This document shows positions 1-64,000 of a stretch of 64,000 nucleotides of DNA, one piece after another. Source of the DNA: Pseudoxanthomonas sp. YR558 (GTDB taxonomy: Bacteria; Pseudomonadota; Gammaproteobacteria; Xanthomonadales; Xanthomonadaceae); NCBI RefSeq assembly GCF_900116385.1, contig NZ_FPCI01000001.1:620001-684000 (forward strand), written 5' to 3'. Made by a program: the position numbers and the translations under genes. Numbering within the stretch: position 1 is the stretch's first letter; every line of letters starts with the position of its first letter. A model generated the notes under the pieces. It was not told the DNA's origin and did no database searches. It saw only the letters and a list, made by a program, of their open reading frames with translations.

Positions 1-93
1 CCCGAGGAAGTGGCGGAAGCCATCCTGTGGCTGCTGTCCGCGCAAGCGGCCTATTCGACGGGCACCTTCATCGATGTCGCCGGCGGGCGCTGA
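1..93 (+). CDS. SDR-family oxidoreductase, C-terminal fragment
   Basis: The frame is open from the first base and ends in TGA. The last 30 residues read PEEVAEAILWLL, then YSTGTFIDVAGGR. This is the usual C-terminus of classical short-chain dehydrogenases/reductases: the PEE(V/I)A helix, then the TG-x-x-(I/L)-(D/N)-V-x-G-G strand. The Rossmann fold and the Tyr-Lys active site lie outside the window, so the substrate cannot be told. Confidence 0.8.
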   Translation, partial: PEEVAEAILWLLSAQAAYSTGTFIDVAGGR

Positions 94-261
94 GTCCTGC
101 CCCACTTCAGACATGTGAGAGGCGCGTCGACAACTCCGGCTGGCAGGTGAACCGGTGCGACGCGGACGATGTGGCATTGCCGTTTGGCAGGCGTGATCAC
201 AACGTGAGGGCCCCGTCATTGGCGATAGTCCAGCGTCCACGTCCCCCGGAGCATCCCCTGC

Positions 262-798
262 ATGTCCATCTGGAAAGACCAAGGCCCCGCGAAAAAAGAG
301 GCCACGCCGCCCGTCCCCGAGCCCACGCCCGCCGCTGTGCGTGAGGCGCCGGCCGTCGCCGACTTCTCGCCCACCGTGACCGCTCCCCCCGGCACGCGCG
401 CGCCCGAGCGGGCACCGCAGGAGGCGTTGAAGGAATCGCTGATCGCTTCCGACCTGACCATCGAAGGCAAGATCGAGGGTACGGGCCACATCCGCATCGC
501 CGGCAAGTTCAAGGGCGACGTCAACGTGCAGGGCGACCTGACCATCGAGACCGGCGCGAAGCTCAATGGCGGCGTGCGGGCGAAGAAGGTCACCATCGCC
601 GGCGAACTCGAGGGCAACATCGAATCGGCTGCGCGCGTCGAACTGCTCGCCTCCGGCGTGCTGATCGGCGACGTCAAGGCCGGTTCGCTCACCGTCGCCG
701 CGGGTTCGCGGATGCGCGGTCAGGCCGATTTCGGCTGGGACGAAGTCGCCAGCAAGGGCGGCAAGTCAGGCGGTACGGAGTCCGGCGCCGCCGCATGA
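262..798 (+). CDS. Bactofilin (polymer-forming cytoskeletal protein)
   Basis: 178 residues. A Pro/Ala-rich disordered N-terminus (about residues 1-60) is followed by a bactofilin core (about 62-160) of short beta-helix repeats, such as IEGKIEGTGHIRIAGKFKGD and VTIAGELEGNIES. Bactofilins self-assemble without nucleotide into filaments that scaffold cell-wall enzymes or polar complexes. The ATG has a GGAG ribosome site at 248-251. The stop overlaps the start of the zinc-ribbon gene (ATGA), so the two are probably co-translated. No membrane anchor is visible. Confidence 0.9.
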   Translation: MSIWKDQGPAKKEATPPVPEPTPAAVREAPAVADFSPTVTAPPGTRAPERAPQEALKESLIASDLTIEGKIEGTGHIRIAGKFKGDVNVQGDLTIETGAKLNGGVRAKKVTIAGELEGNIESAARVELLASGVLIGDVKAGSLTVAAGSRMRGQADFGWDEVASKGGKSGGTESGAAA

Positions 799-1163
799 GC
801 CAACCCCGCCCTGGCAGTGCCGGCGCCACCCGCACCTGCCCGCACTGCAAGGCGACCATCCTGGAGAGCGCGGCGGTCTGTCCCGGCTGCCGCCACCACC
901 TGCGCTTCGAACCGGGCGCGGGCGCCAACGCGGCGCCTGCGCTCACTCCGCTACGCATTGAAGGCACGCTGCAGCCGCCCGCCGAAGGCGCGGCCTGGGA
1001 GTACAGCGTGGTCCTGTCCATACGCAACGACCGCGGCGAAGAAGTGACCCGCCAGGTGGTGGGCGTCGGCGCGATGCAGCCGCACGAGCAGCGCAGCTTC
1101 GTCCTGTCGGTCGAGCTCAACCCTGCCACGGGCAAGGCCGCAGGCCGCCGCACGCGGCACTGA
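795..1163 (+). CDS. Small zinc-ribbon protein
   Basis: 122 residues. Two CxxC pairs (Cys15/Cys18 and Cys29/Cys32) form a rubredoxin-like zinc ribbon. They are followed by a stretch (about 50-115) that reads like a beta-sandwich, with the segment YSVVLSIRNDRGEEVTRQVV. The fold resembles 'zinc ribbon plus small beta domain' proteins of unknown role. The 4-nt overlap with the bactofilin gene suggests a partner or chaperone role for that filament, but this is context only. Confidence 0.75.
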   Translation: MSQPRPGSAGATRTCPHCKATILESAAVCPGCRHHLRFEPGAGANAAPALTPLRIEGTLQPPAEGAAWEYSVVLSIRNDRGEEVTRQVVGVGAMQPHEQRSFVLSVELNPATGKAAGRRTRH

Positions 1164-1173
1164 CGTCGCGGGA

Positions 1174-1425
1174 TCAGTTTTTCTTGTCAGGTCCGCAACT
1201 GTTGCAGCCGCCACACGCGGCATCGCTGGCAGACGATCCCGCAGGCGCGATCCAGCGCCCCAGCATGCGTTGCCAGTTCGCATTCCCTTCGCGCAGCAAC
1301 GGCAGCGCCACCGCGATCCGCGCCTTGCGCAGCGGACCGGGGAATTGCTTCTTCAGCACGACCCACACGCTGGCCACCACCAGGATGGCGATGACGGCGT
1401 ATTGCAGTGCGAGCGAGACATCCAT
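1174..1425 (-). CDS. Small Cys-rich membrane protein linked to FeoB
   Basis: 83 residues. There is one transmembrane helix near the N-terminus (about residues 7-24) and a C-terminal Cys cluster (CGGCNSCG). It starts 3 nt after the feoB stop, in the place where feoC or a 'FeoB-associated Cys-rich membrane protein' is found in other feo operons. The Cys cluster could bind iron or an Fe-S cluster and report on FeoB activity. That role is inferred from position and composition. Confidence 0.7.
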   Translation of the reverse strand: MDVSLALQYAVIAILVVASVWVVLKKQFPGPLRKARIAVALPLLREGNANWQRMLGRWIAPAGSSASDAACGGCNSCGPDKKN

Positions 1426-1428
1426 GGC

Positions 1429-3294
1429 TCAGCCGCCGCCCAGGGCGCTGGCCACCTGGTAAGTCACCAGCGAGGCCAGGTACGCCAGCGCGAACAGGTA
1501 GAACGTCGCGAAGCCCATCTGCTTCCACGAGTTGGTCTCGCGCTTGATCGTCGCCAGCGTGGAGATGCACATCGGCGCGTAGATGAACCAGACCAGCAAT
1601 GACAGCGCGGTGGCCAGCGACCAGCCGTCGCTGATCACCGGCGTCAGCGCCTGGATCGCTGCGTCGTCGTCGGCGGCAGAGAGCGCATAGATCGTGGCCA
1701 GCGAAGACACGGCGACTTCGCGCGCCGCCAGGCCGGGAATCAGCGCGATGCATATCTGCCAGTTGAAGCCCAGCGGCGAGAAGAAGACCGCCATGGCATG
1801 GCCGATACGGCCTGCGAAGCTGTAGTCGATCGCCGGCCCGATCGCGCCTTCCGGCGGTGCCGGGAAGTTGAGCAGGAACCAGAGCAGGATGGTCAGCGCC
1901 AGGATGATCCCGCCGACGCGCTTGAGGAAGATCATCGCGCGCTCCCACAGGCCGATCAGCAGGTCGCGCGGGTGCGGAATGCGGTACGAAGGCAGTTCCA
2001 GCAGCAGCGCATGCTCGCTTTTGTCGCGACGCCACTTCTTCATCACCCAGGACACGATCAACGCGCTGACGATACCGGCGGCATACAGGCCGAACAGCAC
2101 CAGGCCTTGCTGGTTGAAGACGCCCCAGACGGTCTTTTGCGGAATGAACGCACCGATCAGCAGCGCGTAGACCGGCAGCCGCGCCGAGCAGGTCATCAGC
2201 GGTGCGACCAGGATCGTCGCCAGGCGATCACGCGGGTCCTGGATGCTGCGGGTGGCCATGATGCCGGGGATGGCGCAGGCGAAGCTCGAGAGCAGCGGAA
2301 TGAACGAACGACCCGACAGACCCGCCGAGGCCATCATGCGGTCGAGCAGGAACGCCGCGCGCGGGAGGTAGCCGCTTTCCTCTAGCGCGAGGATGAAGGC
2401 GAACAGGATCAGGATCTGCGGCAGGAACACGATCACGCCGCCGAGGCCCGCGATGATGCCGTCCACCAGCAGGCTGTTGAGCGGTCCTTCCGGCAGGAAG
2501 GCCCCGGCCCACTCGCCCAGCGCGCCCGTGCCCGCTTCGATCAGGTCCATCAGCGGCGTGGCCCAGGCGTAGACGGCCTGGAAGATCAGGAACATCACCA
2601 CCGCCAGTGCCAGCAAACCGAACACCGGATGCAGCAACCAGCGGTCCAACGCATCGTCGATCTTTGCGGTGCGGGTCGGCATGCTGACCGCCAACGACAG
2701 CAGGCGGCGCGTCTCGGCGTGGATATCCGCGCCTTCGGCGAGACGCGCGGTGGGTTCGTGTGGGTGCGCCGCCGTGCGGTCGATCTGCTCGATGAGTGCG
2801 CGCGCGCCGTTGTGCTTCACGGCCACGGTCTCGACGACCGGCACGCCCAGTTCGCGTTCCAGCGCGGCGAGATCGATGGCGATGCCACGACGCTGCGCGG
2901 CATCCATCATGTTCACCGCGAGGATCATCGGCTTGCCGAGTTCCCGCACTTCCAATGCGAAGCGCAGGTGCAGGCGCAGGTTGGTCGCGTCGACGACGCA
3001 GACGAGCACGTCGGGCGCGGCTTCGCCCGGATAGAAGCCGCGGCAGACATCGCGGGTGACGGCCTCGTCCAGGCTGGCCGCGTGCAGGCTGTACGCACCC
3101 GGCAGATCGAGCACGGCGTACTGGCGGCCGGATGCGGCGGAATGCAGGCGGCCTTCCTTGCGCTCCACGGTCACGCCGGCGTAGTTGGCGACCTTCTGCC
3201 GGCTGCCGGTCAGCTGGTTGAACAGCGCGGTCTTGCCGCAGTTCGGGTTGCCGACCAGCGCCAACCGCAACGTCGAGGCTTCCGCCGCGCTCAT
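1429..3294 (-). CDS. feoB: Ferrous iron transporter FeoB
   Basis: 621 residues. An N-terminal cytoplasmic G domain carries the P-loop GNPNCGKT (residues 15-22), the G3 motif DLPG (63-66) and the G4-like NMMD. A polytopic membrane part follows with the FeoB signature region (SLLSSFACAIPGIMATR). It transports Fe(II) across the inner membrane. It is shorter than E. coli FeoB (about 770 residues) but keeps the G domain and the membrane core. Its start overlaps the feoA stop by 4 nt, and the operon lies behind a Fur box at 3549-3567. Confidence 0.95.
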   Translation of the reverse strand: MSAAEASTLRLALVGNPNCGKTALFNQLTGSRQKVANYAGVTVERKEGRLHSAASGRQYAVLDLPGAYSLHAASLDEAVTRDVCRGFYPGEAAPDVLVCVVDATNLRLHLRFALEVRELGKPMILAVNMMDAAQRRGIAIDLAALERELGVPVVETVAVKHNGARALIEQIDRTAAHPHEPTARLAEGADIHAETRRLLSLAVSMPTRTAKIDDALDRWLLHPVFGLLALAVVMFLIFQAVYAWATPLMDLIEAGTGALGEWAGAFLPEGPLNSLLVDGIIAGLGGVIVFLPQILILFAFILALEESGYLPRAAFLLDRMMASAGLSGRSFIPLLSSFACAIPGIMATRSIQDPRDRLATILVAPLMTCSARLPVYALLIGAFIPQKTVWGVFNQQGLVLFGLYAAGIVSALIVSWVMKKWRRDKSEHALLLELPSYRIPHPRDLLIGLWERAMIFLKRVGGIILALTILLWFLLNFPAPPEGAIGPAIDYSFAGRIGHAMAVFFSPLGFNWQICIALIPGLAAREVAVSSLATIYALSAADDDAAIQALTPVISDGWSLATALSLLVWFIYAPMCISTLATIKRETNSWKQMGFATFYLFALAYLASLVTYQVASALGGG

Positions 3295-3536
3295 ACGCCC
3301 GCTCCGTTGCGCAGGCGGATGCGCGCGGCTTCGGAGCGGCGCAGCGCGAAACGGGTGAAGCCCACCTGCACCAGCAGCGGCTCGGCGCCCAGCGGGCCCT
3401 TCGCGACCACTTCCACTTCCTCGCCGTTGACGAAGCCCAGTTCGCGCAAGCGACGGGCGATCGAATCCTGGGGACCGTGGTCTTCCACGGTGTCAACGAT
3501 GGCGGGGGTACGCGAAGGCAGCTGTGTCAGGATCAC
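3291..3536 (-). CDS. feoA: Ferrous iron transport protein FeoA
   Basis: 81 residues with an SH3-like FeoA domain. It has the typical features of a cytoplasmic FeoB accessory protein: RRLRELGFVNGEEVEV near residue 30, then a beta strand and RRSEAARI at the C-terminal end. I chose the GTG at 3534-3536 because a GAGAG ribosome site sits about 6 nt upstream. The stop overlaps the feoB start (ATGA). A strong Fur-box match lies only 12 nt upstream of the start codon. Confidence 0.92.
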   Translation of the reverse strand: MILTQLPSRTPAIVDTVEDHGPQDSIARRLRELGFVNGEEVEVVAKGPLGAEPLLVQVGFTRFALRRSEAARIRLRNGAGV

Positions 3537-3548
3537 GCCGGGCTCTCA

Positions 3549-3567
3549 AATGCGAACTATTCTCATT
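3549..3567 (-). promoter_or_regulatory. Fur box upstream of feoAB
   Basis: On the minus strand the 19-mer is AATGAGAATAGTTCGCATT. It is an inverted repeat that departs from the ideal AATGAGAAT-n-ATTCTCATT at only two positions. It lies directly upstream of the feoA ribosome site. A bound Fur-Fe(II) dimer would block the feo promoter when iron is plentiful, as is known for feo operons in other gammaproteobacteria. Confidence 0.85.
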
Positions 3568-3644
3568 GTAGCATCGCCGCAGTGCAGGAAGGCCGCAACG
3601 CAGCGTGCCGTTATCATTCGGCGACTTCGCAAGGAACGGTCGCA

Positions 3645-4445
3645 ATGGCGGAATTCCCGCAGGAACACCCCTTCGTGCTGGAACGCACCGGCGCCATCGC
3701 CCGCCTGCGGCTGGACCGCCCCGCCCTCCACAACGCCTTCGACGCAGGCCTGATCCTGGCCCTGACCGCCGCACTGGAGCAGCTGGCGACGGATGCCGAC
3801 GTGCGCGTGGTCGTGCTCGAAGGCAGCGGTGCCTCGTTTTCCGCTGGCGCCGACCTGAACTGGATGCGCGGCATGGCCTCGGCCAGCGAGGCCGAGAACC
3901 GCGAAGACGCTCTTGCCCTCGCCCGCCTCATGCGTACGCTGGACGAACTGCCCAAGCCGACGATCGCCCGCGTGCACGGCGCGGCTTTCGGTGGCGGCGT
4001 GGGACTGGTCGCCTGCTGCGATATCGCCATCGGCGTGCCGACCGCGAAGTTCGGCCTGACCGAAAGCAAGCTGGGCCTGCTGCCGGCGGTGATTTCGCCC
4101 TACGTGATCGCCGCGATCGGTGCGCGCGAGGCGCGTCGCTGGTTCGCGACCGCGGAGATCTTCGATGCGGCCACCGCGTTGCGGATCGGCCTGCTGCATG
4201 ACGTCGTCGAAGCAGAGGCGCTCGATGCCGCCATCGAGCGGCAGATCGCCCTCTTGCTGAAGGCCGGACCGCAGGCCGCTGCCGGGGCGAAGCGGCTGGT
4301 CGCGCGCATCGCGTCCATGACCGACCGGGACCGCGCCGACAGCGACAACGCCGATCTGATTGCCCGCCTGCGGGTCTCACCCGAGGGACAGGAAGGCCTG
4401 TCCGCCTTCCTCGACAAACGCGCGCCCGGCTGGGCCAAGGAATGA
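3645..4445 (+). CDS. liuC: Enoyl-CoA hydratase, probable methylglutaconyl-CoA hydratase
   Basis: 266 residues, crotonase fold. Oxyanion-hole segments are visible as SFSAGADLNWM (about 65-75) and AAFGGGVGLVACCDI (about 112-126), and the SKLGLLPAVISPYV stretch supplies the catalytic region. It is assigned to leucine/isovalerate breakdown (hydration of 3-methylglutaconyl-CoA) because liuD and liuE follow. An in-frame extension upstream to 3477 exists, but the ATG at 3645 has an AAGGA ribosome site at 3631-3635 and begins at the normal family N-terminus. Confidence 0.88.
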   Translation: MAEFPQEHPFVLERTGAIARLRLDRPALHNAFDAGLILALTAALEQLATDADVRVVVLEGSGASFSAGADLNWMRGMASASEAENREDALALARLMRTLDELPKPTIARVHGAAFGGGVGLVACCDIAIGVPTAKFGLTESKLGLLPAVISPYVIAAIGAREARRWFATAEIFDAATALRIGLLHDVVEAEALDAAIERQIALLLKAGPQAAAGAKRLVARIASMTDRDRADSDNADLIARLRVSPEGQEGLSAFLDKRAPGWAKE

Positions 4446-4449
4446 ATCG

Positions 4450-4851
4450 ATGATCGATCACTTGGGCATCGAAGTTGCCGATTACGCGCGGAGCCGCGCG
4501 TTCTACACGCGTGTGCTCGCCACGCTCGGCTACGGCGTCGTCATGGAGGTCACGCGCGAGATGAGTGGCGGCTATGAAGGCTGCGGTTTCGGTCCGCCCA
4601 ACCGCCCCCATTTCTGGGTCGGCAAAGGCAGCGGCGAGCCCGGTCGTGGATCGCATATCGCGTTCACTGCAGGCAACCGCGCGCAGGTGGACGCCTTTCA
4701 CGCCGAAGCGCTGGCCGCCGGCGCACGCGACAACGGCGCGCCCGGCCTGCGCGCGCATTACCACCCGAACTACTACGGCGCCTTCGCCATCGATCCGGAC
4801 GGCCACAACATCGAAGCCGTCTGCCACCTGCCCGCGGATACCGACGCCTGA
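4450..4851 (+). CDS. VOC-family (glyoxalase/bleomycin resistance-like) protein
   Basis: 133 residues forming one vicinal-oxygen-chelate module: DHLGIEVADYARSRAFYTRV at the start and HYHPNYYGAFAIDPDGHNIE at the end. His, Tyr and Glu sit at the usual metal-ligand positions. It starts 4 nt after liuC, and its TGA shares a base with the ATG of liuD. The substrate is unknown. Placement between liuC and liuD suggests an isomerase or epimerase-like job on an acyl-CoA or a detoxification step, by context only. Confidence 0.8.
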   Translation: MIDHLGIEVADYARSRAFYTRVLATLGYGVVMEVTREMSGGYEGCGFGPPNRPHFWVGKGSGEPGRGSHIAFTAGNRAQVDAFHAEALAAGARDNGAPGLRAHYHPNYYGAFAIDPDGHNIEAVCHLPADTDA

Positions 4852-6842
4852 TGTTCTCCAAGATCCTGATCGCCAACCGCGGCGAAATCGCCTGCCGCGT
4901 CATCCTTACCTGTCGCCGGCTCGGCATCGCCACCGTGGCCGTGTACTCCGAGGCCGACGCCGACGCGCAGCACGTGCGCCAGGCGGACGAGGCCTATCTG
5001 ATCGGCGGCCCGCGACCGGCGGAGAGCTACCTGCGCGGTGACGCGGTCATTGCCGCGGCCAAGGAAGCGGGCGCGCAAGCCATCCACCCCGGCTACGGCT
5101 TCCTGTCCGAGAACGCGGACTTCGCCGACGCCGTCGCCGCGGCAGGCCTGGTGTTCATCGGTCCTTCCGGGGCATCGATGCGCAAGATGGGCAGCAAGGC
5201 CGGCGCGAAGGAGCTGATGGCGGCAGCAGGCGTACCCGTGGTGCCGGGCTACACTGGCGAGGACCAGTCGCCGAACACGCTGTCACGCGAAGCGGCACGC
5301 ATCGGCTTCCCGCTGATGATCAAGGCGGCCCACGGCGGCGGCGGCAAGGGCATGCGTGTCGTGCACCGGCTGGAGGATTTCATCGGCCAGTTGGAGAGCT
5401 GCCAGCGCGAAGCCGCCAATGCCTTCGGCCGTGACCGTGTGCTGCTGGAGCGCTACGTGTCGTCGCCGCGCCACATCGAGATCCAGGTGTTCGCCGATGC
5501 GCACGGCCACACGTTGCATCTCAACGAACGCGAGTGCTCGGCACAGCGCCGCTACCAGAAGGTGCTCGAGGAATCGCCCTCACCCTTCCTGACCCCGGCG
5601 CTGCGTATCGCGATGGGCGATGCTGCGGTGAAGGCCGCGCAGGCGATCGACTACGTCAACGCGGGCACGGTGGAATTCATCGTCGATCCCGACGGCCAGT
5701 TCTACTTCATGGAGATCAACACCCGCCTGCAGGTGGAGCATCCGGTCACCGAACTGGTCACCGGCCTCGACCTGGTGGAATGGCAGTTGCGCGTCGCCGC
5801 GGGCGAGCCGTTGCCGCTGGCGCAGGACGATATCCGCCAGCAGGGCCACGCGATCGAAGTGCGTCTTTATGCCGAAGATCCGGAGGCCGGCTTCCTGCCC
5901 GGCTCCGGCCGTCTCGAACGCCTCGCGCTTCCTGTACCGGCACCGGGCATCCGGATCGATGCCGGCGTGGTGGAAGGCGATACGGTGACGATCTTCTACG
6001 ATCCGATGATCGCCAAGCTCATCGTCCACGGCGCCGACCGCCCCGAAGCCCTCGGCCGCCTGCGCGACGCTCTGTCCCAGTGCGATATCGCGGGCCCCAA
6101 ATCCAACATCGCCTTTCTGGAGCGGCTCGCGCGCCACCCGGCCGTCACCGAGGGCCGGATCGACACCGGCTACCTCGACCGGCATCTGGACGAGTTCATG
6201 CCGTCGGCGACGTTGCCGAACGGACATCGCGTCGCCATCGCCGTGGCCGAGTTGCTGCGCCAGGAAACCGAGGCGCAGGCCACCGCCGCGCGCAGCGGCG
6301 AACCCGGCTCGCCCTGGGCGGTCACCGATGGCTGGCGGCTGGGCCACGCGGGCGCCCGCCCGCTGGCCTTCCAGTACCGGGGAGAAGCCTGGGAAGGCCG
6401 GGCGCACGGCCACGGTGGACGCTACCGGGTCGACCTGGACGACGGCCAGCATGACGTGGAGGCCGCCCAGCTGACCGGCGGCCTGCTCGGTTTGCGTATT
6501 CATGGGCAGGCGCGGCGATTCCGCGTCCTGCGGCACGGCACCCGCCTGACGCTGCACGATGGGGAACAACGGACGACGGTGGAGACGGTGCCGGTTTATC
6601 GGCGCGCGGATGCGGCCGAGGCGTCGAGCAGCGGGAAGATCGTCGCGCCGATGCCGGGGCGCGTGGTGCTGGTGAAGGCGCGGCCAGGGGATGCGGTGGT
6701 GGCCGGACAGGAGTTGCTGGTGATGGAAGCGATGAAAATGGAGCTTGCCGTCAAGGCACCGCGCGATGGCGTGGTGGCTGAAGTGCGCGCCGCGGCGGGC
6801 GACTTCGTCGAGGCCGACACCGTCCTCGTGGCGCTGGAATGA
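4851..6842 (+). CDS. liuD: Methylcrotonyl-CoA carboxylase biotin-containing alpha subunit
   Basis: 663 residues in the usual order: biotin carboxylase (KILIANRGEIACRV at the N-terminus, the Gly-rich ATP loop HGGGGKGMR, the EINTRLQVEHPVTE catalytic segment), a linker, then a biotinyl domain with EAMKM near residue 625, whose Lys is the biotin site. With a carboxyltransferase partner (LiuB, not in the window) it makes 3-methylglutaconyl-CoA from methylcrotonyl-CoA. Related acetyl- or propionyl-CoA carboxylases look similar. The liuC/liuE neighbours favour the leucine pathway. Confidence 0.9.
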   Translation: MFSKILIANRGEIACRVILTCRRLGIATVAVYSEADADAQHVRQADEAYLIGGPRPAESYLRGDAVIAAAKEAGAQAIHPGYGFLSENADFADAVAAAGLVFIGPSGASMRKMGSKAGAKELMAAAGVPVVPGYTGEDQSPNTLSREAARIGFPLMIKAAHGGGGKGMRVVHRLEDFIGQLESCQREAANAFGRDRVLLERYVSSPRHIEIQVFADAHGHTLHLNERECSAQRRYQKVLEESPSPFLTPALRIAMGDAAVKAAQAIDYVNAGTVEFIVDPDGQFYFMEINTRLQVEHPVTELVTGLDLVEWQLRVAAGEPLPLAQDDIRQQGHAIEVRLYAEDPEAGFLPGSGRLERLALPVPAPGIRIDAGVVEGDTVTIFYDPMIAKLIVHGADRPEALGRLRDALSQCDIAGPKSNIAFLERLARHPAVTEGRIDTGYLDRHLDEFMPSATLPNGHRVAIAVAELLRQETEAQATAARSGEPGSPWAVTDGWRLGHAGARPLAFQYRGEAWEGRAHGHGGRYRVDLDDGQHDVEAAQLTGGLLGLRIHGQARRFRVLRHGTRLTLHDGEQRTTVETVPVYRRADAAEASSSGKIVAPMPGRVVLVKARPGDAVVAGQELLVMEAMKMELAVKAPRDGVVAEVRAAAGDFVEADTVLVALE

Positions 6843-6850
6843 GGGTCGCC

Positions 6851-7462
6851 ATGACGCCGCTGCGCCTGTTGACCGTCCTGCTGCTGGCGGCCAGCCTGTT
6901 GACCGGCTGCGTCATGTTCGAACAAGCCCCTGCCCCGCTAGCCTGCGACCCGGCCCTGGTCGGACGCTGGATTCCCTTGCCCGACAGCCCGCAGGACCGC
7001 GTGCCGCTGGGCAAGGACGACTACGCGGACGTAGACGCCAAGTGCCATGTTCGCCTCCGCGACAACAATCGCCAGGACGAACCGGGCTTCGATGCGCTCG
7101 GCTTCGAGGTGGACGGTGACCGCTACCTGGCCCTCGGCTTCAAGGAACTGGAAGGCCTGTTCGGCACCGGCAAGGCCGCCGCGCCGCCGATCCCGAAAGG
7201 CATGCCTGCGGGTGCCGTCACGTTGCTGAAATACCGCATCCACGACGATACGCTGCAGATCGCGATGCTCGATACGGTGACCATCATGCAGCGGGTCCAA
7301 CAGGGCAGCCTCAAGGCGCGCGAGACCGACGCCAGCACGTACCTGTTCGAAGGCAGTCCCGCCCAGTTACGCGACCTGCTGCGCAAGCATCCGGAACTCT
7401 TCGAAGCGTTCGACGGCAAGGCCAAGACGCTGCGTATGCGTCGCGCGAAGGTGGGCACATGA
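6851..7462 (+). CDS. Predicted lipoprotein of unknown function
   Basis: 203 residues. A signal peptide ends in the lipobox LLTGC, with the lipidated Cys at residue 20. Past the Cys the protein contains LVGRWIPL, suggesting a lipocalin-like or META-like envelope domain, but I do not recognise a family. Two ATGs are possible (6839 and 6851). I chose 6851 because GAGGG lies 5 nt upstream and it gives a compact signal peptide. It sits inside the liu operon and overlaps liuE by 4 nt. Confidence 0.75.
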   Translation: MTPLRLLTVLLLAASLLTGCVMFEQAPAPLACDPALVGRWIPLPDSPQDRVPLGKDDYADVDAKCHVRLRDNNRQDEPGFDALGFEVDGDRYLALGFKELEGLFGTGKAAAPPIPKGMPAGAVTLLKYRIHDDTLQIAMLDTVTIMQRVQQGSLKARETDASTYLFEGSPAQLRDLLRKHPELFEAFDGKAKTLRMRRAKVGT

Positions 7463-8379
7463 CCCTGCCCACACCGTCTCCCGGCGGAGACTTCGTCCGC
7501 ATCGTCGAAGTGGGCCCGCGCGATGGCCTGCAGAACGAAAAGACGCAGGTCGCGACCGCCGACAAAGTGGAACTGATCGACCGCCTGACACGCACCGGCC
7601 TGCTGAGCATCGAGGCCACGAGCTTCGTCAGCCCGAAATGGGTCCCGCAGCTCGCCGATGCCGCCGAGGTGTTCTCGGCCATCCACAGGCGGCCGGGCAC
7701 GGCCTATCCGGTGCTCGTTCCGAACGAAACGGGTTACGACCGCGCACGCGCCGTGGGCGTTGAGGAAGTCGCCGTGTTCACGGCGGCCTCCGAAGCCTTC
7801 AACCAGAAGAACATCAACGCCTCGATCGACGAATCCATCGAGCGCTTCCGCCCGGTGCTGGCGCGTGCAGCGAGCGACGGCGTGAGGGTCCGCGGCTACG
7901 TGTCCACCGTGCTCGGCTGCCCCTACCAGGGCGACGTGCCGCTGGCGGACGTGGTACGCGTGGCGAAGCAGCTGCATGCCCTGGGCTGTTATGAAATTTC
8001 CCTCGGCGACACCATCGGCGTGGGCACGCCGCGCAAGGCGGCGGAGATGCTGAAAGCCGTCGCCGCAGAAGTCCCGATGCCGGCGTTGGCGGTGCACTTC
8101 CACGACACCTACGGCCAGGCGCTCGCGAACCTGCTGGCCTGCCTGGACGTGGGCGTGCGCGTCGTCGACGCTGCCGTATCCGGCGCGGGCGGCTGTCCTT
8201 ACGCCAAGGGTGCCAGCGGAAACGTGGCCAGCGAGGATGTGGTCTACCTGCTGCACGGCCAGGGCCTGCGCACCGGCGTGGACCTGGACCTGCTGGCCGA
8301 GACCGGCCGCTGGCTGGCGACCCGGCTGGGCCGCGAGACCGGCAGCCGCGTCGGCAAGGCACTGGCGGCCGCGGCATGA
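7459..8379 (+). CDS. liuE: Hydroxymethylglutaryl-CoA lyase
   Basis: 306 residues, DRE-TIM metallolyase fold. VEVGPRDGLQNE at the N-terminus carries the metal/catalytic Arg-Asp. HFHDTYGQALAN supplies two metal-ligand His residues. The C-terminal GAGGCPYAKGASGNVASEDV loop holds the catalytic Cys. It cleaves HMG-CoA to acetoacetate and acetyl-CoA, the last step of leucine degradation. The ATG overlaps the lipoprotein stop, and its own stop overlaps the start of the GGDEF-EAL gene (both ATGA). Confidence 0.93.
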   Translation: MTLPTPSPGGDFVRIVEVGPRDGLQNEKTQVATADKVELIDRLTRTGLLSIEATSFVSPKWVPQLADAAEVFSAIHRRPGTAYPVLVPNETGYDRARAVGVEEVAVFTAASEAFNQKNINASIDESIERFRPVLARAASDGVRVRGYVSTVLGCPYQGDVPLADVVRVAKQLHALGCYEISLGDTIGVGTPRKAAEMLKAVAAEVPMPALAVHFHDTYGQALANLLACLDVGVRVVDAAVSGAGGCPYAKGASGNVASEDVVYLLHGQGLRTGVDLDLLAETGRWLATRLGRETGSRVGKALAAAA

Positions 8380-10940
8380 ACCACGACGCGGCCAGCGAAG
8401 GTCTCGACCTGCCGGCGCTTGTCGCCGCGCTGGAACGCGCCGCCGCTGAGCGCGGCCCGACTGACGCCACCGCCGTGCTCTTGCGGCAGGCCCGCGACGC
8501 GCTGCTTGCCAAGCAGCATGAAGCCGACACCGAGCGCTCGCGCTACCGCAACCTGTTCGACGCGGTCCCCGATCCGGTCAGCATCATCGCCGAGGACGGC
8601 ACGGTGCTGGACCTCAACAAGGCCGGTATGTCGGCCTACAAGCGGCCACCTGAAGAGATCGTCGGCCGCAACATCAACGTGCTCAACCCCGACCTACCGC
8701 GCGACCACCTGATGCCGGTGTGGGAGACGCTGAACCGGGGCGAGACCTACGTCATCGAAGTCACCAACATGCGCGGCGACGGGACGCGGTTCCCGGTCGA
8801 AGTGCACTCGGCGAACATCAACTTCGATGGCCGCAAGAGCATCGTCGCCGTGGCACGCGACATCAGCTCCCGGCGGCTCGCGGAAATGCGCTACCGCGAA
8901 CTGATGGAAACCATCGACAAGGGCATCGTCGTCAACAACCGCGACCTCGTCGTGCAGTACTGCAACGGCGCCGCGATGCGCATCTTCGGCATTCGCGAGG
9001 ACCAGCGCGTCGGCCAGGAACTGTCGCTGGACCGCTGGCATGTCGTCGACGAACACGGTCGCGAGATGCAGCGCCACGAGCTTCCCGCGCAGCGCGCCCT
9101 GGACAGCGGGCAGATGGTGGAGAGCGTGCTGCTGGGCATGTACCACCGCGAACGCAAGCACCTGATCTGGGTGACGGCCACGTCGGTGCCGCAGTTCGCG
9201 CCCGGCGAGAGCCGTCCCTCCCAGGTGACCACGCTCTTCAGCGACGTCACCGAGCTCAAGCGCGACAGCGCACTGTTCGACCGCGCGCAATCGCTGGCCC
9301 ACATCGGCGGTTGGGAATGGGACATCGGCCGCGACCGCATGTACCTGACCGACGAAGCGCAGCGCATCCTCGGCGCCGCGCGCCCGCTGATCACCCTCGA
9401 CGATGTGCTGACCTGCCTGCGCGAAACCGACCGCCGGCGACTGCGCGGTGCGCTGAACCTGATCACCGGCGGCGGCAAGGGCTTCGACCTGGAGTTGCAG
9501 GGCACGCAGGCCGACGGTCACCCGTTCTGGATCCGCGTGATCGGCGATGCCGAGCCTGGCGATCCCGGCGCGTCGCGCATCACCGGCACCATGCAGGACA
9601 TCTCGCAGGACAAGCAGGCGGAGGAAACGCTGCGCATCCAGGCGCGCACCGATCCGCTGACCGGCCTGATGAACCGCGACGCCGTGCTGACCGAGCTCGG
9701 CGCGCGCCTGAGTGACCCGGAACGTGCGCAGGTCGCGGTGCTCTACATCGACCTCGACCGTTTCAAGATGGTCAACGACGTGCTGGGCCACAACGCGGGC
9801 GATGAATTGCTGGTGCAGGCGTCCGACCGCATCCGCGGCGCGGTGGGTACCGACGGCATGATCGCGCGCTTCGGCGGCGACGAATTCCTGGTCATCTGCG
9901 ACGCCGGCGACGACCCGCAATTACCCGAACAGCTGGCGCACGCGGTGCTGGGTGCGTTCGCCGACTCGTTCCGCTTCGGCAAGGACGAATTCGCCATCAC
10001 GGCCAGCATCGGCCTCGCGGTCGCGCCAGGCGATGGCCTGCGCCCGCAACAACTGATCCAGAACGCCGACATCGCGATGTACGACAGCAAGCATCGCGCG
10101 CGCAACGGCTGGCAGAGCTTCACCCAGGAGCTCGCGCAACGGCAGCAGGACCGTCTGCAGATCGAGACGCAGCTGCGCCGCGCGGTGGACAACGAGGAAT
10201 TCCGCCTCGTCTACCAGCCGCAGGTCGATCTGCGCAACGGCCACATCATCGCGGCCGAAGCGCTGATCCGCTGGCAGAACCACCAACTAGGCGAACTGCG
10301 CCCCGACGTGTTCATCAGCCACGCCGAGACCACCGGCGACATCGTGCGGATCGGCAGCTGGGTGCTGCGCGAGGCCTGCCGGCAGGTGGCGGCGTGGCGC
10401 GATCAGGGCCTGGGCATCGTGCGGGTGGCGGTCAACGTGTCGTACCGCCAATTCGCCGGCGATGACCTCGCTGACCGCGTGCGCGCAATCCTCACCGAGT
10501 TCAACCTGCCGGGCGCTGCGCTGGAACTGGAATTCACCGAACGCGTCCTGATCGAGGATGCGCCCGCCACGCTGCGCACCTTCGCCGATCTGCGCCAGTT
10601 GGGCGTAGTGCTGACCATCGACGATTTCGGCGAGGGCTACAGCGCGCTCAACTACCTGCGCCGGCTGCCGATCCATGGCCTGAAACTCAGCCCGCTGTTC
10701 ACCGAAGGCGTGCCCAACAATCGCTCCGACGTGGCGGTTTGCCAGGCCGTCTCGGCGATCGCGCGCAGCCTGGGGCTTGGCCTGGTGGCCGAAGGCGTGG
10801 AATCCGAGGCGCAGCGCCAGTTCCTGCTCAACCTGGGCGTCCCGGTCGGCCAGGGCTTCCTGTTCGCGCCAGGCCTGTCGCCGGACGAATTCGCGCGCCG
10901 GTTGGCCGACACCCCGCTGGAGCGGGCGCTGCACGCCTGA
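8376..10940 (+). CDS. PAS-GGDEF-EAL cyclic-di-GMP protein
   Basis: 854 residues and no clear membrane segment, so probably cytoplasmic. Three PAS-like modules (about 45-160, 170-290, 295-410) precede a GGDEF domain with intact RFGGDEF near residue 498 and an EAL domain starting near 627. The GGDEF inhibitory RxxD site is replaced by GTDG. The EAL domain keeps EAL, the Asn of AVNVS, TE, DDFG, the loop Lys, EGVE and the final Gln, but KLS replaces the usual KID and DDFGEG replaces DDFGTG. It could make or break c-di-GMP, or only sense it. Confidence 0.9.
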   Translation: MNHDAASEGLDLPALVAALERAAAERGPTDATAVLLRQARDALLAKQHEADTERSRYRNLFDAVPDPVSIIAEDGTVLDLNKAGMSAYKRPPEEIVGRNINVLNPDLPRDHLMPVWETLNRGETYVIEVTNMRGDGTRFPVEVHSANINFDGRKSIVAVARDISSRRLAEMRYRELMETIDKGIVVNNRDLVVQYCNGAAMRIFGIREDQRVGQELSLDRWHVVDEHGREMQRHELPAQRALDSGQMVESVLLGMYHRERKHLIWVTATSVPQFAPGESRPSQVTTLFSDVTELKRDSALFDRAQSLAHIGGWEWDIGRDRMYLTDEAQRILGAARPLITLDDVLTCLRETDRRRLRGALNLITGGGKGFDLELQGTQADGHPFWIRVIGDAEPGDPGASRITGTMQDISQDKQAEETLRIQARTDPLTGLMNRDAVLTELGARLSDPERAQVAVLYIDLDRFKMVNDVLGHNAGDELLVQASDRIRGAVGTDGMIARFGGDEFLVICDAGDDPQLPEQLAHAVLGAFADSFRFGKDEFAITASIGLAVAPGDGLRPQQLIQNADIAMYDSKHRARNGWQSFTQELAQRQQDRLQIETQLRRAVDNEEFRLVYQPQVDLRNGHIIAAEALIRWQNHQLGELRPDVFISHAETTGDIVRIGSWVLREACRQVAAWRDQGLGIVRVAVNVSYRQFAGDDLADRVRAILTEFNLPGAALELEFTERVLIEDAPATLRTFADLRQLGVVLTIDDFGEGYSALNYLRRLPIHGLKLSPLFTEGVPNNRSDVAVCQAVSAIARSLGLGLVAEGVESEAQRQFLLNLGVPVGQGFLFAPGLSPDEFARRLADTPLERALHA

Positions 10941-11022
10941 GCCGAGCCGGCTTGCCCGCGGGTGCGACGCCCGTCACCCGCCATCGCGTAAAATGCCGGC
11001 CTTTCCGCATCAGGTCCGCCGC

Positions 11023-11793
11023 ATGCAGCTTTCCGATACCCGTGCCGTCATCACCGGCGGCGTCTCCGGCCTGGGGCTGGCCGTCGCCCGCCACCTCGTC
11101 CGCCACGGCGGCAAAGCCGTCCTGTTCGACGTCAACGACGACAAGGGCGCCGCCGCCGTCGCCGAACTGGGCGAAGGCAACGCGCGGTACGTGCGTACCG
11201 ACGTGACCGACGAAGCCGGCGTCACGGCGAACATCGCCGCGGCCAGGGAATTCCTGGGTGGACTGAATGCCGCGATCAACTGCGCCGGCATCCTCGGCGC
11301 CGGACGCGTGCTCGGCAAGGAAGCACCGATGCCGCTGTCCACCTTCCAGACCACGGTGATGGTGAACCTGGTGGGCAGCTTCAACGTGGCCAAGGCGGCC
11401 GCGGACGCGATGCAGCACAACACCCCGAACGCCGACGGCGAGCGCGGCATCATCGTCAACACGGCGAGCGTGGCGGCCTACGAAGGCCAGATCGGCCAGG
11501 CGGCCTATTCGGCCTCGAAGGGCGGCGTGGTCGGCATGACCCTGCCGATGGCGCGCGAACTCTCGCGCTTCGGCATCCGCGTGATGACCGTGGCGCCCGG
11601 TATCTTCTGGACCCCGATGGTCGACGGCATGCCGGAAGCCGTGCAGCAGTCGCTCAGCGCCTCGATCCCCTTCCCGTCCCGCCTCGGCAAGCCGGAAGAG
11701 TTCGCCGACCTGGTCGCCTACATCCTGGGCAATCCCTATCTCAACGGCGAGACGATTCGCCTGGACGGCGCCGTGCGGCTGGCGCCGAAGTAA
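11023..11793 (+). CDS. SDR dehydrogenase, 3-hydroxyacyl-CoA dehydrogenase type-2-like
   Basis: 256 residues, classical SDR. Cofactor motif TGGVSGLG near residue 11, NCAG, the catalytic Ser in NTASVA and YSASKGG with Tyr and Lys. Together with PGIFWTPMV and a C-terminal LNGETIRLDGA it resembles HSD17B10-type enzymes acting on 3-hydroxy-2-methylacyl-CoA in branched-chain amino acid breakdown, which fits its place after the liu genes. It is separated from the GGDEF-EAL gene by 82 bp. An ATG 10 codons upstream is possible. Confidence 0.83.
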   Translation: MQLSDTRAVITGGVSGLGLAVARHLVRHGGKAVLFDVNDDKGAAAVAELGEGNARYVRTDVTDEAGVTANIAAAREFLGGLNAAINCAGILGAGRVLGKEAPMPLSTFQTTVMVNLVGSFNVAKAAADAMQHNTPNADGERGIIVNTASVAAYEGQIGQAAYSASKGGVVGMTLPMARELSRFGIRVMTVAPGIFWTPMVDGMPEAVQQSLSASIPFPSRLGKPEEFADLVAYILGNPYLNGETIRLDGAVRLAPK

Positions 11794-11835
11794 GCCCACC
11801 GCCTCTATTTCTCCTTTCCTACCTACGGTTCATCC

Positions 11836-12402
11836 ATGAAGGCTTTTGACATCAAGAAGGGCAACGTCGTCGAACACAACGGCGGCGTGTACCAGATCCG
11901 CGACATCGAGCGCAGCTCGCCGCAGGGCCGCGGCGGCAACGTGCGCTTCCGTTTCATCATGTACAGCGTGCCCGGCGGCAACAAGCTGGACGCCAGCTTC
12001 GACGCCGACGACAACCTGTCCGAAGTGGAGCTGCTGCGCCGCCAGGCGACGTATTCCTACAAGGACGGCGATGCCTTCGTGTTCCTCGACGACGAGGACT
12101 ACACGCCTTACACCCTCGACGCGAACGTGATCGGCGACGATGCCGGCTACATCACCGACGGCCTGAGCGGTTGCTACGTGCAGGTGATCGACGAACTGCC
12201 GGTCGCGCTGCAGCTGCCGCAGCACGTCACGCTCGAAGTGGTGGAAACGCCGCCGGAACTGAAGGGCGGCACCGCCACGAAGCGTCCGAAGCCGGCCCGG
12301 CTCAGCACCGGCATCGAGATCATGGTGCCGGAGTACATCACCAACGGCGAACGCATCCTGGTCAACACGACCACCGGCGAATTCGGCGGCCGCGCGGACT
12401 GA
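11836..12402 (+). CDS. efpL: Elongation factor P-like protein EfpL (YeiP)
   Basis: 188 residues in three beta-barrel domains, as in EF-P. The tip loop of domain I reads SSPQGRGGN, with Arg in place of the modifiable Lys of EF-P, and the C-terminus ends [10 protein letters not shown]. This is the YeiP/EfpL subgroup, which relieves ribosome stalling at proline and related motifs and works without the EpmA/B modification. It stands alone, convergent with the DUF4105 gene 7 bp away. Confidence 0.9.
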
Positions 12403-12409
12403 TTCGCGG

Positions 12410-14203
12410 TTACGGCGCGCCTGCCGCGGCCAAGGCCCGCAGGCGCGCACCGATCGCGTCCACGTTGGATTCGATCCCGCGCAGGGCTTCCCGCTGGTCT
12501 TCGGGAAGCCAGCGCTCCAGGTCCTTGCGCAGGACCGCATCCTCGCTTCGAAGCTTCTCGACGCGCACCTGCGCCTCCACGGCGATGCGCTCGCGTTCGT
12601 CCGATTGCGGCAATCCGTATCCCGCCGGCGCGAGTTCGGCGGGCTGGCTGACGAAGCTGGTATCGCCCAACCACGCTTTCAGCGCCTGCACCGCGGGCGC
12701 GGCATCCGCAGGCACGTCGCGACCGAGGTAGCGTCGCTTCAGTTCATCGCGCAACAGCAACTGCTGGCGGCGCAGCGCGGCATTCTCGAGCACGAGCAAG
12801 GCCGCGCTCGCCTTCAGGTCGGCCTGCGACAGCCAAGGCGCCCGTTCTGTCGGCGACAGCGCCAACCATACCTGCGCATCGGGGTGCGGCAGGGCAAGCG
12901 CCTGGCGTGCGACGGAATACAGCGTGTCATAGCGCGCGCTCATCGGTTCGAAGTAGTAACCAAGACGGCGCGCCTGTTCGCCATCCTCCAACACGCGACG
13001 GTCCGCGATGCCCGCCCGCTCCAGCTTCCTCAGCAAACCTGTCGGCATGATGCTCGCCAATGGCTCACCGGCAAGCCGCGGCACGCCATCGTGCAGCAGC
13101 TTCCAGGTTTCCACGGCGCAGTTGTTGCTGATGAAGTAATAGCGCCCGTCATAGCTCCAGTGGAGTTGCGCGGCACGCTCCAGCAGCGAGGCAACCTCCT
13201 CCCGCTGGAGTCGCAGCGGAACGGATTGCAGGCCACGCAGTTCGACCTTCGTGTATTCCTCGATCACCTGGTCCAGCGGCAGCAGGAACACGCGCGACGG
13301 GTACGAGCCCGTCAGCCCCCGCCAGCTTGAGATCTGCACATCGCCCACGAAGGCGCGGAACGACAGCACGCGATGATGGGCAAGGTCCAGCCGGCAATCC
13401 GGCCCCGGCGCACGCCCCGGCGCGCAGACGACCAGGCGCAGCATGCTGTGGCCCCAGCGGCTCATCGCTTCGGTGTTGCCCTCGGCCAGCAGGTAGTCGA
13501 CTTCGTAGACGCGCGCGGGATCCAGCGCCAGCAGCGACGCATGGCCACGTGCCGCATCTGCCTCGAGGAAAGGCAGTCCCGTCGCGCACTCGGCCGCCGC
13601 GGCCGACCCGCCGAAATGCGATGCGAAATAGCGGTATAGCGCCGGACGCCGACATGCGTAGCTGCTGTCCAGCACGAAGTGCTCGAGATTGACGGCAACG
13701 AACTCCGACGGCCGCATCAGCTCGTAGGCATCGGGGCTCCGGGCGGTGAAATCATTGCGGCTGCGCCGGCCCACGACGCGGAACACGCTGCGCTGCCAAC
13801 CGGCCAGCTCGCGCAGGCGCGCATCCCCGGACAACACGTTGCGATGCGCGCGGTCGTAGGCATGCGCGAGCTCGTGGACGAGCGCCTTCCGCGCCGCCGG
13901 GACGCGTGCGTCATCCAGCAATGCGCGATCGAGCCACAGTCGGTGGCCGACACGGCGGCCTTGCACATCGTGCGGAAGATCGGTGCGCCACCCCAGGATG
14001 AGGTCTGGCGGCAGTCCGTCTCGCCACGCGCGCGGCAGGCGGGCGAGGACATCGTCGACGAGCGCCTGCGTGGATGCGACCTGGGCCGCGTCGAGACCCG
14101 TGGGATCGACGCGTAGGGCGAAGGCAGGAAGCGCGTGGCCCAGCAGTACAGAAGCTAGGACCACGCCGATGCGTCGGCTCCATGGCCGACGCGGGAACAT
14201 CAA
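12410..14203 (-). CDS. Exported DUF4105 (Lnb-like) protein with HExxH motif
   Basis: 597 residues. An Arg-rich start and hydrophobic stretch (12-30) form a signal peptide. An N-terminal region holds HELAH (residues 110-114), a zinc-peptidase-like motif. A DUF4105-type core (about 235-400) contains WGHSMLR (His252) and FISNNC (Cys362), a His/Cys pair that could be catalytic. Some DUF4105 proteins have been linked to lipoprotein N-acylation (Lnb). Whether this one does that is unknown. The start overlaps the DUF2388 gene stop by 4 nt. Confidence 0.78.
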   Translation of the reverse strand: MMFPRRPWSRRIGVVLASVLLGHALPAFALRVDPTGLDAAQVASTQALVDDVLARLPRAWRDGLPPDLILGWRTDLPHDVQGRRVGHRLWLDRALLDDARVPAARKALVHELAHAYDRAHRNVLSGDARLRELAGWQRSVFRVVGRRSRNDFTARSPDAYELMRPSEFVAVNLEHFVLDSSYACRRPALYRYFASHFGGSAAAAECATGLPFLEADAARGHASLLALDPARVYEVDYLLAEGNTEAMSRWGHSMLRLVVCAPGRAPGPDCRLDLAHHRVLSFRAFVGDVQISSWRGLTGSYPSRVFLLPLDQVIEEYTKVELRGLQSVPLRLQREEVASLLERAAQLHWSYDGRYYFISNNCAVETWKLLHDGVPRLAGEPLASIMPTGLLRKLERAGIADRRVLEDGEQARRLGYYFEPMSARYDTLYSVARQALALPHPDAQVWLALSPTERAPWLSQADLKASAALLVLENAALRRQQLLLRDELKRRYLGRDVPADAAPAVQALKAWLGDTSFVSQPAELAPAGYGLPQSDERERIAVEAQVRVEKLRSEDAVLRKDLERWLPEDQREALRGIESNVDAIGARLRALAAAGAP

Positions 14204-14499
14204 CGCGCCAGGATGGCCTGGGCCAGCTGCATGTCGCTGGCGCGGCGCGCGGTTTCATCGGTTTCGCGCAGGTGGCGCAACGCGGCCTCCAGCTGTGCGC
14301 CGCGGATGCGGCCATTGCTGGCGACGAAGCTGGCTGCGTCTTCGCGGGCCTGCAGCACAATCTTGTCGTCGCCGGACGAGCTGTCGGACGATGCCGACGA
14401 ACCGGCGGAGGAGGCGCCCGCAGAACTGCCGGCGAAGCTGCCGGCCAGGGCCGGGACGGAAAGTGCCAGCAACACGCCGGCCAGGATCAAACGGGACAT
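14200..14499 (-). CDS. DUF2388 small periplasmic protein
   Basis: 99 residues: a signal peptide, a Ser/Gly/Ala-rich linker (about 20-45), then the DUF2388 core DDKIVLQAREDAASFVAS, the segment RGAQLEAAL and a C-terminal QLAQAIL. An upstream in-frame ATG at 14541 would bury the signal peptide, so I use the ATG at 14499. It overlaps the DUF4105 gene (ATGA). The family is of unknown function. The coupling suggests a substrate or cofactor relation. Confidence 0.8.
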   Translation of the reverse strand: MSRLILAGVLLALSVPALAGSFAGSSAGASSAGSSASSDSSSGDDKIVLQAREDAASFVASNGRIRGAQLEAALRHLRETDETARRASDMQLAQAILAR

Positions 14500-14579
14500 G
14501 GATGTTTCCGGAGGGGACGCCGTCGCCGGCGCGGTGCGCAAAGCCTACCTGCAATCGACGCGCGCAGGATGAACCCGCA

Positions 14580-15974
14580 TCACCCTTGCGCGTCGAACAG
14601 CTTGCCGGGGTTCATCAGGCCGTTCGGGTCGAGCACGCGCTTCACGCCGCGCATCACCGCGATTTCCTCGGGGCTGCGCGTGCTTTCCAGGTAGCCCTTC
14701 TTCACCAGGCCGATGCCGTGCTCGGCCGAAATGCTGCCGCGGTGACGCTGCAGCGATGCGGCCAGCAGCTTGGTCACCTGTTCGCACTGGGTGACGAAGT
14801 CGGCATCGCCGACGTCGTCGGGCTTCAGCACATTGATATGCAGGTTGCCATCGCCGATGTGGCCGAACCAAACCACGTCGAACTGCGGGTACGCCTCGCC
14901 CAGCAACGCCTGGGTTTCGGCGAGGAAGGCCGGCATGGCGGAGATGCGCACCGACACATCGTTCTTGTAGGGCTTGTAGCGCGCCAGCGCCTCGGTGATG
15001 CCTTCGCGCAGGCGCCACAGCTGCGCCGCCTGCGCATCGGACTGGCTGATCACGCCATCGCTAACCCAGCCCTGCTCCATGCAGGCTTCGAAAGCCGCCA
15101 TCGCGGCGGCCTCCTTCGCGTCGTCGCCGATGGCGAATTCGGTGACCACGTAGTAGGGATGCACCTCGTCGAACGGCCTCTGTGCACCATGCGCCAGCAC
15201 ATGGTGCAGCGCGCGATCGGTGAAGAACTCGAAGGCTTCCAGCTGCAGCCGCTCGCGGAAGGCTGCGAAGACCTGCATCAGCACGTCGAACGACGGCAGC
15301 GCCAGCAGCATGACGTTGGTCGGCGGCGGCGGATCGGTCAGGCGGACGGTGGCTTCGACGATTACGCCGAGCGTGCCCTCCGAACCGATGAACAGGTGGC
15401 GCAGGTCGTAGCCGCTCGAGTTCTTGATCAGGGCCTTGTTGAGTTCCAGTACGTCGCCGGCGCCGGTGACCACCTTGAGCCCGGCGATCCATTCGCGCGT
15501 GTTGCCATAGCGGATCACCCGGATACCGCCCGCATTCGTCGCGATGTTCCCACCGATGGCGCAGGAGCCACGCGCGGCGAAATCCACGGGATAGACAAGA
15601 CCGTGCTCGCGCGCCGCGTTGTGCACGGCTTCCAGCGGCATGCCGGCCTGCACGGTGAGCGTGCGATCCACGGCATTGAAATCCAGCGCCTGGTTCATGC
15701 GCTCCAGGCTGAGCACCAGTTCTCCGTTCGCCGCGACAGCGCCGCCGGACAGCCCGGTGCGACCGCCCGAAGGCACGACGGCGACATGATGTTCGTTCGC
15801 CCACTGCACGACGGCCTGCACGTCCTCGACGGTAGCCGGCAACGCAATGGCCAACGGGGCCGGCGTCCAGCGCCGGGTCCAATCGCGACCGTAATGTTCG
15901 AGGTCGGCGGGATCGGTCTTCAGGCGCAGCCCAGGGGCGGCTTCGAGCAAGGCTTGCAGGCGCGGATCGCTCAT
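14580..15974 (-). CDS. FAD-binding oxidoreductase, probable D-2-hydroxyglutarate dehydrogenase
   Basis: 464 residues with an N-terminal FAD_binding_4 domain (PSGGRTGLSGG near 55-65, SCAIGGNIATNAGG near 130) and a C-terminal FAD-oxidase domain (WFGHIGDGNLHINV, ISAEHGIGLVKKGYL). This matches the D-lactate / D-2-hydroxyglutarate dehydrogenase group. It is divergent from serA, whose product generates D-2-hydroxyglutarate as a side reaction, so the D2HG assignment is favoured. The frame is open 77 codons further, but MSDPRLQALL is the normal N-terminus. Confidence 0.82.
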   Translation of the reverse strand: MSDPRLQALLEAAPGLRLKTDPADLEHYGRDWTRRWTPAPLAIALPATVEDVQAVVQWANEHHVAVVPSGGRTGLSGGAVAANGELVLSLERMNQALDFNAVDRTLTVQAGMPLEAVHNAAREHGLVYPVDFAARGSCAIGGNIATNAGGIRVIRYGNTREWIAGLKVVTGAGDVLELNKALIKNSSGYDLRHLFIGSEGTLGVIVEATVRLTDPPPPTNVMLLALPSFDVLMQVFAAFRERLQLEAFEFFTDRALHHVLAHGAQRPFDEVHPYYVVTEFAIGDDAKEAAAMAAFEACMEQGWVSDGVISQSDAQAAQLWRLREGITEALARYKPYKNDVSVRISAMPAFLAETQALLGEAYPQFDVVWFGHIGDGNLHINVLKPDDVGDADFVTQCEQVTKLLAASLQRHRGSISAEHGIGLVKKGYLESTRSPEEIAVMRGVKRVLDPNGLMNPGKLFDAQG

Positions 15975-16167
15975 TGCACAGGTGGATTTTCGGGGGCGCT
16001 CAGGGTGCCAGCGATGCTGCGCTGCGTCCAGCCGACAAGCAGGTCGTTTCAGAGGCAACCAAGCCGGAAAAACGGCAACCGAGCATTCCATTCCGCGCTG
16101 CAGCATCGCGGGCCGGCATCTGGCATAGTGGCGATCCTTTCCCACTCCCGTTTGCGACCTTCCGGCA

Positions 16168-17409
16168 ATGTCGAACAAGAAGACCTCGTACCCGAAGCAG
16201 GACATCCGCGTGCTGTTGCTCGAGGGGGTCAGCCAGACGGCCGTGGAGACCTTCCGCGCGGCGGGTTACACGCAGATCGAGTTCCACGAGAAGTCGCTGC
16301 CGGAAGCCGAACTCAAGCAACGCATCGCCGAGGCCCATATCGTCGGCATCCGGTCGCGCACCCACCTGACCGATGACGTCCTGGCGCAGGCGCGCCGTCT
16401 GATCGCGGTGGGCTGCTTCTGCATCGGCACCAACCAGGTGGACCTGGAAGCGGCGGAACTGGCCGGCATCCCGGTCTTCAATGCGCCCTACTCCAACACC
16501 CGCAGCGTGGCCGAGCTGGTCATCGCCCAGGCCATCCTGCTGATGCGCGGCATTCCGCAGAAGAACGCCGAATGCCATCGCGGTGGCTGGAGCAAGTCGG
16601 CCGCAGGCAGCCACGAAGTGCGCGGCAAGACCCTCGGCATCATCGGCTACGGCCATATCGGCACCCAGGTCGGCGTGCTCGCCGAGTCGCTGGGCATGCA
16701 CGTGCTCTTCCACGATATCGAGACCAAGCTCTCGCTCGGCAACGCGCGCCCTGCGATCAGCCTGGACGACCTGCTGGCGCTGAGCGACGTGGTGACCCTG
16801 CACGTGCCGGAAACAGCGGCGACCAAGGACATGTTCGGCACGGCGCAGATCGCGGAGATGAAGCGTGGCGCGCACTTAATCAACGCCTCGCGCGGCACCG
16901 TGGTCGACATCGACGCGCTGGCGGATGCGCTGAAGTCCGGCCACGTCGGCGGTGCGGCGGTGGATGTGTTCCCGGTGGAGCCCAAGGGCAACGCCGAATC
17001 GTTCGAATCGCCGCTGCGTGGGCTGGACAACGTCATCCTGACCCCGCACGTCGGCGGCTCCACGCTGGAAGCGCAGGACAACATCGGTATCGAGGTGGCC
17101 GCCAAGCTGGTCCGTTACAGCGACAACGGCAGCACGCTGTCGGCGGTGAACTTCCCCGAAGTCACCCTGCCCGGCCACGACGGCAGCCGCCGCATCATGC
17201 ACATCCACCGCAACGTGCCGGGCGTGCTGTCGCAGATCAACGACATCTTCCGCGACCGCGGCATCAACATCGACGGCCAGTTCCTGCGCACCGACCCCAA
17301 GGTCGGTTACGTGGTCATCGATGTCACCGCCGACGAAGAGCAGACCACCAGCCTGCGTGAAGCGATGGCGGCCATTCCCGGCACGCTGCGCGTGCGCGTG
17401 CTGTACTGA
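16168..17409 (+). CDS. serA: D-3-phosphoglycerate dehydrogenase
   Basis: 413 residues, close to E. coli SerA (410). Substrate and NAD domains carry IIGYGHIGTQ (NAD motif), NASRGTVVD, the catalytic Glu in PVEPKGN and the His in LTPHVGGST. A C-terminal ACT domain (about 338-413, with MHIHRNVPGVLSQIND) allows feedback inhibition by serine. It performs the first step of serine synthesis. The flavoprotein gene that can reoxidise its 2-hydroxyglutarate by-product is divergent across 193 bp. Confidence 0.96.
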   Translation: MSNKKTSYPKQDIRVLLLEGVSQTAVETFRAAGYTQIEFHEKSLPEAELKQRIAEAHIVGIRSRTHLTDDVLAQARRLIAVGCFCIGTNQVDLEAAELAGIPVFNAPYSNTRSVAELVIAQAILLMRGIPQKNAECHRGGWSKSAAGSHEVRGKTLGIIGYGHIGTQVGVLAESLGMHVLFHDIETKLSLGNARPAISLDDLLALSDVVTLHVPETAATKDMFGTAQIAEMKRGAHLINASRGTVVDIDALADALKSGHVGGAAVDVFPVEPKGNAESFESPLRGLDNVILTPHVGGSTLEAQDNIGIEVAAKLVRYSDNGSTLSAVNFPEVTLPGHDGSRRIMHIHRNVPGVLSQINDIFRDRGINIDGQFLRTDPKVGYVVIDVTADEEQTTSLREAMAAIPGTLRVRVLY

Positions 17410-17412
17410 CGC

Positions 17413-17961
17413 TCACCCCGCGTCGCGGGCCAGCCACTTGCGCGCCATGCGGCTGAGCGATTCGTCGGGCTCGTCGGCGATGGGCGCGATCTCGCGCCAG
17501 GCCAGGTCCAGCGATTCCTCACTGATTACGTACGCTTCGCTGCCGCCGGCACGCACGACGTAGCGCACGTCGTAATGCCAGTGGCCAGGAACGTCCTTGC
17601 GTTCGGGGATCCAGTGCTGGTCCAGGTCGAAGATGTCGCCCTCCACACTGAGATCGACCAGGCCGGATTCCTCTTCCGCCTCCTTCAGCGCCACCCGGGC
17701 CATGTCGATGTCGCCATCGGCGTGTCCGCCCAGCTGCAGCCAGCGCCCCAGCTTGCGATGGTGCGTCAGCAGGGTGCGCCGCCCATCGCCGCTGACCAGC
17801 CAGGCACCGCCGGTCAGATGGCCTTCCAGCCGCTGGCGGACAAACGGGTCGGCCGGGTCGTCGAGCAGTACCAGGAATTGCGCCACCACCGGCTGTTCGT
17901 CGGGCCAGCGGCGACCGTAGTCGGCCAGGTCTGCACGGAGGCGAGCGTAAGCAGCTGACAC
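17413..17961 (-). CDS. NUDIX hydrolase
   Basis: 182 residues. The Nudix box reads GGHADGDIDMARVALKEAEE followed by ESGL, with Asp and Lys at two positions where Glu and Arg are more common. This variant occurs in a subgroup acting on nucleoside diphosphate derivatives. I place the start at the GTG at 17959-17961, with AAAGGA upstream. The open frame extends to 18123, but that part lacks similarity to the family. It converges on serA, with stop codons only 3 bp apart. Confidence 0.82.
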   Translation of the reverse strand: MSAAYARLRADLADYGRRWPDEQPVVAQFLVLLDDPADPFVRQRLEGHLTGGAWLVSGDGRRTLLTHHRKLGRWLQLGGHADGDIDMARVALKEAEEESGLVDLSVEGDIFDLDQHWIPERKDVPGHWHYDVRYVVRAGGSEAYVISEESLDLAWREIAPIADEPDESLSRMARKWLARDAG

Positions 17962-18149
17962 GGCGTGTTTTTTCCTTTCAGGGTATGGCGAGGGCGCCGC
18001 GATTATCGCCCGCCATGCTGCAACCGCGCTTGTGATCCCCCGCCCGCTTTGGCAAGGTACGGCCTTCCGTGGGGACGGTCCCCATGACAGTCGCCACCGC
18101 CCGGCGGGTCCTTCCGCCGGCACTCACGTCATCCAAGGGGACGCTGCGA

Positions 18150-19619
18150 ATGCTCAAAGCTCTGTTCAGGGTCAAGCCGGTCGCGCCGGCAGGCCACGTC
18201 GATGCCGGTGAACCCTTCGAAGGCAGCCTGGACGGCGAAGCCACCCTGAAACGGACGTTGACCGCCAAGCATCTGGTGATGCTCGGCGTGGGCGCGGTGA
18301 TCGGCGCGGGCATCTTCGTTCTCACCGGCCAGGCCGCCGCCAACCATGCCGGCCCCGCGATCATGCTGAGCTTCGTGATGGCCGGCTTCGCCTGTGCCCT
18401 CGCGGGCCTGTGCTACGCGGAGTTCTCCGCGCTGATGCCGGTCTCCGGCAGCGCCTATTCCTATTCCTACGCCACGCTCGGTGAATTCGTGGCCTGGTTC
18501 ATCGGCTGGTGCCTGGTCCTCGAGTACCTGTTCGCCGCCTCGACCGTCGCAGTGGGCTGGTCGGGCTATCTCAACAGTTTCCTCGGCACGCTGGGTGTGC
18601 CGCTGCCGGACGCACTGGCCAACGCCACGTTCACCGTGGCCAACGGCGAGTTCGTCCGTTCCGGCGCCATCCTCAACCTGCCTGCCGTGTTCATCGTGGC
18701 GGCCGTCAGCGGTCTCTGCTACGTGGGCATCACCCAGTCCGCGTTCGTCAACGCGATCGTGGTCGCCATCAAGGTGACGGTGATCCTGCTGTTCGTGGCC
18801 TTCGGCCTGCAGTACGTGGATCCGGCCAACTGGCAGCCCTTCATCCCGGCTAACGAAGGCCCCGGCAAGTTCGGTTTCGAAGGCGTCACCCGTGCCGCCG
18901 CCATCGTGTTCTTCGCCTACATCGGCTTCGATGCGGTATCCACCGCTGCGGGCGAAGCGAAGAACCCCCAGCGCGACATGCCCATCGGCATCCTCGGCTC
19001 GCTGGCGATCTGCACCGTGATCTACATCGTGGTCTGCGCGGTACTGACGGGCATGATCTCGTATACCCAGTTGGGCACGGCGAAGCCGGTGGCGACCGCA
19101 CTGGAGGCCTATCCGAGCCTGTTGTGGCTGAAGACGTTGATCGAGATCGGCGCCATCGCCGGCCTCACGTCGGTGATCCTGGTGATGCTGATGGCGCAGC
19201 CGCGCATCTTCTACAGCATGTCCAAGGATGGCCTGATGCCGAAGATCTTCGGCAGGGTGCATCCGAAGTTCCAGACGCCGTACGTGGGCACGATCATCGT
19301 CGGCGTCGTCGCCTCGGCGCTGGCCGGCTTCCTGCCGATCGGGCTGCTCGGTGAAATGGTTTCCATGGGCACGCTGCTCGCCTTCGCCACCGTGTGCGCG
19401 GGTGTGCTGATCCTGCGTTTCACCAAGCCGGAGATCCCGCGTCCGTTCCGTGTGCCGGCCGCCATCATCGTGTGCCCGCTCGGCGTGCTCGCGTGCCTCT
19501 ACCTGTTCTGGCAGCCGTTCACCGAGCACTGGAAACTGTTCGTCGGCTGGACCCTGATCGGCCTGGTGATCTATTTCAGCTACGGCTTCTGGAACAGCAA
19601 ACTCAGGCAGCGCGCCTGA
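18150..19619 (+). CDS. APC-superfamily amino acid permease (copy 1)
   Basis: 489 residues with about 12 transmembrane helices. The first helix contains the APC signature GVGAVIGAGIFVLTGQAA, the unwound substrate-binding segment. The family resembles cationic/basic amino acid transporters (CAT/YfnA type). The start at 18150 has an AGGGG site 9 nt upstream. A paralogue follows 75 bp later, after an intrinsic terminator. Substrate specificity cannot be read from sequence. Confidence 0.9.
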   Translation: MLKALFRVKPVAPAGHVDAGEPFEGSLDGEATLKRTLTAKHLVMLGVGAVIGAGIFVLTGQAAANHAGPAIMLSFVMAGFACALAGLCYAEFSALMPVSGSAYSYSYATLGEFVAWFIGWCLVLEYLFAASTVAVGWSGYLNSFLGTLGVPLPDALANATFTVANGEFVRSGAILNLPAVFIVAAVSGLCYVGITQSAFVNAIVVAIKVTVILLFVAFGLQYVDPANWQPFIPANEGPGKFGFEGVTRAAAIVFFAYIGFDAVSTAAGEAKNPQRDMPIGILGSLAICTVIYIVVCAVLTGMISYTQLGTAKPVATALEAYPSLLWLKTLIEIGAIAGLTSVILVMLMAQPRIFYSMSKDGLMPKIFGRVHPKFQTPYVGTIIVGVVASALAGFLPIGLLGEMVSMGTLLAFATVCAGVLILRFTKPEIPRPFRVPAAIIVCPLGVLACLYLFWQPFTEHWKLFVGWTLIGLVIYFSYGFWNSKLRQRA

Positions 19620-19627
19620 TCCTCTTC

Positions 19628-19657
19628 AAGGCCGGCGGGCGCACCGCCGGCCTTTTT
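19628..19657 (+). terminator. Rho-independent terminator after permease 1
   Basis: An 11-bp stem (AAGGCCGGCGG with CCGCCGGCCTT) and a 5-nt loop, followed by a T-run. It begins 9 nt after the permease stop and separates the two permease genes into different transcripts, unless there is readthrough. Confidence 0.85.
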
Positions 19658-19694
19658 GGTTGCACTCCTCGATAACGTCCCGAGATCACGCACG

Positions 19695-21134
19695 ATGCTC
19701 CGACAGCTCCTGGCCACCAAGCACCCCCACGCCGCCCACAACGAAGCCGAAGGGCTCAGCCTGCGCCGCACCCTCGGCCCTTGGGGCCTGACGGCGCTCG
19801 GCATCGGCGCGGTGATCGGTGGCGGCATCTTCGTGATCACCGGCCAGGCCGCGGCCAACCACGCCGGCCCGGCGATCATGCTGTCGTTCGTGCTCGCCGC
19901 CATCTGCTGCACGTTCTGCGCGCTCGCCTACGCGGAATTCGCCGCGATGGTCCCGGTGTCCGGCAGCGCGTACACCTACACCTACGCCACCCTGGGGGAA
20001 CTCGCTGCTTGGTTCATCGGCTGGATGCTGGTGCTGGAGTACGGCGTGTCGGCATCTGCGGTCGCCGTCAGCTGGACCGGCTACCTGTTGAGTCTGCTGG
20101 AACACGCCAATATCTATTTGCCCCAGGCCTTCGTCAGTGCCCCGCTGGACGCGCAACTGCGCCCCACCGGCGCGATCGCCAACGTGCCGGCAGCGGTGCT
20201 GGTGCTGCTGCTGACCTGGCTGTGCTACGTCGGCATCCGCAAGTCGTCGGCCATGAACATGGCAATGGTGGTGCTGAAGACGGGCCTGATCGTGCTGGTG
20301 ATCTTCGCCGGCTGGCAGTACGTCGACCCGGGCAACTGGGAGCCCTTCATCCCCGCCAACGAAGGCCCGGGCAAGTTCGGCTGGGATGGCGTGCTGCGTG
20401 GCGCGGCGATGGTGTTCTTTGCCTACATCGGCTTCGAGGCGGTGTCGGTCGCGGCGCAGGAATCCCACCGCCCGCAGAAAGACCTGCCCATCGGCATGCT
20501 CGCTTCGCTGGTGATCTGCACCATCCTCTACATCGCCATGGCGGCCGTGATGACCGGCCTGGTGCCTTACACCGCGCTGGGCACCGCCGAACCGGTGGTC
20601 ACCGCGGTGGCCGCTCACCCGGAGCTGGACTGGCTCCGCATCACGGTGGAAATCGGCGCGCTGATCGGCCTGTCGTCCGTCGTGCTGGTGATGATCATCG
20701 GCCAGCCGCGCATCTTCATGATCATGGGCCGCGACGGCCTGCTGCCGCCGGTGTTCACCAAGATCCATCCGGAATACCGCACGCCGCACATCAATACGGT
20801 CATCACCGGCATCGGCATCGCGCTGCTGGCGGCGCTGTTCCCGCTCGACATCCTCGGCGAGCTGACCTCGATGGGCACGCTGATTGCGTTCGCCTCGGTG
20901 TGCATCGGCGTGCTGGTGCTCCGCCGCACCCAACCCGACTTGCCGCGTCCGTTCCGCATTCCCGCCGCCTGGCTGATCTGCTCGCTGGGCGTACTGAGCT
21001 GCATGGCGCTGCTGTCGGCGATGACCGCGCACAACTGGATGCTGATGGCGGTATGGACGGCGGCCGGCTTCCTGATCTACTTCGGCTACGGCTATCGCCA
21101 CAGCCGCCTGCGCGCCCAAGGCCGAGCCCCGTAA
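19695..21134 (+). CDS. APC-superfamily amino acid permease (copy 2)
   Basis: 479 residues, 12-helix APC permease. It parallels copy 1 along its length: [47 protein letters not shown]. The two are a tandem duplication that has since diverged. The ATG at 19695 gives an N-terminus equivalent to that of copy 1. A terminator lies between the copies, so this one needs its own promoter. The methionine-salvage genes follow 25 bp downstream. Confidence 0.9.
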
Positions 21135-21159
21135 TCTTCCAGGCGCTAGAATGGGCGGC

Positions 21160-21804
21160 ATGAACGCCGCCCTCCCCTACGACGCCGACCAGTTGCGCGA
21201 CCGCGCGCACTCGATCATCAGCAACGTGCGCGAGCTGTCGCAGCTCGGCTGGACGCCGGCGACCAGCAGCAACTTCTCCGAGCGACTGGACGAGCGCCAC
21301 GCCGCCATCACCGTCTCCGGCCGCGACAAGGGCCGGCTGGTCGAGAACGACATCATGGTCGTCGACTTCGAGGGCAAGGCCGTCGGCAGCGACCACCGAC
21401 CATCGGCGGAAACCCTGCTGCATACCCAGCTGTATCGCCGTTACCCGGAGATCGGCTGCGTGCTGCACACGCACTCGCTGGTGCAGACAGTGGCTTCGCG
21501 GCTGTTCGCCGGCGCCGGCCACATCCGGCTGGAAGGCTTCGAACTGCTGAAGGCGTTCCATGGCAACCAGACGCACGAGATGGCGATCGACGTGCCGGTG
21601 TTCGCGAACACCCAGGACATGCCGACCCTGGCCGCCCAGGTCGATGCCCTGCTCGACCGCCAGCCGCTATGGGGCTACCTGATCGACGGCCACGGCCTGT
21701 ACGCGTGGGGCCGCACGATGGCGGAGGCGCGCCGGCACCTGGAGGCATTCGAGTTCCTGTTCGCCGCGGAACTGGAACTGCGCAAGCTCGGCTGCCGCCG
21801 CTGA
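21160..21804 (+). CDS. mtnB: Methylthioribulose-1-phosphate dehydratase
   Basis: 214 residues, class II aldolase/adducin fold. TSSNFSERL near the N-terminus, the metal-ligand pair in CVLHTHS, and a later HG in [11 protein letters not shown] are typical of MtnB. It dehydrates methylthioribulose-1-phosphate in 5'-methylthioadenosine salvage. mtnD and mtnC follow on the same strand, so three consecutive pathway steps are together. The ATG at 21160 is preferred over one three codons upstream. Confidence 0.93.
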
Positions 21805-21899
21805 TAACCGCCGGTTATCGCAGCGTTCCGTTTCCGCAACAGGGCGTGGGGACCGGGTTTGCTACCCTAGCGTCCCCCTCGCCGCCTCACGCCATCGCC

Positions 21900-22460
21900 A
21901 TGAGCCGCCTGCGCATCTTCAAGGAATCCGACCCGGCCACCCCGGAGTTCGCCAGCTACGATCCCGACTTCATCGCCACCGAGCTGAAGAAGATCGGCGT
22001 GACCTTCGAGCGCTGGAAGGCCACCAAGGCCATCGAACCGGGCGCCTCGCCCGAGGACGTGATGGACGCCTACCGCGCCGACATCGACCGCCTGGTCGCC
22101 GAACGCGGCTTCAAGACCGTCGACGTGGTCAGCATCGCGCCGGACAACCCGCAGCGCGAGGCGATGCGCGCGAAGTTCCTCGATGAGCATTACCACAAGG
22201 AAGACGAAGTGCGCTTCTTCGTGGCGGGTTCCGGCCTGTTCACGCTGCACGTGGACGGCAAGGTCTACGAGATCGAGTGCGTGCAGGACGACCTGATCGG
22301 TGTACCGGATAGCACGCTGCACTGGTTCGACATGGGCCCGGAACCGCGCTTCGTTGCGATCCGCTTCTTCACCGAGCCGGATGGCTGGGTCGGTCATTTT
22401 ACCGGCACCACCATCGCGCAGGATTTCCCGCGCTATGAAGGCCTGACCCAGGGCCATTGA
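21900..22460 (+). CDS. mtnD: Acireductone dioxygenase
   Basis: 186 residues, cupin fold. The metal site is seen in [11 protein letters not shown] (His-x-His-x4-Glu), with the last His in STLHWFDMG. It oxidises acireductone to the methionine keto-acid precursor (Fe form) or to an off-pathway product with CO (Ni form). The 95-bp gap after mtnB may hold its own promoter. The open frame runs further upstream, but the ATG at 21900 starts at the usual family N-terminus. Confidence 0.95.
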
Positions 22461-22492
22461 TTCCCGCTCACCGACACTCACGACCAAGCACC

Positions 22493-23194
22493 ATGCCCGT
22501 TTCCGCCATCCTCACCGACATCGAAGGCACGACCAGCAGCATCTCGTTCGTCAAGGACGTGCTGTTCCCTTATGCACGCCGCGCCCTGCCCGGGTTCGTC
22601 CGTGAGCACGGCGATGAACCGGAGGTCCGCCGCTGGCTGGACGTGGTGGCCACCGAGCACGGCAGCATCTGCAGCGATGACGTCATCGTGGAGACGCTGC
22701 AGGGCTGGATCGACCAGGACCGCAAGCACACCGCGCTGAAGGCGCTGCAGGGACTGATCTGGGAGGCGGGCTACCGCGATGCCGATTTCACGGCGCATGT
22801 GTATCCCGACACCGCGCCCGCCCTGCGTGCGTGGTACGACCAGGGTTATCCGCTGTACGTGTACTCGTCCGGCTCGGTGCCGGCGCAGAAGCTGCTCTTC
22901 GGGCACACCGACGCGGGCGACCTGACGCCGATGTTCTCGGGCTGGTTCGATACCGAAGTCGGCGGCAAGCGCGAAGCCGGCAGCTATCGCGTGATCGCCG
23001 AGCGCATCGACGTGCCGGCGGAAAAGATCCTGTTCCTGTCCGATGTGGTCGAAGAGCTGGATGCCGCGCGCGAGGCCGGATTGCAGACACGCCTGATCGA
23101 CCGACTGGACGACTATCCCGTGCCACGCGAAGGCGACGCGGTGCACGGCCACCTGCGCGCCACCACGTTCGACGCGATCGAACTTCCGCACTGA
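22493..23194 (+). CDS. mtnC: Enolase-phosphatase E1
   Basis: 233 residues, HAD superfamily. Motif I is [14 protein letters not shown] (Asp nucleophile), motif II is the Ser in YSSGSV, and motif IV is [12 protein letters not shown]. It enolises and dephosphorylates 2,3-diketo-5-methylthiopentyl-1-phosphate to give acireductone, the substrate of MtnD. It lies 32 bp after mtnD. Confidence 0.95.
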
Positions 23195-23202
23195 ATCCCC
23201 GC

Positions 23203-24075
23203 ATGGCATCGCAACGCACGGCCACACTGATCGGGTTGGCGGCCATCCTGCTGTGGGCTTCGCTGGCGGTGCTCACCACGGCGACCGGTACGCTGCCGCC
23301 CTTCCAGGTCTTGGCGATCAGCTTCGGCGTGGCCGCGCTCCTCGGGCTCGCACGTGCGGCGCTTCGAGGGAGATCTGGTTGGCGTGAACTACGCCAGCCC
23401 TGGGCGGCCCTGGCGCTGTCCACGCTGGCCCTGTTCGGTTACCACGCGCTCTACTTCATCGCATTGAAGCGCGCGCCCGCTGTCGAAGCGAACCTGCTGA
23501 ACTATATGTGGCCGCTGTTGATCGTGGTCTTCGCCGGGCTGCTCGGCGGCGTCGCGGTGCGCGGCGGGCAGTGGGCGGGCACGCTGCTCGGCCTGATCGC
23601 CGCCGTCCTGCTGGTGACGCGCGGCCGCGGGCTGCAGGTCGATCCTGCGCACGTGCCCGGATACGTCGCCGCGCTCAGTGCCGCGGTGATCTGGGCGGCC
23701 TACTCCGTCCTCAACCGGCGCTTCGCCGACGTCCCGACCGCTGCCATCACGGTGGCCTGTGCCGGCGTCGCGATCCTGGGCGGCATTGCGCATCTGTTGT
23801 TCGAGCGCACCGTCGTCCCGGATGCCACGCAGTGGATCGTGTTGGTCGTGATGGGCATCGGCCCCGTAGGCGCCGCGTTCTGGCTCTGGGATCACGGCAC
23901 CAAGCGCGGTGATATCGCCTTGCTGGGCAGCCTCTCCTATCTCGCGCCCTTGTTGTCGACGCTGCTGTTGGTCGTCTCGGGTCGTGCGGAGCCGCATTGG
24001 ATCCAGGCCGTCGCGATCGCGCTGCTGCTGATAGGCGCGTGGCTCAGCGTGCGATCCAGCCGCGCTGCTCGATGA
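23203..24075 (+). CDS. EamA/DMT-family transporter
   Basis: 290 residues, ten transmembrane helices in two EamA repeats (about 5-130 and 145-285), with the GPVGAAFWLWDHGTKRGD and SLSYLAPLLSTLLL stretches seen in aromatic amino acid/metabolite exporters related to YddG. It begins 8 bp after mtnC, so it is probably co-transcribed with the methionine-salvage genes. Export of a methylthio or amino acid compound is possible but unproven. Confidence 0.85.
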   Translation: MASQRTATLIGLAAILLWASLAVLTTATGTLPPFQVLAISFGVAALLGLARAALRGRSGWRELRQPWAALALSTLALFGYHALYFIALKRAPAVEANLLNYMWPLLIVVFAGLLGGVAVRGGQWAGTLLGLIAAVLLVTRGRGLQVDPAHVPGYVAALSAAVIWAAYSVLNRRFADVPTAAITVACAGVAILGGIAHLLFERTVVPDATQWIVLVVMGIGPVGAAFWLWDHGTKRGDIALLGSLSYLAPLLSTLLLVVSGRAEPHWIQAVAIALLLIGAWLSVRSSRAAR

Positions 24076-24122
24076 GAGCGATTCGCGTTTCTACACGCGT
24101 CGTGCGATTTGCCTAGACTGCG

Positions 24123-24227
24123 CGCCACGTCGCCCGCCAGCCTTCGCCAGCCAGCCACGTCAGCCTCGCACGCCAGCCTCCGCTCGCCCGCCAGGTTCCA
24201 GGACGCCTCCTTCGGGAGGCGTTTCCG
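24123..24227 (+). ncRNA. Possible C-rich small RNA
   Basis: The 154-bp gap between the EamA gene and ydeI contains a -10-like TAGACT at 24112-24117 and a weak -35-like TCTACA 18 bp before it. About 80 nt of very C-rich, G-poor sequence follows, with repeated GCCAGCC/CAGCCT units, then a strong hairpin with a T-rich tail at 24203-24227. C-rich unstructured loops are known from Xanthomonas small RNAs such as sX13. I cannot show that this is transcribed. It may be only the 3' UTR of the EamA gene. Confidence 0.3.
24203..24227 (+). terminator. Rho-independent terminator
   Basis: An 8-bp stem ACGCCTCC/GGAGGCGT around a TTCG tetraloop, followed by TTTCCG. The T-rich tail is only on the plus-strand side, so it ends the mtn/EamA transcript or the proposed small RNA rather than ydeI. 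Confidence 0.75.
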
Positions 24228-24229
24228 TT

Positions 24230-24814
24230 TCAGGCGCCGTGGATCTTCTCGCCGCGCGCGAGCATGGCGACCAGCTTTTCGATCCGCGCCAGGCGGGTCT
24301 CCGGCTTCACCGCCGTCTGCACGCGCCAGCACACCGCGTACCGGTTGGTCTTGTCGAGCGCGTCGAAGAACGCCTTGGCCTTGCGGTTCTTCGCCAGCGC
24401 CTTCGCGAGTTCCACCGGCACCTCCATCGACTTGGCGCCATCGTAGGCCGCCTCCCAGCGCCCGTCGGCCTTGGCCGCATCGACCTCGCGTTGCCCCGCA
24501 GGCCGCATCCGCCCCGCTGCCACCAGGGTTTCGATCTTGGCGACGTTGATCTTCGACCAGGTGCTGCGCGCGCGCCGCGGCGTGAAGCGCTGCAGGAAGA
24601 ACTGCGCGTCGAACCCCTTCTTCTGACCGTCGATCCATCCGTGGCACAGCGCCACATCGAGTGCTTCGGCATAGCTGACCGAGGCGATGCCCGACTCCTT
24701 CTTTGCGATCTTCAGCCAGACGCCCGTGGAGGCCGGATGGCGCTCCAGCCAGCGCTCCCACGCGGACGCATCCGCGAAGTGTTCGATGGGAAGTTCCGCG
24801 GTCGTCACGATCAA
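24230..24814 (-). CDS. YdeI/OmpD-associated family protein
   Basis: 194 residues. The N-terminal part (ASTGVWLKIAKKES, DVALCHGWIDGQKKG, FTPRRARSTWSKIN) is the YdeI signature. The C-terminal part has the helical segment ELAKALAKNRKAKAFFDAL typical of 'bacteriocin-protection/YdeI' proteins. The biochemical role is unknown. The start overlaps the stop of the metallophosphatase gene (ATGA), so it is the second gene of a pair. Confidence 0.88.
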   Translation of the reverse strand: MIVTTAELPIEHFADASAWERWLERHPASTGVWLKIAKKESGIASVSYAEALDVALCHGWIDGQKKGFDAQFFLQRFTPRRARSTWSKINVAKIETLVAAGRMRPAGQREVDAAKADGRWEAAYDGAKSMEVPVELAKALAKNRKAKAFFDALDKTNRYAVCWRVQTAVKPETRLARIEKLVAMLARGEKIHGA

Positions 24815-26388
24815 GGCTCCCCGATCTGCAACCGATAGGACGTCCTCGCCGACTGCTCACCACGCCAGCGGTCGAACACGCGCACCTCGACGGCATGGTC
24901 GCCTACGTCCAGGTCGGTGGGCAGCGCGCCCCGCCACAGGTGCTGGGACGCTTCGGCTTCGGGCGAGCGGTCGTAGCCGCGTAGCGCGTCGGCCACGTCG
25001 TCGCGCATGTTCTCCGCCAGCAAGCGCGGATCGGGCTGTTCGACGCGTTTCATCGGCTTCCACGCGCCCTCATCGACGCGGTACTCCACGCGCGTCTCGG
25101 TATCGCCCATGTAGACATTAGCAAACACACCCCACGCGGGGTACGCGCCTTTCCGCAGCACGCGCGGTGCGTGCAGTCCGATGCCGCTGTCGTTCTCGCT
25201 GCGGGCGGAATGCCAGGACAGCGCATAGTCGCCGCCTGCACGCACGCGCAGCCTGGCGTAGCCGTTGGGCGTGCCATCGGCCATGGTCGTGTCAGGGATG
25301 CCCTCGGCATCCTTGACGCCCGACCAGTAGGCACCGCACGCGGCACCGACGTTGTACTCATGCAACCGCTGGAGGCCATGCCAGCCGGTGGAGGCATCGT
25401 GATACCAGTGACGCTGCGTGTGCGTATGGCCGCTGAGCAGCAGCACGTGCGGGAAGTCCTTCAGCATCGCGAACAGGCGTTCCCGATCCACCGCACGGAA
25501 GCCACGCGCACCGGGCTCATAAAAGGGGATATGCGCGCCGATCACCAGCAGGCGGTCCTTCCGCACCGTGGGCAGGTAGGCCTGTAGGAAGGCGAACTGG
25601 TCTTCGCGCAGCCCGCCGAAGTAGGCCGGCGACTTGCCCGGCTGGTAGATCACGTCATCCAGGCCGATGAACGTCGCGGCTTCCTCTTCCCAAGCGAACG
25701 TATCCGGCCCCAGGTGATGACGGAAAGTACGCAACGATTCTTCATCGTTGGCCGCATCGACATCGAGGTCATGGTTGCCGGGGATGAAAAGCCACGGCAC
25801 CTGCAGGCTCATCGTCGTGCGAAGGATCTCCGGATACAGGGACAGATCGTCATTGGTCACATCGCCCAGCGTCAGCCCGAGCGCAGCGCCGTGCTTGCCG
25901 ACGAGCGGCTGCACGATGTCGCGCCAGTAGTAATCCACGTCCTTCACCGAGGACGTCTGGCTGTCGGCGAACAGCAGCACGTCGAGGTCGCTCTGTACTG
26001 CCGGCTTCGGCCTCAGCGCGAAATGGGTGCAGTCCGGCTGGCGCTGCGGGATGCCGCCGTACTTGAGCGCGGGCGCGGTGTGGTACTGCAGGTTCCGCCA
26101 ACGGGCCGGCAAGCCATCCCGTCGTACCGCAAGCTCGTAGCCGGGCGGCTTGATGACGAACATGGTGCGGCCGTCCACGTAGTCGAGGGTGTACTCGCCC
26201 TGCGCGTTACTGGTGGCGATATCGATGCCGTTGGACACCTTGACGCCCGGCAGGCCCGGTTCGCCGTTATCGCGGATGCCATTGCCGTTGCGGTCCTCGA
26301 ACACCTGCCCCCAGCTGCAGGGCGGCGGCAACGCGTGGGCAGGTAGGGCGAGGCAGACCAGGAGGACGGCAGTCAGCGAAGCGCGCAC
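24811..26388 (-). CDS. Secreted calcineurin-like phosphoesterase
   Basis: 525 residues. After a signal peptide (about 1-20) comes an SdrD/Cna-B-like beta domain with a calcium-type loop (DRNGNGIRDNGEPG, about 30-45). A metallophosphatase domain follows, with LLFADSQ, LGDVTNDD, PGNHDLD, GAHIPFY and LSGHTHTQRHWY, and then a C-terminal beta domain typical of this subgroup. It probably hydrolyses phosphoesters in the periplasm or outside the cell. The start is a GTG with GGAG 5 nt upstream. The frame stays open another 160 codons into hisI, which I reject as non-coding. Confidence 0.87.
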   Translation of the reverse strand: MRASLTAVLLVCLALPAHALPPPCSWGQVFEDRNGNGIRDNGEPGLPGVKVSNGIDIATSNAQGEYTLDYVDGRTMFVIKPPGYELAVRRDGLPARWRNLQYHTAPALKYGGIPQRQPDCTHFALRPKPAVQSDLDVLLFADSQTSSVKDVDYYWRDIVQPLVGKHGAALGLTLGDVTNDDLSLYPEILRTTMSLQVPWLFIPGNHDLDVDAANDEESLRTFRHHLGPDTFAWEEEAATFIGLDDVIYQPGKSPAYFGGLREDQFAFLQAYLPTVRKDRLLVIGAHIPFYEPGARGFRAVDRERLFAMLKDFPHVLLLSGHTHTQRHWYHDASTGWHGLQRLHEYNVGAACGAYWSGVKDAEGIPDTTMADGTPNGYARLRVRAGGDYALSWHSARSENDSGIGLHAPRVLRKGAYPAWGVFANVYMGDTETRVEYRVDEGAWKPMKRVEQPDPRLLAENMRDDVADALRGYDRSPEAEASQHLWRGALPTDLDVGDHAVEVRVFDRWRGEQSARTSYRLQIGEP

Positions 26389-26415
26389 GGCGACTCCAGC
26401 GGGGGCGACCGCCGG

Positions 26416-26445
26416 ATTATGACCCGAGGTGGCCGATGCGGTCAG
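26416..26445 (-). promoter_or_regulatory. Candidate promoter of the metallophosphatase/ydeI pair
   Basis: On the minus strand CTGACC (26445-26440) and CATAAT (26421-26416) are separated by 18 bp. The -35 hexamer overlaps the hisI stop codon. This would allow expression independent of the his operon. It is a sequence match only. Confidence 0.5.
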
Positions 26446-27065
26446 CGTGCGTGGCGCTGGGCGAGCACAGCGACCGCATCGTCGAGGGAGAGACCCCGCG
26501 CGCGCAGCAGGACGATCAGGTGGTACAGCAGGTCGGCGCCCTCGCCGAGGAGTGCGGCATCGTCCTGGGCGACCGCCGCGAGCGCGGTCTCCACGCCCTC
26601 CTCGCCGACTTTCTGCGCAATGCGGCGCACACCGGCATCGAACAGGCGCGTGGTGTAGCTGTCGGTCGGTCGCTCGCGCTCGCGTCGTGCGATCACCGTA
26701 TCGAGCTCGGCGAGGAACGCACTGGGCGCGTCCGGGAAACAACTGGCCCGCTGCAGGTGGCAGGTCGGTCCGCGTGGGTGCGCGAGCACCAGCAGGCTGT
26801 CGTCGTCGCAGTCGACGTCCACCGACACCAGCTCCAGCACGTGGCCCGAACTCTCGCCCTTGGTCCACAGGCGTTGCTTGCTGCGGCTGAAGAACGTCAC
26901 CCGGCGACTGGCCAGCGTCGCGTCCAACGCATCGCGATTCATGTAGCCCAGCATCAGCACGCGGAGCGTCGCCGCGTCCTGGACGATGGCGGGCAACAAC
27001 CCATCGCCCTTGGCCCAGTCCAGCCGTGCAGGATCGATCGCTTGCTCACCGGATTCAGTTGCCAC
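26442..27065 (-). CDS. hisI: Phosphoribosyl-AMP cyclohydrolase / phosphoribosyl-ATP pyrophosphatase
   Basis: 207 residues, fused HisI-HisE. The N-terminal cyclohydrolase has [29 protein letters not shown], the metal-ligand run DVDCDDDSL and the conserved Cys in GPTCH. The C-terminal pyrophosphatase (about 110-207) has [13 protein letters not shown] and [11 protein letters not shown]. It catalyses histidine steps 2 and 3. Last gene of the his operon, overlapping hisF by 11 nt. Confidence 0.96.
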
Positions 27066-27831
27066 GTCGCACCTCGATGCCCTGCCCGTCCAATACCTGT
27101 TTCAACGCGGGGATCGCGATGTGCCCGCTGTGGAAGACACTCGCGGCCAAGGCCCCGTCCACGTCCGCGCGCCGGAATACATCGCTGAAATGCTCCACCT
27201 CGCCGGCACCCCCCGAGGCAATGAGCGGAACCTCGCAGATCGCACGGACCGCCTGCAACTGCGCCAAGTCATAACCCCGCCGCACGCCGTCCTGGTCCAT
27301 GCAGTTCAGCACGATCTCGCCGGCGCCCAGACGTTGGGCCTGCACCACCCAGTCCAGCGTACGCAAGCCGGCGCCCCGCATCTTCGACGGATCGCCGGTG
27401 TAGCGGCGCACGCGCCATTCGCCATCGGCTTCCAGGATGGAATCCACACCGACCACCACGCATTGCACGCCGAACGCCTGCGCCAGTTCGCCGATCAGCA
27501 CTGGCCGTTCCAGCGCCGGTGTATTGACCGAGACCTTGTCGGCTCCGCTGTACAGCACGCGGCGCGCCGTCTCCACGTCGCGGATGCCGCCCGCCACGCA
27601 GAAAGGAATGTCCAGCAGCCGCGATACACGTTCGATCCACGCGTAGTCGACGGAGCGGCCTTCCGGACTGGCGGCGATGTCGTAGAAGACCAATTCGTCG
27701 GCGCCTTCGTCGCGATACCGCAGCGCCAATTCAGCGATGTCGCCCATGTCGACGTGGTCGCGGAACTTCACCCCCTTGACGACACGGCCCTCGCGGACGT
27801 CGAGGCACGGGATGATGCGCCGGCTCAGCAT
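27055..27831 (-). CDS. hisF: Imidazole glycerol phosphate synthase cyclase subunit
   Basis: 258 residues, TIM barrel. It starts [20 protein letters not shown] with the first catalytic Asp, and has the duplicated phosphate-binding half-barrel segments IPFCVAGGI and [11 protein letters not shown] and the second Asp in LNCMDQDG. It forms a complex with HisH to make imidazole glycerol phosphate and AICAR. Start codon inside the end of hisA (7-nt overlap). Confidence 0.97.
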
Positions 27832-28562
27832 GCGAGCGCTTCCGGCAGCGCGAAGCGTCCTTCGAGCAGCGCCCGACCCAGCACGATGCCTGCGCAGCCG
27901 GCTTTGCGCGCTCCACTGACGTCGACGATGGTGCTCACGCCACCGGAGGCCTGTACGGCCAGCGCAGGCACGACGCCGCGCAGATACGCATACAAGTCCA
28001 GGTTCGGTCCGGTCAGCATGCCGTCGCGGGCGATATCGGTACACAGCAGGTGACGCAGGCCGGCTTCGGCATAGCGCGTGGCCAGCGCATCCAGTGTTTC
28101 GGCAGCGGTTTCCGTCCAACCATGCACCGGAAGACGCCAGACGCCATCGTCATCGCGACGCGTGTCGAGCGCCACGGTGATGCGCTCGCTGCCGAACTCG
28201 GCGAGCCATGCCAGCACGGTGTCAGGCGCGCGTACGGAAAGCGAGCCGATCACCACACGCTGCGCCCCGGCGTCGAGCAACTTCGCCACGTCATCGCGTT
28301 CCCGGACACCGCCGCCCGTCTGCACGCGGAGCGAGGTCGTGCGCGCAATCTCCTGCAGCAGCGGCTCCAGCGTGTAACCGCCCGCGCGCGCGGCGTCCAG
28401 GTCGACGAGATGCAGCCATTCGGCACCTTGCGCCGCATAGCGCGCAGCCACCTCGGACGGCGAGCCCTCGTAGCGGGTCTCGCGCGCGTAGTCGCCCTGC
28501 GCCAGGCGCACCACGCGGCCATCGCGAACATCGATGGCGGGATAAACAGTGAAGCCTGTCAT
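27825..28562 (-). CDS. hisA: ProFAR isomerase
   Basis: 245 residues, TIM barrel related to HisF. It has [14 protein letters not shown] with the catalytic Asp, [14 protein letters not shown], the Thr-Asp pair in [14 protein letters not shown] and QASGGV. It isomerises the aminoaldose ProFAR to the ketose PRFAR. Overlaps hisF by 7 nt and the hisH stop by 4 nt. Confidence 0.96.
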
Positions 28563-29158
28563 TGCAATCCGTACTCGATGAAATTCCTGAGCAATCTCGC
28601 ACCCACACCGGCCGAACGCTCGGGATGGAACTGGGCGCCGGCGACCCGGCCACGCTGCACGACGGCGGCGAAACGCTCCCCGTGCTCGCTGCTGCACAGG
28701 CAGTCGTCGTCGACCGGCGCCGCGTAGCTATGGACGAAGTAGGCGTGGTCGCCCTCGCCAATGCCTTCCATCAGCGAGCTGTCGCGGTGCCGTTGCAGCG
28801 TGTTCCAGCCCATGTGGGGCACGCGGATGCCGGGCGACACCGGCAGCTTGCGGACCCGGCCCGGCAACAGGCCGAGGCACGGCGTGTCGTCTTCTTCCGA
28901 GTGAGCGAACAACAACTGCACGCCGACGCAGACGCCTAGCAATGGCGATTCCAGCGTGCGCAGCGTGTCGACCAGTTCCAGCTCCCGCAGGCGCGCCATG
29001 CACACGGCCGCCGCACCCACGCCCGGCAGGATGACCCGGTCCGCGGCGCGAATCGCCGCGACGTCGCCGGTCAGTTCCGCTTCGACACCGAGCCGCTGCA
29101 GGGCGTAACGCACCGAGCCAATGTTGGAGCCGCCGGCATCGACGAGTACGACGCGCAT
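28559..29158 (-). CDS. hisH: Imidazole glycerol phosphate synthase glutaminase subunit
   Basis: 199 residues, class I glutamine amidotransferase. The oxyanion strand is ILPGVGAA, the nucleophile elbow is [12 protein letters not shown] (Cys, with Val where Leu/Met are common), and the His-Glu dyad is in [10 protein letters not shown]. It supplies ammonia to HisF. It shares one base with the hisB stop and overlaps hisA by 4 nt. Confidence 0.96.
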
Positions 29159-30231
29159 CAGAGCGCACCCTTGGTCGAAGGAAGCTCTGCGCCTTCGCGC
29201 TTGATGGCCTGCCGCAACGCACGCGCGAGCGCCTTGAAGCTGGCTTCGACCTTGTGGTGGTCGTTGTCGCCGTGCACCTTCAGGTTGAGGTTCAAGCCCG
29301 AGGCATCGCATAGCGAACGGAAGAAATGAGGCACCAGCTCCGTCGGTAGATCGCCCACGCGCTCGCGCTTGAACTCGCCGTCGAAGACGAAGTAAGGCCG
29401 GCCGCTGAAGTCCAGCGCCGCGCTGGCCAGCGTCTCGTCCATCGGCAAGGTGAAGCCGTAGCGACCGATGCCGCGCTTGTCGCCCAACGCTTCCTTCAGC
29501 GCCTGACCCAGCGCAAGACCGGTGTCCTCGACCGTGTGGTGTTCGTCGATGTGCAGATCGCCATCGGCACGGACCTCGAGAGCGAAGCCGCCGTGCTTGC
29601 CGATCTGTTCCAGCATGTGGTCGAAGAACGGCAGACCGGTTTCCGCCACCGGCTCGGCGACACGATCCAGGTCGACGTCCACGCGGATCTTCGTTTCCTT
29701 GGTGTTGCGCTGGACGACGGCGCGACGCGGTGCGTCCGCCAGTTCGTGCGCGACGCCGGCCCAGTCCCACTCGCCACCGAACTGCGCGGTCTTCAACTGG
29801 AACGCACGGATCTTCAGGTTGTCGGCGAACTGGTTGTCGGTGGGTCGGTCGCCGACCATCGCCGAGCGCGACCAGTCGATGGTGCGGTCCTGCAGGTACG
29901 GGATGACCAGACCGATGCCGGGCTTGCGCGTGGGCTTGTTCTCATGCGGCCAGCTCTCATCGATCAAGACGTCGCGGAAGCGGATGCCCTGGCTTTCGAA
30001 CACCTGCATCATCAGGGCATGCGGGCCGTCGAACGTGGCGCGCGGATACTGGTCCGAGCCCAGGCCGTCCTGGTTGCTGACCATCACGAACTGGTAGCCC
30101 GCATCGCGCAGTCTCAGCAGCGCGGGGATGACGCCGGCGACGAAGCGCAACTTCTCGTAAGCATCGATCTGGAAGTCTTCCGGCTCCTCGATGAGGGTGC
30201 CGTCGCGGTCGATGAAGAGGATGGGCGTCAT
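29158..30231 (-). CDS. hisB: Histidinol-phosphatase / imidazoleglycerol-phosphate dehydratase
   Basis: 357 residues, bifunctional as in E. coli. The N-terminal HAD phosphatase has [11 protein letters not shown] (Asp8, Asp10). The C-terminal dehydratase (about 165-357) has paired metal motifs [10 protein letters not shown] and [11 protein letters not shown]. The region where E. coli HisB carries a Cys/His zinc site (CPHLP..CDC) here reads [12 protein letters not shown] with no Cys, so the structural zinc site of the phosphatase half appears lost. Confidence 0.95.
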
Positions 30232-31310
30232 GCCGCCTGCTCCCGGGCGCCGAGGGCCGCGATCACGCAGTCGTTCTGCGCCGGCGAGCCGACGGTGATG
30301 CGCAGGGCATCCCCCAGTTGCGGTGCCGCCCGCTGGTCGCGGACCACCACGCCGGTGGCCAGCAATGCACGGAACGCGCGCTCGGCATCGTCGAAGCGCG
30401 CCAGCACGTAATTGCCTTGCGATGCATAAACGCGACGCACGCCCGGCGTCCGCGTCAGTGCCTCGGCCAAGCGGCTACGCTCGCTCCGCACCAGCGCGAC
30501 CCGTTCGCGCGTCTGCGCCAGTGCCGCGTCGGACAGTCCCGCCAATGCCAGGTCAGCACAGGGCGTTGGCACCGGGTAAGGCGCCTGGCAGCGCTGCAGG
30601 ACGGCAATCAGCGCCTCGTCGCCGATCACCACGCCGATGCGCGCGGCGGCCAGTGCATGCGCCTTGGACAGCGTCCGCAGCACGGCGATGTTCGACTGCG
30701 TGGGCAGGAGCGTCGTGGCAGAAGGGCCATCGGCGAACTCGCCATAAGCCTCGTCCACCACCACCAGCGCATTCCCTTCCAATGCACGGGCGAGCGACGC
30801 GATACCGTCGAGCGGAATGGTGGCACCCGCAGGATTGGAGGGTGAGCACAGGAAGACCAGCTTCGCGCGCCGTGTCAGTGCCGCGTCGCGGATCGCGTCC
30901 AGGTCGGCGGAGAAGCCCGCGGCGGCGTCCACGAGCGGAACCTCGATCAAGGCCGCACCCTGCAGGCGCGCGCACACTGCGTACATGCCGAAGACCGGGG
31001 GCGTCACCACGACCGCGTCCTGTCCCGGTACGCACAGTGCGCGCACGAGCAAATCGATGGCTTCATCACTCCCGCGCCCCACCAGCAGCGCGGCGGGCGC
31101 CACGCCGTACAGCTCGGCAAGGCGCGAGCGCAGGGCCGGTGGCTGCGGATCCGGATAGCGGCGACTGCGCCCTTCCCCATCGGCGGGATTGGCCCAAGCC
31201 GACTCGTTGGCGTTCAACCATACTTCGCCGCGCAGCGCTTCGCTGCGTGCCGACTTGTAACCGGCGAAGTCGCGCAGGTCCGGGCGTACCAGCGAGAGCA
31301 ACGCACTCAT
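30228..31310 (-). CDS. hisC: Histidinol-phosphate aminotransferase
   Basis: 360 residues, fold-type I PLP enzyme: WLNANES near the N-terminus, the Asn-Pro pair in CSPSNPAG, the Asp-x-x-Tyr in VVDEAYGEF and the Schiff-base Lys in [11 protein letters not shown]. It converts imidazole-acetol phosphate to histidinol phosphate. The ATG at 31310 lies inside the hisD end (4-nt overlap). An in-frame upstream extension to 31391 is not family-like. Confidence 0.96.
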
Positions 31311-32620
31311 GCGGCCACCCCACTCAGTCGCAGCGCAACGGCATGGGCGTGCGCATCCAGGCCTTCCGCCCGCGCCAGCGTCAACGCGCACGCGCCGATG
31401 GCGGCGATGCCGGCACGGCTGGCCGACTGCACGCTGACGAAGTTCTGGAAGCTCGCCACGCTGACGCCGCTATAGGCCCGCGCAGCACCTGCCGTCGGCA
31501 GCACGTGGTTGGTGCCGCTGCAGTAATCGCCCAACGCTTCCGGCGTGTAGTCGCCAAGGAACACCGAGCCCGCCGCTTCAACGCGTTCGAGCCACGCGCG
31601 CGGTTCGCGCAACGCCAGGATCAAGTGCTCGGGTGCGTAGCGGTTGCTGATGGCGAAGGCCTCGTCCAGCCTCGCCACCTTGATCAACCGCGACGCAGCC
31701 AAGGCCTGGCGCGCGATGTCGGCACGGTCCAGCGCGGCGAGCTGCGTAGCCAGTTCTTTCTGCACGCGCGCGATCAGTGCATCGTCGTCACTCAGCAGCA
31801 GCACCTGCGAATCCGGACCGTGCTCGGCCTGCGACAGCAGATCCGCCGCGACGAAGGCGGCATCGGCGCCGGCATCGGCGATCACCAGCACTTCGGACGG
31901 CCCGGCCGGCATGTCGATCGCAGCTGCGCCACGTTGCGCCACCTGCTGCTTGGCCTCGGTGACGTAGCTGTTGCCGGGGCCGAACAACTTGTCGCACTTC
32001 GGCACGCTGTCGGTGCCGAAGGCCATCGCGGCGATCGCCTGCGCGCCGCCCAGCTTGAATACGCGCGGTACGCCGGTCATCTGCGCGGCGACCAGCACGG
32101 CGGGATCGGCCGTTCCGTCCTTGCGCGGGGGCGTGCACAGCACAACCTCGCGACAACCTGCCAGCCGCGCCGGCACGCCCAGCATCAACGCCGTGGACGG
32201 CAGCGGGGCCGTACCGGCGGGCACGTAAAGGCCCACGCGCGGAATCGGCCGGATGACGCGTTCGCAGACCACGCCCGGTGCTGTTTCCACCGCATAAGGC
32301 TGCGCCATGCCCGCCTTGTGGAAGGCCTCGATGCGCCCGGCCGCCTCCCGCATTGCGTCGCGCAAGTCCGTGGATACGGCGGCATGTGCGGCCGCGAATT
32401 CCTCGTCGCTGACGGCGAAACTGGCCAGTTCGACGCCGTCGAAACGGGCGGTCACCTCGCGTAGCGTCGCATCGCCGCGCGCCCGCACGTCGGCCAGCAG
32501 GCCGGCGACCGCGTCGCGCGTGCGCTGCGCGACCGCCTGCACCGGACGTGCGAGCAACCCTGCGCGCGCGGCCTCATCGAGCGTGGTCCAGTCGTAACGG
32601 GGAGCAGGTGATGCGCTCAT
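31307..32620 (-). CDS. hisD: Histidinol dehydrogenase
   Basis: 437 residues. It carries [17 protein letters not shown], the zinc/catalytic region [15 protein letters not shown], the [15 protein letters not shown] run, QAEHGPDSQ and NHVLPT. It performs the last two oxidations to histidine with NAD and Zn. Overlaps hisG and hisC by 4 nt each. Confidence 0.97.
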
Positions 32621-33531
32621 GCCAGCGACCTCTCGACCGACAGCACCATCAATCCCTGCGCACCGGCGCGCTGCAGTTCTTCCAGCCGTTGCCAGGTGAC
32701 GGCGCCATGGCACATGGCCTGCAGCGATACCGGACCCTCGTCGTTGCCCGGCAGCGCGACCACGCCATCGCTATCCGTCAGCAGACGCGCCAGCGCCGGC
32801 ACGATGTCGCGTTCGGCACGGAACATCAGCAGCTTGCTGTCCTTCAGTTTCAGCACGCCGTCGAGGCGGCGCAGCAGCATGTCGGCCAGGCCTGCACGGG
32901 CGTCGTCGAAGGCGCGTGCGGGGCCGGCCAGGACGGCTTCGCTGTCGAGCAGCGTTTCCACCGGCTTCAACTGGTTCGCCGCCAACGTGGCGCCACTGGA
33001 AACGAGGTCGCAAATGAGGTCCGCCGTGCCCAGCTTCGGGGCGATCTCCACCGAACCGGACAGCTCGACCACCGCGGCATCGATGCCCCGCGCCTGCAGC
33101 CACTGGCGCAGGACGGACGGGTAGCTGGTGGCAATGCGCAGGCCTTGCAATTGCTCGGGACCGGTCCATTCCCAGCTCTCGGGAATCGCCAGCATTAGGC
33201 AGCAGCTACCGAACCCCAGCGGACGCAGTTCACGGTAGGCCTGCGGCAGGCCGATCAGGGTGCGCTCGCCGGCTTGTTCGTCCAGTTCATTGCGGCCGAC
33301 GATGCCGAAATCGCAGACGCCATCGGCGATCAGGCCGGGGATGTCGTCGTCGCGCACGAGCAGCAGGTCGACCGGTAGCGATTCGCCGTAGCAAAAGAGC
33401 TTGTCGCGGCTCTCGCGCCAGCTCAGGCCGCACGCGGCCAGCAGGGTGCGCGCCGGCTCGGCGAGCCGTCCGCTTTTCTGGATGGCGATACGCAGACGCT
33501 CGCGCGTCGCGGGGGTCAGGGAGGGACTCAT
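32617..33531 (-). CDS. hisG: ATP phosphoribosyltransferase (long form)
   Basis: 304 residues, long-form HisG: catalytic periplasmic-binding-like domains ([47 protein letters not shown]) and a C-terminal ACT-like regulatory domain (about 225-300) for histidine feedback. It catalyses the first step of the pathway. The hisGDCBHAFI order is complete and every junction overlaps, so translation is probably coupled throughout. Confidence 0.96.
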
Positions 33532-33539
33532 GGGGAGGC

Positions 33540-33866
33540 TCAGTGGGAAGCGGTGGCCGTCGCCGCCTGCTGGCGGTGGACGGCGGCGGCATAGCCGCCT
33601 GCGCCGCGCTCGAGGGTGCGGGCGACGCGGCCGATCGTGGTCACGCTGACCTGGGTGAGGTCGTGGATCTCCCGATACGGGACACCCTTCAGCAGCAGAG
33701 GCACCACCCGCCAGCGGTCGGCCATGGCCTCCAGCTCCGCAGGCGTACAGAGGTCCTCCAGGAAGGCGCGCACCTCGCCCGCCTCCGCCAGCGCGGCCAG
33801 GGCTTCGGAAAGCGCCTGCAGCGGAGCGTTGTCGGCGATCTCTTCCTGGGTCGGGCGGCGCTTCAT
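33540..33866 (-). CDS. TrpR/YerC-family repressor, candidate his operon regulator
   Basis: 108 residues. The segment [16 protein letters not shown] followed by [19 protein letters not shown] is the TrpR/YerC helix-turn-helix. It starts the his operon, 8 bp before hisG, and its own promoter overlaps a two-part AT-rich palindrome. Comparative studies have proposed a TrpR-family histidine regulator in Xanthomonadales. The location supports autorepression with histidine as likely co-repressor, but the ligand is not shown by sequence. Confidence 0.85.
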
Positions 33867-33883
33867 GGGCGGGATCGATGCAT

Positions 33884-33909
33884 TAATGTATTAATGTGCT
33901 AATACATTA
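33884..33909. promoter_or_regulatory. AT-rich palindromic operator of the his operon
   Basis: A perfect 10-bp inverted repeat, TAATGTATTA and TAATACATTA, separated by 6 bp. Each half is itself nearly palindromic (TTAAT-GT-ATTAA and CTAAT-AC-ATTAG). CTAATACATTAG is reminiscent of the E. coli trp operator core CTAGTTAACTAG. It overlaps the proposed -10 box and lies 17-43 bp before the regulator's start codon. It stands out strongly from the GC-rich surroundings. Confidence 0.8.
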
Positions 33910-33933
33910 GTTCATGGGTGCACGGCCCGTCAA
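33904..33933 (-). promoter_or_regulatory. Candidate his operon promoter
   Basis: Minus strand: TTGACG (33933-33928), an 18-bp spacer and TAATGT (33909-33904). The -10 lies inside the right half of the palindrome, so a bound repressor would block RNA polymerase. Confidence 0.6.
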
Positions 33934-34105
33934 CCCGGCGCGTGTCTGGAATGACAGTGTTTTCCCGTTACTTCCGGCATAGCCACACCAGGGGACTGTC
34001 GATGGGCTGGAGCGGGCAAGGACGATGAGTACACTGCCAAGGACGCCGGACCGTCGGCCCGGCCCCATCGCCGGACGGCGGAAGGGCTACCCGGGGGGGA
34101 CGGGC

Positions 34106-35932
34106 ATGCAGGGACGACGCGATCGCAGGGCGAACCATCCACACTGGCTGGCGTGGCTCTTCGTGCTGCTGCTGTGGCCGATGGCGGCGGCGGCTTCCGG
34201 TCCGGCCCGCATCGGCACCGATGCCAGCTATGCCGCGCTCGCGCCCAACACCACCTACTTCCACGACGCCGGCGGCACCACAACGCCGGAAGAAGCCGAC
34301 CGCCTGCTCGACACCGGCCGCTTTGCCCCGTTGCCGAACGGCGACGCTTCGTTCGGGTTCCAGACCGGCGCGTTCTGGTTCCATGTCGAAGTCACCAACA
34401 CCAATGCCCGCGAACAGCGCTGGTTGCTGGTGCAGCAGTACGCGCTGAGCGACCGCATCGACATCTACGCGCGCTACCCCGACGGTCGCACGGTGCACCA
34501 CACCGGCGGCGACACCTTCCCGTTCGAACATCGCAGCATCCGTTATCGGCATCCGAACTTCTGGCTGGACCTGCCTACCGGCCAGCCTGTGGACTTGCTG
34601 GTACGGGTGCAGAGCCAGAGCTCGATGCAGGTGCCGTTGTTCCTGTACACGCCTGCCGCCTTCGCCGAACTCTCGCGTGACGGCCAGCTCGGCATCGGCA
34701 TCTACTACGGCATCCTGGTCGCGCTGTTCTTCTACAACCTGGTGCTGTGGCTGGTGCTGCGCGATGGCAGCTACTTCTGGTATTTGTTCCACATCACCGC
34801 GTTCGGCCTGGTGCTGTTCACCCTCAACGGCCTGGGCTTCGAATACTTCTGGCCGCACTCCACCTGGCTCGCCGACAAATCGGTCCCGCTATCGGTCTGC
34901 CTGGCGCAGATCGGCATGCAGCAGTTCTCGCGGACCTTCCTCGGCTTGAACACGCGATGGCGACTGGGCGACCGCATCAGCAAGGGCATCATCGCGTTCT
35001 TCGTGCTGCTGGGCATCGCCGCGACGCAGCTGCCCTATCACGTGGCCACGCCGATCGCGTCGGCGGCGGTGTTCCCCAGCATCCTGTGGATCGCGGTGAT
35101 CACGTTGGTGGTCGTGCGCAGCGGCTACCGCCCGGCGAAGGTGTTTCTGCTGGCCTGGGCGATGTTCCTGCTGGGCACCGGCATCTTCGTCGCGCTGGCC
35201 TTCGGCCTGCTGCCCAAGACCTTCATGACCGAGTACGGCGTGCAGATCGGCTCGGCGCTGGAAATGCTGCTGCTGTCGGTGGCGCTGGGCTACCGCTACG
35301 CCGCGCTGCGCAACGAGAACGAACGCATTGTGCGCGACGCCAAGAACCAGCTCGAAGAGCAAGTCATTACCCGCACGGCCGAACTGCGCCAGGCGATGTC
35401 CGAACTGGAAAGCGCGCACCACCGGCTACGCGAATCCAGCCGCCTCGACGGCCTGACCGACCTCTACAACCGCACGCACTTCCGCGAAGCGTTCGAACAT
35501 CTGCTGTCCCAGTCGCGCAATTCGCAGCGGCCGATCTCGCTATTGATGATCGACCTGGACCACTTCAAGCGGATCAACGATACCTACGGCCACCTGGTCG
35601 GCGACGACTGCCTGCGCTGTACGTCGAACACGCTGGCCGAGACGCTGCGCCCGCACGGCGCGTTGCTGGCGCGTTTCGGCGGCGAGGAATTCATCGCCGC
35701 CCTGCCCGGCCTGGGCCTGGGCGAGGCCAGCGTGGTGGCCGAGGAGTTGCGACAGGCCCTGCGTGCGCAACCGTGCCGCAGCGGCGAACTGGAGATCGCG
35801 GTATCCGCCAGCATCGGCGTGCACTGCGTCGACCTGGAAGCCCGCGACAGCCTGGAATCCGCGCTGCAGGTGGCGGACCAGGCGCTCTACACCGCCAAAG
35901 CCGAGGGGCGTGACTGCGTGCGGACGCTCTGA
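34106..35932 (+). CDS. Membrane diguanylate cyclase (7TMR-DISM-GGDEF)
   Basis: 608 residues. A signal sequence is followed by a periplasmic 7TMR-DISM extracellular domain (about 45-180, with FWFHVEVTN and LLVRVQSQS). Seven membrane helices (about 195-400), a coiled coil (about 400-440) and a GGDEF domain with RFGGEEF near residue 524 follow. The GGEEF signature and DLDHFKRINDTYGH indicate an active cyclase making c-di-GMP. The start at 34106 has GGGGGGA upstream. An ATG 27 codons earlier is less likely. Confidence 0.9.
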   Translation: MQGRRDRRANHPHWLAWLFVLLLWPMAAAASGPARIGTDASYAALAPNTTYFHDAGGTTTPEEADRLLDTGRFAPLPNGDASFGFQTGAFWFHVEVTNTNAREQRWLLVQQYALSDRIDIYARYPDGRTVHHTGGDTFPFEHRSIRYRHPNFWLDLPTGQPVDLLVRVQSQSSMQVPLFLYTPAAFAELSRDGQLGIGIYYGILVALFFYNLVLWLVLRDGSYFWYLFHITAFGLVLFTLNGLGFEYFWPHSTWLADKSVPLSVCLAQIGMQQFSRTFLGLNTRWRLGDRISKGIIAFFVLLGIAATQLPYHVATPIASAAVFPSILWIAVITLVVVRSGYRPAKVFLLAWAMFLLGTGIFVALAFGLLPKTFMTEYGVQIGSALEMLLLSVALGYRYAALRNENERIVRDAKNQLEEQVITRTAELRQAMSELESAHHRLRESSRLDGLTDLYNRTHFREAFEHLLSQSRNSQRPISLLMIDLDHFKRINDTYGHLVGDDCLRCTSNTLAETLRPHGALLARFGGEEFIAALPGLGLGEASVVAEELRQALRAQPCRSGELEIAVSASIGVHCVDLEARDSLESALQVADQALYTAKAEGRDCVRTL

Positions 35933-35956
35933 GAAGCGGCTCCGCACGCCGTGCAC

Positions 35957-37846
35957 TCAGCGGTTGCGCACCGCCGACAGGATTTCGCCCGATTCCACCA
36001 GCCGCACCGCGGTAGCGACCTCGCCGTCGAGCGCGCGATCGCGATCCAGGAACGGAATCTTCGCGCGGATGGCCGCGTGGGCGGCCGCGACGGCATGGCC
36101 CGGATGGAAGGCTTCGCTGGCCGCGAGTGCGGCACGCAACGCATCCACTTCCTCGAGGAAGCCATCACGTCCTTCCCCACCGGGCGCCGGGCCGCCGGCC
36201 ACCTTGGCCGCCATGCCTTCGGCGTCGGTCCGGTCCGCCAGCCCGCGCGCCGCGTTGATCATGTCGCGACGCAGGTCGAGCGCCTGCGCGGCGGTGTAGA
36301 GCTCCAGCGCCAGCACCTTGCCCAGGTCCTGGGCCATCGCCAGTACATGGCGCGCCTCGTTGGCGCCCATCGACACGTGGTCTTCCGCGTTCGCGCTGGT
36401 CGGCACCGAGAACACGCTGGCCGGGTGCGCGCGGCTGGCCAGGTCGTTGACGATGGCGGCGGCGCTGTACTGCACGATCATGTGGCCCGATTCGGTACCG
36501 TCTTCGTTGCCGATCAGGAAGGCAGGCAGGCCGTCGTTGGTCGCAGGATCGACCAGCTTGTTCAGACGGCGCTCCGAGATGGATGCCAGCGTCGGAATGG
36601 CGGCTTTCACGTAGCTCATCGCGAGCGCCAGCGGCATGCCGTGGAAGTGGCCGGCGGAGATCACCTGCTCTTCGACATGCTCGGCTTGCTTGTCGGGGAA
36701 CACCAGCGGGTTGTCGGTGACCGAATTGAGTTCGATCTCCAGCACGCGCTTGGCCTGCTCCACGGCATCGCGCACGGCACCGTGCACCTGCGGGATGCAG
36801 CGCAGCGAATAACTGTCCTGCGGCTGGTGCTTCTTGCCGCCACGGAACGGCATGAAACGCCGGTAGAACTTCTCGCGACCGTGGCGTTGCCCCGTAGGCA
36901 CCCAATCCCAGCCGATGTCGAAGCGCAGCGCCTGCGCTTCCGGCGTATCCCAGCTGCCGGGCAGCCAGGTACGGAAGCGCGGCACCAGATGGTAGGGAAT
37001 GTCGGCCAGCGTCGAGCCGGCCAGCAATTCGCGCAGGCGCGCGGCGACATGCACTTGGCCCGGATGCGGGCGCAGCGCGTGCACTTCTTCGGCGAACGCA
37101 CCCAGGCGGCCGGCGAAGGCATCGATCGTCATCGCGGCGGCCAGATCCGCCGTATCCAGCAACTGATCCAGGCGGTACGTGGCGAGCACGCCCATGGCGA
37201 GCATCTGCGCGGTGCCGTTGTTCAGCGCCAGACCTTCCTTGTAGGACAGCGATACCGGCGACAGGCCGGCGCGCTTCAGCGCCTCCGCGCCCGACATGCG
37301 CTCGCCCTCGTGGAAGGCTTCGCCACCGCCCAGCAGCACGATGGCCAGGTGCGACAGCGGCGCCAGGTCACCCGATGCACCCACCGAGCCCAGCGACGGC
37401 ACGACCGGCACGATGCCGGCGTTGAGCATCGCAGCCAAGGCCTGCAGGGTTTCCACGCGGATGCCGGAATGCCCTTTCAGCAGCGTGTTGATGCGGATGC
37501 CCAGCATGGCCCGCACGATCTCCGGCGCCATCGGCTCGCCCACGCACACCGCGTGGGTGACGATCAGGTTGTACTGCAGCTCTTCATGCAGCGAACGCCC
37601 GGACTTCGTCGCGCCCGGCAGTTCGTCGCGCACCGGATGCGCACCCAGCAGCTTGTCGGCATTGCTGCCGAAGCCGGTGGAAACGCCGTAGATCGGCTCT
37701 TCACGGCGGACCTGTTCGGCGAGGAAGTCGGCCGCGCGCGCGACCGCCTTCAGCGCGCCCTTGTCCAGTTCGACGCTGGCGCCGAACGCGATCTCGACCA
37801 GCTTGTCGCGGGTGAGCGAGGCACCATCCAGCAGGATCGGTTTCAT
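35957..37846 (-). CDS. Long histidine ammonia-lyase-like enzyme (MIO family)
   Basis: 629 residues, HAL/PAL/TAL fold. The MIO triad is Ala157-Ser158-Gly159 in GSVGASGDLAPLSH. The catalytic Tyr53 is in YGVSTGFG. The substrate-selectivity pair is Thr97-His98, close to Ser-His of histidine lyases and unlike Phe-Leu or His-Leu of PAL/TAL. The protein is about 115 residues longer than normal HutH, partly through an insert at about 283-340. No hut genes are nearby. It starts 1 nt after the hisS stop, so it is translationally coupled to histidyl-tRNA synthetase. Confidence 0.85.
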   Translation of the reverse strand: MKPILLDGASLTRDKLVEIAFGASVELDKGALKAVARAADFLAEQVRREEPIYGVSTGFGSNADKLLGAHPVRDELPGATKSGRSLHEELQYNLIVTHAVCVGEPMAPEIVRAMLGIRINTLLKGHSGIRVETLQALAAMLNAGIVPVVPSLGSVGASGDLAPLSHLAIVLLGGGEAFHEGERMSGAEALKRAGLSPVSLSYKEGLALNNGTAQMLAMGVLATYRLDQLLDTADLAAAMTIDAFAGRLGAFAEEVHALRPHPGQVHVAARLRELLAGSTLADIPYHLVPRFRTWLPGSWDTPEAQALRFDIGWDWVPTGQRHGREKFYRRFMPFRGGKKHQPQDSYSLRCIPQVHGAVRDAVEQAKRVLEIELNSVTDNPLVFPDKQAEHVEEQVISAGHFHGMPLALAMSYVKAAIPTLASISERRLNKLVDPATNDGLPAFLIGNEDGTESGHMIVQYSAAAIVNDLASRAHPASVFSVPTSANAEDHVSMGANEARHVLAMAQDLGKVLALELYTAAQALDLRRDMINAARGLADRTDAEGMAAKVAGGPAPGGEGRDGFLEEVDALRAALAASEAFHPGHAVAAAHAAIRAKIPFLDRDRALDGEVATAVRLVESGEILSAVRNR

Positions 37847-37847
37847 G

Positions 37848-39230
37848 TCAGCGCCCCGCCAGTGCGCGTGCCTGTTCCAGCTCTACCTTCAGGCTGCTGG
37901 CCAGTTCCTCGCGCTTCACTTCGAACTGCTGCTCGCGCAACAGGTCCTTCACCGTCACCGCGCCGCGTGCCCGCTCGTCTTCGCCGGCCAACACCACGAA
38001 GCGGATGCCCGCACGCGAGGCGTACTGGAACTGCTTGGCGAGCTTGCGGCCTTCCATCTGCACTTCGGTGTTGATGCCGGCCGCACGCAGGCGCCGGGCG
38101 ATATCCAGCGATTCCGCCAGCTCGCCTTCGTCCATCAGCGCGACCATCGCCTGCACGCTGCTTTCATCGCTGCCGGCGATCAGGCCGGCTTCGCGCAGCT
38201 GCCAGAACAGGCGCGTCAACCCGATCGAAATGCCCACGCCCGGCAGCTTCGACTTGGTGTAGTGGCTGGCGAGGTCTTCGTAGCGGCCGCCCGAACAGAT
38301 CGACCCGATCTGCGGATAGCCGTCCAGCTGCGTCTCGTAGACGGTGCCAGTGTAGTAGTCCAGGCCGCGCGCGATCGAGAAGTTCAGGCAGTACGCCGCT
38401 TCCGGCACACCGAGCGCCTTGACCAGTTCCAGTACCTCGCGCAGCTCGGCGATGCCCTGGTTGAAGATCTCGCTGCCCTGCCCCAGCGCATCGAGCTTGG
38501 CCAACGCGTCAGCGTGGCTGCTGCTGCGCATGGCGACGAAGTCGAGGATGCGGTCCACGCCCTCCGCGGACATACCGAAGCCTTCACCGGTCAGCGTCTC
38601 GCGCACGTAGTCGGCGCCGCGCTTGTCCAGCTTGTCGACTTCGCGCAGGACCAGTGCCTGCTGCTCGCCGTCGGTGACGCCCTGCGCCTCGAAGAAGCCG
38701 CGCATCAGCTTGCGGTTGTTCAACTGGATGGTGAAGTCGCCGATGCCCAGGTCGCTGAAGACCGCATGGATCACGGCGAGGATCTCGGCATCGAAGCGCA
38801 CGCTGAGCGCGTCCTTGCCGATCACGTCGATGTCGCACTGGTAGAACTCGCGGAAGCGGCCGCGCTGTGCGCGTTCGCCACGATAGACGCGCTGGATCTG
38901 GTAGCGACGGAACGGGAACGTGAGCTCATGCTCGTGTTCGGCCACGTAGCGCGCGAGCGGCACGGTCAGGTCGAAGCGCAACGCCAGTTCGGGCAAGCCC
39001 TCGCCTTCCTTCGCCAGCGCACCGGTGGACTGGACGAAATACACCTGCCGCTCGGTTTCGCCACCGGACTTGGTCAGCAGCGTCTCGGACAGTTCGAATA
39101 CCGGCGTTTCCACCGGCAGGAAGCCGAAGCGCTCGTAGTTCCGGCGGATGGTGTCCAGCATACGCTGGAACGCGATCTGCTCGCGCGGGAGCAGCTCCAT
39201 GACGCCAGGCGGGGTACGGGGCTTGATCAA
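37848..39230 (-). CDS. hisS: Histidyl-tRNA synthetase
   Basis: 460 residues, class II synthetase. [14 protein letters not shown] at the N-terminus, motif 2 ([29 protein letters not shown]), the histidine-specific segment [13 protein letters not shown], motif 3 ([12 protein letters not shown]) and a C-terminal anticodon-binding domain (about 365-460). First gene of a two-gene unit with the ammonia-lyase-like gene. Confidence 0.96.
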
Positions 39231-39377
39231 GCGGGCAACTCCGGCATTCGTGAACGGCGCATTTTACGTGGCCGGGCCCGTCCATCGCAGCTTTTGGCGA
39301 CGACGGCCCACCGTTCGCGAATTCCGCTTCCACGTCTTGCCTCGGCCGGGCGGCTTCACTACAATGGCGCGCTCAGT

Positions 39378-39454
<77 letters not shown>

Positions 39455-39458
39455 ATTG

Positions 39459-39486
39459 AAAAAGCCGGCCTTGCGCCGGCTTTTTT
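39459..39486. terminator. Bidirectional terminator after tRNA-Pro
   Basis: Stem AAAAAGCCGGC/GCCGGCTTTTT with a 5-nt loop. The T-run is on the plus side and an A-run on the other, so it can end both tRNA-Pro (plus) and the barrel-protein transcript (minus). Confidence 0.85.
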
Positions 39487-39532
39487 GTGCCCGGAACCGG
39501 CCGCGGGACGGCCGGAACGCGTGCGATCGCGG

Positions 39533-40459
39533 TCAGAAGGCGACGAACGCCTGCAGCCGGGCGTAACGGTACGAATAACTGTCCGTACCGGTATCGGTCA
39601 GCACGGGGGTGTCGGTATAGCCGGCATCCAGGCGCAGCCACGCATTCTTCCAGCGCGGCGTTTCCACGCCGACCTCGATCATGCGCGCACGCTTGGAGGT
39701 GTCGCCTGCGCTGCGCTGCCGGCCCAAGCCCGCGCGCGCCGTGTATTGGTAGCCGCCGACGTAACGGCGCCAGCCCACCACGCCCAAGGCCTCGCCGTAC
39801 CAGCGCGGGGAGTAGTAGTCCGCTTCGCGCGGCTCGCTGTTGCGGTAGTAGCGCGTGCGCAGTTGCAGGCTCAGGCCCTGCTCGGGCGCCACCGCGAACA
39901 CCAGGTTGCCGCGCAGGTGCGTACGCAGGTTGTCGCCCACGTCGAAATCCTGCACGCCGGCAACGGCACTGGCCGACCACCGGTCGCCCATCGGCACATC
40001 GACGCCCGCCCCCGCGAACGTCTGCACCCATCCCTGCGCCACGCCGTTGCGCGTTTCCAGGACGTCGCGCTCGATGAAGAATTCCTTGCGATAGGCGTCG
40101 CGGCTGTGGATCGACGCACGGCCGATGAGATCGTCGCCGTTCGTGCCCACGTCACCTTCCCATTGCCACTGGCTGCCGGCGTCGCCGGCGCCGCTCAGGA
40201 AGAGGCGGTCCTGGCCCTCGTGCCAGCCGCGGCCGGAAAAGCGCGCATGTTCGACTTTCACGCCCCACCAGTGCTCGATGTCGCGGTGTTCGATGTCCCA
40301 GCCGAGCGCCAGCTTGCGCGCCTCGTTGCCATCGGCATCGGAGCCGACCCACACATCGGTGCGCACGGCCTGCTTGCCCTCGTCGGGCGTGGTTTGTGCC
40401 ATCGCGGCGGGCGCCACGGCGGCCAGGGCCAGGGCGGCGGTCAGCATGCAGCGCTTCAT
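39533..40459 (-). CDS. Outer-membrane beta-barrel protein paired with glycosyltransferase
   Basis: 308 residues. A signal peptide ends near residue 22 (PAAMAQ). The rest is a series of amphipathic strands rich in aromatic ends (WVGSDADG, HWWGVKVEHARFSG, RYVGGYQYTARAGLG), finishing with Tyr/Arg strands and a terminal Phe (LQAFVAF), the usual barrel-insertion signal. Its ATG shares a base with the glycosyltransferase stop. It probably exports or anchors the polysaccharide made by that enzyme, as outer-membrane partners do in Pga- or Xag-type systems. Confidence 0.75.
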   Translation of the reverse strand: MKRCMLTAALALAAVAPAAMAQTTPDEGKQAVRTDVWVGSDADGNEARKLALGWDIEHRDIEHWWGVKVEHARFSGRGWHEGQDRLFLSGAGDAGSQWQWEGDVGTNGDDLIGRASIHSRDAYRKEFFIERDVLETRNGVAQGWVQTFAGAGVDVPMGDRWSASAVAGVQDFDVGDNLRTHLRGNLVFAVAPEQGLSLQLRTRYYRNSEPREADYYSPRWYGEALGVVGWRRYVGGYQYTARAGLGRQRSAGDTSKRARMIEVGVETPRWKNAWLRLDAGYTDTPVLTDTGTDSYSYRYARLQAFVAF

Positions 40460-41892
40460 CACTTGGTACCCCAGGTCTTGCGCAGGCGCAGCAGTTCGGC
40501 GGCGTAGCCCATGACGCAGACGGGCTGCAGGATCATGGTGTAGGCCAACGTGTAGAACAGGAAACCGGAGATGTTCCGGCGCACGCGCAAGTCCTGGCTT
40601 TTGAACATGCGCGCTTGCACGCGGAAGATCACGATGTTCCACAGCGCCGCCAGCGGCAGCACCAACAAGGTCATGATGCCGGCGATCCAGTAGTAGCCGA
40701 ACAGCGCCAGCACGATGCCGGGGATGAAGGCGAAGGTGTAGACCAGGTCCAGCGGCAGGAACAGCAGATTCCACCAGATGAACAGCGTGGTCATGCGGGG
40801 CTTGAACAGCAGACTGCCGTGGCGCGCGAAGGCTTCCATCAGGCCGCGCGACCAGCGCTGGCGCTGGCGGGAGAACTGGCCGACCTTGGTCGGCACCTTG
40901 GTGAACAGACAAGCTTCCTCGCAGTAGCCGATGCGGGCACCGGTCTCGAGCAGCGCCCAGGACACCACGATGTCTTCGCCGACGCACTCGGGCCAACCGC
41001 CGACCTCATCCAGCGCCTCGCGGGTGTAAAGCGAGAACGCGCCCTGCGCCACCAGCGTGCCGTGGTACATGCTCTGCATGCGCTTCACCGCGGCGATGCC
41101 GTGGAAGTAATCCCACTCCTGACTACGGGTCAGCCAGTTCTCGCGCGAGTTGCGGACCAGCACCGCGCCGGCGACGGCCACCGTGCCGGGCGGATCGGAC
41201 AGAAAGCGCTCGACCAGCTTGCGCAGCGCATCGGCGCGTAGGTAGGAGTCGCCATCGACGGTCACCACCAGCGCCTGGTGCGTCTCGGCAAAACCGCGGT
41301 TCAATGCCTTCGACTTGCCGCCGTTCTTGGGCTGCGCCAGTACGCGGATCTGCAGGCCCGGGCGGCTGAGCTGCGCCGCCATCGCGCGGGCGATGGCGAG
41401 GCTGTCGTCGGTCGAACCGTCGTCGATCACCACCACTTCCACGGTGCCCGGGTAATCCTGGCGCGCCAGGCTGGTGAGCGTGTCGGCGATGTTCTCGCTC
41501 TCGTTGTAGGAAGCCACCAGCACGCAGACGTCCGGCAGGCGGTCGTACTTGCGCAGGACCGGGCGGCGATCGGAAAGGATCGAGCCGATCAGGAACGCGT
41601 TCATGAAACCGGGCACGTAAGCGATGAACGCGATCACGAACAAGGCCAACCCGAAGCCCAGCGGCTTGGACAGCTCGGACAGCCAGGGCTGGGACAGCTT
41701 GACCGACACGCCCGCCCACGCCAGCGAAGCCAGCAGGATGAGGGTGTACTTGACCCGGATCGGTACGTAGAAGCGCCGGCGCGCAGGCGCCTCGGCGGCG
41801 GGCTGTGTGGCCTCGAGCCCGGTATCGGGGGGCGGCGCATCGAACGGCTGGAAGGTCGCGGGGGTTTTGACGTCGTACATGGGGGCGTGCAT
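40459..41892 (-). CDS. PgaC-like processive family-2 glycosyltransferase
   Basis: 477 residues. Two N-terminal membrane helices (about 38-90), a GT2 domain with VASYNESENI, VVIDDGSTDDS, the DGD of VTVDGDSY, the catalytic ED in GEDIVVSW and the QRQRW motif (about 320), and three C-terminal helices. These are the marks of a processive synthase such as the poly-GlcNAc enzyme PgaC. The polymer is unknown. The start at 41892 lies 11 nt after the start point predicted from the sigma-54 element. A second Met four codons on is an alternative. Confidence 0.88.
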   Translation of the reverse strand: MHAPMYDVKTPATFQPFDAPPPDTGLEATQPAAEAPARRRFYVPIRVKYTLILLASLAWAGVSVKLSQPWLSELSKPLGFGLALFVIAFIAYVPGFMNAFLIGSILSDRRPVLRKYDRLPDVCVLVASYNESENIADTLTSLARQDYPGTVEVVVIDDGSTDDSLAIARAMAAQLSRPGLQIRVLAQPKNGGKSKALNRGFAETHQALVVTVDGDSYLRADALRKLVERFLSDPPGTVAVAGAVLVRNSRENWLTRSQEWDYFHGIAAVKRMQSMYHGTLVAQGAFSLYTREALDEVGGWPECVGEDIVVSWALLETGARIGYCEEACLFTKVPTKVGQFSRQRQRWSRGLMEAFARHGSLLFKPRMTTLFIWWNLLFLPLDLVYTFAFIPGIVLALFGYYWIAGIMTLLVLPLAALWNIVIFRVQARMFKSQDLRVRRNISGFLFYTLAYTMILQPVCVMGYAAELLRLRKTWGTK

Positions 41893-41913
41893 CGACAAGG
41901 GTTGCCCCCTTGG

Positions 41914-41930
41914 TGCAAATGCCGTGCCAA
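41914..41930 (-). promoter_or_regulatory. Sigma-54 (RpoN) promoter of the polysaccharide operon
   Basis: Minus strand TTGGCACGGCATTTGCA matches the RpoN consensus YTGGCACG-N4-TTGCW at every fixed position, with the GG and GC dinucleotides exactly 10 bp apart. The start point would be near 41903. It lies between the proA terminator and the glycosyltransferase. Transcription would need a bacterial enhancer-binding protein such as FleQ. No enhancer site was identified. Confidence 0.7.
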
Positions 41931-41983
41931 TCCCGCAATGCCGCAATAACGCGGTTTTAACTCACTTTTGCGAACTGAATCAC

Positions 41984-42002
41984 AAAAAAGTGACCCGCCA
42001 CG

Positions 42003-42009
<7 letters not shown>
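41984..42009 (-). terminator. Terminator of the arginine/proline cluster, overlapping the proA stop codon
   Basis: Minus strand AAAGTGAC-GTGGCGG-GTCACTTT then T's. The TGA stop of proA is the centre of the 5' stem arm. It closes the cluster and insulates the polysaccharide operon downstream. Confidence 0.88.
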
Positions 42010-43292
<1,283 letters not shown>

Positions 43293-43311
43293 GCGGACTC
43301 CGGGAGAAGCG

Positions 43312-44460
43312 TCAGAGAAGGACCAGATCGTCGCGATGCACGACGTTCTCGCCGTAGGTGTAACCGAGTATGCCTTCGATGTCGCGCGAATGACGACGCG
43401 CGATGCGGCGGATATCCACGGCCGAATACTGGCTCACGCCGCGCGCGACGGCGCGGTCTCCTTCGCCGTCGCGCAACACTACCTCGACCATGTCGCCGCG
43501 CCGGAAATCGCCTTCGGCCGTGGTCACCCCGCCCGGCAACAGCGACGCGCCCTTGCCCGTCATCGCACCGGCCGCCCCGGTGTCAACGACGATCGCACCG
43601 GCTTCGACCGGCACGTTGCGAAGCCAGTACTTGCGCGCCGCGAGGCGGTTCTGCGCCGGGCGGAACCGCGTGCCGAGCAGCGACCCGCGCGCGAGCGCCG
43701 AAACGGCAGTCGCCTGCGTACCGTTGAACAGGAACGTCTCGATGCCCGCGGCGGCGGCCTTCGCGGCCGCTTCGAGCTTGGTGTGCATGCCGCCGGTGCC
43801 GACGCCGCTGCCGGCACCCCCGGCCATCGCGAAGAACGCGGGTGTTAGCGCTTCGACGTCCAGGATCGGCTGGGCATCGGCGTGCGTGCGCGGGTTGGCG
43901 GTGTAGAAGCCGTCGATGTCGGTGGCGATGAAGAGCGCATCGGCATCGATCAGCGCCGCCACGACGGCGGCCAGGTTGTCGTTGTCGCCGAGTTTCAGCT
44001 CGTCGACGGAGACGGTGTCGTTCTCGTTGATGATCGGCAGCGCACCCAGCGCCAGCAATTCCTGCAAGGTCGCCCGCGCATTGAGGTAGCGCCGGCGATT
44101 GCGCAGGTCGTCGTGGGTCAGCAGTACCTGCGCTACCGGCCGGTCGAAGAAGCGCTGCCACAGCGCGATCAACTGCGCCTGACCGAGCGCGGCCAGCGCC
44201 TGCCGCTCGGCCATCGCAACGCCGGCCTGCGGTTTGCGATGCAACAGGCCGCGCCCGGCGGCCACCGCACCCGACGACACGATAACCACTTCCCTGCCCG
44301 CGGCGATGCTGGAGGACACGAATTGCGCCAGGGCCAGCGCATGGCGCGGGGTCAAGCCCTCGTCGCCGCCGGCCAACAGACTGCTGCCGACCTTCAGCAC
44401 GGCGCGACGCCATGTCGGCAATGCTTGTTCTTCGAACGGTGGCGGCACGGCGTGGGTCAT
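43312..44460 (-). CDS. proB: Glutamate 5-kinase
   Basis: 382 residues: an amino-acid kinase domain ([55 protein letters not shown]) and a C-terminal PUA domain (about 290-375). Proline feedback acts on the kinase domain in the family. It lies 9 bp after the YciI gene, inside the arginine cluster, so glutamate use for arginine and proline is co-organised. Confidence 0.96.
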
Positions 44461-44469
44461 CGTCTCAGC

Positions 44470-44727
44470 TCAGCGTGTGTTCCATTCGTAGACGGTGAGG
44501 TCGGACGTGCCGAGCGTCGCCAGCGGATCGCGTGCCGCGATCGCACGGGCCTGCTCAAGCGAATCGAGGTTGACCAGCACGTAGGCACCACCGGTCTTGT
44601 CGCTGAAGCCCCCGGTCATCTCGAGATGGCCGCTGTCGCGCAGCTCGTCCAGGAAGGCGAGGTGCGGTGCGATCGCGCCCTCGTCGAATGCAGGTCGCCG
44701 CATGGCCATGACGAGATAGCGCTTCAC
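44470..44727 (-). CDS. YciI-family small protein
   Basis: 85 residues, dimeric alpha/beta ferredoxin-like YciI fold ([54 protein letters not shown]). The GTG start overlaps the argH stop (GTGA). The function is unknown. YciI relatives include dehydrochlorinases and putative catalytic subunits. Its place between argH and proB is probably only for coordinated expression. Confidence 0.82.
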
Positions 44728-46016
44728 AGGGCGTCCCAGCGCGCCATCAGCGTGTCCAGACGGAGATCCGCGCCGGCACCCGGCGATACGCGCGCAGCCA
44801 AGCTGCCCTCGGGCGAGCGCCCCTGCCCGGCCGTATCCGCGGACGCAGCCGCCGCTTTGTACGCTTCGCGGAACGGCACACCGGCGACGGCCGCTTCCAC
44901 GGCGACGTCGGTGGCGTACATGCCGGAATCGATCGCGGCACGCAGGCGGTCTTCGCGCCACTCCAGGTTCGCGAGCAATGCCGGCAACAGTTCGAGCGCC
45001 GGCAGGCCACGACCGAAGCCATGGAAGATCGCACCCTTGCTGGCCTGCAGATCGCGGTGGTACCCCGACGGCAACGACAGCAACTGCTCGATCTCCGTGC
45101 GCGCCGCCGCCACGCTGGCGTGGGTGGCGCGCATCAGTTCGATGACGTCGGGATTGCGCTTGTTCGGCATGATCGAACTGCCCGTCGTGTACTGCGAAGG
45201 CAACGCGACGAAACCGAACTCCGCGCTCGTGAACAGCGATAGGTCCCAGGCGATGCGGCGCAGGTCGAGGGTGGCACCACCGAGCGCTTCCAGCGCGGCC
45301 AGTTCGAACTTTCCGCGCGAGAGCTGCGCGTAGATCGGGCTCACCTGCATGCGCGCGAAGCCGAGCGCCGCGGTCGTGTGCTCGCGGTCGAGCTTCAGGT
45401 TGACGCCATAGCCGGCCGCGGTGCCGAGCGGATTGGCGTCCACCAGCTTCAGCGTGTCGCGGGCGCGCATCGTGTTGTCGATGAACGCCTCGGCCCACCC
45501 CGCCCACCACATGCCGGCGGACGACACCACGGCGCGCTGGATATGGGTATAGCCCGGGATCGGCAAGTCGCGTTCGGCCCGCGCGCGATCCAGCGCCACC
45601 TTGGCCACTTCGCGCGACAGCACCGCCACGCGCGCCAGCTTCTCCTTCAGCCACAGGCGCGTGGCGACCAGGATCTGGTCGTTCCGGCTGCGGCCGGTAT
45701 GGATCTTGCGACCCGCATCGCCCAACCGCTCGGTCAGCCTGGCCTCGATGGCGGAGTGGCCGTCTTCGTAGCGTTCATCCAGGACGAAGTCGCCGCGACG
45801 GAAATCATCCGCCAGCAACGCCAGCTCGCGCTTGAGGCCCGCCAACTCGTCGCCGGACAGGATGCCGATGCGCTGCAGGCCTTCGGCATGCGCCGTGCTG
45901 GCCTGGATGTCGTGCAGGAAGAATTCGCGGTCCAGCACCACGTCGTCGCCGGCCAGGAAACGCTGGATCTCCGCATCCACCGCCACGCCGGGCTTCTGCC
46001 ACAACAGGTCGCTCAT
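44724..46016 (-). CDS. argH: Argininosuccinate lyase
   Basis: 430 residues, fumarase/aspartase superfamily. [41 protein letters not shown] and the signature [15 protein letters not shown] with the mobile-loop Ser are all present. It releases arginine and fumarate. Overlaps argC (4 nt) and the YciI gene (4 nt). Confidence 0.96.
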
Positions 46017-46975
46017 GCCGTCGTCTCCTGCGGAATGCTGTCGAGTTCGCCGAATCCGAACGCGAGGTTGAGGTTCTGCATCGCCTGCGTCGCCGCGCCC
46101 TTCAGCAGATTGTCGAGCGTCGCGACCACGACCAGACGCTTGCCGCCGGGTGCGAGGGTGAAGCCGCCGATTTCGACATCATGCCGGCCGGCGATGCGAC
46201 TGACCCATGGCGCCTCGTCCAGCACCTGGATCAACGCTTCGCCCGCATAGCGATCGCGGTAGAGCTTACGGATGTCTTCGATCTTCGCCGGTTGCTGCAG
46301 CCACAGGTTGACCGTCATCGTGATGCCGCGGAAGTGCGGCGCGACGTGCGGCATGAACTCGATAGGCAGGCCCAGGTGGCGGCTGACTTCGCGCTCATGC
46401 ATGTGGTCGGTCAGCGCGTACGGCATCAGGTTGTCGCGCAGCAGGTCGGTGTTGTTCTTGTCCGACGGCGAGGTTCCGGCGCCGGAATAGCCGGACACGC
46501 CGAAGCATTGCGGCGGACCCGCCAGGCGACCGAGCAACGGCGCAATCGCCAGTTGCATGGCGGTGGCATAACAACCGGGATTGCTGATGCGCTTCTCGCC
46601 GGCGTACCGCTGCCGGGTCAGTTCGGGCAGGCCGTAGTACCAATGCTCGTCGAAGCGGAAATCCGCCGACAAGTCGATCACCACGGTGTCCGGCGCCTGC
46701 GCGTCGATGGCGGCGACCAGTTCGGCTGCCTTGCCGTTCGGCAGCGCCAGGATCACGGCATCCGCGCCCTTGCCGCCGACCTGCTCGTGGCTCAGGTTCT
46801 CGTAGCGCAGCTCGCCTGCGAACTCGGGAATGTGATCGCTGACCTTCTGCCCATCCAGCTCGCGTGAGGACACGAACACCAGCTCGAGGTACGGATGGCG
46901 GGCAATCAGGCGGATCAGCTCCGCGCCGGTGTGGCCGCGGGCGCCGACGATGCCGACGGTCTTGGTCGTGCTCAT
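46013..46975 (-). CDS. argC: N-acetyl-gamma-glutamyl-phosphate reductase
   Basis: 320 residues. NAD motif [13 protein letters not shown], the catalytic Cys in [26 protein letters not shown] and the His region PHVAPHFRG. It reduces the product of the kinase half of ArgB/A. The ATG at 46975 overlaps the GNAT gene stop. A 20-codon upstream extension is rejected. Confidence 0.95.
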
Positions 46976-47592
46976 GGGGAATCCTGTTCGTGCCGGGCGA
47001 GCTTCGCCAGCAGGTTGCGCTTCACCGCCGGCCATTCGCCATCGATGATCGAGAAGACGACGGTGTCGCGTGGCGATCCGTCGGCATGCCGCTTGTGGTT
47101 GCGTAGCACCCCGTCCTGCTTTGCGCCGAGCCGGGCGATCGCCGCACGCGAGCGATGGTTGAACCAGCTGGTCTCGAAGACCACGCTGATGCAGCCCAGT
47201 GTCTCGAAGGCATGCGTGAGCAGCAGCAGCTTGGTTTCGGTGTTGACGCCCGTGCGCTGCACGTCAGGCGCATACCAGGTGTAGCCGATGCTGAGTTTGG
47301 GCACGTCGGCTTCCAGTCCGTAGAACCGGGTGCTGCCCACGATGCGGCCGCCCGCATCCCGCACCACGAACGGCAGCACGCGGCCGTCGGCCTGCGCCGC
47401 GAGCACCGCATCCACATAGCCCGCCGCATCCGCGGCTTTCGGCACCTGCGTGAACCACAAGGCCGCCAGTTCGTCGCCGGCCAGCGCCGCGCGCAGGCCG
47501 TCCACATGGTCGCGCGACATCGGCTCGAGGCGCGCATGGCGGCCCGCCAGGACCGGTACCTTCTGCCATGCCGTTGGGATCGAAGCGCTCAT
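46972..47592 (-). CDS. RimJ/RimL-type GNAT acetyltransferase
   Basis: 206 residues, GNAT fold: [52 protein letters not shown] (acetyl-CoA region) and [20 protein letters not shown]. The family acetylates N-termini or small amines. It sits between argB/A and argC with one-base spacing on one side and a 4-nt overlap on the other. It could act on an arginine-pathway compound, but no substrate can be assigned. Confidence 0.85.
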
Positions 47593-47593
47593 C

Positions 47594-48913
47594 TCAGTCC
47601 TTCAAGGTCGGCAGACGCGTACGGCAATGCGCCACGCAGCGCTCGATGTCGGCGAAGCCGTCGATGCCGTACCAGAACACCTTCCACTTCTCCTGCTTGT
47701 AGCAACCGTCGGACTCGGCGTAGTAGAAGATGTTGACCTGATTGTTGTGGCGGGAGCGCCAGAACAGCTGCGGATTCTCCTCGCGCATCACGTGCCACAC
47801 GGCACGGCCCAAGCCTTCGCCCTGCGCATCGTCGAGCACGGCGAACTTGTCGAGATAGGCAAAGCCTTCCTCGCGGGTGAGGATCAGCGCGGTACGGTAG
47901 TTCTCGCTGATGTAGACGCGGTACGGCGTGGTGCGCTCGAAGTAGTCGGGCAGCAGCGTGCGGCCGAAACTGGATTCGATCAGCGTCTTCAACCGCGGCA
48001 GATTCACGCCTTCCCAGCCGCCCTCGAAACGCAGCACGCGCTCGCCCTTGCGCACCAGTGTGCCGGAGCCGCGATGGGTGAAGAGTTCCTTGGCCAGCTC
48101 CGCCGGCTTGGTGATGGAGACCGACGAAGTCAGCGGCAGCCGGTCCAGCAGATCCTTGATCTGCTCGATCTTCACCCGCATCCCCCCGTTGATCCAGGGC
48201 TGCGCCATCAGCTCGTCGTACTCGGTCGACAAGTTGATCGAATCGATCACGCGGCCTTCTGCATCCAGCAAGCCGCCAGTACCGGTCAGGAAGATGATCT
48301 TGTACGGCTGCAGCACCTGCACCAACTCGTTGGCAGCGAAGTCGGCGTTGATGTTGAGTATCTGTCCACCGACGGTTTCGCCCATGCTGGCGATGACCGG
48401 GATGGAGCCGGCCTTCAGGCTCGCCTCGATCGGCGCCTGATTGATGCGGGTGACGTCGCCGACCAGGCCGTACGTGGCCTGGTCCTTGTACTCGGCTTCG
48501 AATACACCCGACACGATGGACGTCGCGCGCGCACCGACCTGCTGCAAGGCCTCGACCAGCGCGAGGTTCTGCTGCAGGAACACCTTGCGCACGATCGCCA
48601 GCACTTCGGGCGTGGTGACGCGCAGGCCGTTGACGGTCTGCTTGGTGATGCCGGCCGCCGTCATTTCCTCATCCAGCTGCGGCCCCGCGCCGTGCACGAC
48701 GATGGGCGTCAGGCCGACTTCCTGCAGGAAGGTCAGCGAGGACGTCAGCGACTCCAGGTCGTCGCGCAACACGGCGCCGCCCACCTTCACGACGGCGAAA
48801 CGCTTGGCGTCCAACTGCGAGAAGCGCTTGACGTACTGCGAAATCTCCTTCGCGCTGGCCATGCTGGACAGCAGGCGGATGATGGTCTGGCGGGTTTGCT
48901 TGTTCGATTCCAT
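47594..48913 (-). CDS. argB: Bifunctional N-acetylglutamate kinase / synthase
   Basis: 439 residues. The N-terminal amino-acid kinase domain (about 1-290) has [36 protein letters not shown] and [10 protein letters not shown]. The C-terminal GNAT domain (about 295-439) has FDK-type elements [17 protein letters not shown]. This is the Xanthomonas-type NAGS/K fusion, related to vertebrate NAGS, which performs the first two steps of arginine synthesis and is arginine-inhibited in studied members. The start is the ATG at 48913. Confidence 0.93.
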
Positions 48914-48927
48914 GTCTTCTTGCTTTT

Positions 48928-48992
48928 CGTAGGGTGGGCCCTGGCCCACCACATCATCGGTTCCGCATGGCGGGCCGGGGCCCGCCCTACGA
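48928..48992. repeat. REP-like GTAG repeat pair (GTAGGGTGGGCC family)
   Basis: Two facing copies, GTAGGGTGGGCC-CT-GGCCCACC and GGCGGGCC-GG-GGCCCGCC followed by CTAC, occupy most of the gap between argB/A and argE'. Each can form a hairpin and the pair can form a larger one. They match the GTAG-starting REP elements known from Stenotrophomonas and Xanthomonas. Another copy pair lies at 51751-51828. Confidence 0.85.
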
Positions 48993-48994
48993 CG

Positions 48995-50083
48995 CTACTG
49001 GAGGATCCTCGCCACGCTGTCGGCGTATTGCTGCAACTGCTCCAGCGATACCCACTCGTCGGCGGTATGGGCTTGGGCGATGTCGCCCGGGCCGTAGACG
49101 AAGGCGGTCAGGCCGGCGGCGGAAAATAGCGACGCCTCCGTCCAGAAGTCCACGGCATTGCCGATCGGCAAGCCGAGTTCGTCGGCGAGGTCGCGTGCGG
49201 CCAGGCGGCGCTCCTCCGCGCGCGCGACATCGCCGGACGGCAGCGACGGGCCACGGAAGGTTTCTTCGTAGTCGGCCAAGGCATCGGGATTGGCGAAACT
49301 ACGGAACGTCGCGTGCAGGTCGGCGGGGTCCTGCGAAGGCAGCGGACGGAAGCCGAAGCGCACCTCGGCGCTGGGCGCAATCATGTTGGCCTTGATGCCA
49401 CCCTCCACCCGACCGATGTTGAAGCGCAAGCCGGTCAGCCCGCCGAAGCGCAGATGATGCTGGGCCTGCACGAAATCCAGCGCCGACGTGCCCCAGCGCA
49501 TCGCGTTGTGCAGGGCGCTCAACGACAGCGCGTTCTCGGCGGAGGCGTGCCCGGCCTGCCCCGTGAACGCCATCCGGACGGCACTGATGCCGCGGTGTGC
49601 AAGCACCGCCTGGCACTGCGTCGGCTCGGCGATGATCGCTTCGCCGAAGCCATGATCGCGGGCGAGGAACGCGGCGATGCAGCGTGCGTCGTTCGCCTCT
49701 TCGTCCGTCGTGAACAGGAACGCCGCATCGCCCTGTGTCACCTGTGCGGCGGCCACGAGTGCCGCCGCCGCACCCTTGATGTCGCAGGCCCCCAGGCCGA
49801 TCGCGCGATCGCCTTCGACGCGCAGCACGTGCGGGTCGGCGCTCCACGCCGGCGAGGACGGCACCGTGTCCAGGTGCACGTTGAACACGCGCTTGGGCTG
49901 CCCGCGCACCGCGAACAGCGTGACCGCGCCGGCGCCATGGTCGATGACCTCGACCTGGAAATCCGGCAACTGCGCGCGCAGGTAGTCGAAGATGCCGCCG
50001 GTACTGATGTCGCGGGGCGGGTTGCGGGTGTCGAACGACACCAGCGCTTCGAGGTGCTTGAGCGTGGCTTCGAGCAGCGTCAT
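48995..50083 (-). CDS. N-acetyl-L-citrulline deacetylase (ArgE-like)
   Basis: 362 residues, M20 peptidase family: metal ligands in NVHLDTVP and GLGACDIKG, the catalytic Glu in FTTDEEAND and a dimerisation domain (about 170-285). In this cluster the substrate is probably acetylcitrulline rather than acetylornithine, because the upstream transcarbamylase uses acetylornithine. Overlaps the downstream GNAT gene start region by 4 nt at its own start. Confidence 0.9.
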   Translation of the reverse strand: MTLLEATLKHLEALVSFDTRNPPRDISTGGIFDYLRAQLPDFQVEVIDHGAGAVTLFAVRGQPKRVFNVHLDTVPSSPAWSADPHVLRVEGDRAIGLGACDIKGAAAALVAAAQVTQGDAAFLFTTDEEANDARCIAAFLARDHGFGEAIIAEPTQCQAVLAHRGISAVRMAFTGQAGHASAENALSLSALHNAMRWGTSALDFVQAQHHLRFGGLTGLRFNIGRVEGGIKANMIAPSAEVRFGFRPLPSQDPADLHATFRSFANPDALADYEETFRGPSLPSGDVARAEERRLAARDLADELGLPIGNAVDFWTEASLFSAAGLTAFVYGPGDIAQAHTADEWVSLEQLQQYADSVARILQ

Positions 50084-50520
50084 GCGGTTTTCGTCTCGGT
50101 ATAGGGGTTGGAACGCAGCACTTCCATCAGCGTCTGCGGGTTGGTCGGCGTAGCGAAGCCGTACTGCGCGTACAACCCATGCGCATCGGACGTCGCCAGC
50201 ATGAACCGGCGCAGCCCCTGCAATTGCGGATGCATCATGACCGCGGCGACCAGCTGCTTGCTGTAGCCGTGGCCGCGATAGTCTGGCAGCACGAACACGT
50301 CGGCCAGGTAGGCGAACGTCGCGAAGTCGGATACGACCCGCGCGAACGCCACCTGCCCCACGCCAGCGACATGGCCGCCGAAGCACAGCGAACCCTCGAC
50401 TGCACGCGCCACCGTGTCCTCCGGAATGCCCAGGCTCCAATACGCCTGGGTCGAAAGGAAACGATGGATCAACGGGAGATCCAGTTCCGCCTTGTCCGTG
50501 CTGATGCGCATGCCGCTCAT
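50080..50520 (-). CDS. GNAT acetyltransferase
   Basis: 146 residues, compact GNAT: HRFLSTQAYWSLGIPEDTVAR, FARVVSDFATFAYLADVFV, the acetyl-CoA loop PDYRGHGYSKQLV and HGLYAQYGFATP. The family is the 'YdfB/PA2578-like' small GNAT group of unknown substrate. It lies 14 bp after argG and overlaps argE'. Two start codons are possible (50520 or three codons later). Confidence 0.83.
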   Translation of the reverse strand: MSGMRISTDKAELDLPLIHRFLSTQAYWSLGIPEDTVARAVEGSLCFGGHVAGVGQVAFARVVSDFATFAYLADVFVLPDYRGHGYSKQLVAAVMMHPQLQGLRRFMLATSDAHGLYAQYGFATPTNPQTLMEVLRSNPYTETKTA

Positions 50521-50534
50521 CCAGGGGTTTCCGC

Positions 50535-51740
50535 TCAGCGATTGATCTCGGCCCACAGGGTCGAGCTCATGCCGAACAGCTTGATGAAGCCCTCGGCTTC
50601 CTCGACGCCCCAGTCCGCCGACTGCGCGTACGTCGCGCCCTTGGCGTTGAGGATGTGCGGTGACTTCACCGCGACAGCATCGACGCGGCCGCCGCGGGTC
50701 TCCAGCACCACGTCGCCATTGACCGTGGCCTGCGAAGACTGCAGGAACGCCTCCAGATCGGCCTTGAGCGGATCGTGGTAGAAGCCTTCGTACACCAGCT
50801 CCACCCACTTGCGCGCGATCTCGGGCTTGAAACGGTTCTGCTGCTTGGTCAGCACGGCCTCTTCCAGCGCGCGGTGCGCCGCCAGCAGCGACACCAGGCC
50901 CGGCGCTTCGAACACGATGCGGCCCTTCAGGCCGATCACGGTGTCGCCGGTGTAGACGCCGCGGCCCACACCGTAAGGCGCGAACAACGCATTCAACTTC
51001 GCCAGCAGCGCAGCGCCGGCGACCGGCTGGCCGTCCAGGCTGACCGCTTCGCCGTTCTTGAAGCCGACCGTGACGCGCAACGGTTCCACCGGCCATTCGG
51101 CGCGCGGTGCGCACCAGCCACGCGCGCCTTCGCCGGGGGCGGACCAGGTGTCGATCTCACCACCGGACATGGTCAGGCCGAGCAGGTTCTCGTTGATGGT
51201 GTAGCTCTTCTGCTTGGCACGCACGCCGAAGCCGCGCTCTTCGAGATACGCCTGTTCGTAGGCGCGGGTCTGGGTGTGCTCCTTCTGGATCTCGCGGATC
51301 GGCGCGACGATGCGGTAGTCGCCGCTGGCCTTGACCGCGAGGTCGAAGCGCACCTGGTCGTTACCCATGCCGGTGCAGCCGTGCGCAATCGCGTTCGTGC
51401 CCAGCTCGGCCGCCCGCTTCAGCGCGGCGTCGACGATCAGGTAGCGGTCGGACACAAGCAACGGGTACTGGCCCTGGTAGCCCTCGCCGGCCCACACGAA
51501 CGGCCGGACGAAGCCGTCCCAGATCGCCGGGCCGCCATCGACGGTGACGTGGCTGGCCACGCCCAGGTCGGCGGCGCGCTGTTCGATGTAGGCGCGTTCT
51601 TCGGCATCCACGCCGCCGGTGTCGGCGAACACGGTGTGGACGTTCCAGCCGCGCTCCTTCAGGTAGGGCACGCAGAAGCTGGTGTCGAGGCCGCCGGAGA
51701 AGGCGAGGACGATGTCTTTGGATTCGTGGGGGGTGGTCAT
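50535..51740 (-). CDS. argG: Argininosuccinate synthase
   Basis: 401 residues. ATP loop [16 protein letters not shown], the [13 protein letters not shown] citrulline/aspartate region and YSTGxx-like [13 protein letters not shown]. It joins citrulline and aspartate. It resembles the ArgG subtype of Xanthomonas/Bacteroides rather than the E. coli long form. Located after argF' across an 84-bp gap filled by a REP pair. Confidence 0.95.
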
Positions 51741-51750
51741 CTTGAGTCTC

Positions 51751-51828
51751 GTAGGGCGGGCCTTGGTCCGCCGGATCTGGTTTGTGGTGTCTTGCCGGTC
51801 AGGAGCGGCGGGCCAAGGCCCGCCCTAC
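51751..51828. repeat. REP-like GTAG repeat pair; supplies the stop codon of argF'
   Basis: GTAGGGCGGGCC-TT-GGTCCGCC and GGCGGGCC-AA-GGCCCGCC then CTAC, facing each other about 35 bp apart. On the minus strand the right copy begins GTAGGGCGGG, and its TAG is the stop codon of the acetylornithine carbamoyltransferase gene. Confidence 0.85.
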
Positions 51829-52826
51829 TTGATCAGCGCGGCCATGATGGCCTTCTGCACGTGCAGGCGGTTCTCGGCTTCGTCGATGGCGATGCACTGC
51901 GGCGAATCCATCACGCCGTCGGTGGCCTTCACGTTGCGGCGCAGCGGCAGGCAGTGGCTGAAGACGCCGTTGTTGGTCAGCGCCATCTTCCGCTCGTCGA
52001 CGATGAAGTGCTTGTACTGGTCGCGGATGGGTTTCTCGGGCTCCCAGTTGCCGAAGAACGGCAGCGCGCCCCAGCTCTTGGCGTACACCACGTCGGCGCC
52101 GGCATAGGCGCTGTTGATGTCGTGGCTGACCTGTAGCGAACCGCCGCTTTCGGCCACGTTCTGCTCGGCCCAGCCCATGTAGCGTTCATCGAGCACGTAG
52201 TCGGGCGTGGGGCACAGCAGGGTCACGTCCATGCCCATGCGGGTGGCGATGGTCAGCGCCGAGTTGGCGACCGCGGTGTTGAGCGGCTTGGGGTGGTACG
52301 TCCAGGTGAGCACGTACTTCTTGCCACGCAGGTCGGACGTGCCGAAGTGCTCCTGCAGCGCCAGCGCATGCGCGAGTTCCTGGCAGGGATGGGTGATCGT
52401 CTCCATGTTGATCACCGGCACCGGCGAATACTTCGCGAACGACTTCAGGACGATGTCCTCGCGGTCGTAGGCCCAGTCGACGAATTTCGGGAAGGCACGC
52501 ACGCCGATCAGATCCACGTAGCGGCCCAGCACCTTCGCCACCTCGGCGATGTGCTCCTCGGTGTCGCCGTCCATCACCGTGCCCAGGTTGAACTCGATCG
52601 GCCACGCGTCCTTGCCCGGCTGCAGCACCACGGCGTGGCCACCCAGCTGGAAAGCACCCAGTTCGAAGCTGGTGCGGGTACGCATGGACGGGTTGAAGAA
52701 CACCAACGCGATCGATTTGCCCTTGAGCGCATCGCCCAGCTTGTGCTGCTTGTAGAGGGCAGCCTGCGTCAGCAGGGCGTCCAGCTCGGTGCGGCTCCAG
52801 TCCTGCGTGTTCAAGAAGTGCTTCAT
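51825..52826 (-). CDS. argF': N-acetylornithine carbamoyltransferase
   Basis: 333 residues. The carbamoyl-phosphate site is SMRTRTSFELGAFQLGGH. GKDAWPIEF and GDTEEHIAEVA contain the Glu that, in X. campestris AOTCase, sets preference for acetylornithine over succinylornithine. HPCQELAHALAL and the HCLPLRRN segment are the amino-acid site, and the Lys of RRNVKATD matches the Lys reported to be carboxylated in that enzyme. It is a few residues shorter than the X. campestris protein at the C-terminus, where a REP element provides the stop. First gene of the arginine/proline cluster. Confidence 0.94.
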   Translation of the reverse strand: MKHFLNTQDWSRTELDALLTQAALYKQHKLGDALKGKSIALVFFNPSMRTRTSFELGAFQLGGHAVVLQPGKDAWPIEFNLGTVMDGDTEEHIAEVAKVLGRYVDLIGVRAFPKFVDWAYDREDIVLKSFAKYSPVPVINMETITHPCQELAHALALQEHFGTSDLRGKKYVLTWTYHPKPLNTAVANSALTIATRMGMDVTLLCPTPDYVLDERYMGWAEQNVAESGGSLQVSHDINSAYAGADVVYAKSWGALPFFGNWEPEKPIRDQYKHFIVDERKMALTNNGVFSHCLPLRRNVKATDGVMDSPQCIAIDEAENRLHVQKAIMAALIK

Positions 52827-52873
52827 TACGGCATCCTGGTTTCGGGAATGTGGCAAAACGGGCTTCAGAAACG

Positions 52874-52898
52874 AAAAAACCCAGCCTCTGGCTGGGTT
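52874..52898 (-). terminator. Leader terminator / attenuator before argF'
   Basis: Minus strand AACCCAGCC-AGA-GGCTGGGTT followed by TTTT, a strong intrinsic terminator located 48 nt upstream of the argF' start codon. It therefore lies inside the 5' leader of the cluster, not after a gene. Its 5' arm (ACCCAGC, 52897-52891) can instead pair with GCTGGGT at 52933-52927, which overlaps the stop codon of the upstream short ORF. Confidence 0.75.
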
Positions 52899-52932
52899 CC
52901 GGTGAACAAGCGACGACGTCCGGGGTACCCAG

Positions 52933-53025
52933 CTAGATGCAGGATTCCGGTCGACGGGCACGCGACGTCATGCTCGAGGCCTGGCGGGCCGCGCTGTCAG
53001 CATGGGCGTGTGCGTTCATCTTCAT
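52933..53025 (-). CDS. Candidate arginine leader peptide
   Basis: A 30-codon ORF starting MKMNAHAHADSAARQ and ending SRARRPESCI, then TAG. Four Arg codons occur; three fall in four codons (CGT GCC CGT CGA), 6-9 codons before the stop, and use CGT/CGA, which look uncommon next to CGC in neighbouring genes. It is followed by a terminator whose alternative pairing partner lies at its stop codon. Alternative starts are at 53019 and 53043. I see no strong ribosome site, which is the main weakness. Confidence 0.5.
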   Translation of the reverse strand: MKMNAHAHADSAARQASSMTSRARRPESCI

Positions 53026-53087
53026 GGGCGCGAATGCTCGCATGTGCTGCGGCGCAGCGCAAGGCTACCTTGGGCGCATGCCACGCG

Positions 53088-53588
53088 TCAGGGTGTGCTG
53101 GCGGCGGGCAGCGTGGGCACGACGTAAGGCACCACCGAAACCCGGATGCGCAGGCGGTTGCCCGGATCCTCGGCGAGGCGGGAGCGGTACTTCACGCCTT
53201 TGTAGATGTAATCCACGTCATAGGCGATGGGACGCTGGAACTCGCGTTCCACCGGCACCGCACGGCAATTGGTCCGCACGGTCCCCGTCGGCGGGGCCAC
53301 CGGAGGCGCCGTTTCTTCCTCACCCCCGAACCAGCCTTTCACGGAACTGACCACCTTCGACCAGCGACTTTCGTCCGCGTGTGCGGCGGGTTCGGGCTTG
53401 GCCGCAGGCACCTCCTCGCAGCGCTGCTCGGTACGGGTGGCCCGCAGGGTCTGGTACACCGGCTCCACGCTGAGCACCTGGGCATAGTCCAGCCGCACGT
53501 TCTCCGTCGGGATCACCCGCTCCTGCGCCATCACGGGGGCACAAGCGAGTAGGCAGGACAGAAGAAGGGCGGCGCGGAAGCGGTGCAT
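53088..53588 (-). CDS. Exported UmoD-like protein of unknown function
   Basis: 166 residues. A signal peptide ends near residue 22 (APVMAQ). The N-terminal VRLDYAQVLSVEPVY and C-terminal YDVDYIYKGVKYRSRLAEDPGNRLRIRVSV flanks are those of envelope proteins that normally carry a glycine-zipper (YMGG/UmoD type). Here the middle is a Pro/Glu-rich linker with no glycine zipper. Cys59 and a second Cys near 109 may form a disulphide. The function is unknown. Confidence 0.75.
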   Translation of the reverse strand: MHRFRAALLLSCLLACAPVMAQERVIPTENVRLDYAQVLSVEPVYQTLRATRTEQRCEEVPAAKPEPAAHADESRWSKVVSSVKGWFGGEEETAPPVAPPTGTVRTNCRAVPVEREFQRPIAYDVDYIYKGVKYRSRLAEDPGNRLRIRVSVVPYVVPTLPAASTP

Positions 53589-53728
53589 GTGGCCTGTAAG
53601 TGGTATCCCGGTGTCACAGTGTAGACATCGCGCCTTGAGTGGGGCTGAACATCGGCCCCACGGACGCTGTCGAGTGCCCGTCCTCGGCGCAGGCGGTAGA
53701 ATCGTCGCGTACCCCCTGCCCCACGCCC

Positions 53729-55120
53729 ATGACCCTGCGCCTGCACAACAATCTGACGCGCCGGGTCGAGCCGTTCGCGCCGCTCGATCCTGCCTGCCCC
53801 ACGATGTACGTCTGCGGGCCCACCGTCTACAACTACGTCCATATCGGCAATGCACGCGGCCCGGTGGTCTTCGGCGTGCTGGCGGCCTTGCTTCGCCGAC
53901 GGTTCGGCCAGCTGCGTTATGCGCGCAACATCACCGACGTGGACGACAAGATCAATGCCGCGGCCAAGGAACTCGGCGTGGCGATCTCGGTGATCACCGA
54001 CCGTTATGCCGCCGCCTACCGCGAGGACATGGCCGGACTGGGCGTGACGGGCGAGTTCTCCCCGGACATCGAGCCGGAGGCGACCGCCCATATCCCGCAC
54101 ATCATCGCGATGATCGAGCAGTTGATCGCGGGTGGACATGCGTACGCCGCTGAGGGCCACGTGCTGTTCGCGGTGGCCAGCTTCGCCGAGTACGGCAAGC
54201 TTTCGGGTCGTGATCCAGAGGAAATGCTGGCCGGCGCCCGGGTGGAAGTAGCGCCCTACAAGCGCGACCCGGGCGACTTCGTGTTGTGGAAACCGTCCAC
54301 ACCGGACCTGCCGGGCTGGAAATCTCCTTGGGGCGTTGGCCGCCCGGGCTGGCACATCGAATGCTCAGCGATGGCCGCCGCCCACCTGGGCGAAACCATC
54401 GACATCCATGCCGGTGGCGTGGACCTGCAGTTCCCGCACCATGAGAACGAAGTGGCGCAGAGCGAATGCGCGCACAAGCACGCCGACGGCTCGCACAAGA
54501 CGTTCGCGCGGTTCTGGCTGCACAACGGCATGCTGAACTTCGGCGGCGCCAAGATGAGCAAGTCGCTGGGTAACATCGAGAAGGTCCACGACCTGCTGCA
54601 GCAGCATCCGCCGGAAGCGCTGCGCTACGCCCTGCTCTCCGCCCACTACCGGCAGCCGCTGGACTGGTCCGAGGCGCTGGTGGAGCAATCGAAGAACACC
54701 CTGGACCGCCTCTACGGCACGTTGCGCGACCTCGGCGATGTCACTGTCGATGCCGACACCCCGCAGACCATCGAGGACGCGCTGGATGACGACCTCAACA
54801 CCCCGCTCGCGCTGGCGGAAGTCGCCCGCATCGCCGCCGACGCCCGCAAGGCGACGACGGCAGGCGATCGGCAACGCCTGAAGGCAGAGCTGGTAGGCGC
54901 AGGGCGCGTGCTGGGGCTGCTGCAGCAGGATCCTGCCGAATGGTTCGGTCGCGGCACGTCCGGCGACGACGATGCGCGCATCCAGGCGCTGATCGACGAA
55001 CGCGCGGCCGCGAAGCAGTCACGCGACTTCGCGCGTTCCGACGCGATCCGCGATCAGCTCGCTGCAGAAGGCATCCTGCTGGAAGACACGCCGCAGGGCG
55101 TACGCTGGAAGCGGGCCTGA
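53729..55120 (+). CDS. cysS: Cysteinyl-tRNA synthetase
   Basis: 463 residues, class I synthetase. [16 protein letters not shown] carries the first zinc Cys and HIGN in place of [19 protein letters not shown] and [18 protein letters not shown] give the other zinc ligands. KMSKS is intact. The start is the ATG at 53729; a 30-codon upstream extension is rejected. A TAGAAT at 53697-53702 may be its -10 box. Confidence 0.96.
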
Positions 55121-55166
55121 TCCATACCCATCAGGAAGCCGGCGACGCCGCGCTTCCGGAACTCCC

Positions 55167-55604
55167 ATGACCGACACCATCTTCCCGCTCGAACCGACCG
55201 CCGCCGACGCACAGGCGGCGATCAAGGACGAATTCGCCTTCTTCGGCGACTGGTCCGAACGCTACCAGTACCTGATCGACCTGGGCCGCAAGCTGCCGCC
55301 GTTCCCGGACGATTGGAAGCGCGAGGAGCATCGCCTGCTCGGCTGCCAGTCGATGGTCTGGATCGTGCCCGAGGGTGATGCGGCGAAGCTGGATTTCCAT
55401 GCCATCAGCGACTCGGCGATCGTCTCGGGCCTGATCTTCCTGGCTCTGCGCGTCTATTCGGGGCGTTCGGCCGCCGAGATCCTGGAGACCACGCCGGACT
55501 ACATCGCCGATATCGGACTGGCCAAGCATCTCTCGCCCACCCGCAGCAACGGCCTTGCGTCGCTGCTGGCCTTCATCCGCGAGACGGCCGCCAACACGAA
55601 GTGA
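55167..55604 (+). CDS. sufE: SufE-family cysteine desulfurase activator
   Basis: 145 residues. The active Cys is in RLLGCQSMVW (about residue 62). The fold segments FAFFGDWSERYQYLIDLGRKLP and RVYSGRSAAEIL are typical of SufE/CsdE. It takes persulfide sulfur from a SufS-type desulfurase for Fe-S assembly. It stands away from a suf operon, following cysS by 46 bp and overlapping the MFS gene (GTGA). Confidence 0.92.
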   Translation: MTDTIFPLEPTAADAQAAIKDEFAFFGDWSERYQYLIDLGRKLPPFPDDWKREEHRLLGCQSMVWIVPEGDAAKLDFHAISDSAIVSGLIFLALRVYSGRSAAEILETTPDYIADIGLAKHLSPTRSNGLASLLAFIRETAANTK

Positions 55605-56842
55605 GCGACAGCCGGACGCCCTCCGCCTTCTCGCTGCTGCGCAATCGCGGCTATGCGGCGGTACTCGCGTATCGCATCTGCGCGCTGCTGTCGTACCAGA
55701 TCGTCGCGGTCACCGTCGGCTGGCATATCTACGAACTGACTCACGATCCATTTTCGCTGGGCTTGATCGGATTGGCCGAAGTCCTGCCGTTCTTCTGCGT
55801 GGCGCCGTTCGCGGGCTACCTGGTTGATCATCTGCCTCGTCGCCACGTCGGCATGGCCGCATGCGGGGCCTTGGCCCTGACGGCGTTGACGCTGGTGGCG
55901 TTCACAAGCGGCTGGCTACTGATCCGAGGTACCTGGCCCATCTATGCGGCCATTGCCCTGACCGGCGTTGCGCGTTCGTTCCTGAGCCCGGTCTACAACG
56001 CCTTGTTCGCGCGTGTCCTGGATCGCACGGATTTTGTGCGCGGCGCCAGTCTTGGCAGTGTTGCGTTTCAGACGGCACTGGTGGTTGGCCCGTTTATAGG
56101 TGGCGCATTGATCAAACTGGGTGGCGTGCAATTGCCTTTCGGGATTGCGACGGTGCTGGCGGGTCTGGCGGGACTGGTCCTGATGCGCCTGCGGGTGAAG
56201 GAGCTGGGTCCACCGAAGGTCAGCCTACCCATCTTCCGAAGCATTGCCGAGGGTGCCCGCTTCGTGTGGAGCAACCAGATCATGCTAGGCGCCATGGCGC
56301 TCGACATGTTTTCGGTACTGTTGGGCGGTGTGGTGGCGATGCTGCCTGCCTTCATCCTGGATGTCCTCCATCACGACGCCGGTGGCTTTGGCATCCTGCG
56401 AGGAGCCCCCGCGCTAGGCACAATCTGCGTCGGCCTCTGGCTGGCGCGCCATCCGCTGCAGAAGCATGCGGGCCGCGTGCTGCTGTTTGCGGTGCTGGGC
56501 TTCGGCCTGAGCGTGATCGCATTCGGCCTGTCGCGCAGCTTCTGGCTATCCGCAGCGATCCTGCTGTTCTACGGCATGTGCGACGGGGTGTCGGTGGTTG
56601 TGCGCTCGACGATCCTGCAGCTGTCCACGCCGGATGAAATGCGCGGGCGCGTCTCGTCGATCAACGGCATCTTCGTCAGCTCGTCGAACGAACTCGGCGC
56701 GTTCTACGCCGGCACGATGGCCAAACTGCTCGGGCTGGTGCCTGCGGTGATCATCGGCGGCTTCGCCATCCTGTCGGTGGCCGGCATCACCGCTTGGAAA
56801 GCGCCTCGCCTGCGGCGCTTGGACCTCCGGGACCTCCAGTAA
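55601..56842 (+). CDS. MFS transporter
   Basis: 413 residues, 12 helices. It belongs to the EntS/MFS_3-like group: FVAFQ-type loops such as GVARSFLSPVYNALFARVLDR, and QLSTPDEMRGRVSSINGIF near the last third. Members export siderophores or small drugs, but the substrate here is unknown. The GTG start overlaps the sufE stop, so it is coupled to sufE. A strong terminator follows. Confidence 0.87.
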   Translation: MSDSRTPSAFSLLRNRGYAAVLAYRICALLSYQIVAVTVGWHIYELTHDPFSLGLIGLAEVLPFFCVAPFAGYLVDHLPRRHVGMAACGALALTALTLVAFTSGWLLIRGTWPIYAAIALTGVARSFLSPVYNALFARVLDRTDFVRGASLGSVAFQTALVVGPFIGGALIKLGGVQLPFGIATVLAGLAGLVLMRLRVKELGPPKVSLPIFRSIAEGARFVWSNQIMLGAMALDMFSVLLGGVVAMLPAFILDVLHHDAGGFGILRGAPALGTICVGLWLARHPLQKHAGRVLLFAVLGFGLSVIAFGLSRSFWLSAAILLFYGMCDGVSVVVRSTILQLSTPDEMRGRVSSINGIFVSSSNELGAFYAGTMAKLLGLVPAVIIGGFAILSVAGITAWKAPRLRRLDLRDLQ

Positions 56843-56867
56843 CTTGGATATCAGCGCTGGAGAAAAG

Positions 56868-56893
56868 AAAAACCCCGCCGAGGCGGGGTTTTT
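56868..56893. terminator. Bidirectional terminator between the MFS and DksA-like genes
   Basis: Stem AAAAACCCCGCC/GGCGGGGTTTTT with a 2-nt loop (GA). T-runs are on both sides, so it can terminate the MFS transcript (plus) and the DksA-like transcript (minus). Confidence 0.9.
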
Positions 56894-56914
56894 CGTGCGC
56901 GGAGAACGCCGGAC

Positions 56915-58021
56915 TCAGTCACCCTGCTGCTTCTGCAGGTGCTCCCAACGCTCCTGGGCGTCGATGGTGCGTTCGGCGGTCAGACGGGCTTCGAGGCGAT
57001 CGAGGCCGATCTCTTCGCCGGTGTCGACGCAGTAGCCGTAATCGCCACCCTCCAAGCGCTTCAGCGTACTGTCGATCTTGCCGATCAGCTTGCGGTAGCG
57101 GTCGCGGGTGCGCAGCTCCAGCGAGTTCTCCGTCTCGCGGGTCGCGCGCTCGGCTTCATCGCCGATGTCGCGGACTTCATCCTTGAGGTTCTCGATGGTC
57201 TGCTTGGATTCCTCGACCAGGTCGGCACGCCACTGGAGCAGGCGCTGGCGGAAGTACTCGAGCTGCAACGCGCTCATGTACTCCTCTTCGGGCGAGGGCT
57301 TGTAGCCGGTCGGCACGATCGGACGACCGGTGGCTTCGTCGGTCTTGTAGGGCACTTCTTTCACCTTGCCGCGCACGACCGGCGCGGCAGGCTTGGCGGC
57401 CACGGCCACCGCGACCTTGCCCACGGGGCGAGGGGTGACGGCGGGACGCGTGCTCACGGGAGCTGCGGCGGGAGTCGGGGCTTTGGCGGGTTTGCTATTG
57501 GATTTCGGGACTGGCACAGGCTTCGGGGGGGACGGAACCTTGGCGGCGGGGGCCGGAGCCGCGGCAGCTGCCTTGGGGGCAGGCGTCGGGGCGGGGGACT
57601 TGGTCGCAGCCGCGGTGGGGGCGGACTTTGCCGGAGCCGGCTTGGCGGCAGGCTTCGGTGCGGGCTTGGCAGGAGCGGGTTTCGTGGCCTTGGCCGGTGC
57701 CTTCACCGGCGCCGCCTTGGCGACAGGCTTGGCGGCCGGCACGGGCTTCTTGGCGACGACGGGCTTGGCGGCCGCTTTCTTGACCGGCGCAGCCTTCTTC
57801 GCCACCGGCTTGGCAGCCGGCTTCTTCACCGGTGCCGCCTTCTTGGCGACAGGCTTGGCGACGGGCTTCTTGGCGACAGGCTTGGGAGCCGCTTTCTTCG
57901 CCGCCGGCTTGGGAGCCGGTTTCTTGGCGACAGCCTTCTTCACGACAGGCTTCTTGGCGACGGTCTGAGCGGGTTTCTTGGCGGCCTTGGCGGCCTTCTT
58001 CGCAGGTTTCTTTGCAGCCAC
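56915..58021 (-). CDS. DksA-family RNA polymerase regulator with a histone-like N-terminal tail
   Basis: 368 residues from the GTG start. Residues 1 to about 215 are a Lys/Ala/Pro repeat tail (units like AAKKPVAKKPVAK), resembling histone H1-like proteins. The C-terminal 130 residues are DksA: a coiled coil with the tip motif DIGDEA (DxxDxA) and a zinc-finger region in which only the first Cys (YGYC) remains. I chose GTG at 58021 (AAGGAAG upstream) over the ATG ten codons earlier, which has no ribosome site and lies just after the promoter. Confidence 0.85.
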   Translation of the reverse strand: MAAKKPAKKAAKAAKKPAQTVAKKPVVKKAVAKKPAPKPAAKKAAPKPVAKKPVAKPVAKKAAPVKKPAAKPVAKKAAPVKKAAAKPVVAKKPVPAAKPVAKAAPVKAPAKATKPAPAKPAPKPAAKPAPAKSAPTAAATKSPAPTPAPKAAAAAPAPAAKVPSPPKPVPVPKSNSKPAKAPTPAAAPVSTRPAVTPRPVGKVAVAVAAKPAAPVVRGKVKEVPYKTDEATGRPIVPTGYKPSPEEEYMSALQLEYFRQRLLQWRADLVEESKQTIENLKDEVRDIGDEAERATRETENSLELRTRDRYRKLIGKIDSTLKRLEGGDYGYCVDTGEEIGLDRLEARLTAERTIDAQERWEHLQKQQGD

Positions 58022-58065
58022 GAACAGCGCTTCCTTGTTCTTCCCGAGCATCGGGAAAGCGCGCT

Positions 58066-58094
58066 TTTATAGCCTACCCGGGAGGCAGCGGCAA
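58066..58094 (-). promoter_or_regulatory. Promoter of the DksA-like gene
   Basis: Minus strand TTGCCG (58094-58089), a 17-bp spacer and TATAAA (58071-58066). Downstream the leader can form a hairpin (TTCCCGA-TGC-TCGGGAA, 58057-58041) before the GTG start. Confidence 0.7.
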
Positions 58095-58117
58095 CCCGAC
58101 GCGTTATCATCGGGTCC

Positions 58118-58381
58118 ATGCTCTCCCGCCTGCTCATCCTGTTGCTGAAGGGATACAAGCGCTTCATCAGCCCGCTGCTGGGGCCCCGCTGCCGCTTCGT
58201 GCCCTCCTGCTCGGAGTACGCCATGGAAGCCATCGGCCGCTTCGGTCCGCTGAAGGGCGGCTGGCTGGCGATCCGTCGGATCGGCCGCTGCCATCCGTTG
58301 CACCCGGGCGGCCACGATCCTGTACCGTCGTCGTGCGGCCATGCGCACGCCCCCTCCCCCCGCCCTTCCAGGAACCCCTGA
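58118..58381 (+). CDS. yidD: Membrane protein insertion efficiency factor YidD
   Basis: 87 residues: an amphipathic N-terminus ([18 protein letters not shown]), then the conserved [15 protein letters not shown] with its Cys residues, and [18 protein letters not shown]. It assists YidC in inner-membrane insertion. In many bacteria yidD lies in the rpmH-rnpA-yidC cluster. Here it precedes a dihydroorotase gene and shares a base with its start codon. Confidence 0.93.
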
Positions 58382-59727
58382 TGCCCGCCACCGTCATCGT
58401 CAACGCCCGCCTGGTCAACGAAGGCCGCGTCACCGAGGGTGACCTGCGGATCGAGAACGGCCGCATCGCCCGCATCGCCGCCGAGATCCGCCCCCAGGGC
58501 GAGGACACCGTGATCGACGCCGCAGGCCGCCTGCTGCTGCCGGGGATGATCGACGACCAGGTGCATTTCCGCGAACCGGGCATGCCGCACAAGGGCGACA
58601 TGGCCACCGAGTCCGCCGCCGCGGTCGCGGGCGGCCTCACCACCTTCATGGACATGCCCAACACCAGCCCGCCGACGCTGGACGCCGCCGCGCTGGAGGA
58701 CAAGTACCAGCGCGCCAAGGGCCGGGCCTGGGGCAACTACGGCTTCTACATGGGCGCCAGCAACGACAACCTGGAGGCGATCCGCACGCTCGACCCGAAG
58801 ACCGCGCCGGGCATCAAGGTATTCATGGGCGCGTCCACCGGCAACATGCTGGTCGACAACCCCGACACCCTGGACGCGATCTTCCGCGAAGCGCCCACGC
58901 CGATCATCACGCACTGCGAAGACACGCCGATGATCGACGCCAACCTGGCGGCGTTCCAGGCCAAGTACGGCGATGCGCTCAGTGCAGAACACCACCCGGA
59001 CATCCGCAGCCGCGAGGCCTGCATCAAATCCACGCGACTGGCGATGTCGCTGGCGCGCAAGCACGGTACCCGCCTGCACGTGCTGCATATCTCCACCGCC
59101 GATGAGCTGGCATTGTTCACGCCGGGCCCGCTGGTGCACCCGGACGGTGCGCGCAAGCGCATCACCGCGGAAACCTGCATCCACTTCCTGCGCTTCGACC
59201 GCGCGGATTACGCGGCGCTGGGCAACTTGATCAAGTGCAATCCCGCCATCAAGGACGCCAGCGACCGCGAAGCGCTGATCAAGGCGCTGGTGGAGGATGT
59301 GATCGACGTGCTCGCCACCGATCACGCCCCGCACACGCTGGAAGAAAAGGAAAAGCCCTACGTGCAGGCGCCCTCCGGTCTGCCGCTGGTGCAGTACGCG
59401 CTGGTGGCCGCCCTGGAGCTGGTCCACGAGAAGCGCATGGACGTCACCCGCGTGGTGCAGAAGTTCGCGCACGCACCCGCGCAGCTGTTCGACGTGAAGG
59501 AACGCGGCTACCTGCGCGAAGGCTACTTCGCTGATCTCGTGTTGATCGACGACGAACCTTTCACTGTGAAGCGCGAGGACGTGCTGTCCAAGGTTGGCTG
59601 GTCGCCGTTCGAAGGCCGCACGTTCCGCTCGCGGATCGGCGCCACCTGGGTCAATGGCCGCATGGTCTGGAACGGCGAACATCTGGTCGGCACGCCCAAC
59701 GGCCAGCGCCTGGAGTTCGCGCGTTGA
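58381..59727 (+). CDS. pyrC: Dihydroorotase
   Basis: 448 residues, class I (long) dihydroorotase/AllB-like amidohydrolase. Metal site HFREPGMPHKGD, the carboxylated-Lys strand GIKVFMGAS, His ligands in ITHCEDT and LHVLHIST, and the metal Asp in ATDHAPHT. It acts in pyrimidine synthesis. Related allantoinases look alike, but no purine-degradation genes are near. TGATG overlap with yidD and a 4-nt overlap with the M23 gene. Confidence 0.88.
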   Translation: MPATVIVNARLVNEGRVTEGDLRIENGRIARIAAEIRPQGEDTVIDAAGRLLLPGMIDDQVHFREPGMPHKGDMATESAAAVAGGLTTFMDMPNTSPPTLDAAALEDKYQRAKGRAWGNYGFYMGASNDNLEAIRTLDPKTAPGIKVFMGASTGNMLVDNPDTLDAIFREAPTPIITHCEDTPMIDANLAAFQAKYGDALSAEHHPDIRSREACIKSTRLAMSLARKHGTRLHVLHISTADELALFTPGPLVHPDGARKRITAETCIHFLRFDRADYAALGNLIKCNPAIKDASDREALIKALVEDVIDVLATDHAPHTLEEKEKPYVQAPSGLPLVQYALVAALELVHEKRMDVTRVVQKFAHAPAQLFDVKERGYLREGYFADLVLIDDEPFTVKREDVLSKVGWSPFEGRTFRSRIGATWVNGRMVWNGEHLVGTPNGQRLEFAR

Positions 59728-60587
59728 AGTGGGCGGTCGCGGCGTTGCTGGCCGCGATCTGCATGGGCGGTATGCCGCGCGCGGCGGCTCAGGACGTCGC
59801 TGCGCCACCCGTGGCAGATATGCGCGTCGTCTTCCCCGCGACTGTTTCGCAAGGCGCCTTGGTCTTCGGCAAGGTGCCGCCAGGCAGCACGGTGCACTAC
59901 GCAGGACGCACGCTGCGTGTCAGCGGCTACGGCACCGTAGTATTCGGTGTCGGCCGCGACGAGCAGGGCACGATACGGGTGGGCGTGATCCTCCCCGGCC
60001 CTCCCAGCCATGATGTGGCGGAAATCGTTGCCGACATTACCGTCACCCCGCGCGACTGGCCGGTCGAACACGTCAACGGCGTGCCGCCGAAGACGGTGAA
60101 CCCGCCCCCCGAGATCGCCGCACGCATCGAACGCGAACAGGCCCTGGTCACCGCCGCACGCCTCCGCGACGACGAGCGCACCGATTTCGCCCAGCCCTTC
60201 CAGTGGCCTGTACAGGGCCGCATCAGCGGCCGCTTCGGCAATGCCCGCGTCTATAACGGTCAGCCGGGCGCCGGTCATTCAGGCATGGACATCGCCGCTC
60301 CCACCGGCACGCCGGTGAAGGCGCCCGCCGGTGGCGTGGCGACGTTTGCCGCACCGGACTTGTATCTGACGGGCGGCACGGTGCTGCTCGATCACGGTTA
60401 CGGGATCAGCTCGAACTTCCTGCACCTGTCGCGCATCGACGTGAAGGTGGGGGATCGCATCGAACCCGGCCAGGTCATCGGCGCGGTCGGCGCCACCGGA
60501 CGCGCCACGGGGCCGCATCTGCACTGGGGGATGAATTGGTTCGACGTGCGCATCGACCCGCTGCTTGTGCTCGAACGCGGGAAGTAG
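59724..60587 (+). CDS. M23-family (LytM) metallopeptidase, exported
   Basis: 287 residues. The TTG start overlaps the dihydroorotase stop (TTGA) and gives a signal peptide (MKWAVAALLAAICMGGMPRA). An N-terminal beta domain (about 30-115) precedes the peptidase core: GHSGMDIAAPTGTPV (metal His, Asp) and GPHLHWGM. It probably cuts peptidoglycan cross-bridges. The last 16 codons lie in the first unit of a 123-bp triplication, so the original C-terminus may have been altered. Confidence 0.88.
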   Translation: MKWAVAALLAAICMGGMPRAAAQDVAAPPVADMRVVFPATVSQGALVFGKVPPGSTVHYAGRTLRVSGYGTVVFGVGRDEQGTIRVGVILPGPPSHDVAEIVADITVTPRDWPVEHVNGVPPKTVNPPPEIAARIEREQALVTAARLRDDERTDFAQPFQWPVQGRISGRFGNARVYNGQPGAGHSGMDIAAPTGTPVKAPAGGVATFAAPDLYLTGGTVLLDHGYGISSNFLHLSRIDVKVGDRIEPGQVIGAVGATGRATGPHLHWGMNWFDVRIDPLLVLERGK

Positions 60588-60833
60588 AAACCCGTTGTTC
60601 GCCCCACGGGCGCGCTGCGGCGCGTTGATGGCCCATGACGCTTCTGATTCTGGTGGGCGCGGTTCGACGTGCGCATCGACCCGCTTCTTGTGCTCGAACG
60701 CGGGAAGTAGAAACCCGTTGTTCGCCCCACGGGCGCGCTGCGGCGCGTTGATGGCCCATGACGCTTCTGATTCTGGTGGGCGCGATTCGACGTGCGCGTG
60801 GACCCGCTGCTGGTGCTGGAGCGCGGGAAGTGA
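60538..60833 (+). repeat. 123-bp tandem triplication at the 3' end of the M23 gene
   Basis: Units start at 60538, 60661 and 60784 (the last one partial, about 50 bp). Units 1 and 2 are almost identical. Each begins with the codons for FDVRIDPLLVLERGK plus a stop. The partial third unit has more changes (FDVRVDPLLVLERGK, TGA stop). The period is 41 codons exactly. This fills most of the 340-bp gap before folE2; no other gene is visible in it. Confidence 0.9.
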
Positions 60834-60851
60834 CCCACCCTGCCGTTGTGC

Positions 60852-60906
60852 GAGCGACGTAAGTCGCGAAGCTTTGCTTTGTGAGCGATCGCGACTTACG
60901 TCGCTC
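60852..60906. repeat. REP-type inverted repeat (GAGCGACGTAAGTCGCGA)
   Basis: A perfect 18-bp inverted repeat around a 19-nt loop. The arms match the REP at 62692-62838 and the 'GTAGGAGCGAC..GTCGCGACC' elements common in Xanthomonadaceae. It lies in the gap between the M23 gene and folE2 and may end both transcripts or serve as an mRNA 3' stabiliser. Confidence 0.85.
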
Positions 60907-60927
60907 CCACATCCGGCAACCGAGGCC

Positions 60928-61860
60928 TCAGTCGTTGCTGCCGCTGACCCGGGCGACCGCATCGTGCGGGTGCAGGCTTTCGTAGTGCGCGACGGTGGCG
61001 TCGTAGCGGGCGATGCGCGCATCGCCGGCCAGCACCGACGCCACGCGACGGGCAGCGTCTTCGCAGAACATCAGGTTTTCGGCGTTGAGACGGGCGAACG
61101 CCTGTTCGTCCACGCGCTTGACGGCCGTCTGCACGGGCGTGGCCAGCGCGGCTTCGAGCGCATCGACCAGGGCCACCAACGGGAGTTCATCGAACTGCGG
61201 ACGCAACTCGACGCGCACGCTGGCGCGACTGCGCTGCGCATGCGGCGTGGCGGCCAGCCCGCGCTCGGAGGCGAGCCAGTCATGCACCACGTTGACCGAC
61301 AGCGGATGCGCCGCGGCGAAGTCCTCGGTGAACCGCTCGGCATTGGCTTGGCGGGACAGCGCAGCCGACGCCGGGCAGGTGCTGGAGTACTCGACGGAGA
61401 ACGCCAGTGCCAGGATCAGGTGGCCGTCGGCGAGCGTGGCCTCGATTTCGACCGGGTAACGCTTCCAGCCGGCGTAGTCGCTCTCCAGCGCCTTCCGCTG
61501 CAGCAGCGCTTCGTAGCGGATGCGCAGGCGCGCCTGCGTGGCCAGGCCGGCCTGGGAATCGACACTGGTCTGCAGCAGATGGCGCAGACCGGCCGGGGTG
61601 ATGGCTTCACGCGCCAGGCCATCCTGCAGTTCCAGGTAAAGCCGGGACATGTGGATGCCACGCGCGTCGGCATTGGCCAGGTTCACCGAAAGATCGATGC
61701 TCGCCGCTACCTGCAGCTGACCGCCCTGCCCGTCCGGAATGCGGACCGGCAGCGCGATGTTCTCCATGCCCACCCAGTCCAGCGGACGCGCCAGCGGCAC
61801 GCGCTGGTGGGCGACGTCGGGAAGGTCGGCGCGGGGCGCCACGGGGAGCGAGGAAGTCAT
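60928..61860 (-). CDS. folE2: GTP cyclohydrolase FolE2 (type IB)
   Basis: 310 residues, DUF198/GCYH-IB family. LPDVAHQRVPLARPLDWVGM at the N-terminus, the catalytic Cys in EYSSTCPAS, and LMFCEDAARRVA near the end. It makes 7,8-dihydroneopterin triphosphate and can use metals other than zinc, so it often backs up FolE in zinc shortage. I see no clear Zur box upstream. The ATG at 61860 is used; a 10-codon extension is possible. Confidence 0.92.
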   Translation of the reverse strand: MTSSLPVAPRADLPDVAHQRVPLARPLDWVGMENIALPVRIPDGQGGQLQVAASIDLSVNLANADARGIHMSRLYLELQDGLAREAITPAGLRHLLQTSVDSQAGLATQARLRIRYEALLQRKALESDYAGWKRYPVEIEATLADGHLILALAFSVEYSSTCPASAALSRQANAERFTEDFAAAHPLSVNVVHDWLASERGLAATPHAQRSRASVRVELRPQFDELPLVALVDALEAALATPVQTAVKRVDEQAFARLNAENLMFCEDAARRVASVLAGDARIARYDATVAHYESLHPHDAVARVSGSND

Positions 61861-61971
61861 CGTCGTACACGGGGGAGTGATGGCGCGCATTGTACCCCCT
61901 GCCCCGAATCACCAGATGAAACAGTCCGTTACGACGCCTTTCGCAGGCTATCGCGACGATAGGCAGCGTGT

Positions 61972-62679
61972 TCAGCCGCCACGCGCGGCGCGCCAGCCGG
62001 TGAACAACAGCGACGCCTGCGACGGCAGCGGCGCAGGTTCGCCCCTGCGTGCGAAACGGAGAAGCCGCCCATGCACATAGGAGGACAGCAGGCGACGCTC
62101 GCGCGCGCCGTCGCGCGGGGGCCAGGCTTCGAGCAGCGCGGTGGCCCAGGCCCGGAGCTTGCCCACTTCATCCGCGCCTTGCCGCAGGTTCACCGGTACG
62201 GCCGCGCCGCCGACCTCCATCAAGCGGGCAGCCAGCATCTCCGCGACGATGGCCTGCGAGGCGGGCATGCGCCCCAGCACCCCGTTTTCCACGGCAGCGA
62301 CCGCTTCGCCGTAGCACGACAACGAGGCGAAGCATGCGTCGCGATCCGGCGCTACCGCGCGCGCTTCTGCCAGCGTGGGCAACGCATCGGCAAGCCGCGC
62401 CCAGTCGGCGCGCACCGGTTCGAGGCGACGGCCGAGCGGATGACGCGAGCGTTGCGCGGCCCAACCGCGCAGTTCCTCGCCCCACCAGGCCAGCTTGGCA
62501 TCCGCCGGCAGCGGATCGCCGGCGATGTTCAGTACGTCTTCGAATTCCTGCAGCAGCGCGAACCATGCCACCACGATGTCGCGCCGCGCAGGCGCAACGA
62601 ATACTTCGGCGACCGACCATTCCGGCCATCGGGCGCGCCATTTTTCCAGGAAGCTGTCGAGGGCGGCGGAGTCGGACAT
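61972..62679 (-). CDS. Squalene/phytoene synthase-like protein, probably non-catalytic
   Basis: 235 residues, all-helical. ALLQEFEDVLNIAG and AKLAWWGEELRGW followed by RHPLG are segments of the squalene/phytoene synthase family. The two Asp-rich DxxxD prenyl-diphosphate motifs are not intact: the first reads EFEDV and the second is missing (SYGEAVAAVENG). It may be a structural relative with a different role, like NDUFAF6-type proteins. It lies upstream of folE2 on the same strand. Confidence 0.7.
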   Translation of the reverse strand: MSDSAALDSFLEKWRARWPEWSVAEVFVAPARRDIVVAWFALLQEFEDVLNIAGDPLPADAKLAWWGEELRGWAAQRSRHPLGRRLEPVRADWARLADALPTLAEARAVAPDRDACFASLSCYGEAVAAVENGVLGRMPASQAIVAEMLAARLMEVGGAAVPVNLRQGADEVGKLRAWATALLEAWPPRDGARERRLLSSYVHGRLLRFARRGEPAPLPSQASLLFTGWRAARGG

Positions 62680-62691
62680 GCCATCAAACCT

Positions 62692-62838
62692 TGTAGGAGT
62701 AGTACCGGCATGCCGGCACTGGTAAGTCGCGACCGTGATGCTGGCGCGCACGGGCGACTGGACGCAATACGTTCTCTATTCGCGGCTGAAACAATTGAAC
62801 ACTGAAACCGTGCGGTCGCGACTTACGTCGCTCCTACA
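62692..62838. repeat. Composite REP; supplies the stop codon of gph
   Basis: The right arm on the minus strand starts TGTAGGAGCGACGTAAGTCGCGACC. The left arm has the same units (TGTAGGAG, then TAAGTCGCGACC) interrupted by a short palindromic insert (ACCGGCATGCCGGCA). The TAG of the right arm is the gph stop codon. The 154-bp gap it fills holds no gene. Confidence 0.85.
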
Positions 62839-63517
62839 ACGGCCGGATCGAGGGCCAGGCCGACGGTGCGATGAGGGCCGCGGGCAACTCGACCATGACA
62901 TCCGCCTGCCATTGCGCAGGCTCCTCATGCGCCTGCCGGTATCCCCACAGCGCCGCAATGGACGGCATGCCGGCGGCACGCGCCGACTGGATGTCGCGCT
63001 CGTCATCCCCCACGTACACGCAGTCGGCGATGGCGATGCCGATGCGTTCGGCTGCGACCTGCAGCGGCAACGGGTGCGGCTTCTTCTCGGCCAGCGTGTC
63101 GCCGCCGATCAGTACGGCGCACCGGGTCTCCCACCCCAGCTGCGGCAGGATGTCGCGCGCGAGGTACTCAGGCTTGTTGGTGACGATGCCCCAGGTGCTG
63201 CCCGCGGCTTCCAGCGCCGTCAGCATCTCGGCGATGCCATCGAACAGCACGCTGTGCCGGCCGAGTTCTTCCTGGTAGATCGCCAGGAACTCGGGAACCA
63301 ACGCCTCGCGGGGGCCCTGCTCCATCTCCGGGAATGCCGCGGTGAGCATCGCGCGCGCGCCCTTGGACACGTGCGGGCGCAGCACGTCGAGTGTCATCGG
63401 TCCTGCGCCGCGCGCGGCCAGCATGCGGTTGGCCGTCGCCAGCATGTCCGGCGCGCTGTCGAGCAGGGTGCCGTCCAGGTCGAACAACGCGGCGCGCGGG
63501 AACTCCGCGACGGTCAT
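62834..63517 (-). CDS. gph: Phosphoglycolate phosphatase
   Basis: 227 residues, HAD superfamily. Motif [16 protein letters not shown], the Thr of GIVTNKP (motif II), the Lys of EKKPHPLPL (motif III) and [13 protein letters not shown] (motif IV). It removes 2-phosphoglycolate. The ATG overlaps the ubiG stop (4 nt). In related genomes the ubiG-gph pair is common. Confidence 0.93.
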
Positions 63518-64000
63518 GCCTTCACCGCGCTGGCGAGGTAGTTCACGTCGGTGCGCGACGACAGCCGTGCGCGGTGGCGCCACGGTTCGTAAGCCAGTCC
63601 GGTCACGTCCTCGACCTGGAAGCCCGCCTCGCGCAGCCAGCCGGCCAGCTCGGAAGGACGGATGAACTCCTGGTAGTGGTGCGTACCCTTGGGCAGCAGG
63701 CGCGCGATGTACTCCGCGCCGACGATCGCCAACGCGAACGCCGCAGGCGTGCGGTTGAGCGTGGACAGGAACAACCGTCCACCCGGCCTCAACAGCGTGT
63801 GGCAGGCACGGATGATCGAAGCCGGATCGGGCACGTGCTCCAGCATCTCCATGCACGTCACCACGTCGAAGCTGCCGGGACGCTCCTCGGCCAGCGATTC
63901 AACCGAACGCAGTTGGTAGTCCACCTGCACGCCGGATTCCAGCTTGTGCAAGCGCCCCACTTTCACCAGTTCCGGCGCCAGGTCGATCGCAGTGACCTGC
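63514..64000 (-). CDS. ubiG: Ubiquinone biosynthesis O-methyltransferase, 5' end outside window
   Basis: The C-terminal 161 codons are present; the frame runs off the right edge. It has the [11 protein letters not shown] strand of the SAM site, [49 protein letters not shown] and [19 protein letters not shown], the UbiG signature. It methylates hydroxyl groups in ubiquinone synthesis. Overlaps gph by 4 nt. Confidence 0.95.

Follow-up and report, generated by a model that had tools for sequence, protein, structure and literature searches.

The 64-kb stretch of DNA analysed here (the window) carries on its minus strand a gene cluster that begins with argF' and ends with proA. The product of argF', N-acetylornithine carbamoyltransferase, makes an arginine precursor. 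The gene is followed, in order, by argG, a GNAT gene, a gene for an M20 peptidase-family protein, an acetylglutamate kinase gene with an N-acetyltransferase domain, a further GNAT gene, argC, argH, a YCII-domain region, proB and proA. Upstream of argF', between 53062 and 52874, the minus strand carries, read 5' to 3', a promoter, a 30-codon ORF and an intrinsic terminator. The translation of the leader ORF is MKMNAHAHADSAARQASSMTSRARRPESCI, and the ORF ends ...MTSRARRPESCI. Positions of all features are collected in the table.

A first-pass annotation of this DNA had proposed that these elements form an arginine-responsive transcription attenuator. All the elements that it named are present on the minus strand ahead of argF'. 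The run of codons for Arg-Ala-Arg-Arg (CGT GCC CGT CGA, 52962-52951) lies before the stop of the ORF, and the 5' arm of the terminator is complementary to the GCTGGGT at that stop. The strong terminator is also present, but its distance to argF', given there as 48 nt, was measured as 47 nt from the end of the U-run to the argF' start codon (52826-52824).

Features of the argF' leader region in the window (positions numbered from the first letter of the window).
Feature	Position	Strand	Remarks
-35 element TTGCGC, leader promoter	53057..53062	-	conserved promoter geometry, 88/88 family loci
-10 element GAGCAT	53034..53039	-	17-nt spacer; 8 nt before leader ATG
Predicted transcription start	53027	-	2 nt upstream of leader ATG; Xoo5 model position 1
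Rfam RF02242 Xoo5 match	52903..53027	-	52.6 bits, gathering 50
Leader ORF, 30 codons + TAG	52933..53025	-	peptide under purifying selection
Leader start ATG	53025-53023	-	
Core ATG ACG TCG CGT GCC CGT CGA (MTSRARR)	52951..52971	-	invariant; sensor codons CGT, CGT, CGA
Region 1, CCGGAATCC	52942..52950	-	RNAalifold consensus, 26 sequences
Leader stop TAG	52935-52933	-	
Region 2, GCTGGGT	52927..52933	-	overlaps leader stop codon
Region 3, ACCCAGC	52891..52897	-	antiterminator 3' strand and terminator 5' strand
Region 4, GCTGGGT	52879..52885	-	both-sided changes in 3:4; three-way covariation
Intrinsic terminator hairpin and U-run	52874..52900	-	hairpin itself 52900-52876
argF', N-acetylornithine carbamoyltransferase, first structural gene	51825..52826	-	NCBIfam NF003384, E 3.3e-193
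Genes downstream of argF', argG to proA	42003..51740	-	attenuator control of all inferred

The leader coincides with the sole Rfam match in the window, RF02242 "Xoo5", which scores above the gathering threshold and is classified by Rfam as 'Gene; sRNA'. According to the accessible text of the paper that described it (PMC3039613), sRNA-Xoo5 of X. oryzae lies on the + strand between PXO_00354 and PXO_00353, the latter named there as N-acetylornithine carbamoyltransferase; in X. oryzae, Xoo5 is directly upstream of argF'. The same text reports a mapped 5' RACE end and a length of 124 nt. Bands were seen near 130 nt and near 100 nt, and the longer RNA was confined to early growth phases. In an hfq mutant Xoo1, 2 and 3 were affected and the other five sRNAs were unchanged, which by elimination includes Xoo5; the functions of these five were left open. 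No sequence similar to Xoo5 was reported for Xylella. Position 1 of the Rfam model falls 2 nt before the leader AUG and probably corresponds to the RACE end, because both lengths equal 124. At the other end there is a mismatch: the terminated leader RNA is predicted to measure 154-159 nt (154 nt in the window), versus a published 3' end at nt 124. Processing or truncated clones might account for this short end.

Conservation of the leader and selection on its peptide

A genome scan yielded 583 relatives, of which the best 80 were retained; with the window, these gave 81 argF' loci. The core ORF, the terminator and a complementary region 2 are present in all 81, one locus (L040) having Ile for the core Met. 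Matches to the Xoo5 model at E <=1e-3, under strict filters, were found in 316 of 395 genomes of the window's family (204 above the cut-off), and 79 were missed. A covariance model built from 26 divergent leader sequences matched 181 of 250 genomes of the order at E <=1e-3, covering 65 of 77 genera, the weaker matches being uncertain. In some families, matches with E >1e-9 may represent terminators only and were excluded from the cases. Forty matches with E <=4e-9, picked for diversity, were taken for study of the locus. All 40 have argF' within about 1 kb. The core was found in the examined stretch of 38, each with an intrinsic terminator (38/38); the two loci left out were L138, whose core sits beyond that stretch on the upstream side, and L131, whose Arg-rich leader is of another kind. 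Together with the first 81, these 38 loci form the 119-locus set used below. Across these loci the ORF, its Arg codons and both pairings are conserved, as the first-pass annotation had anticipated for a true attenuator. The invariant peptide was found in the window's family and in three others (f2, f3 and f12). Outside the order, a class-wide search for the core pattern gave hits in 2 of 364 genomes, versus 1 for a reversed control pattern.

Codon changes in the 119 loci were counted by parsimony on an argF' tree. The nine conserved codons (Ala -6, Ala -3 and Met 0 to Arg 6) have undergone 126 synonymous changes versus a single amino-acid change, from Met to Ile; none occurred in T S R A R R. 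Each of the codons -12 to -9 and 8 to 12 shows 21 to 42 amino-acid changes, those at codons 8 to 12 being partly non-coding, since 22 of the 119 loci have their stop at codon 12 or earlier. This third-position pattern is beyond what RNA structure alone gives. Judged by these substitutions, the leader is shown to be translated and its peptide to be under selection. The first-pass annotation had expected a lack of amino-acid conservation outside the Arg codons; instead, conservation is strong in the families with MTSRARR. Indeed, Ala -6, Ala -3, Thr 1, Ser 2 and Ala 4 have accumulated 82 synonymous changes and no amino-acid change. Conservation of amino acids independently of codons, as expected of an arrest peptide, thus exists within these four families, and the invariance of the flanking peptide (AxxAxxMTSRARR) exceeds the needs of a pure codon sensor.

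The choice of Arg codons is also restricted. The 357 core Arg codons are CGT (123), CGA (117) and CGC (117), with no CGG or AGR; in the first 140 codons of argF' at the same loci, whose reading frames were verified, 1069 Arg codons include 138 CGG/AGR and 13 CGA. At codon -5, where Arg is not conserved, 36 of the 101 Arg codons are CGG. The last Arg codon of the run is CGA in 116 of 119 loci. CGU, CGC and CGA are all read by the tRNA-Arg with anticodon ACG (inosine). The tRNA-Arg anticodons detected in the window's genome are ACG, CCG, CCT and TCT (30 tRNA loci scanned of 48 matches). On sequence grounds the codon choice points to one tRNA, tRNA-Arg(ICG), and the exclusion of the other codons lends indirect support to a read-through that would respond to arginine by way of charged tRNA. 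In the Salmonella his attenuator, CGA-containing Arg-Arg pairs relieve attenuation strongly, according to the available portion of PMC4046918.

A search for argF' covered 34 genomes from other families, chiefly those in which the covariance model was weak or absent, and gave 24 loci at >=60% identity. In 22 of them argF' is preceded by a terminator and by a short ORF that has 3-6 Arg within 8 codons; the other two (L199 and L216) lack both. These leader peptides are unrelated to the core (for example RRARRTRR, RRIRRR, LRRRRR and IRRLRRPR). Their Arg codons are CGC (42), CGA (31), CGT (14), CGG (3), AGA (1) and AGG (1). Region 2 has at least 6 contiguous base pairs in 16 of the 22 and fewer in 6. 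Seven of the 22 have just 3 Arg in 8 codons, and shuffles that keep the local base composition reach the Arg count with p >0.1 in 10 leaders and p <=0.1 in 12. What these families have in common is the Arg cluster and the switch.

Finally, the C-terminal domain of the arginine repressor ArgR (PF02863) was detected in none of 60 genomes of the window's family, which speaks against an operon under ArgR control; among the controls, 8 of 14 were positive, E. coli included.

Promoter and mutually exclusive helices

The leader promoter was described by a rule: TTG(C/A)NN, a spacer of 17 or 18, NANNNT, 6-10 nt and an in-frame start codon. It is satisfied in all 88 loci of the window's family to which it was applied (the first 81 and 7 added later), versus an average of 0.46 of 88 for shuffled upstream sequences. 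The spacer is 17 nt in 84 loci and 18 nt in 4. As the -10 element ends 6-10 nt before the start codon, the mRNA is predicted to be leaderless or nearly so. A Shine-Dalgarno-like tetramer is present 4-14 nt before the leader start in 30 of the 88 loci. With -10 boxes of the GAGGAT type, such a tetramer falls inside the -10 element itself. The weak ribosome site, which the first-pass annotation had raised as a caveat, is accounted for by a near-leaderless mRNA. A transcription start downstream of the hairpin, which would have spoken against attenuation, is contradicted by the X. oryzae 5' RACE end and by the conserved promoter. The 5' end of the leader was mapped by others in X. oryzae and is deduced here from promoter geometry. 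When the rule was relaxed slightly, 18 of 22 loci in the distant families showed similar geometry, versus a shuffle mean of 0.15. No such arrangement was seen by eye in family f12, whose leaders may use a ribosome-binding site.

Taken alone, the RNA of the window is unremarkable. The hairpin is the one terminator-like site in 52700-53700, with a shuffle mean of 0.6, and is therefore not significant by itself. The fold of 52866-53035 on the minus strand is not unusual either (z -0.79, 43 of 200 shuffles equally good), and the complementarity of regions 2 and 3 in this single sequence could be due to chance. Across relatives, comparison of sequences indicates that it is not. The mean energy of region 2 against its own terminator arm is -14.2 kcal/mol, versus -5.1 for control windows in the same leaders. 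One variable base of regions 2/3/4 is T/A/T in 84 and C/G/C in 27 of the 119 loci, so that the triplet is canonical in 111, with 6 parsimony co-switches on the tree of these 111; among the 8 non-canonical triplets, L136 is the one clear 2:3 mismatch. These counts sought region 2 at +33 to +50 from the core ATG, and a freer search ran from +21 onwards. Region 2 starts at +36 to +39 in all of the first 81 loci and at +34 to +42 in 37 of the 38 further ones (118/119 overall), while the leader stop ranges from +24 to +48. Since region 2 keeps its position while the stop moves, the conserved spacing is that between the Arg codons and region 2.

RNAalifold, run on 26 sequences, independently returned the terminator and a 1:2 hairpin, in which region 1 pairs with region 2 and its flank as an anti-antiterminator. 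The 2:3 helix alone showed no significant covariation in this 26-row alignment (95.5% paired, a level reached in 127 of 500 shuffles; 419 of 500 for the covariation score), where one row is out of register and most 2:3 pairs barely vary; the anchored triplet count was used instead. Combining a G-type region 2 with A-type arms weakens the pairing from -15.4 to -10.1 kcal/mol, and an A-type region 2 with G-type arms barely changes it (-13.7 to -13.2 kcal/mol). This energy swap is one-sided because G-U pairs are allowed.

The position of a ribosome was simulated by masking, with an assumed footprint size. In transcripts that end before region 4, a mask over the Arg codons left the 2:3 helix formed in 117 of 119 loci, and a mask at the stop in none, largely because it covers region 2. 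Without a ribosome, 2:3 reached 4 pairs in 82 and 1:2 in 81 of the 119; folding therefore does not predict termination as the untranslated default. Default termination without leader translation is a feature not common to all attenuators. At equilibrium, 3:4 wins in all states (with 4 or more pairs in 115 of 119 loci when the ribosome is stalled), and antitermination must thus be kinetic. In the window itself, 1:2 as defined is weak (0.36 expected pairs), although in its lowest-energy fold the segment of the Arg codons takes up part of region 2.

A candidate arginine attenuator and its alternatives

The locus combines an Arg-clustered leader ORF, a terminator, a mutually exclusive antiterminator and, in masked folding, exposure of region 2 by a ribosome on the Arg codons. 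We consider it very probable that the locus holds a trp/his-type transcription attenuator, ribosome-mediated and sensing arginine on a near-leaderless mRNA. The role of the first gene in making an arginine precursor and the lack of an ArgR domain in the 60 family genomes agree with this. RNA polymerase would start at the leader AUG or a few nt from it, and a ribosome would load on this near-leaderless mRNA. With ample charged tRNA-Arg(ICG), the ribosome would clear CGT GCC CGT CGA, reach the stop and cover region 2, in which case 3:4 would form and transcription would end ahead of argF'. Under a shortage of arginine, the ribosome would stall on the Arg codons, above all on the slow CGA, leaving free region 2, which lies about 18-21 nt beyond. 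Region 2 would then pair with region 3 ahead of the synthesis of region 4, and the polymerase would continue into argF'. The architecture, the codon choice, the pairings and, by selection, translation are seen directly in the loci compared; from them we infer stalling, the direction and size of the arginine response and its reach to proA.

The closest competitor gives the peptide itself a part. Nascent chains that stall the ribosome are known (TnaC, SpeFL and the fungal arginine attenuator peptide), and AxxAxxMTSRARR in the exit tunnel might help stalling, so that, besides tRNA charging, the switch would read the peptide and perhaps a ligand, be it free arginine or some other. The unchanged Ala -6, Ala -3, Thr 1, Ser 2 and Ala 4, none of which is needed for counting Arg codons, are consistent with such a role; by our reasoning, R6 in the A site would place them no more than about a dozen residues from the peptidyl-transferase centre. 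However, the distant families have Arg clusters without this peptide, the 24-48 nt variation in the distance from core to stop argues against arrest at termination, and the exclusion of CGG and preference for CGA indicate that codons matter. We regard this version as possible but rather unlikely.

Translation of the leader could also act through Rho, an RNase or occlusion of the argF' start, the hairpins being secondary. Arginine-codon leaders that work in such ways exist (Salmonella speF and S. aureus rbfL, in the accessible accounts discussed below), and a published Xoo5 3' end before the terminator suggests processing. Against this, the terminator with its U-run and the mutually exclusive helix are kept in 81/81 loci. 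Moreover, the argF' start lies at least 24 nt downstream of the terminator in the loci scored, and a ribosome paused in the leader thus cannot cover it. Such a route appears very unlikely.

Slightly less likely still is that Xoo5 is a trans-acting small RNA whose place before argF' is incidental. Its classification in Rfam, the 3' end mapped before the terminator and, in the available text of PMC3039613, the discrete RNAs (about 130 and about 100 nt), of which the longer is limited to early growth, would suit such an RNA. An abundance that by elimination does not depend on Hfq in that text, selection specific to one reading frame, covariation of antiterminator and terminator, and the presence of argF' within about 1 kb in 40/40 of the model matches taken all speak against it. 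By analogy with rnTrpL of S. meliloti, a dual role of Xoo5 is nonetheless possible.

The remaining reading is that the hairpin, as the first-pass annotation had considered, merely terminates the exported-protein gene upstream, with an ORF that is due to chance; that gene is present on the same strand in 80/80 named loci, so synteny within the family alone could not exclude it, but the conserved promoter between gene and ORF (88/88 loci), an ORF under selection and a region 2 that would have no reason to track changes in the terminator make it hardly credible.

Relation to known leaders and significance

The attenuators of the enteric trp, his and leu operons have a short ORF with codons for the end product and mutually exclusive 1:2, 2:3 and 3:4 helices. 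The argF' leader resembles them in its clustered end-product codons, a stop near region 2 and a terminator before a biosynthetic operon. It differs in the amino acid, arginine, in its near-leaderless start and in a peptide that, in four families, is conserved beyond the sensor codons. The statement of the first-pass annotation that arginine attenuators of this kind are not among the classical proteobacterial examples holds in part. No arginine attenuator on an arginine-making operon was recognised among the open-access papers found, judged mostly by titles and the first lines of abstracts, and the accessible parts of PMC2965389, PMC7694677 and PMC4046766 contain nothing on an arginine leader. 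Leaders with arginine codons are known, however, in speF orf34 and rbfL.

As described in the available sections of PMC6386406, orf34 of Salmonella speF encodes a conserved leader peptide with two consecutive Arg codons, and low arginine raises expression. It is thus an Arg-codon leader peptide as here, but the gene controlled is for ornithine decarboxylase, and control involves Rho and RNase G in place of an intrinsic terminator. The Arg codons of the leader peptide of S. aureus rbfL also read arginine supply (PMC13009471, in its accessible part). There, unlike here, a regulator gene is controlled by translational occlusion, with the rare codons AGA/AGG and with the opposite sign. The nearest parallel for the start of the mRNA is rnTrpL/peTrpL of S. 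meliloti, which the accessible text of PMC10117765 describes as an attenuator on a small leaderless mRNA starting with the leader AUG. This RNA is also called an sRNA, and functions of both RNA and peptide beyond the attenuator are reported there. The two share a (near-)leaderless leader mRNA and an RNA filed as sRNA; the amino acid of rnTrpL is tryptophan. Conserved cysteine-rich upstream ORFs of mycobacteria, proposed to encode an attenuating peptide (PMC4633059), are likewise rich in the amino acid of their pathway and differ in that it is cysteine; for these, the visible part of a comparative study (PMC1262725) reports no obvious terminators. Finally, Xoo5 in PMC3039613 is the same family in the same place, treated there as an sRNA of unknown function, with no leader ORF or link to arginine stated in the accessible text.

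Altogether, a more specific model can be put forward tentatively, as somewhat less probable than its opposite: a dual sensor on a near-leaderless mRNA, reading both the charging of tRNA-Arg(ICG) at CGY/CGA codons and the invariant nascent chain AxxAxxMTSRARR, which would occupy the exit tunnel at the point of stalling, in a group seemingly without ArgR. The peptide would then be a later addition to an older, codon-only Arg attenuator such as that of the sister families.

If the attenuator is confirmed, arginine would join the amino acids sensed by classical attenuators with an intrinsic terminator, and an Rfam 'sRNA of unknown function' would become a cis-regulatory element. Because the switch occurs in sister families both with this invariant peptide and in its absence, these leaders would provide a natural test of whether the sequence of a leader peptide, beyond its codons, tunes ribosome stalling. 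The finding would also suggest how arginine synthesis is regulated in these bacteria, which seem to lack the repressor ArgR.

Leaders of other families

Four argF' loci of a single distant family (L204, L207, L213 and L215) share the leader motif GF(R/S)(H/Y)LRR...PGWVA(V/M), in which region 2, one strand of the antiterminator, is itself coding (GWV). This motif is a second lineage-specific conserved leader peptide. Two other argF' loci of the order, L199 and L216, carried neither an Arg leader nor a terminator.

An argF' gene 94% identical to that of the window, preceded by a Stenotrophomonas-like leader, was found in a record titled Bacillus subtilis SK7B5 (L045, JAHREJ010000037.1). The record is probably contaminated or mislabelled.

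Additional features in the window's own genome

The segment TTTTTTCGTTT extends past the U-run and was found again in many relatives. The covariance model of the leader also gave a weak second match (L113) in the same genome, perhaps only a similar terminator.

Location of the additional features
Feature	Position	E value
Segment extending past the U-run	window 52879-52869	
Second leader-model match (L113)	G000:C1:2193553-2193686	2.2e-4

argG and argF' in X. oryzae

Table 4 of the X. oryzae sRNA study (PMC3039613) gives ArgG (PXO_00352) as well as ArgF' (PXO_00353) as down-regulated in the sRNA-Xoo1 mutant, a pattern that fits co-regulation of argG and argF'.
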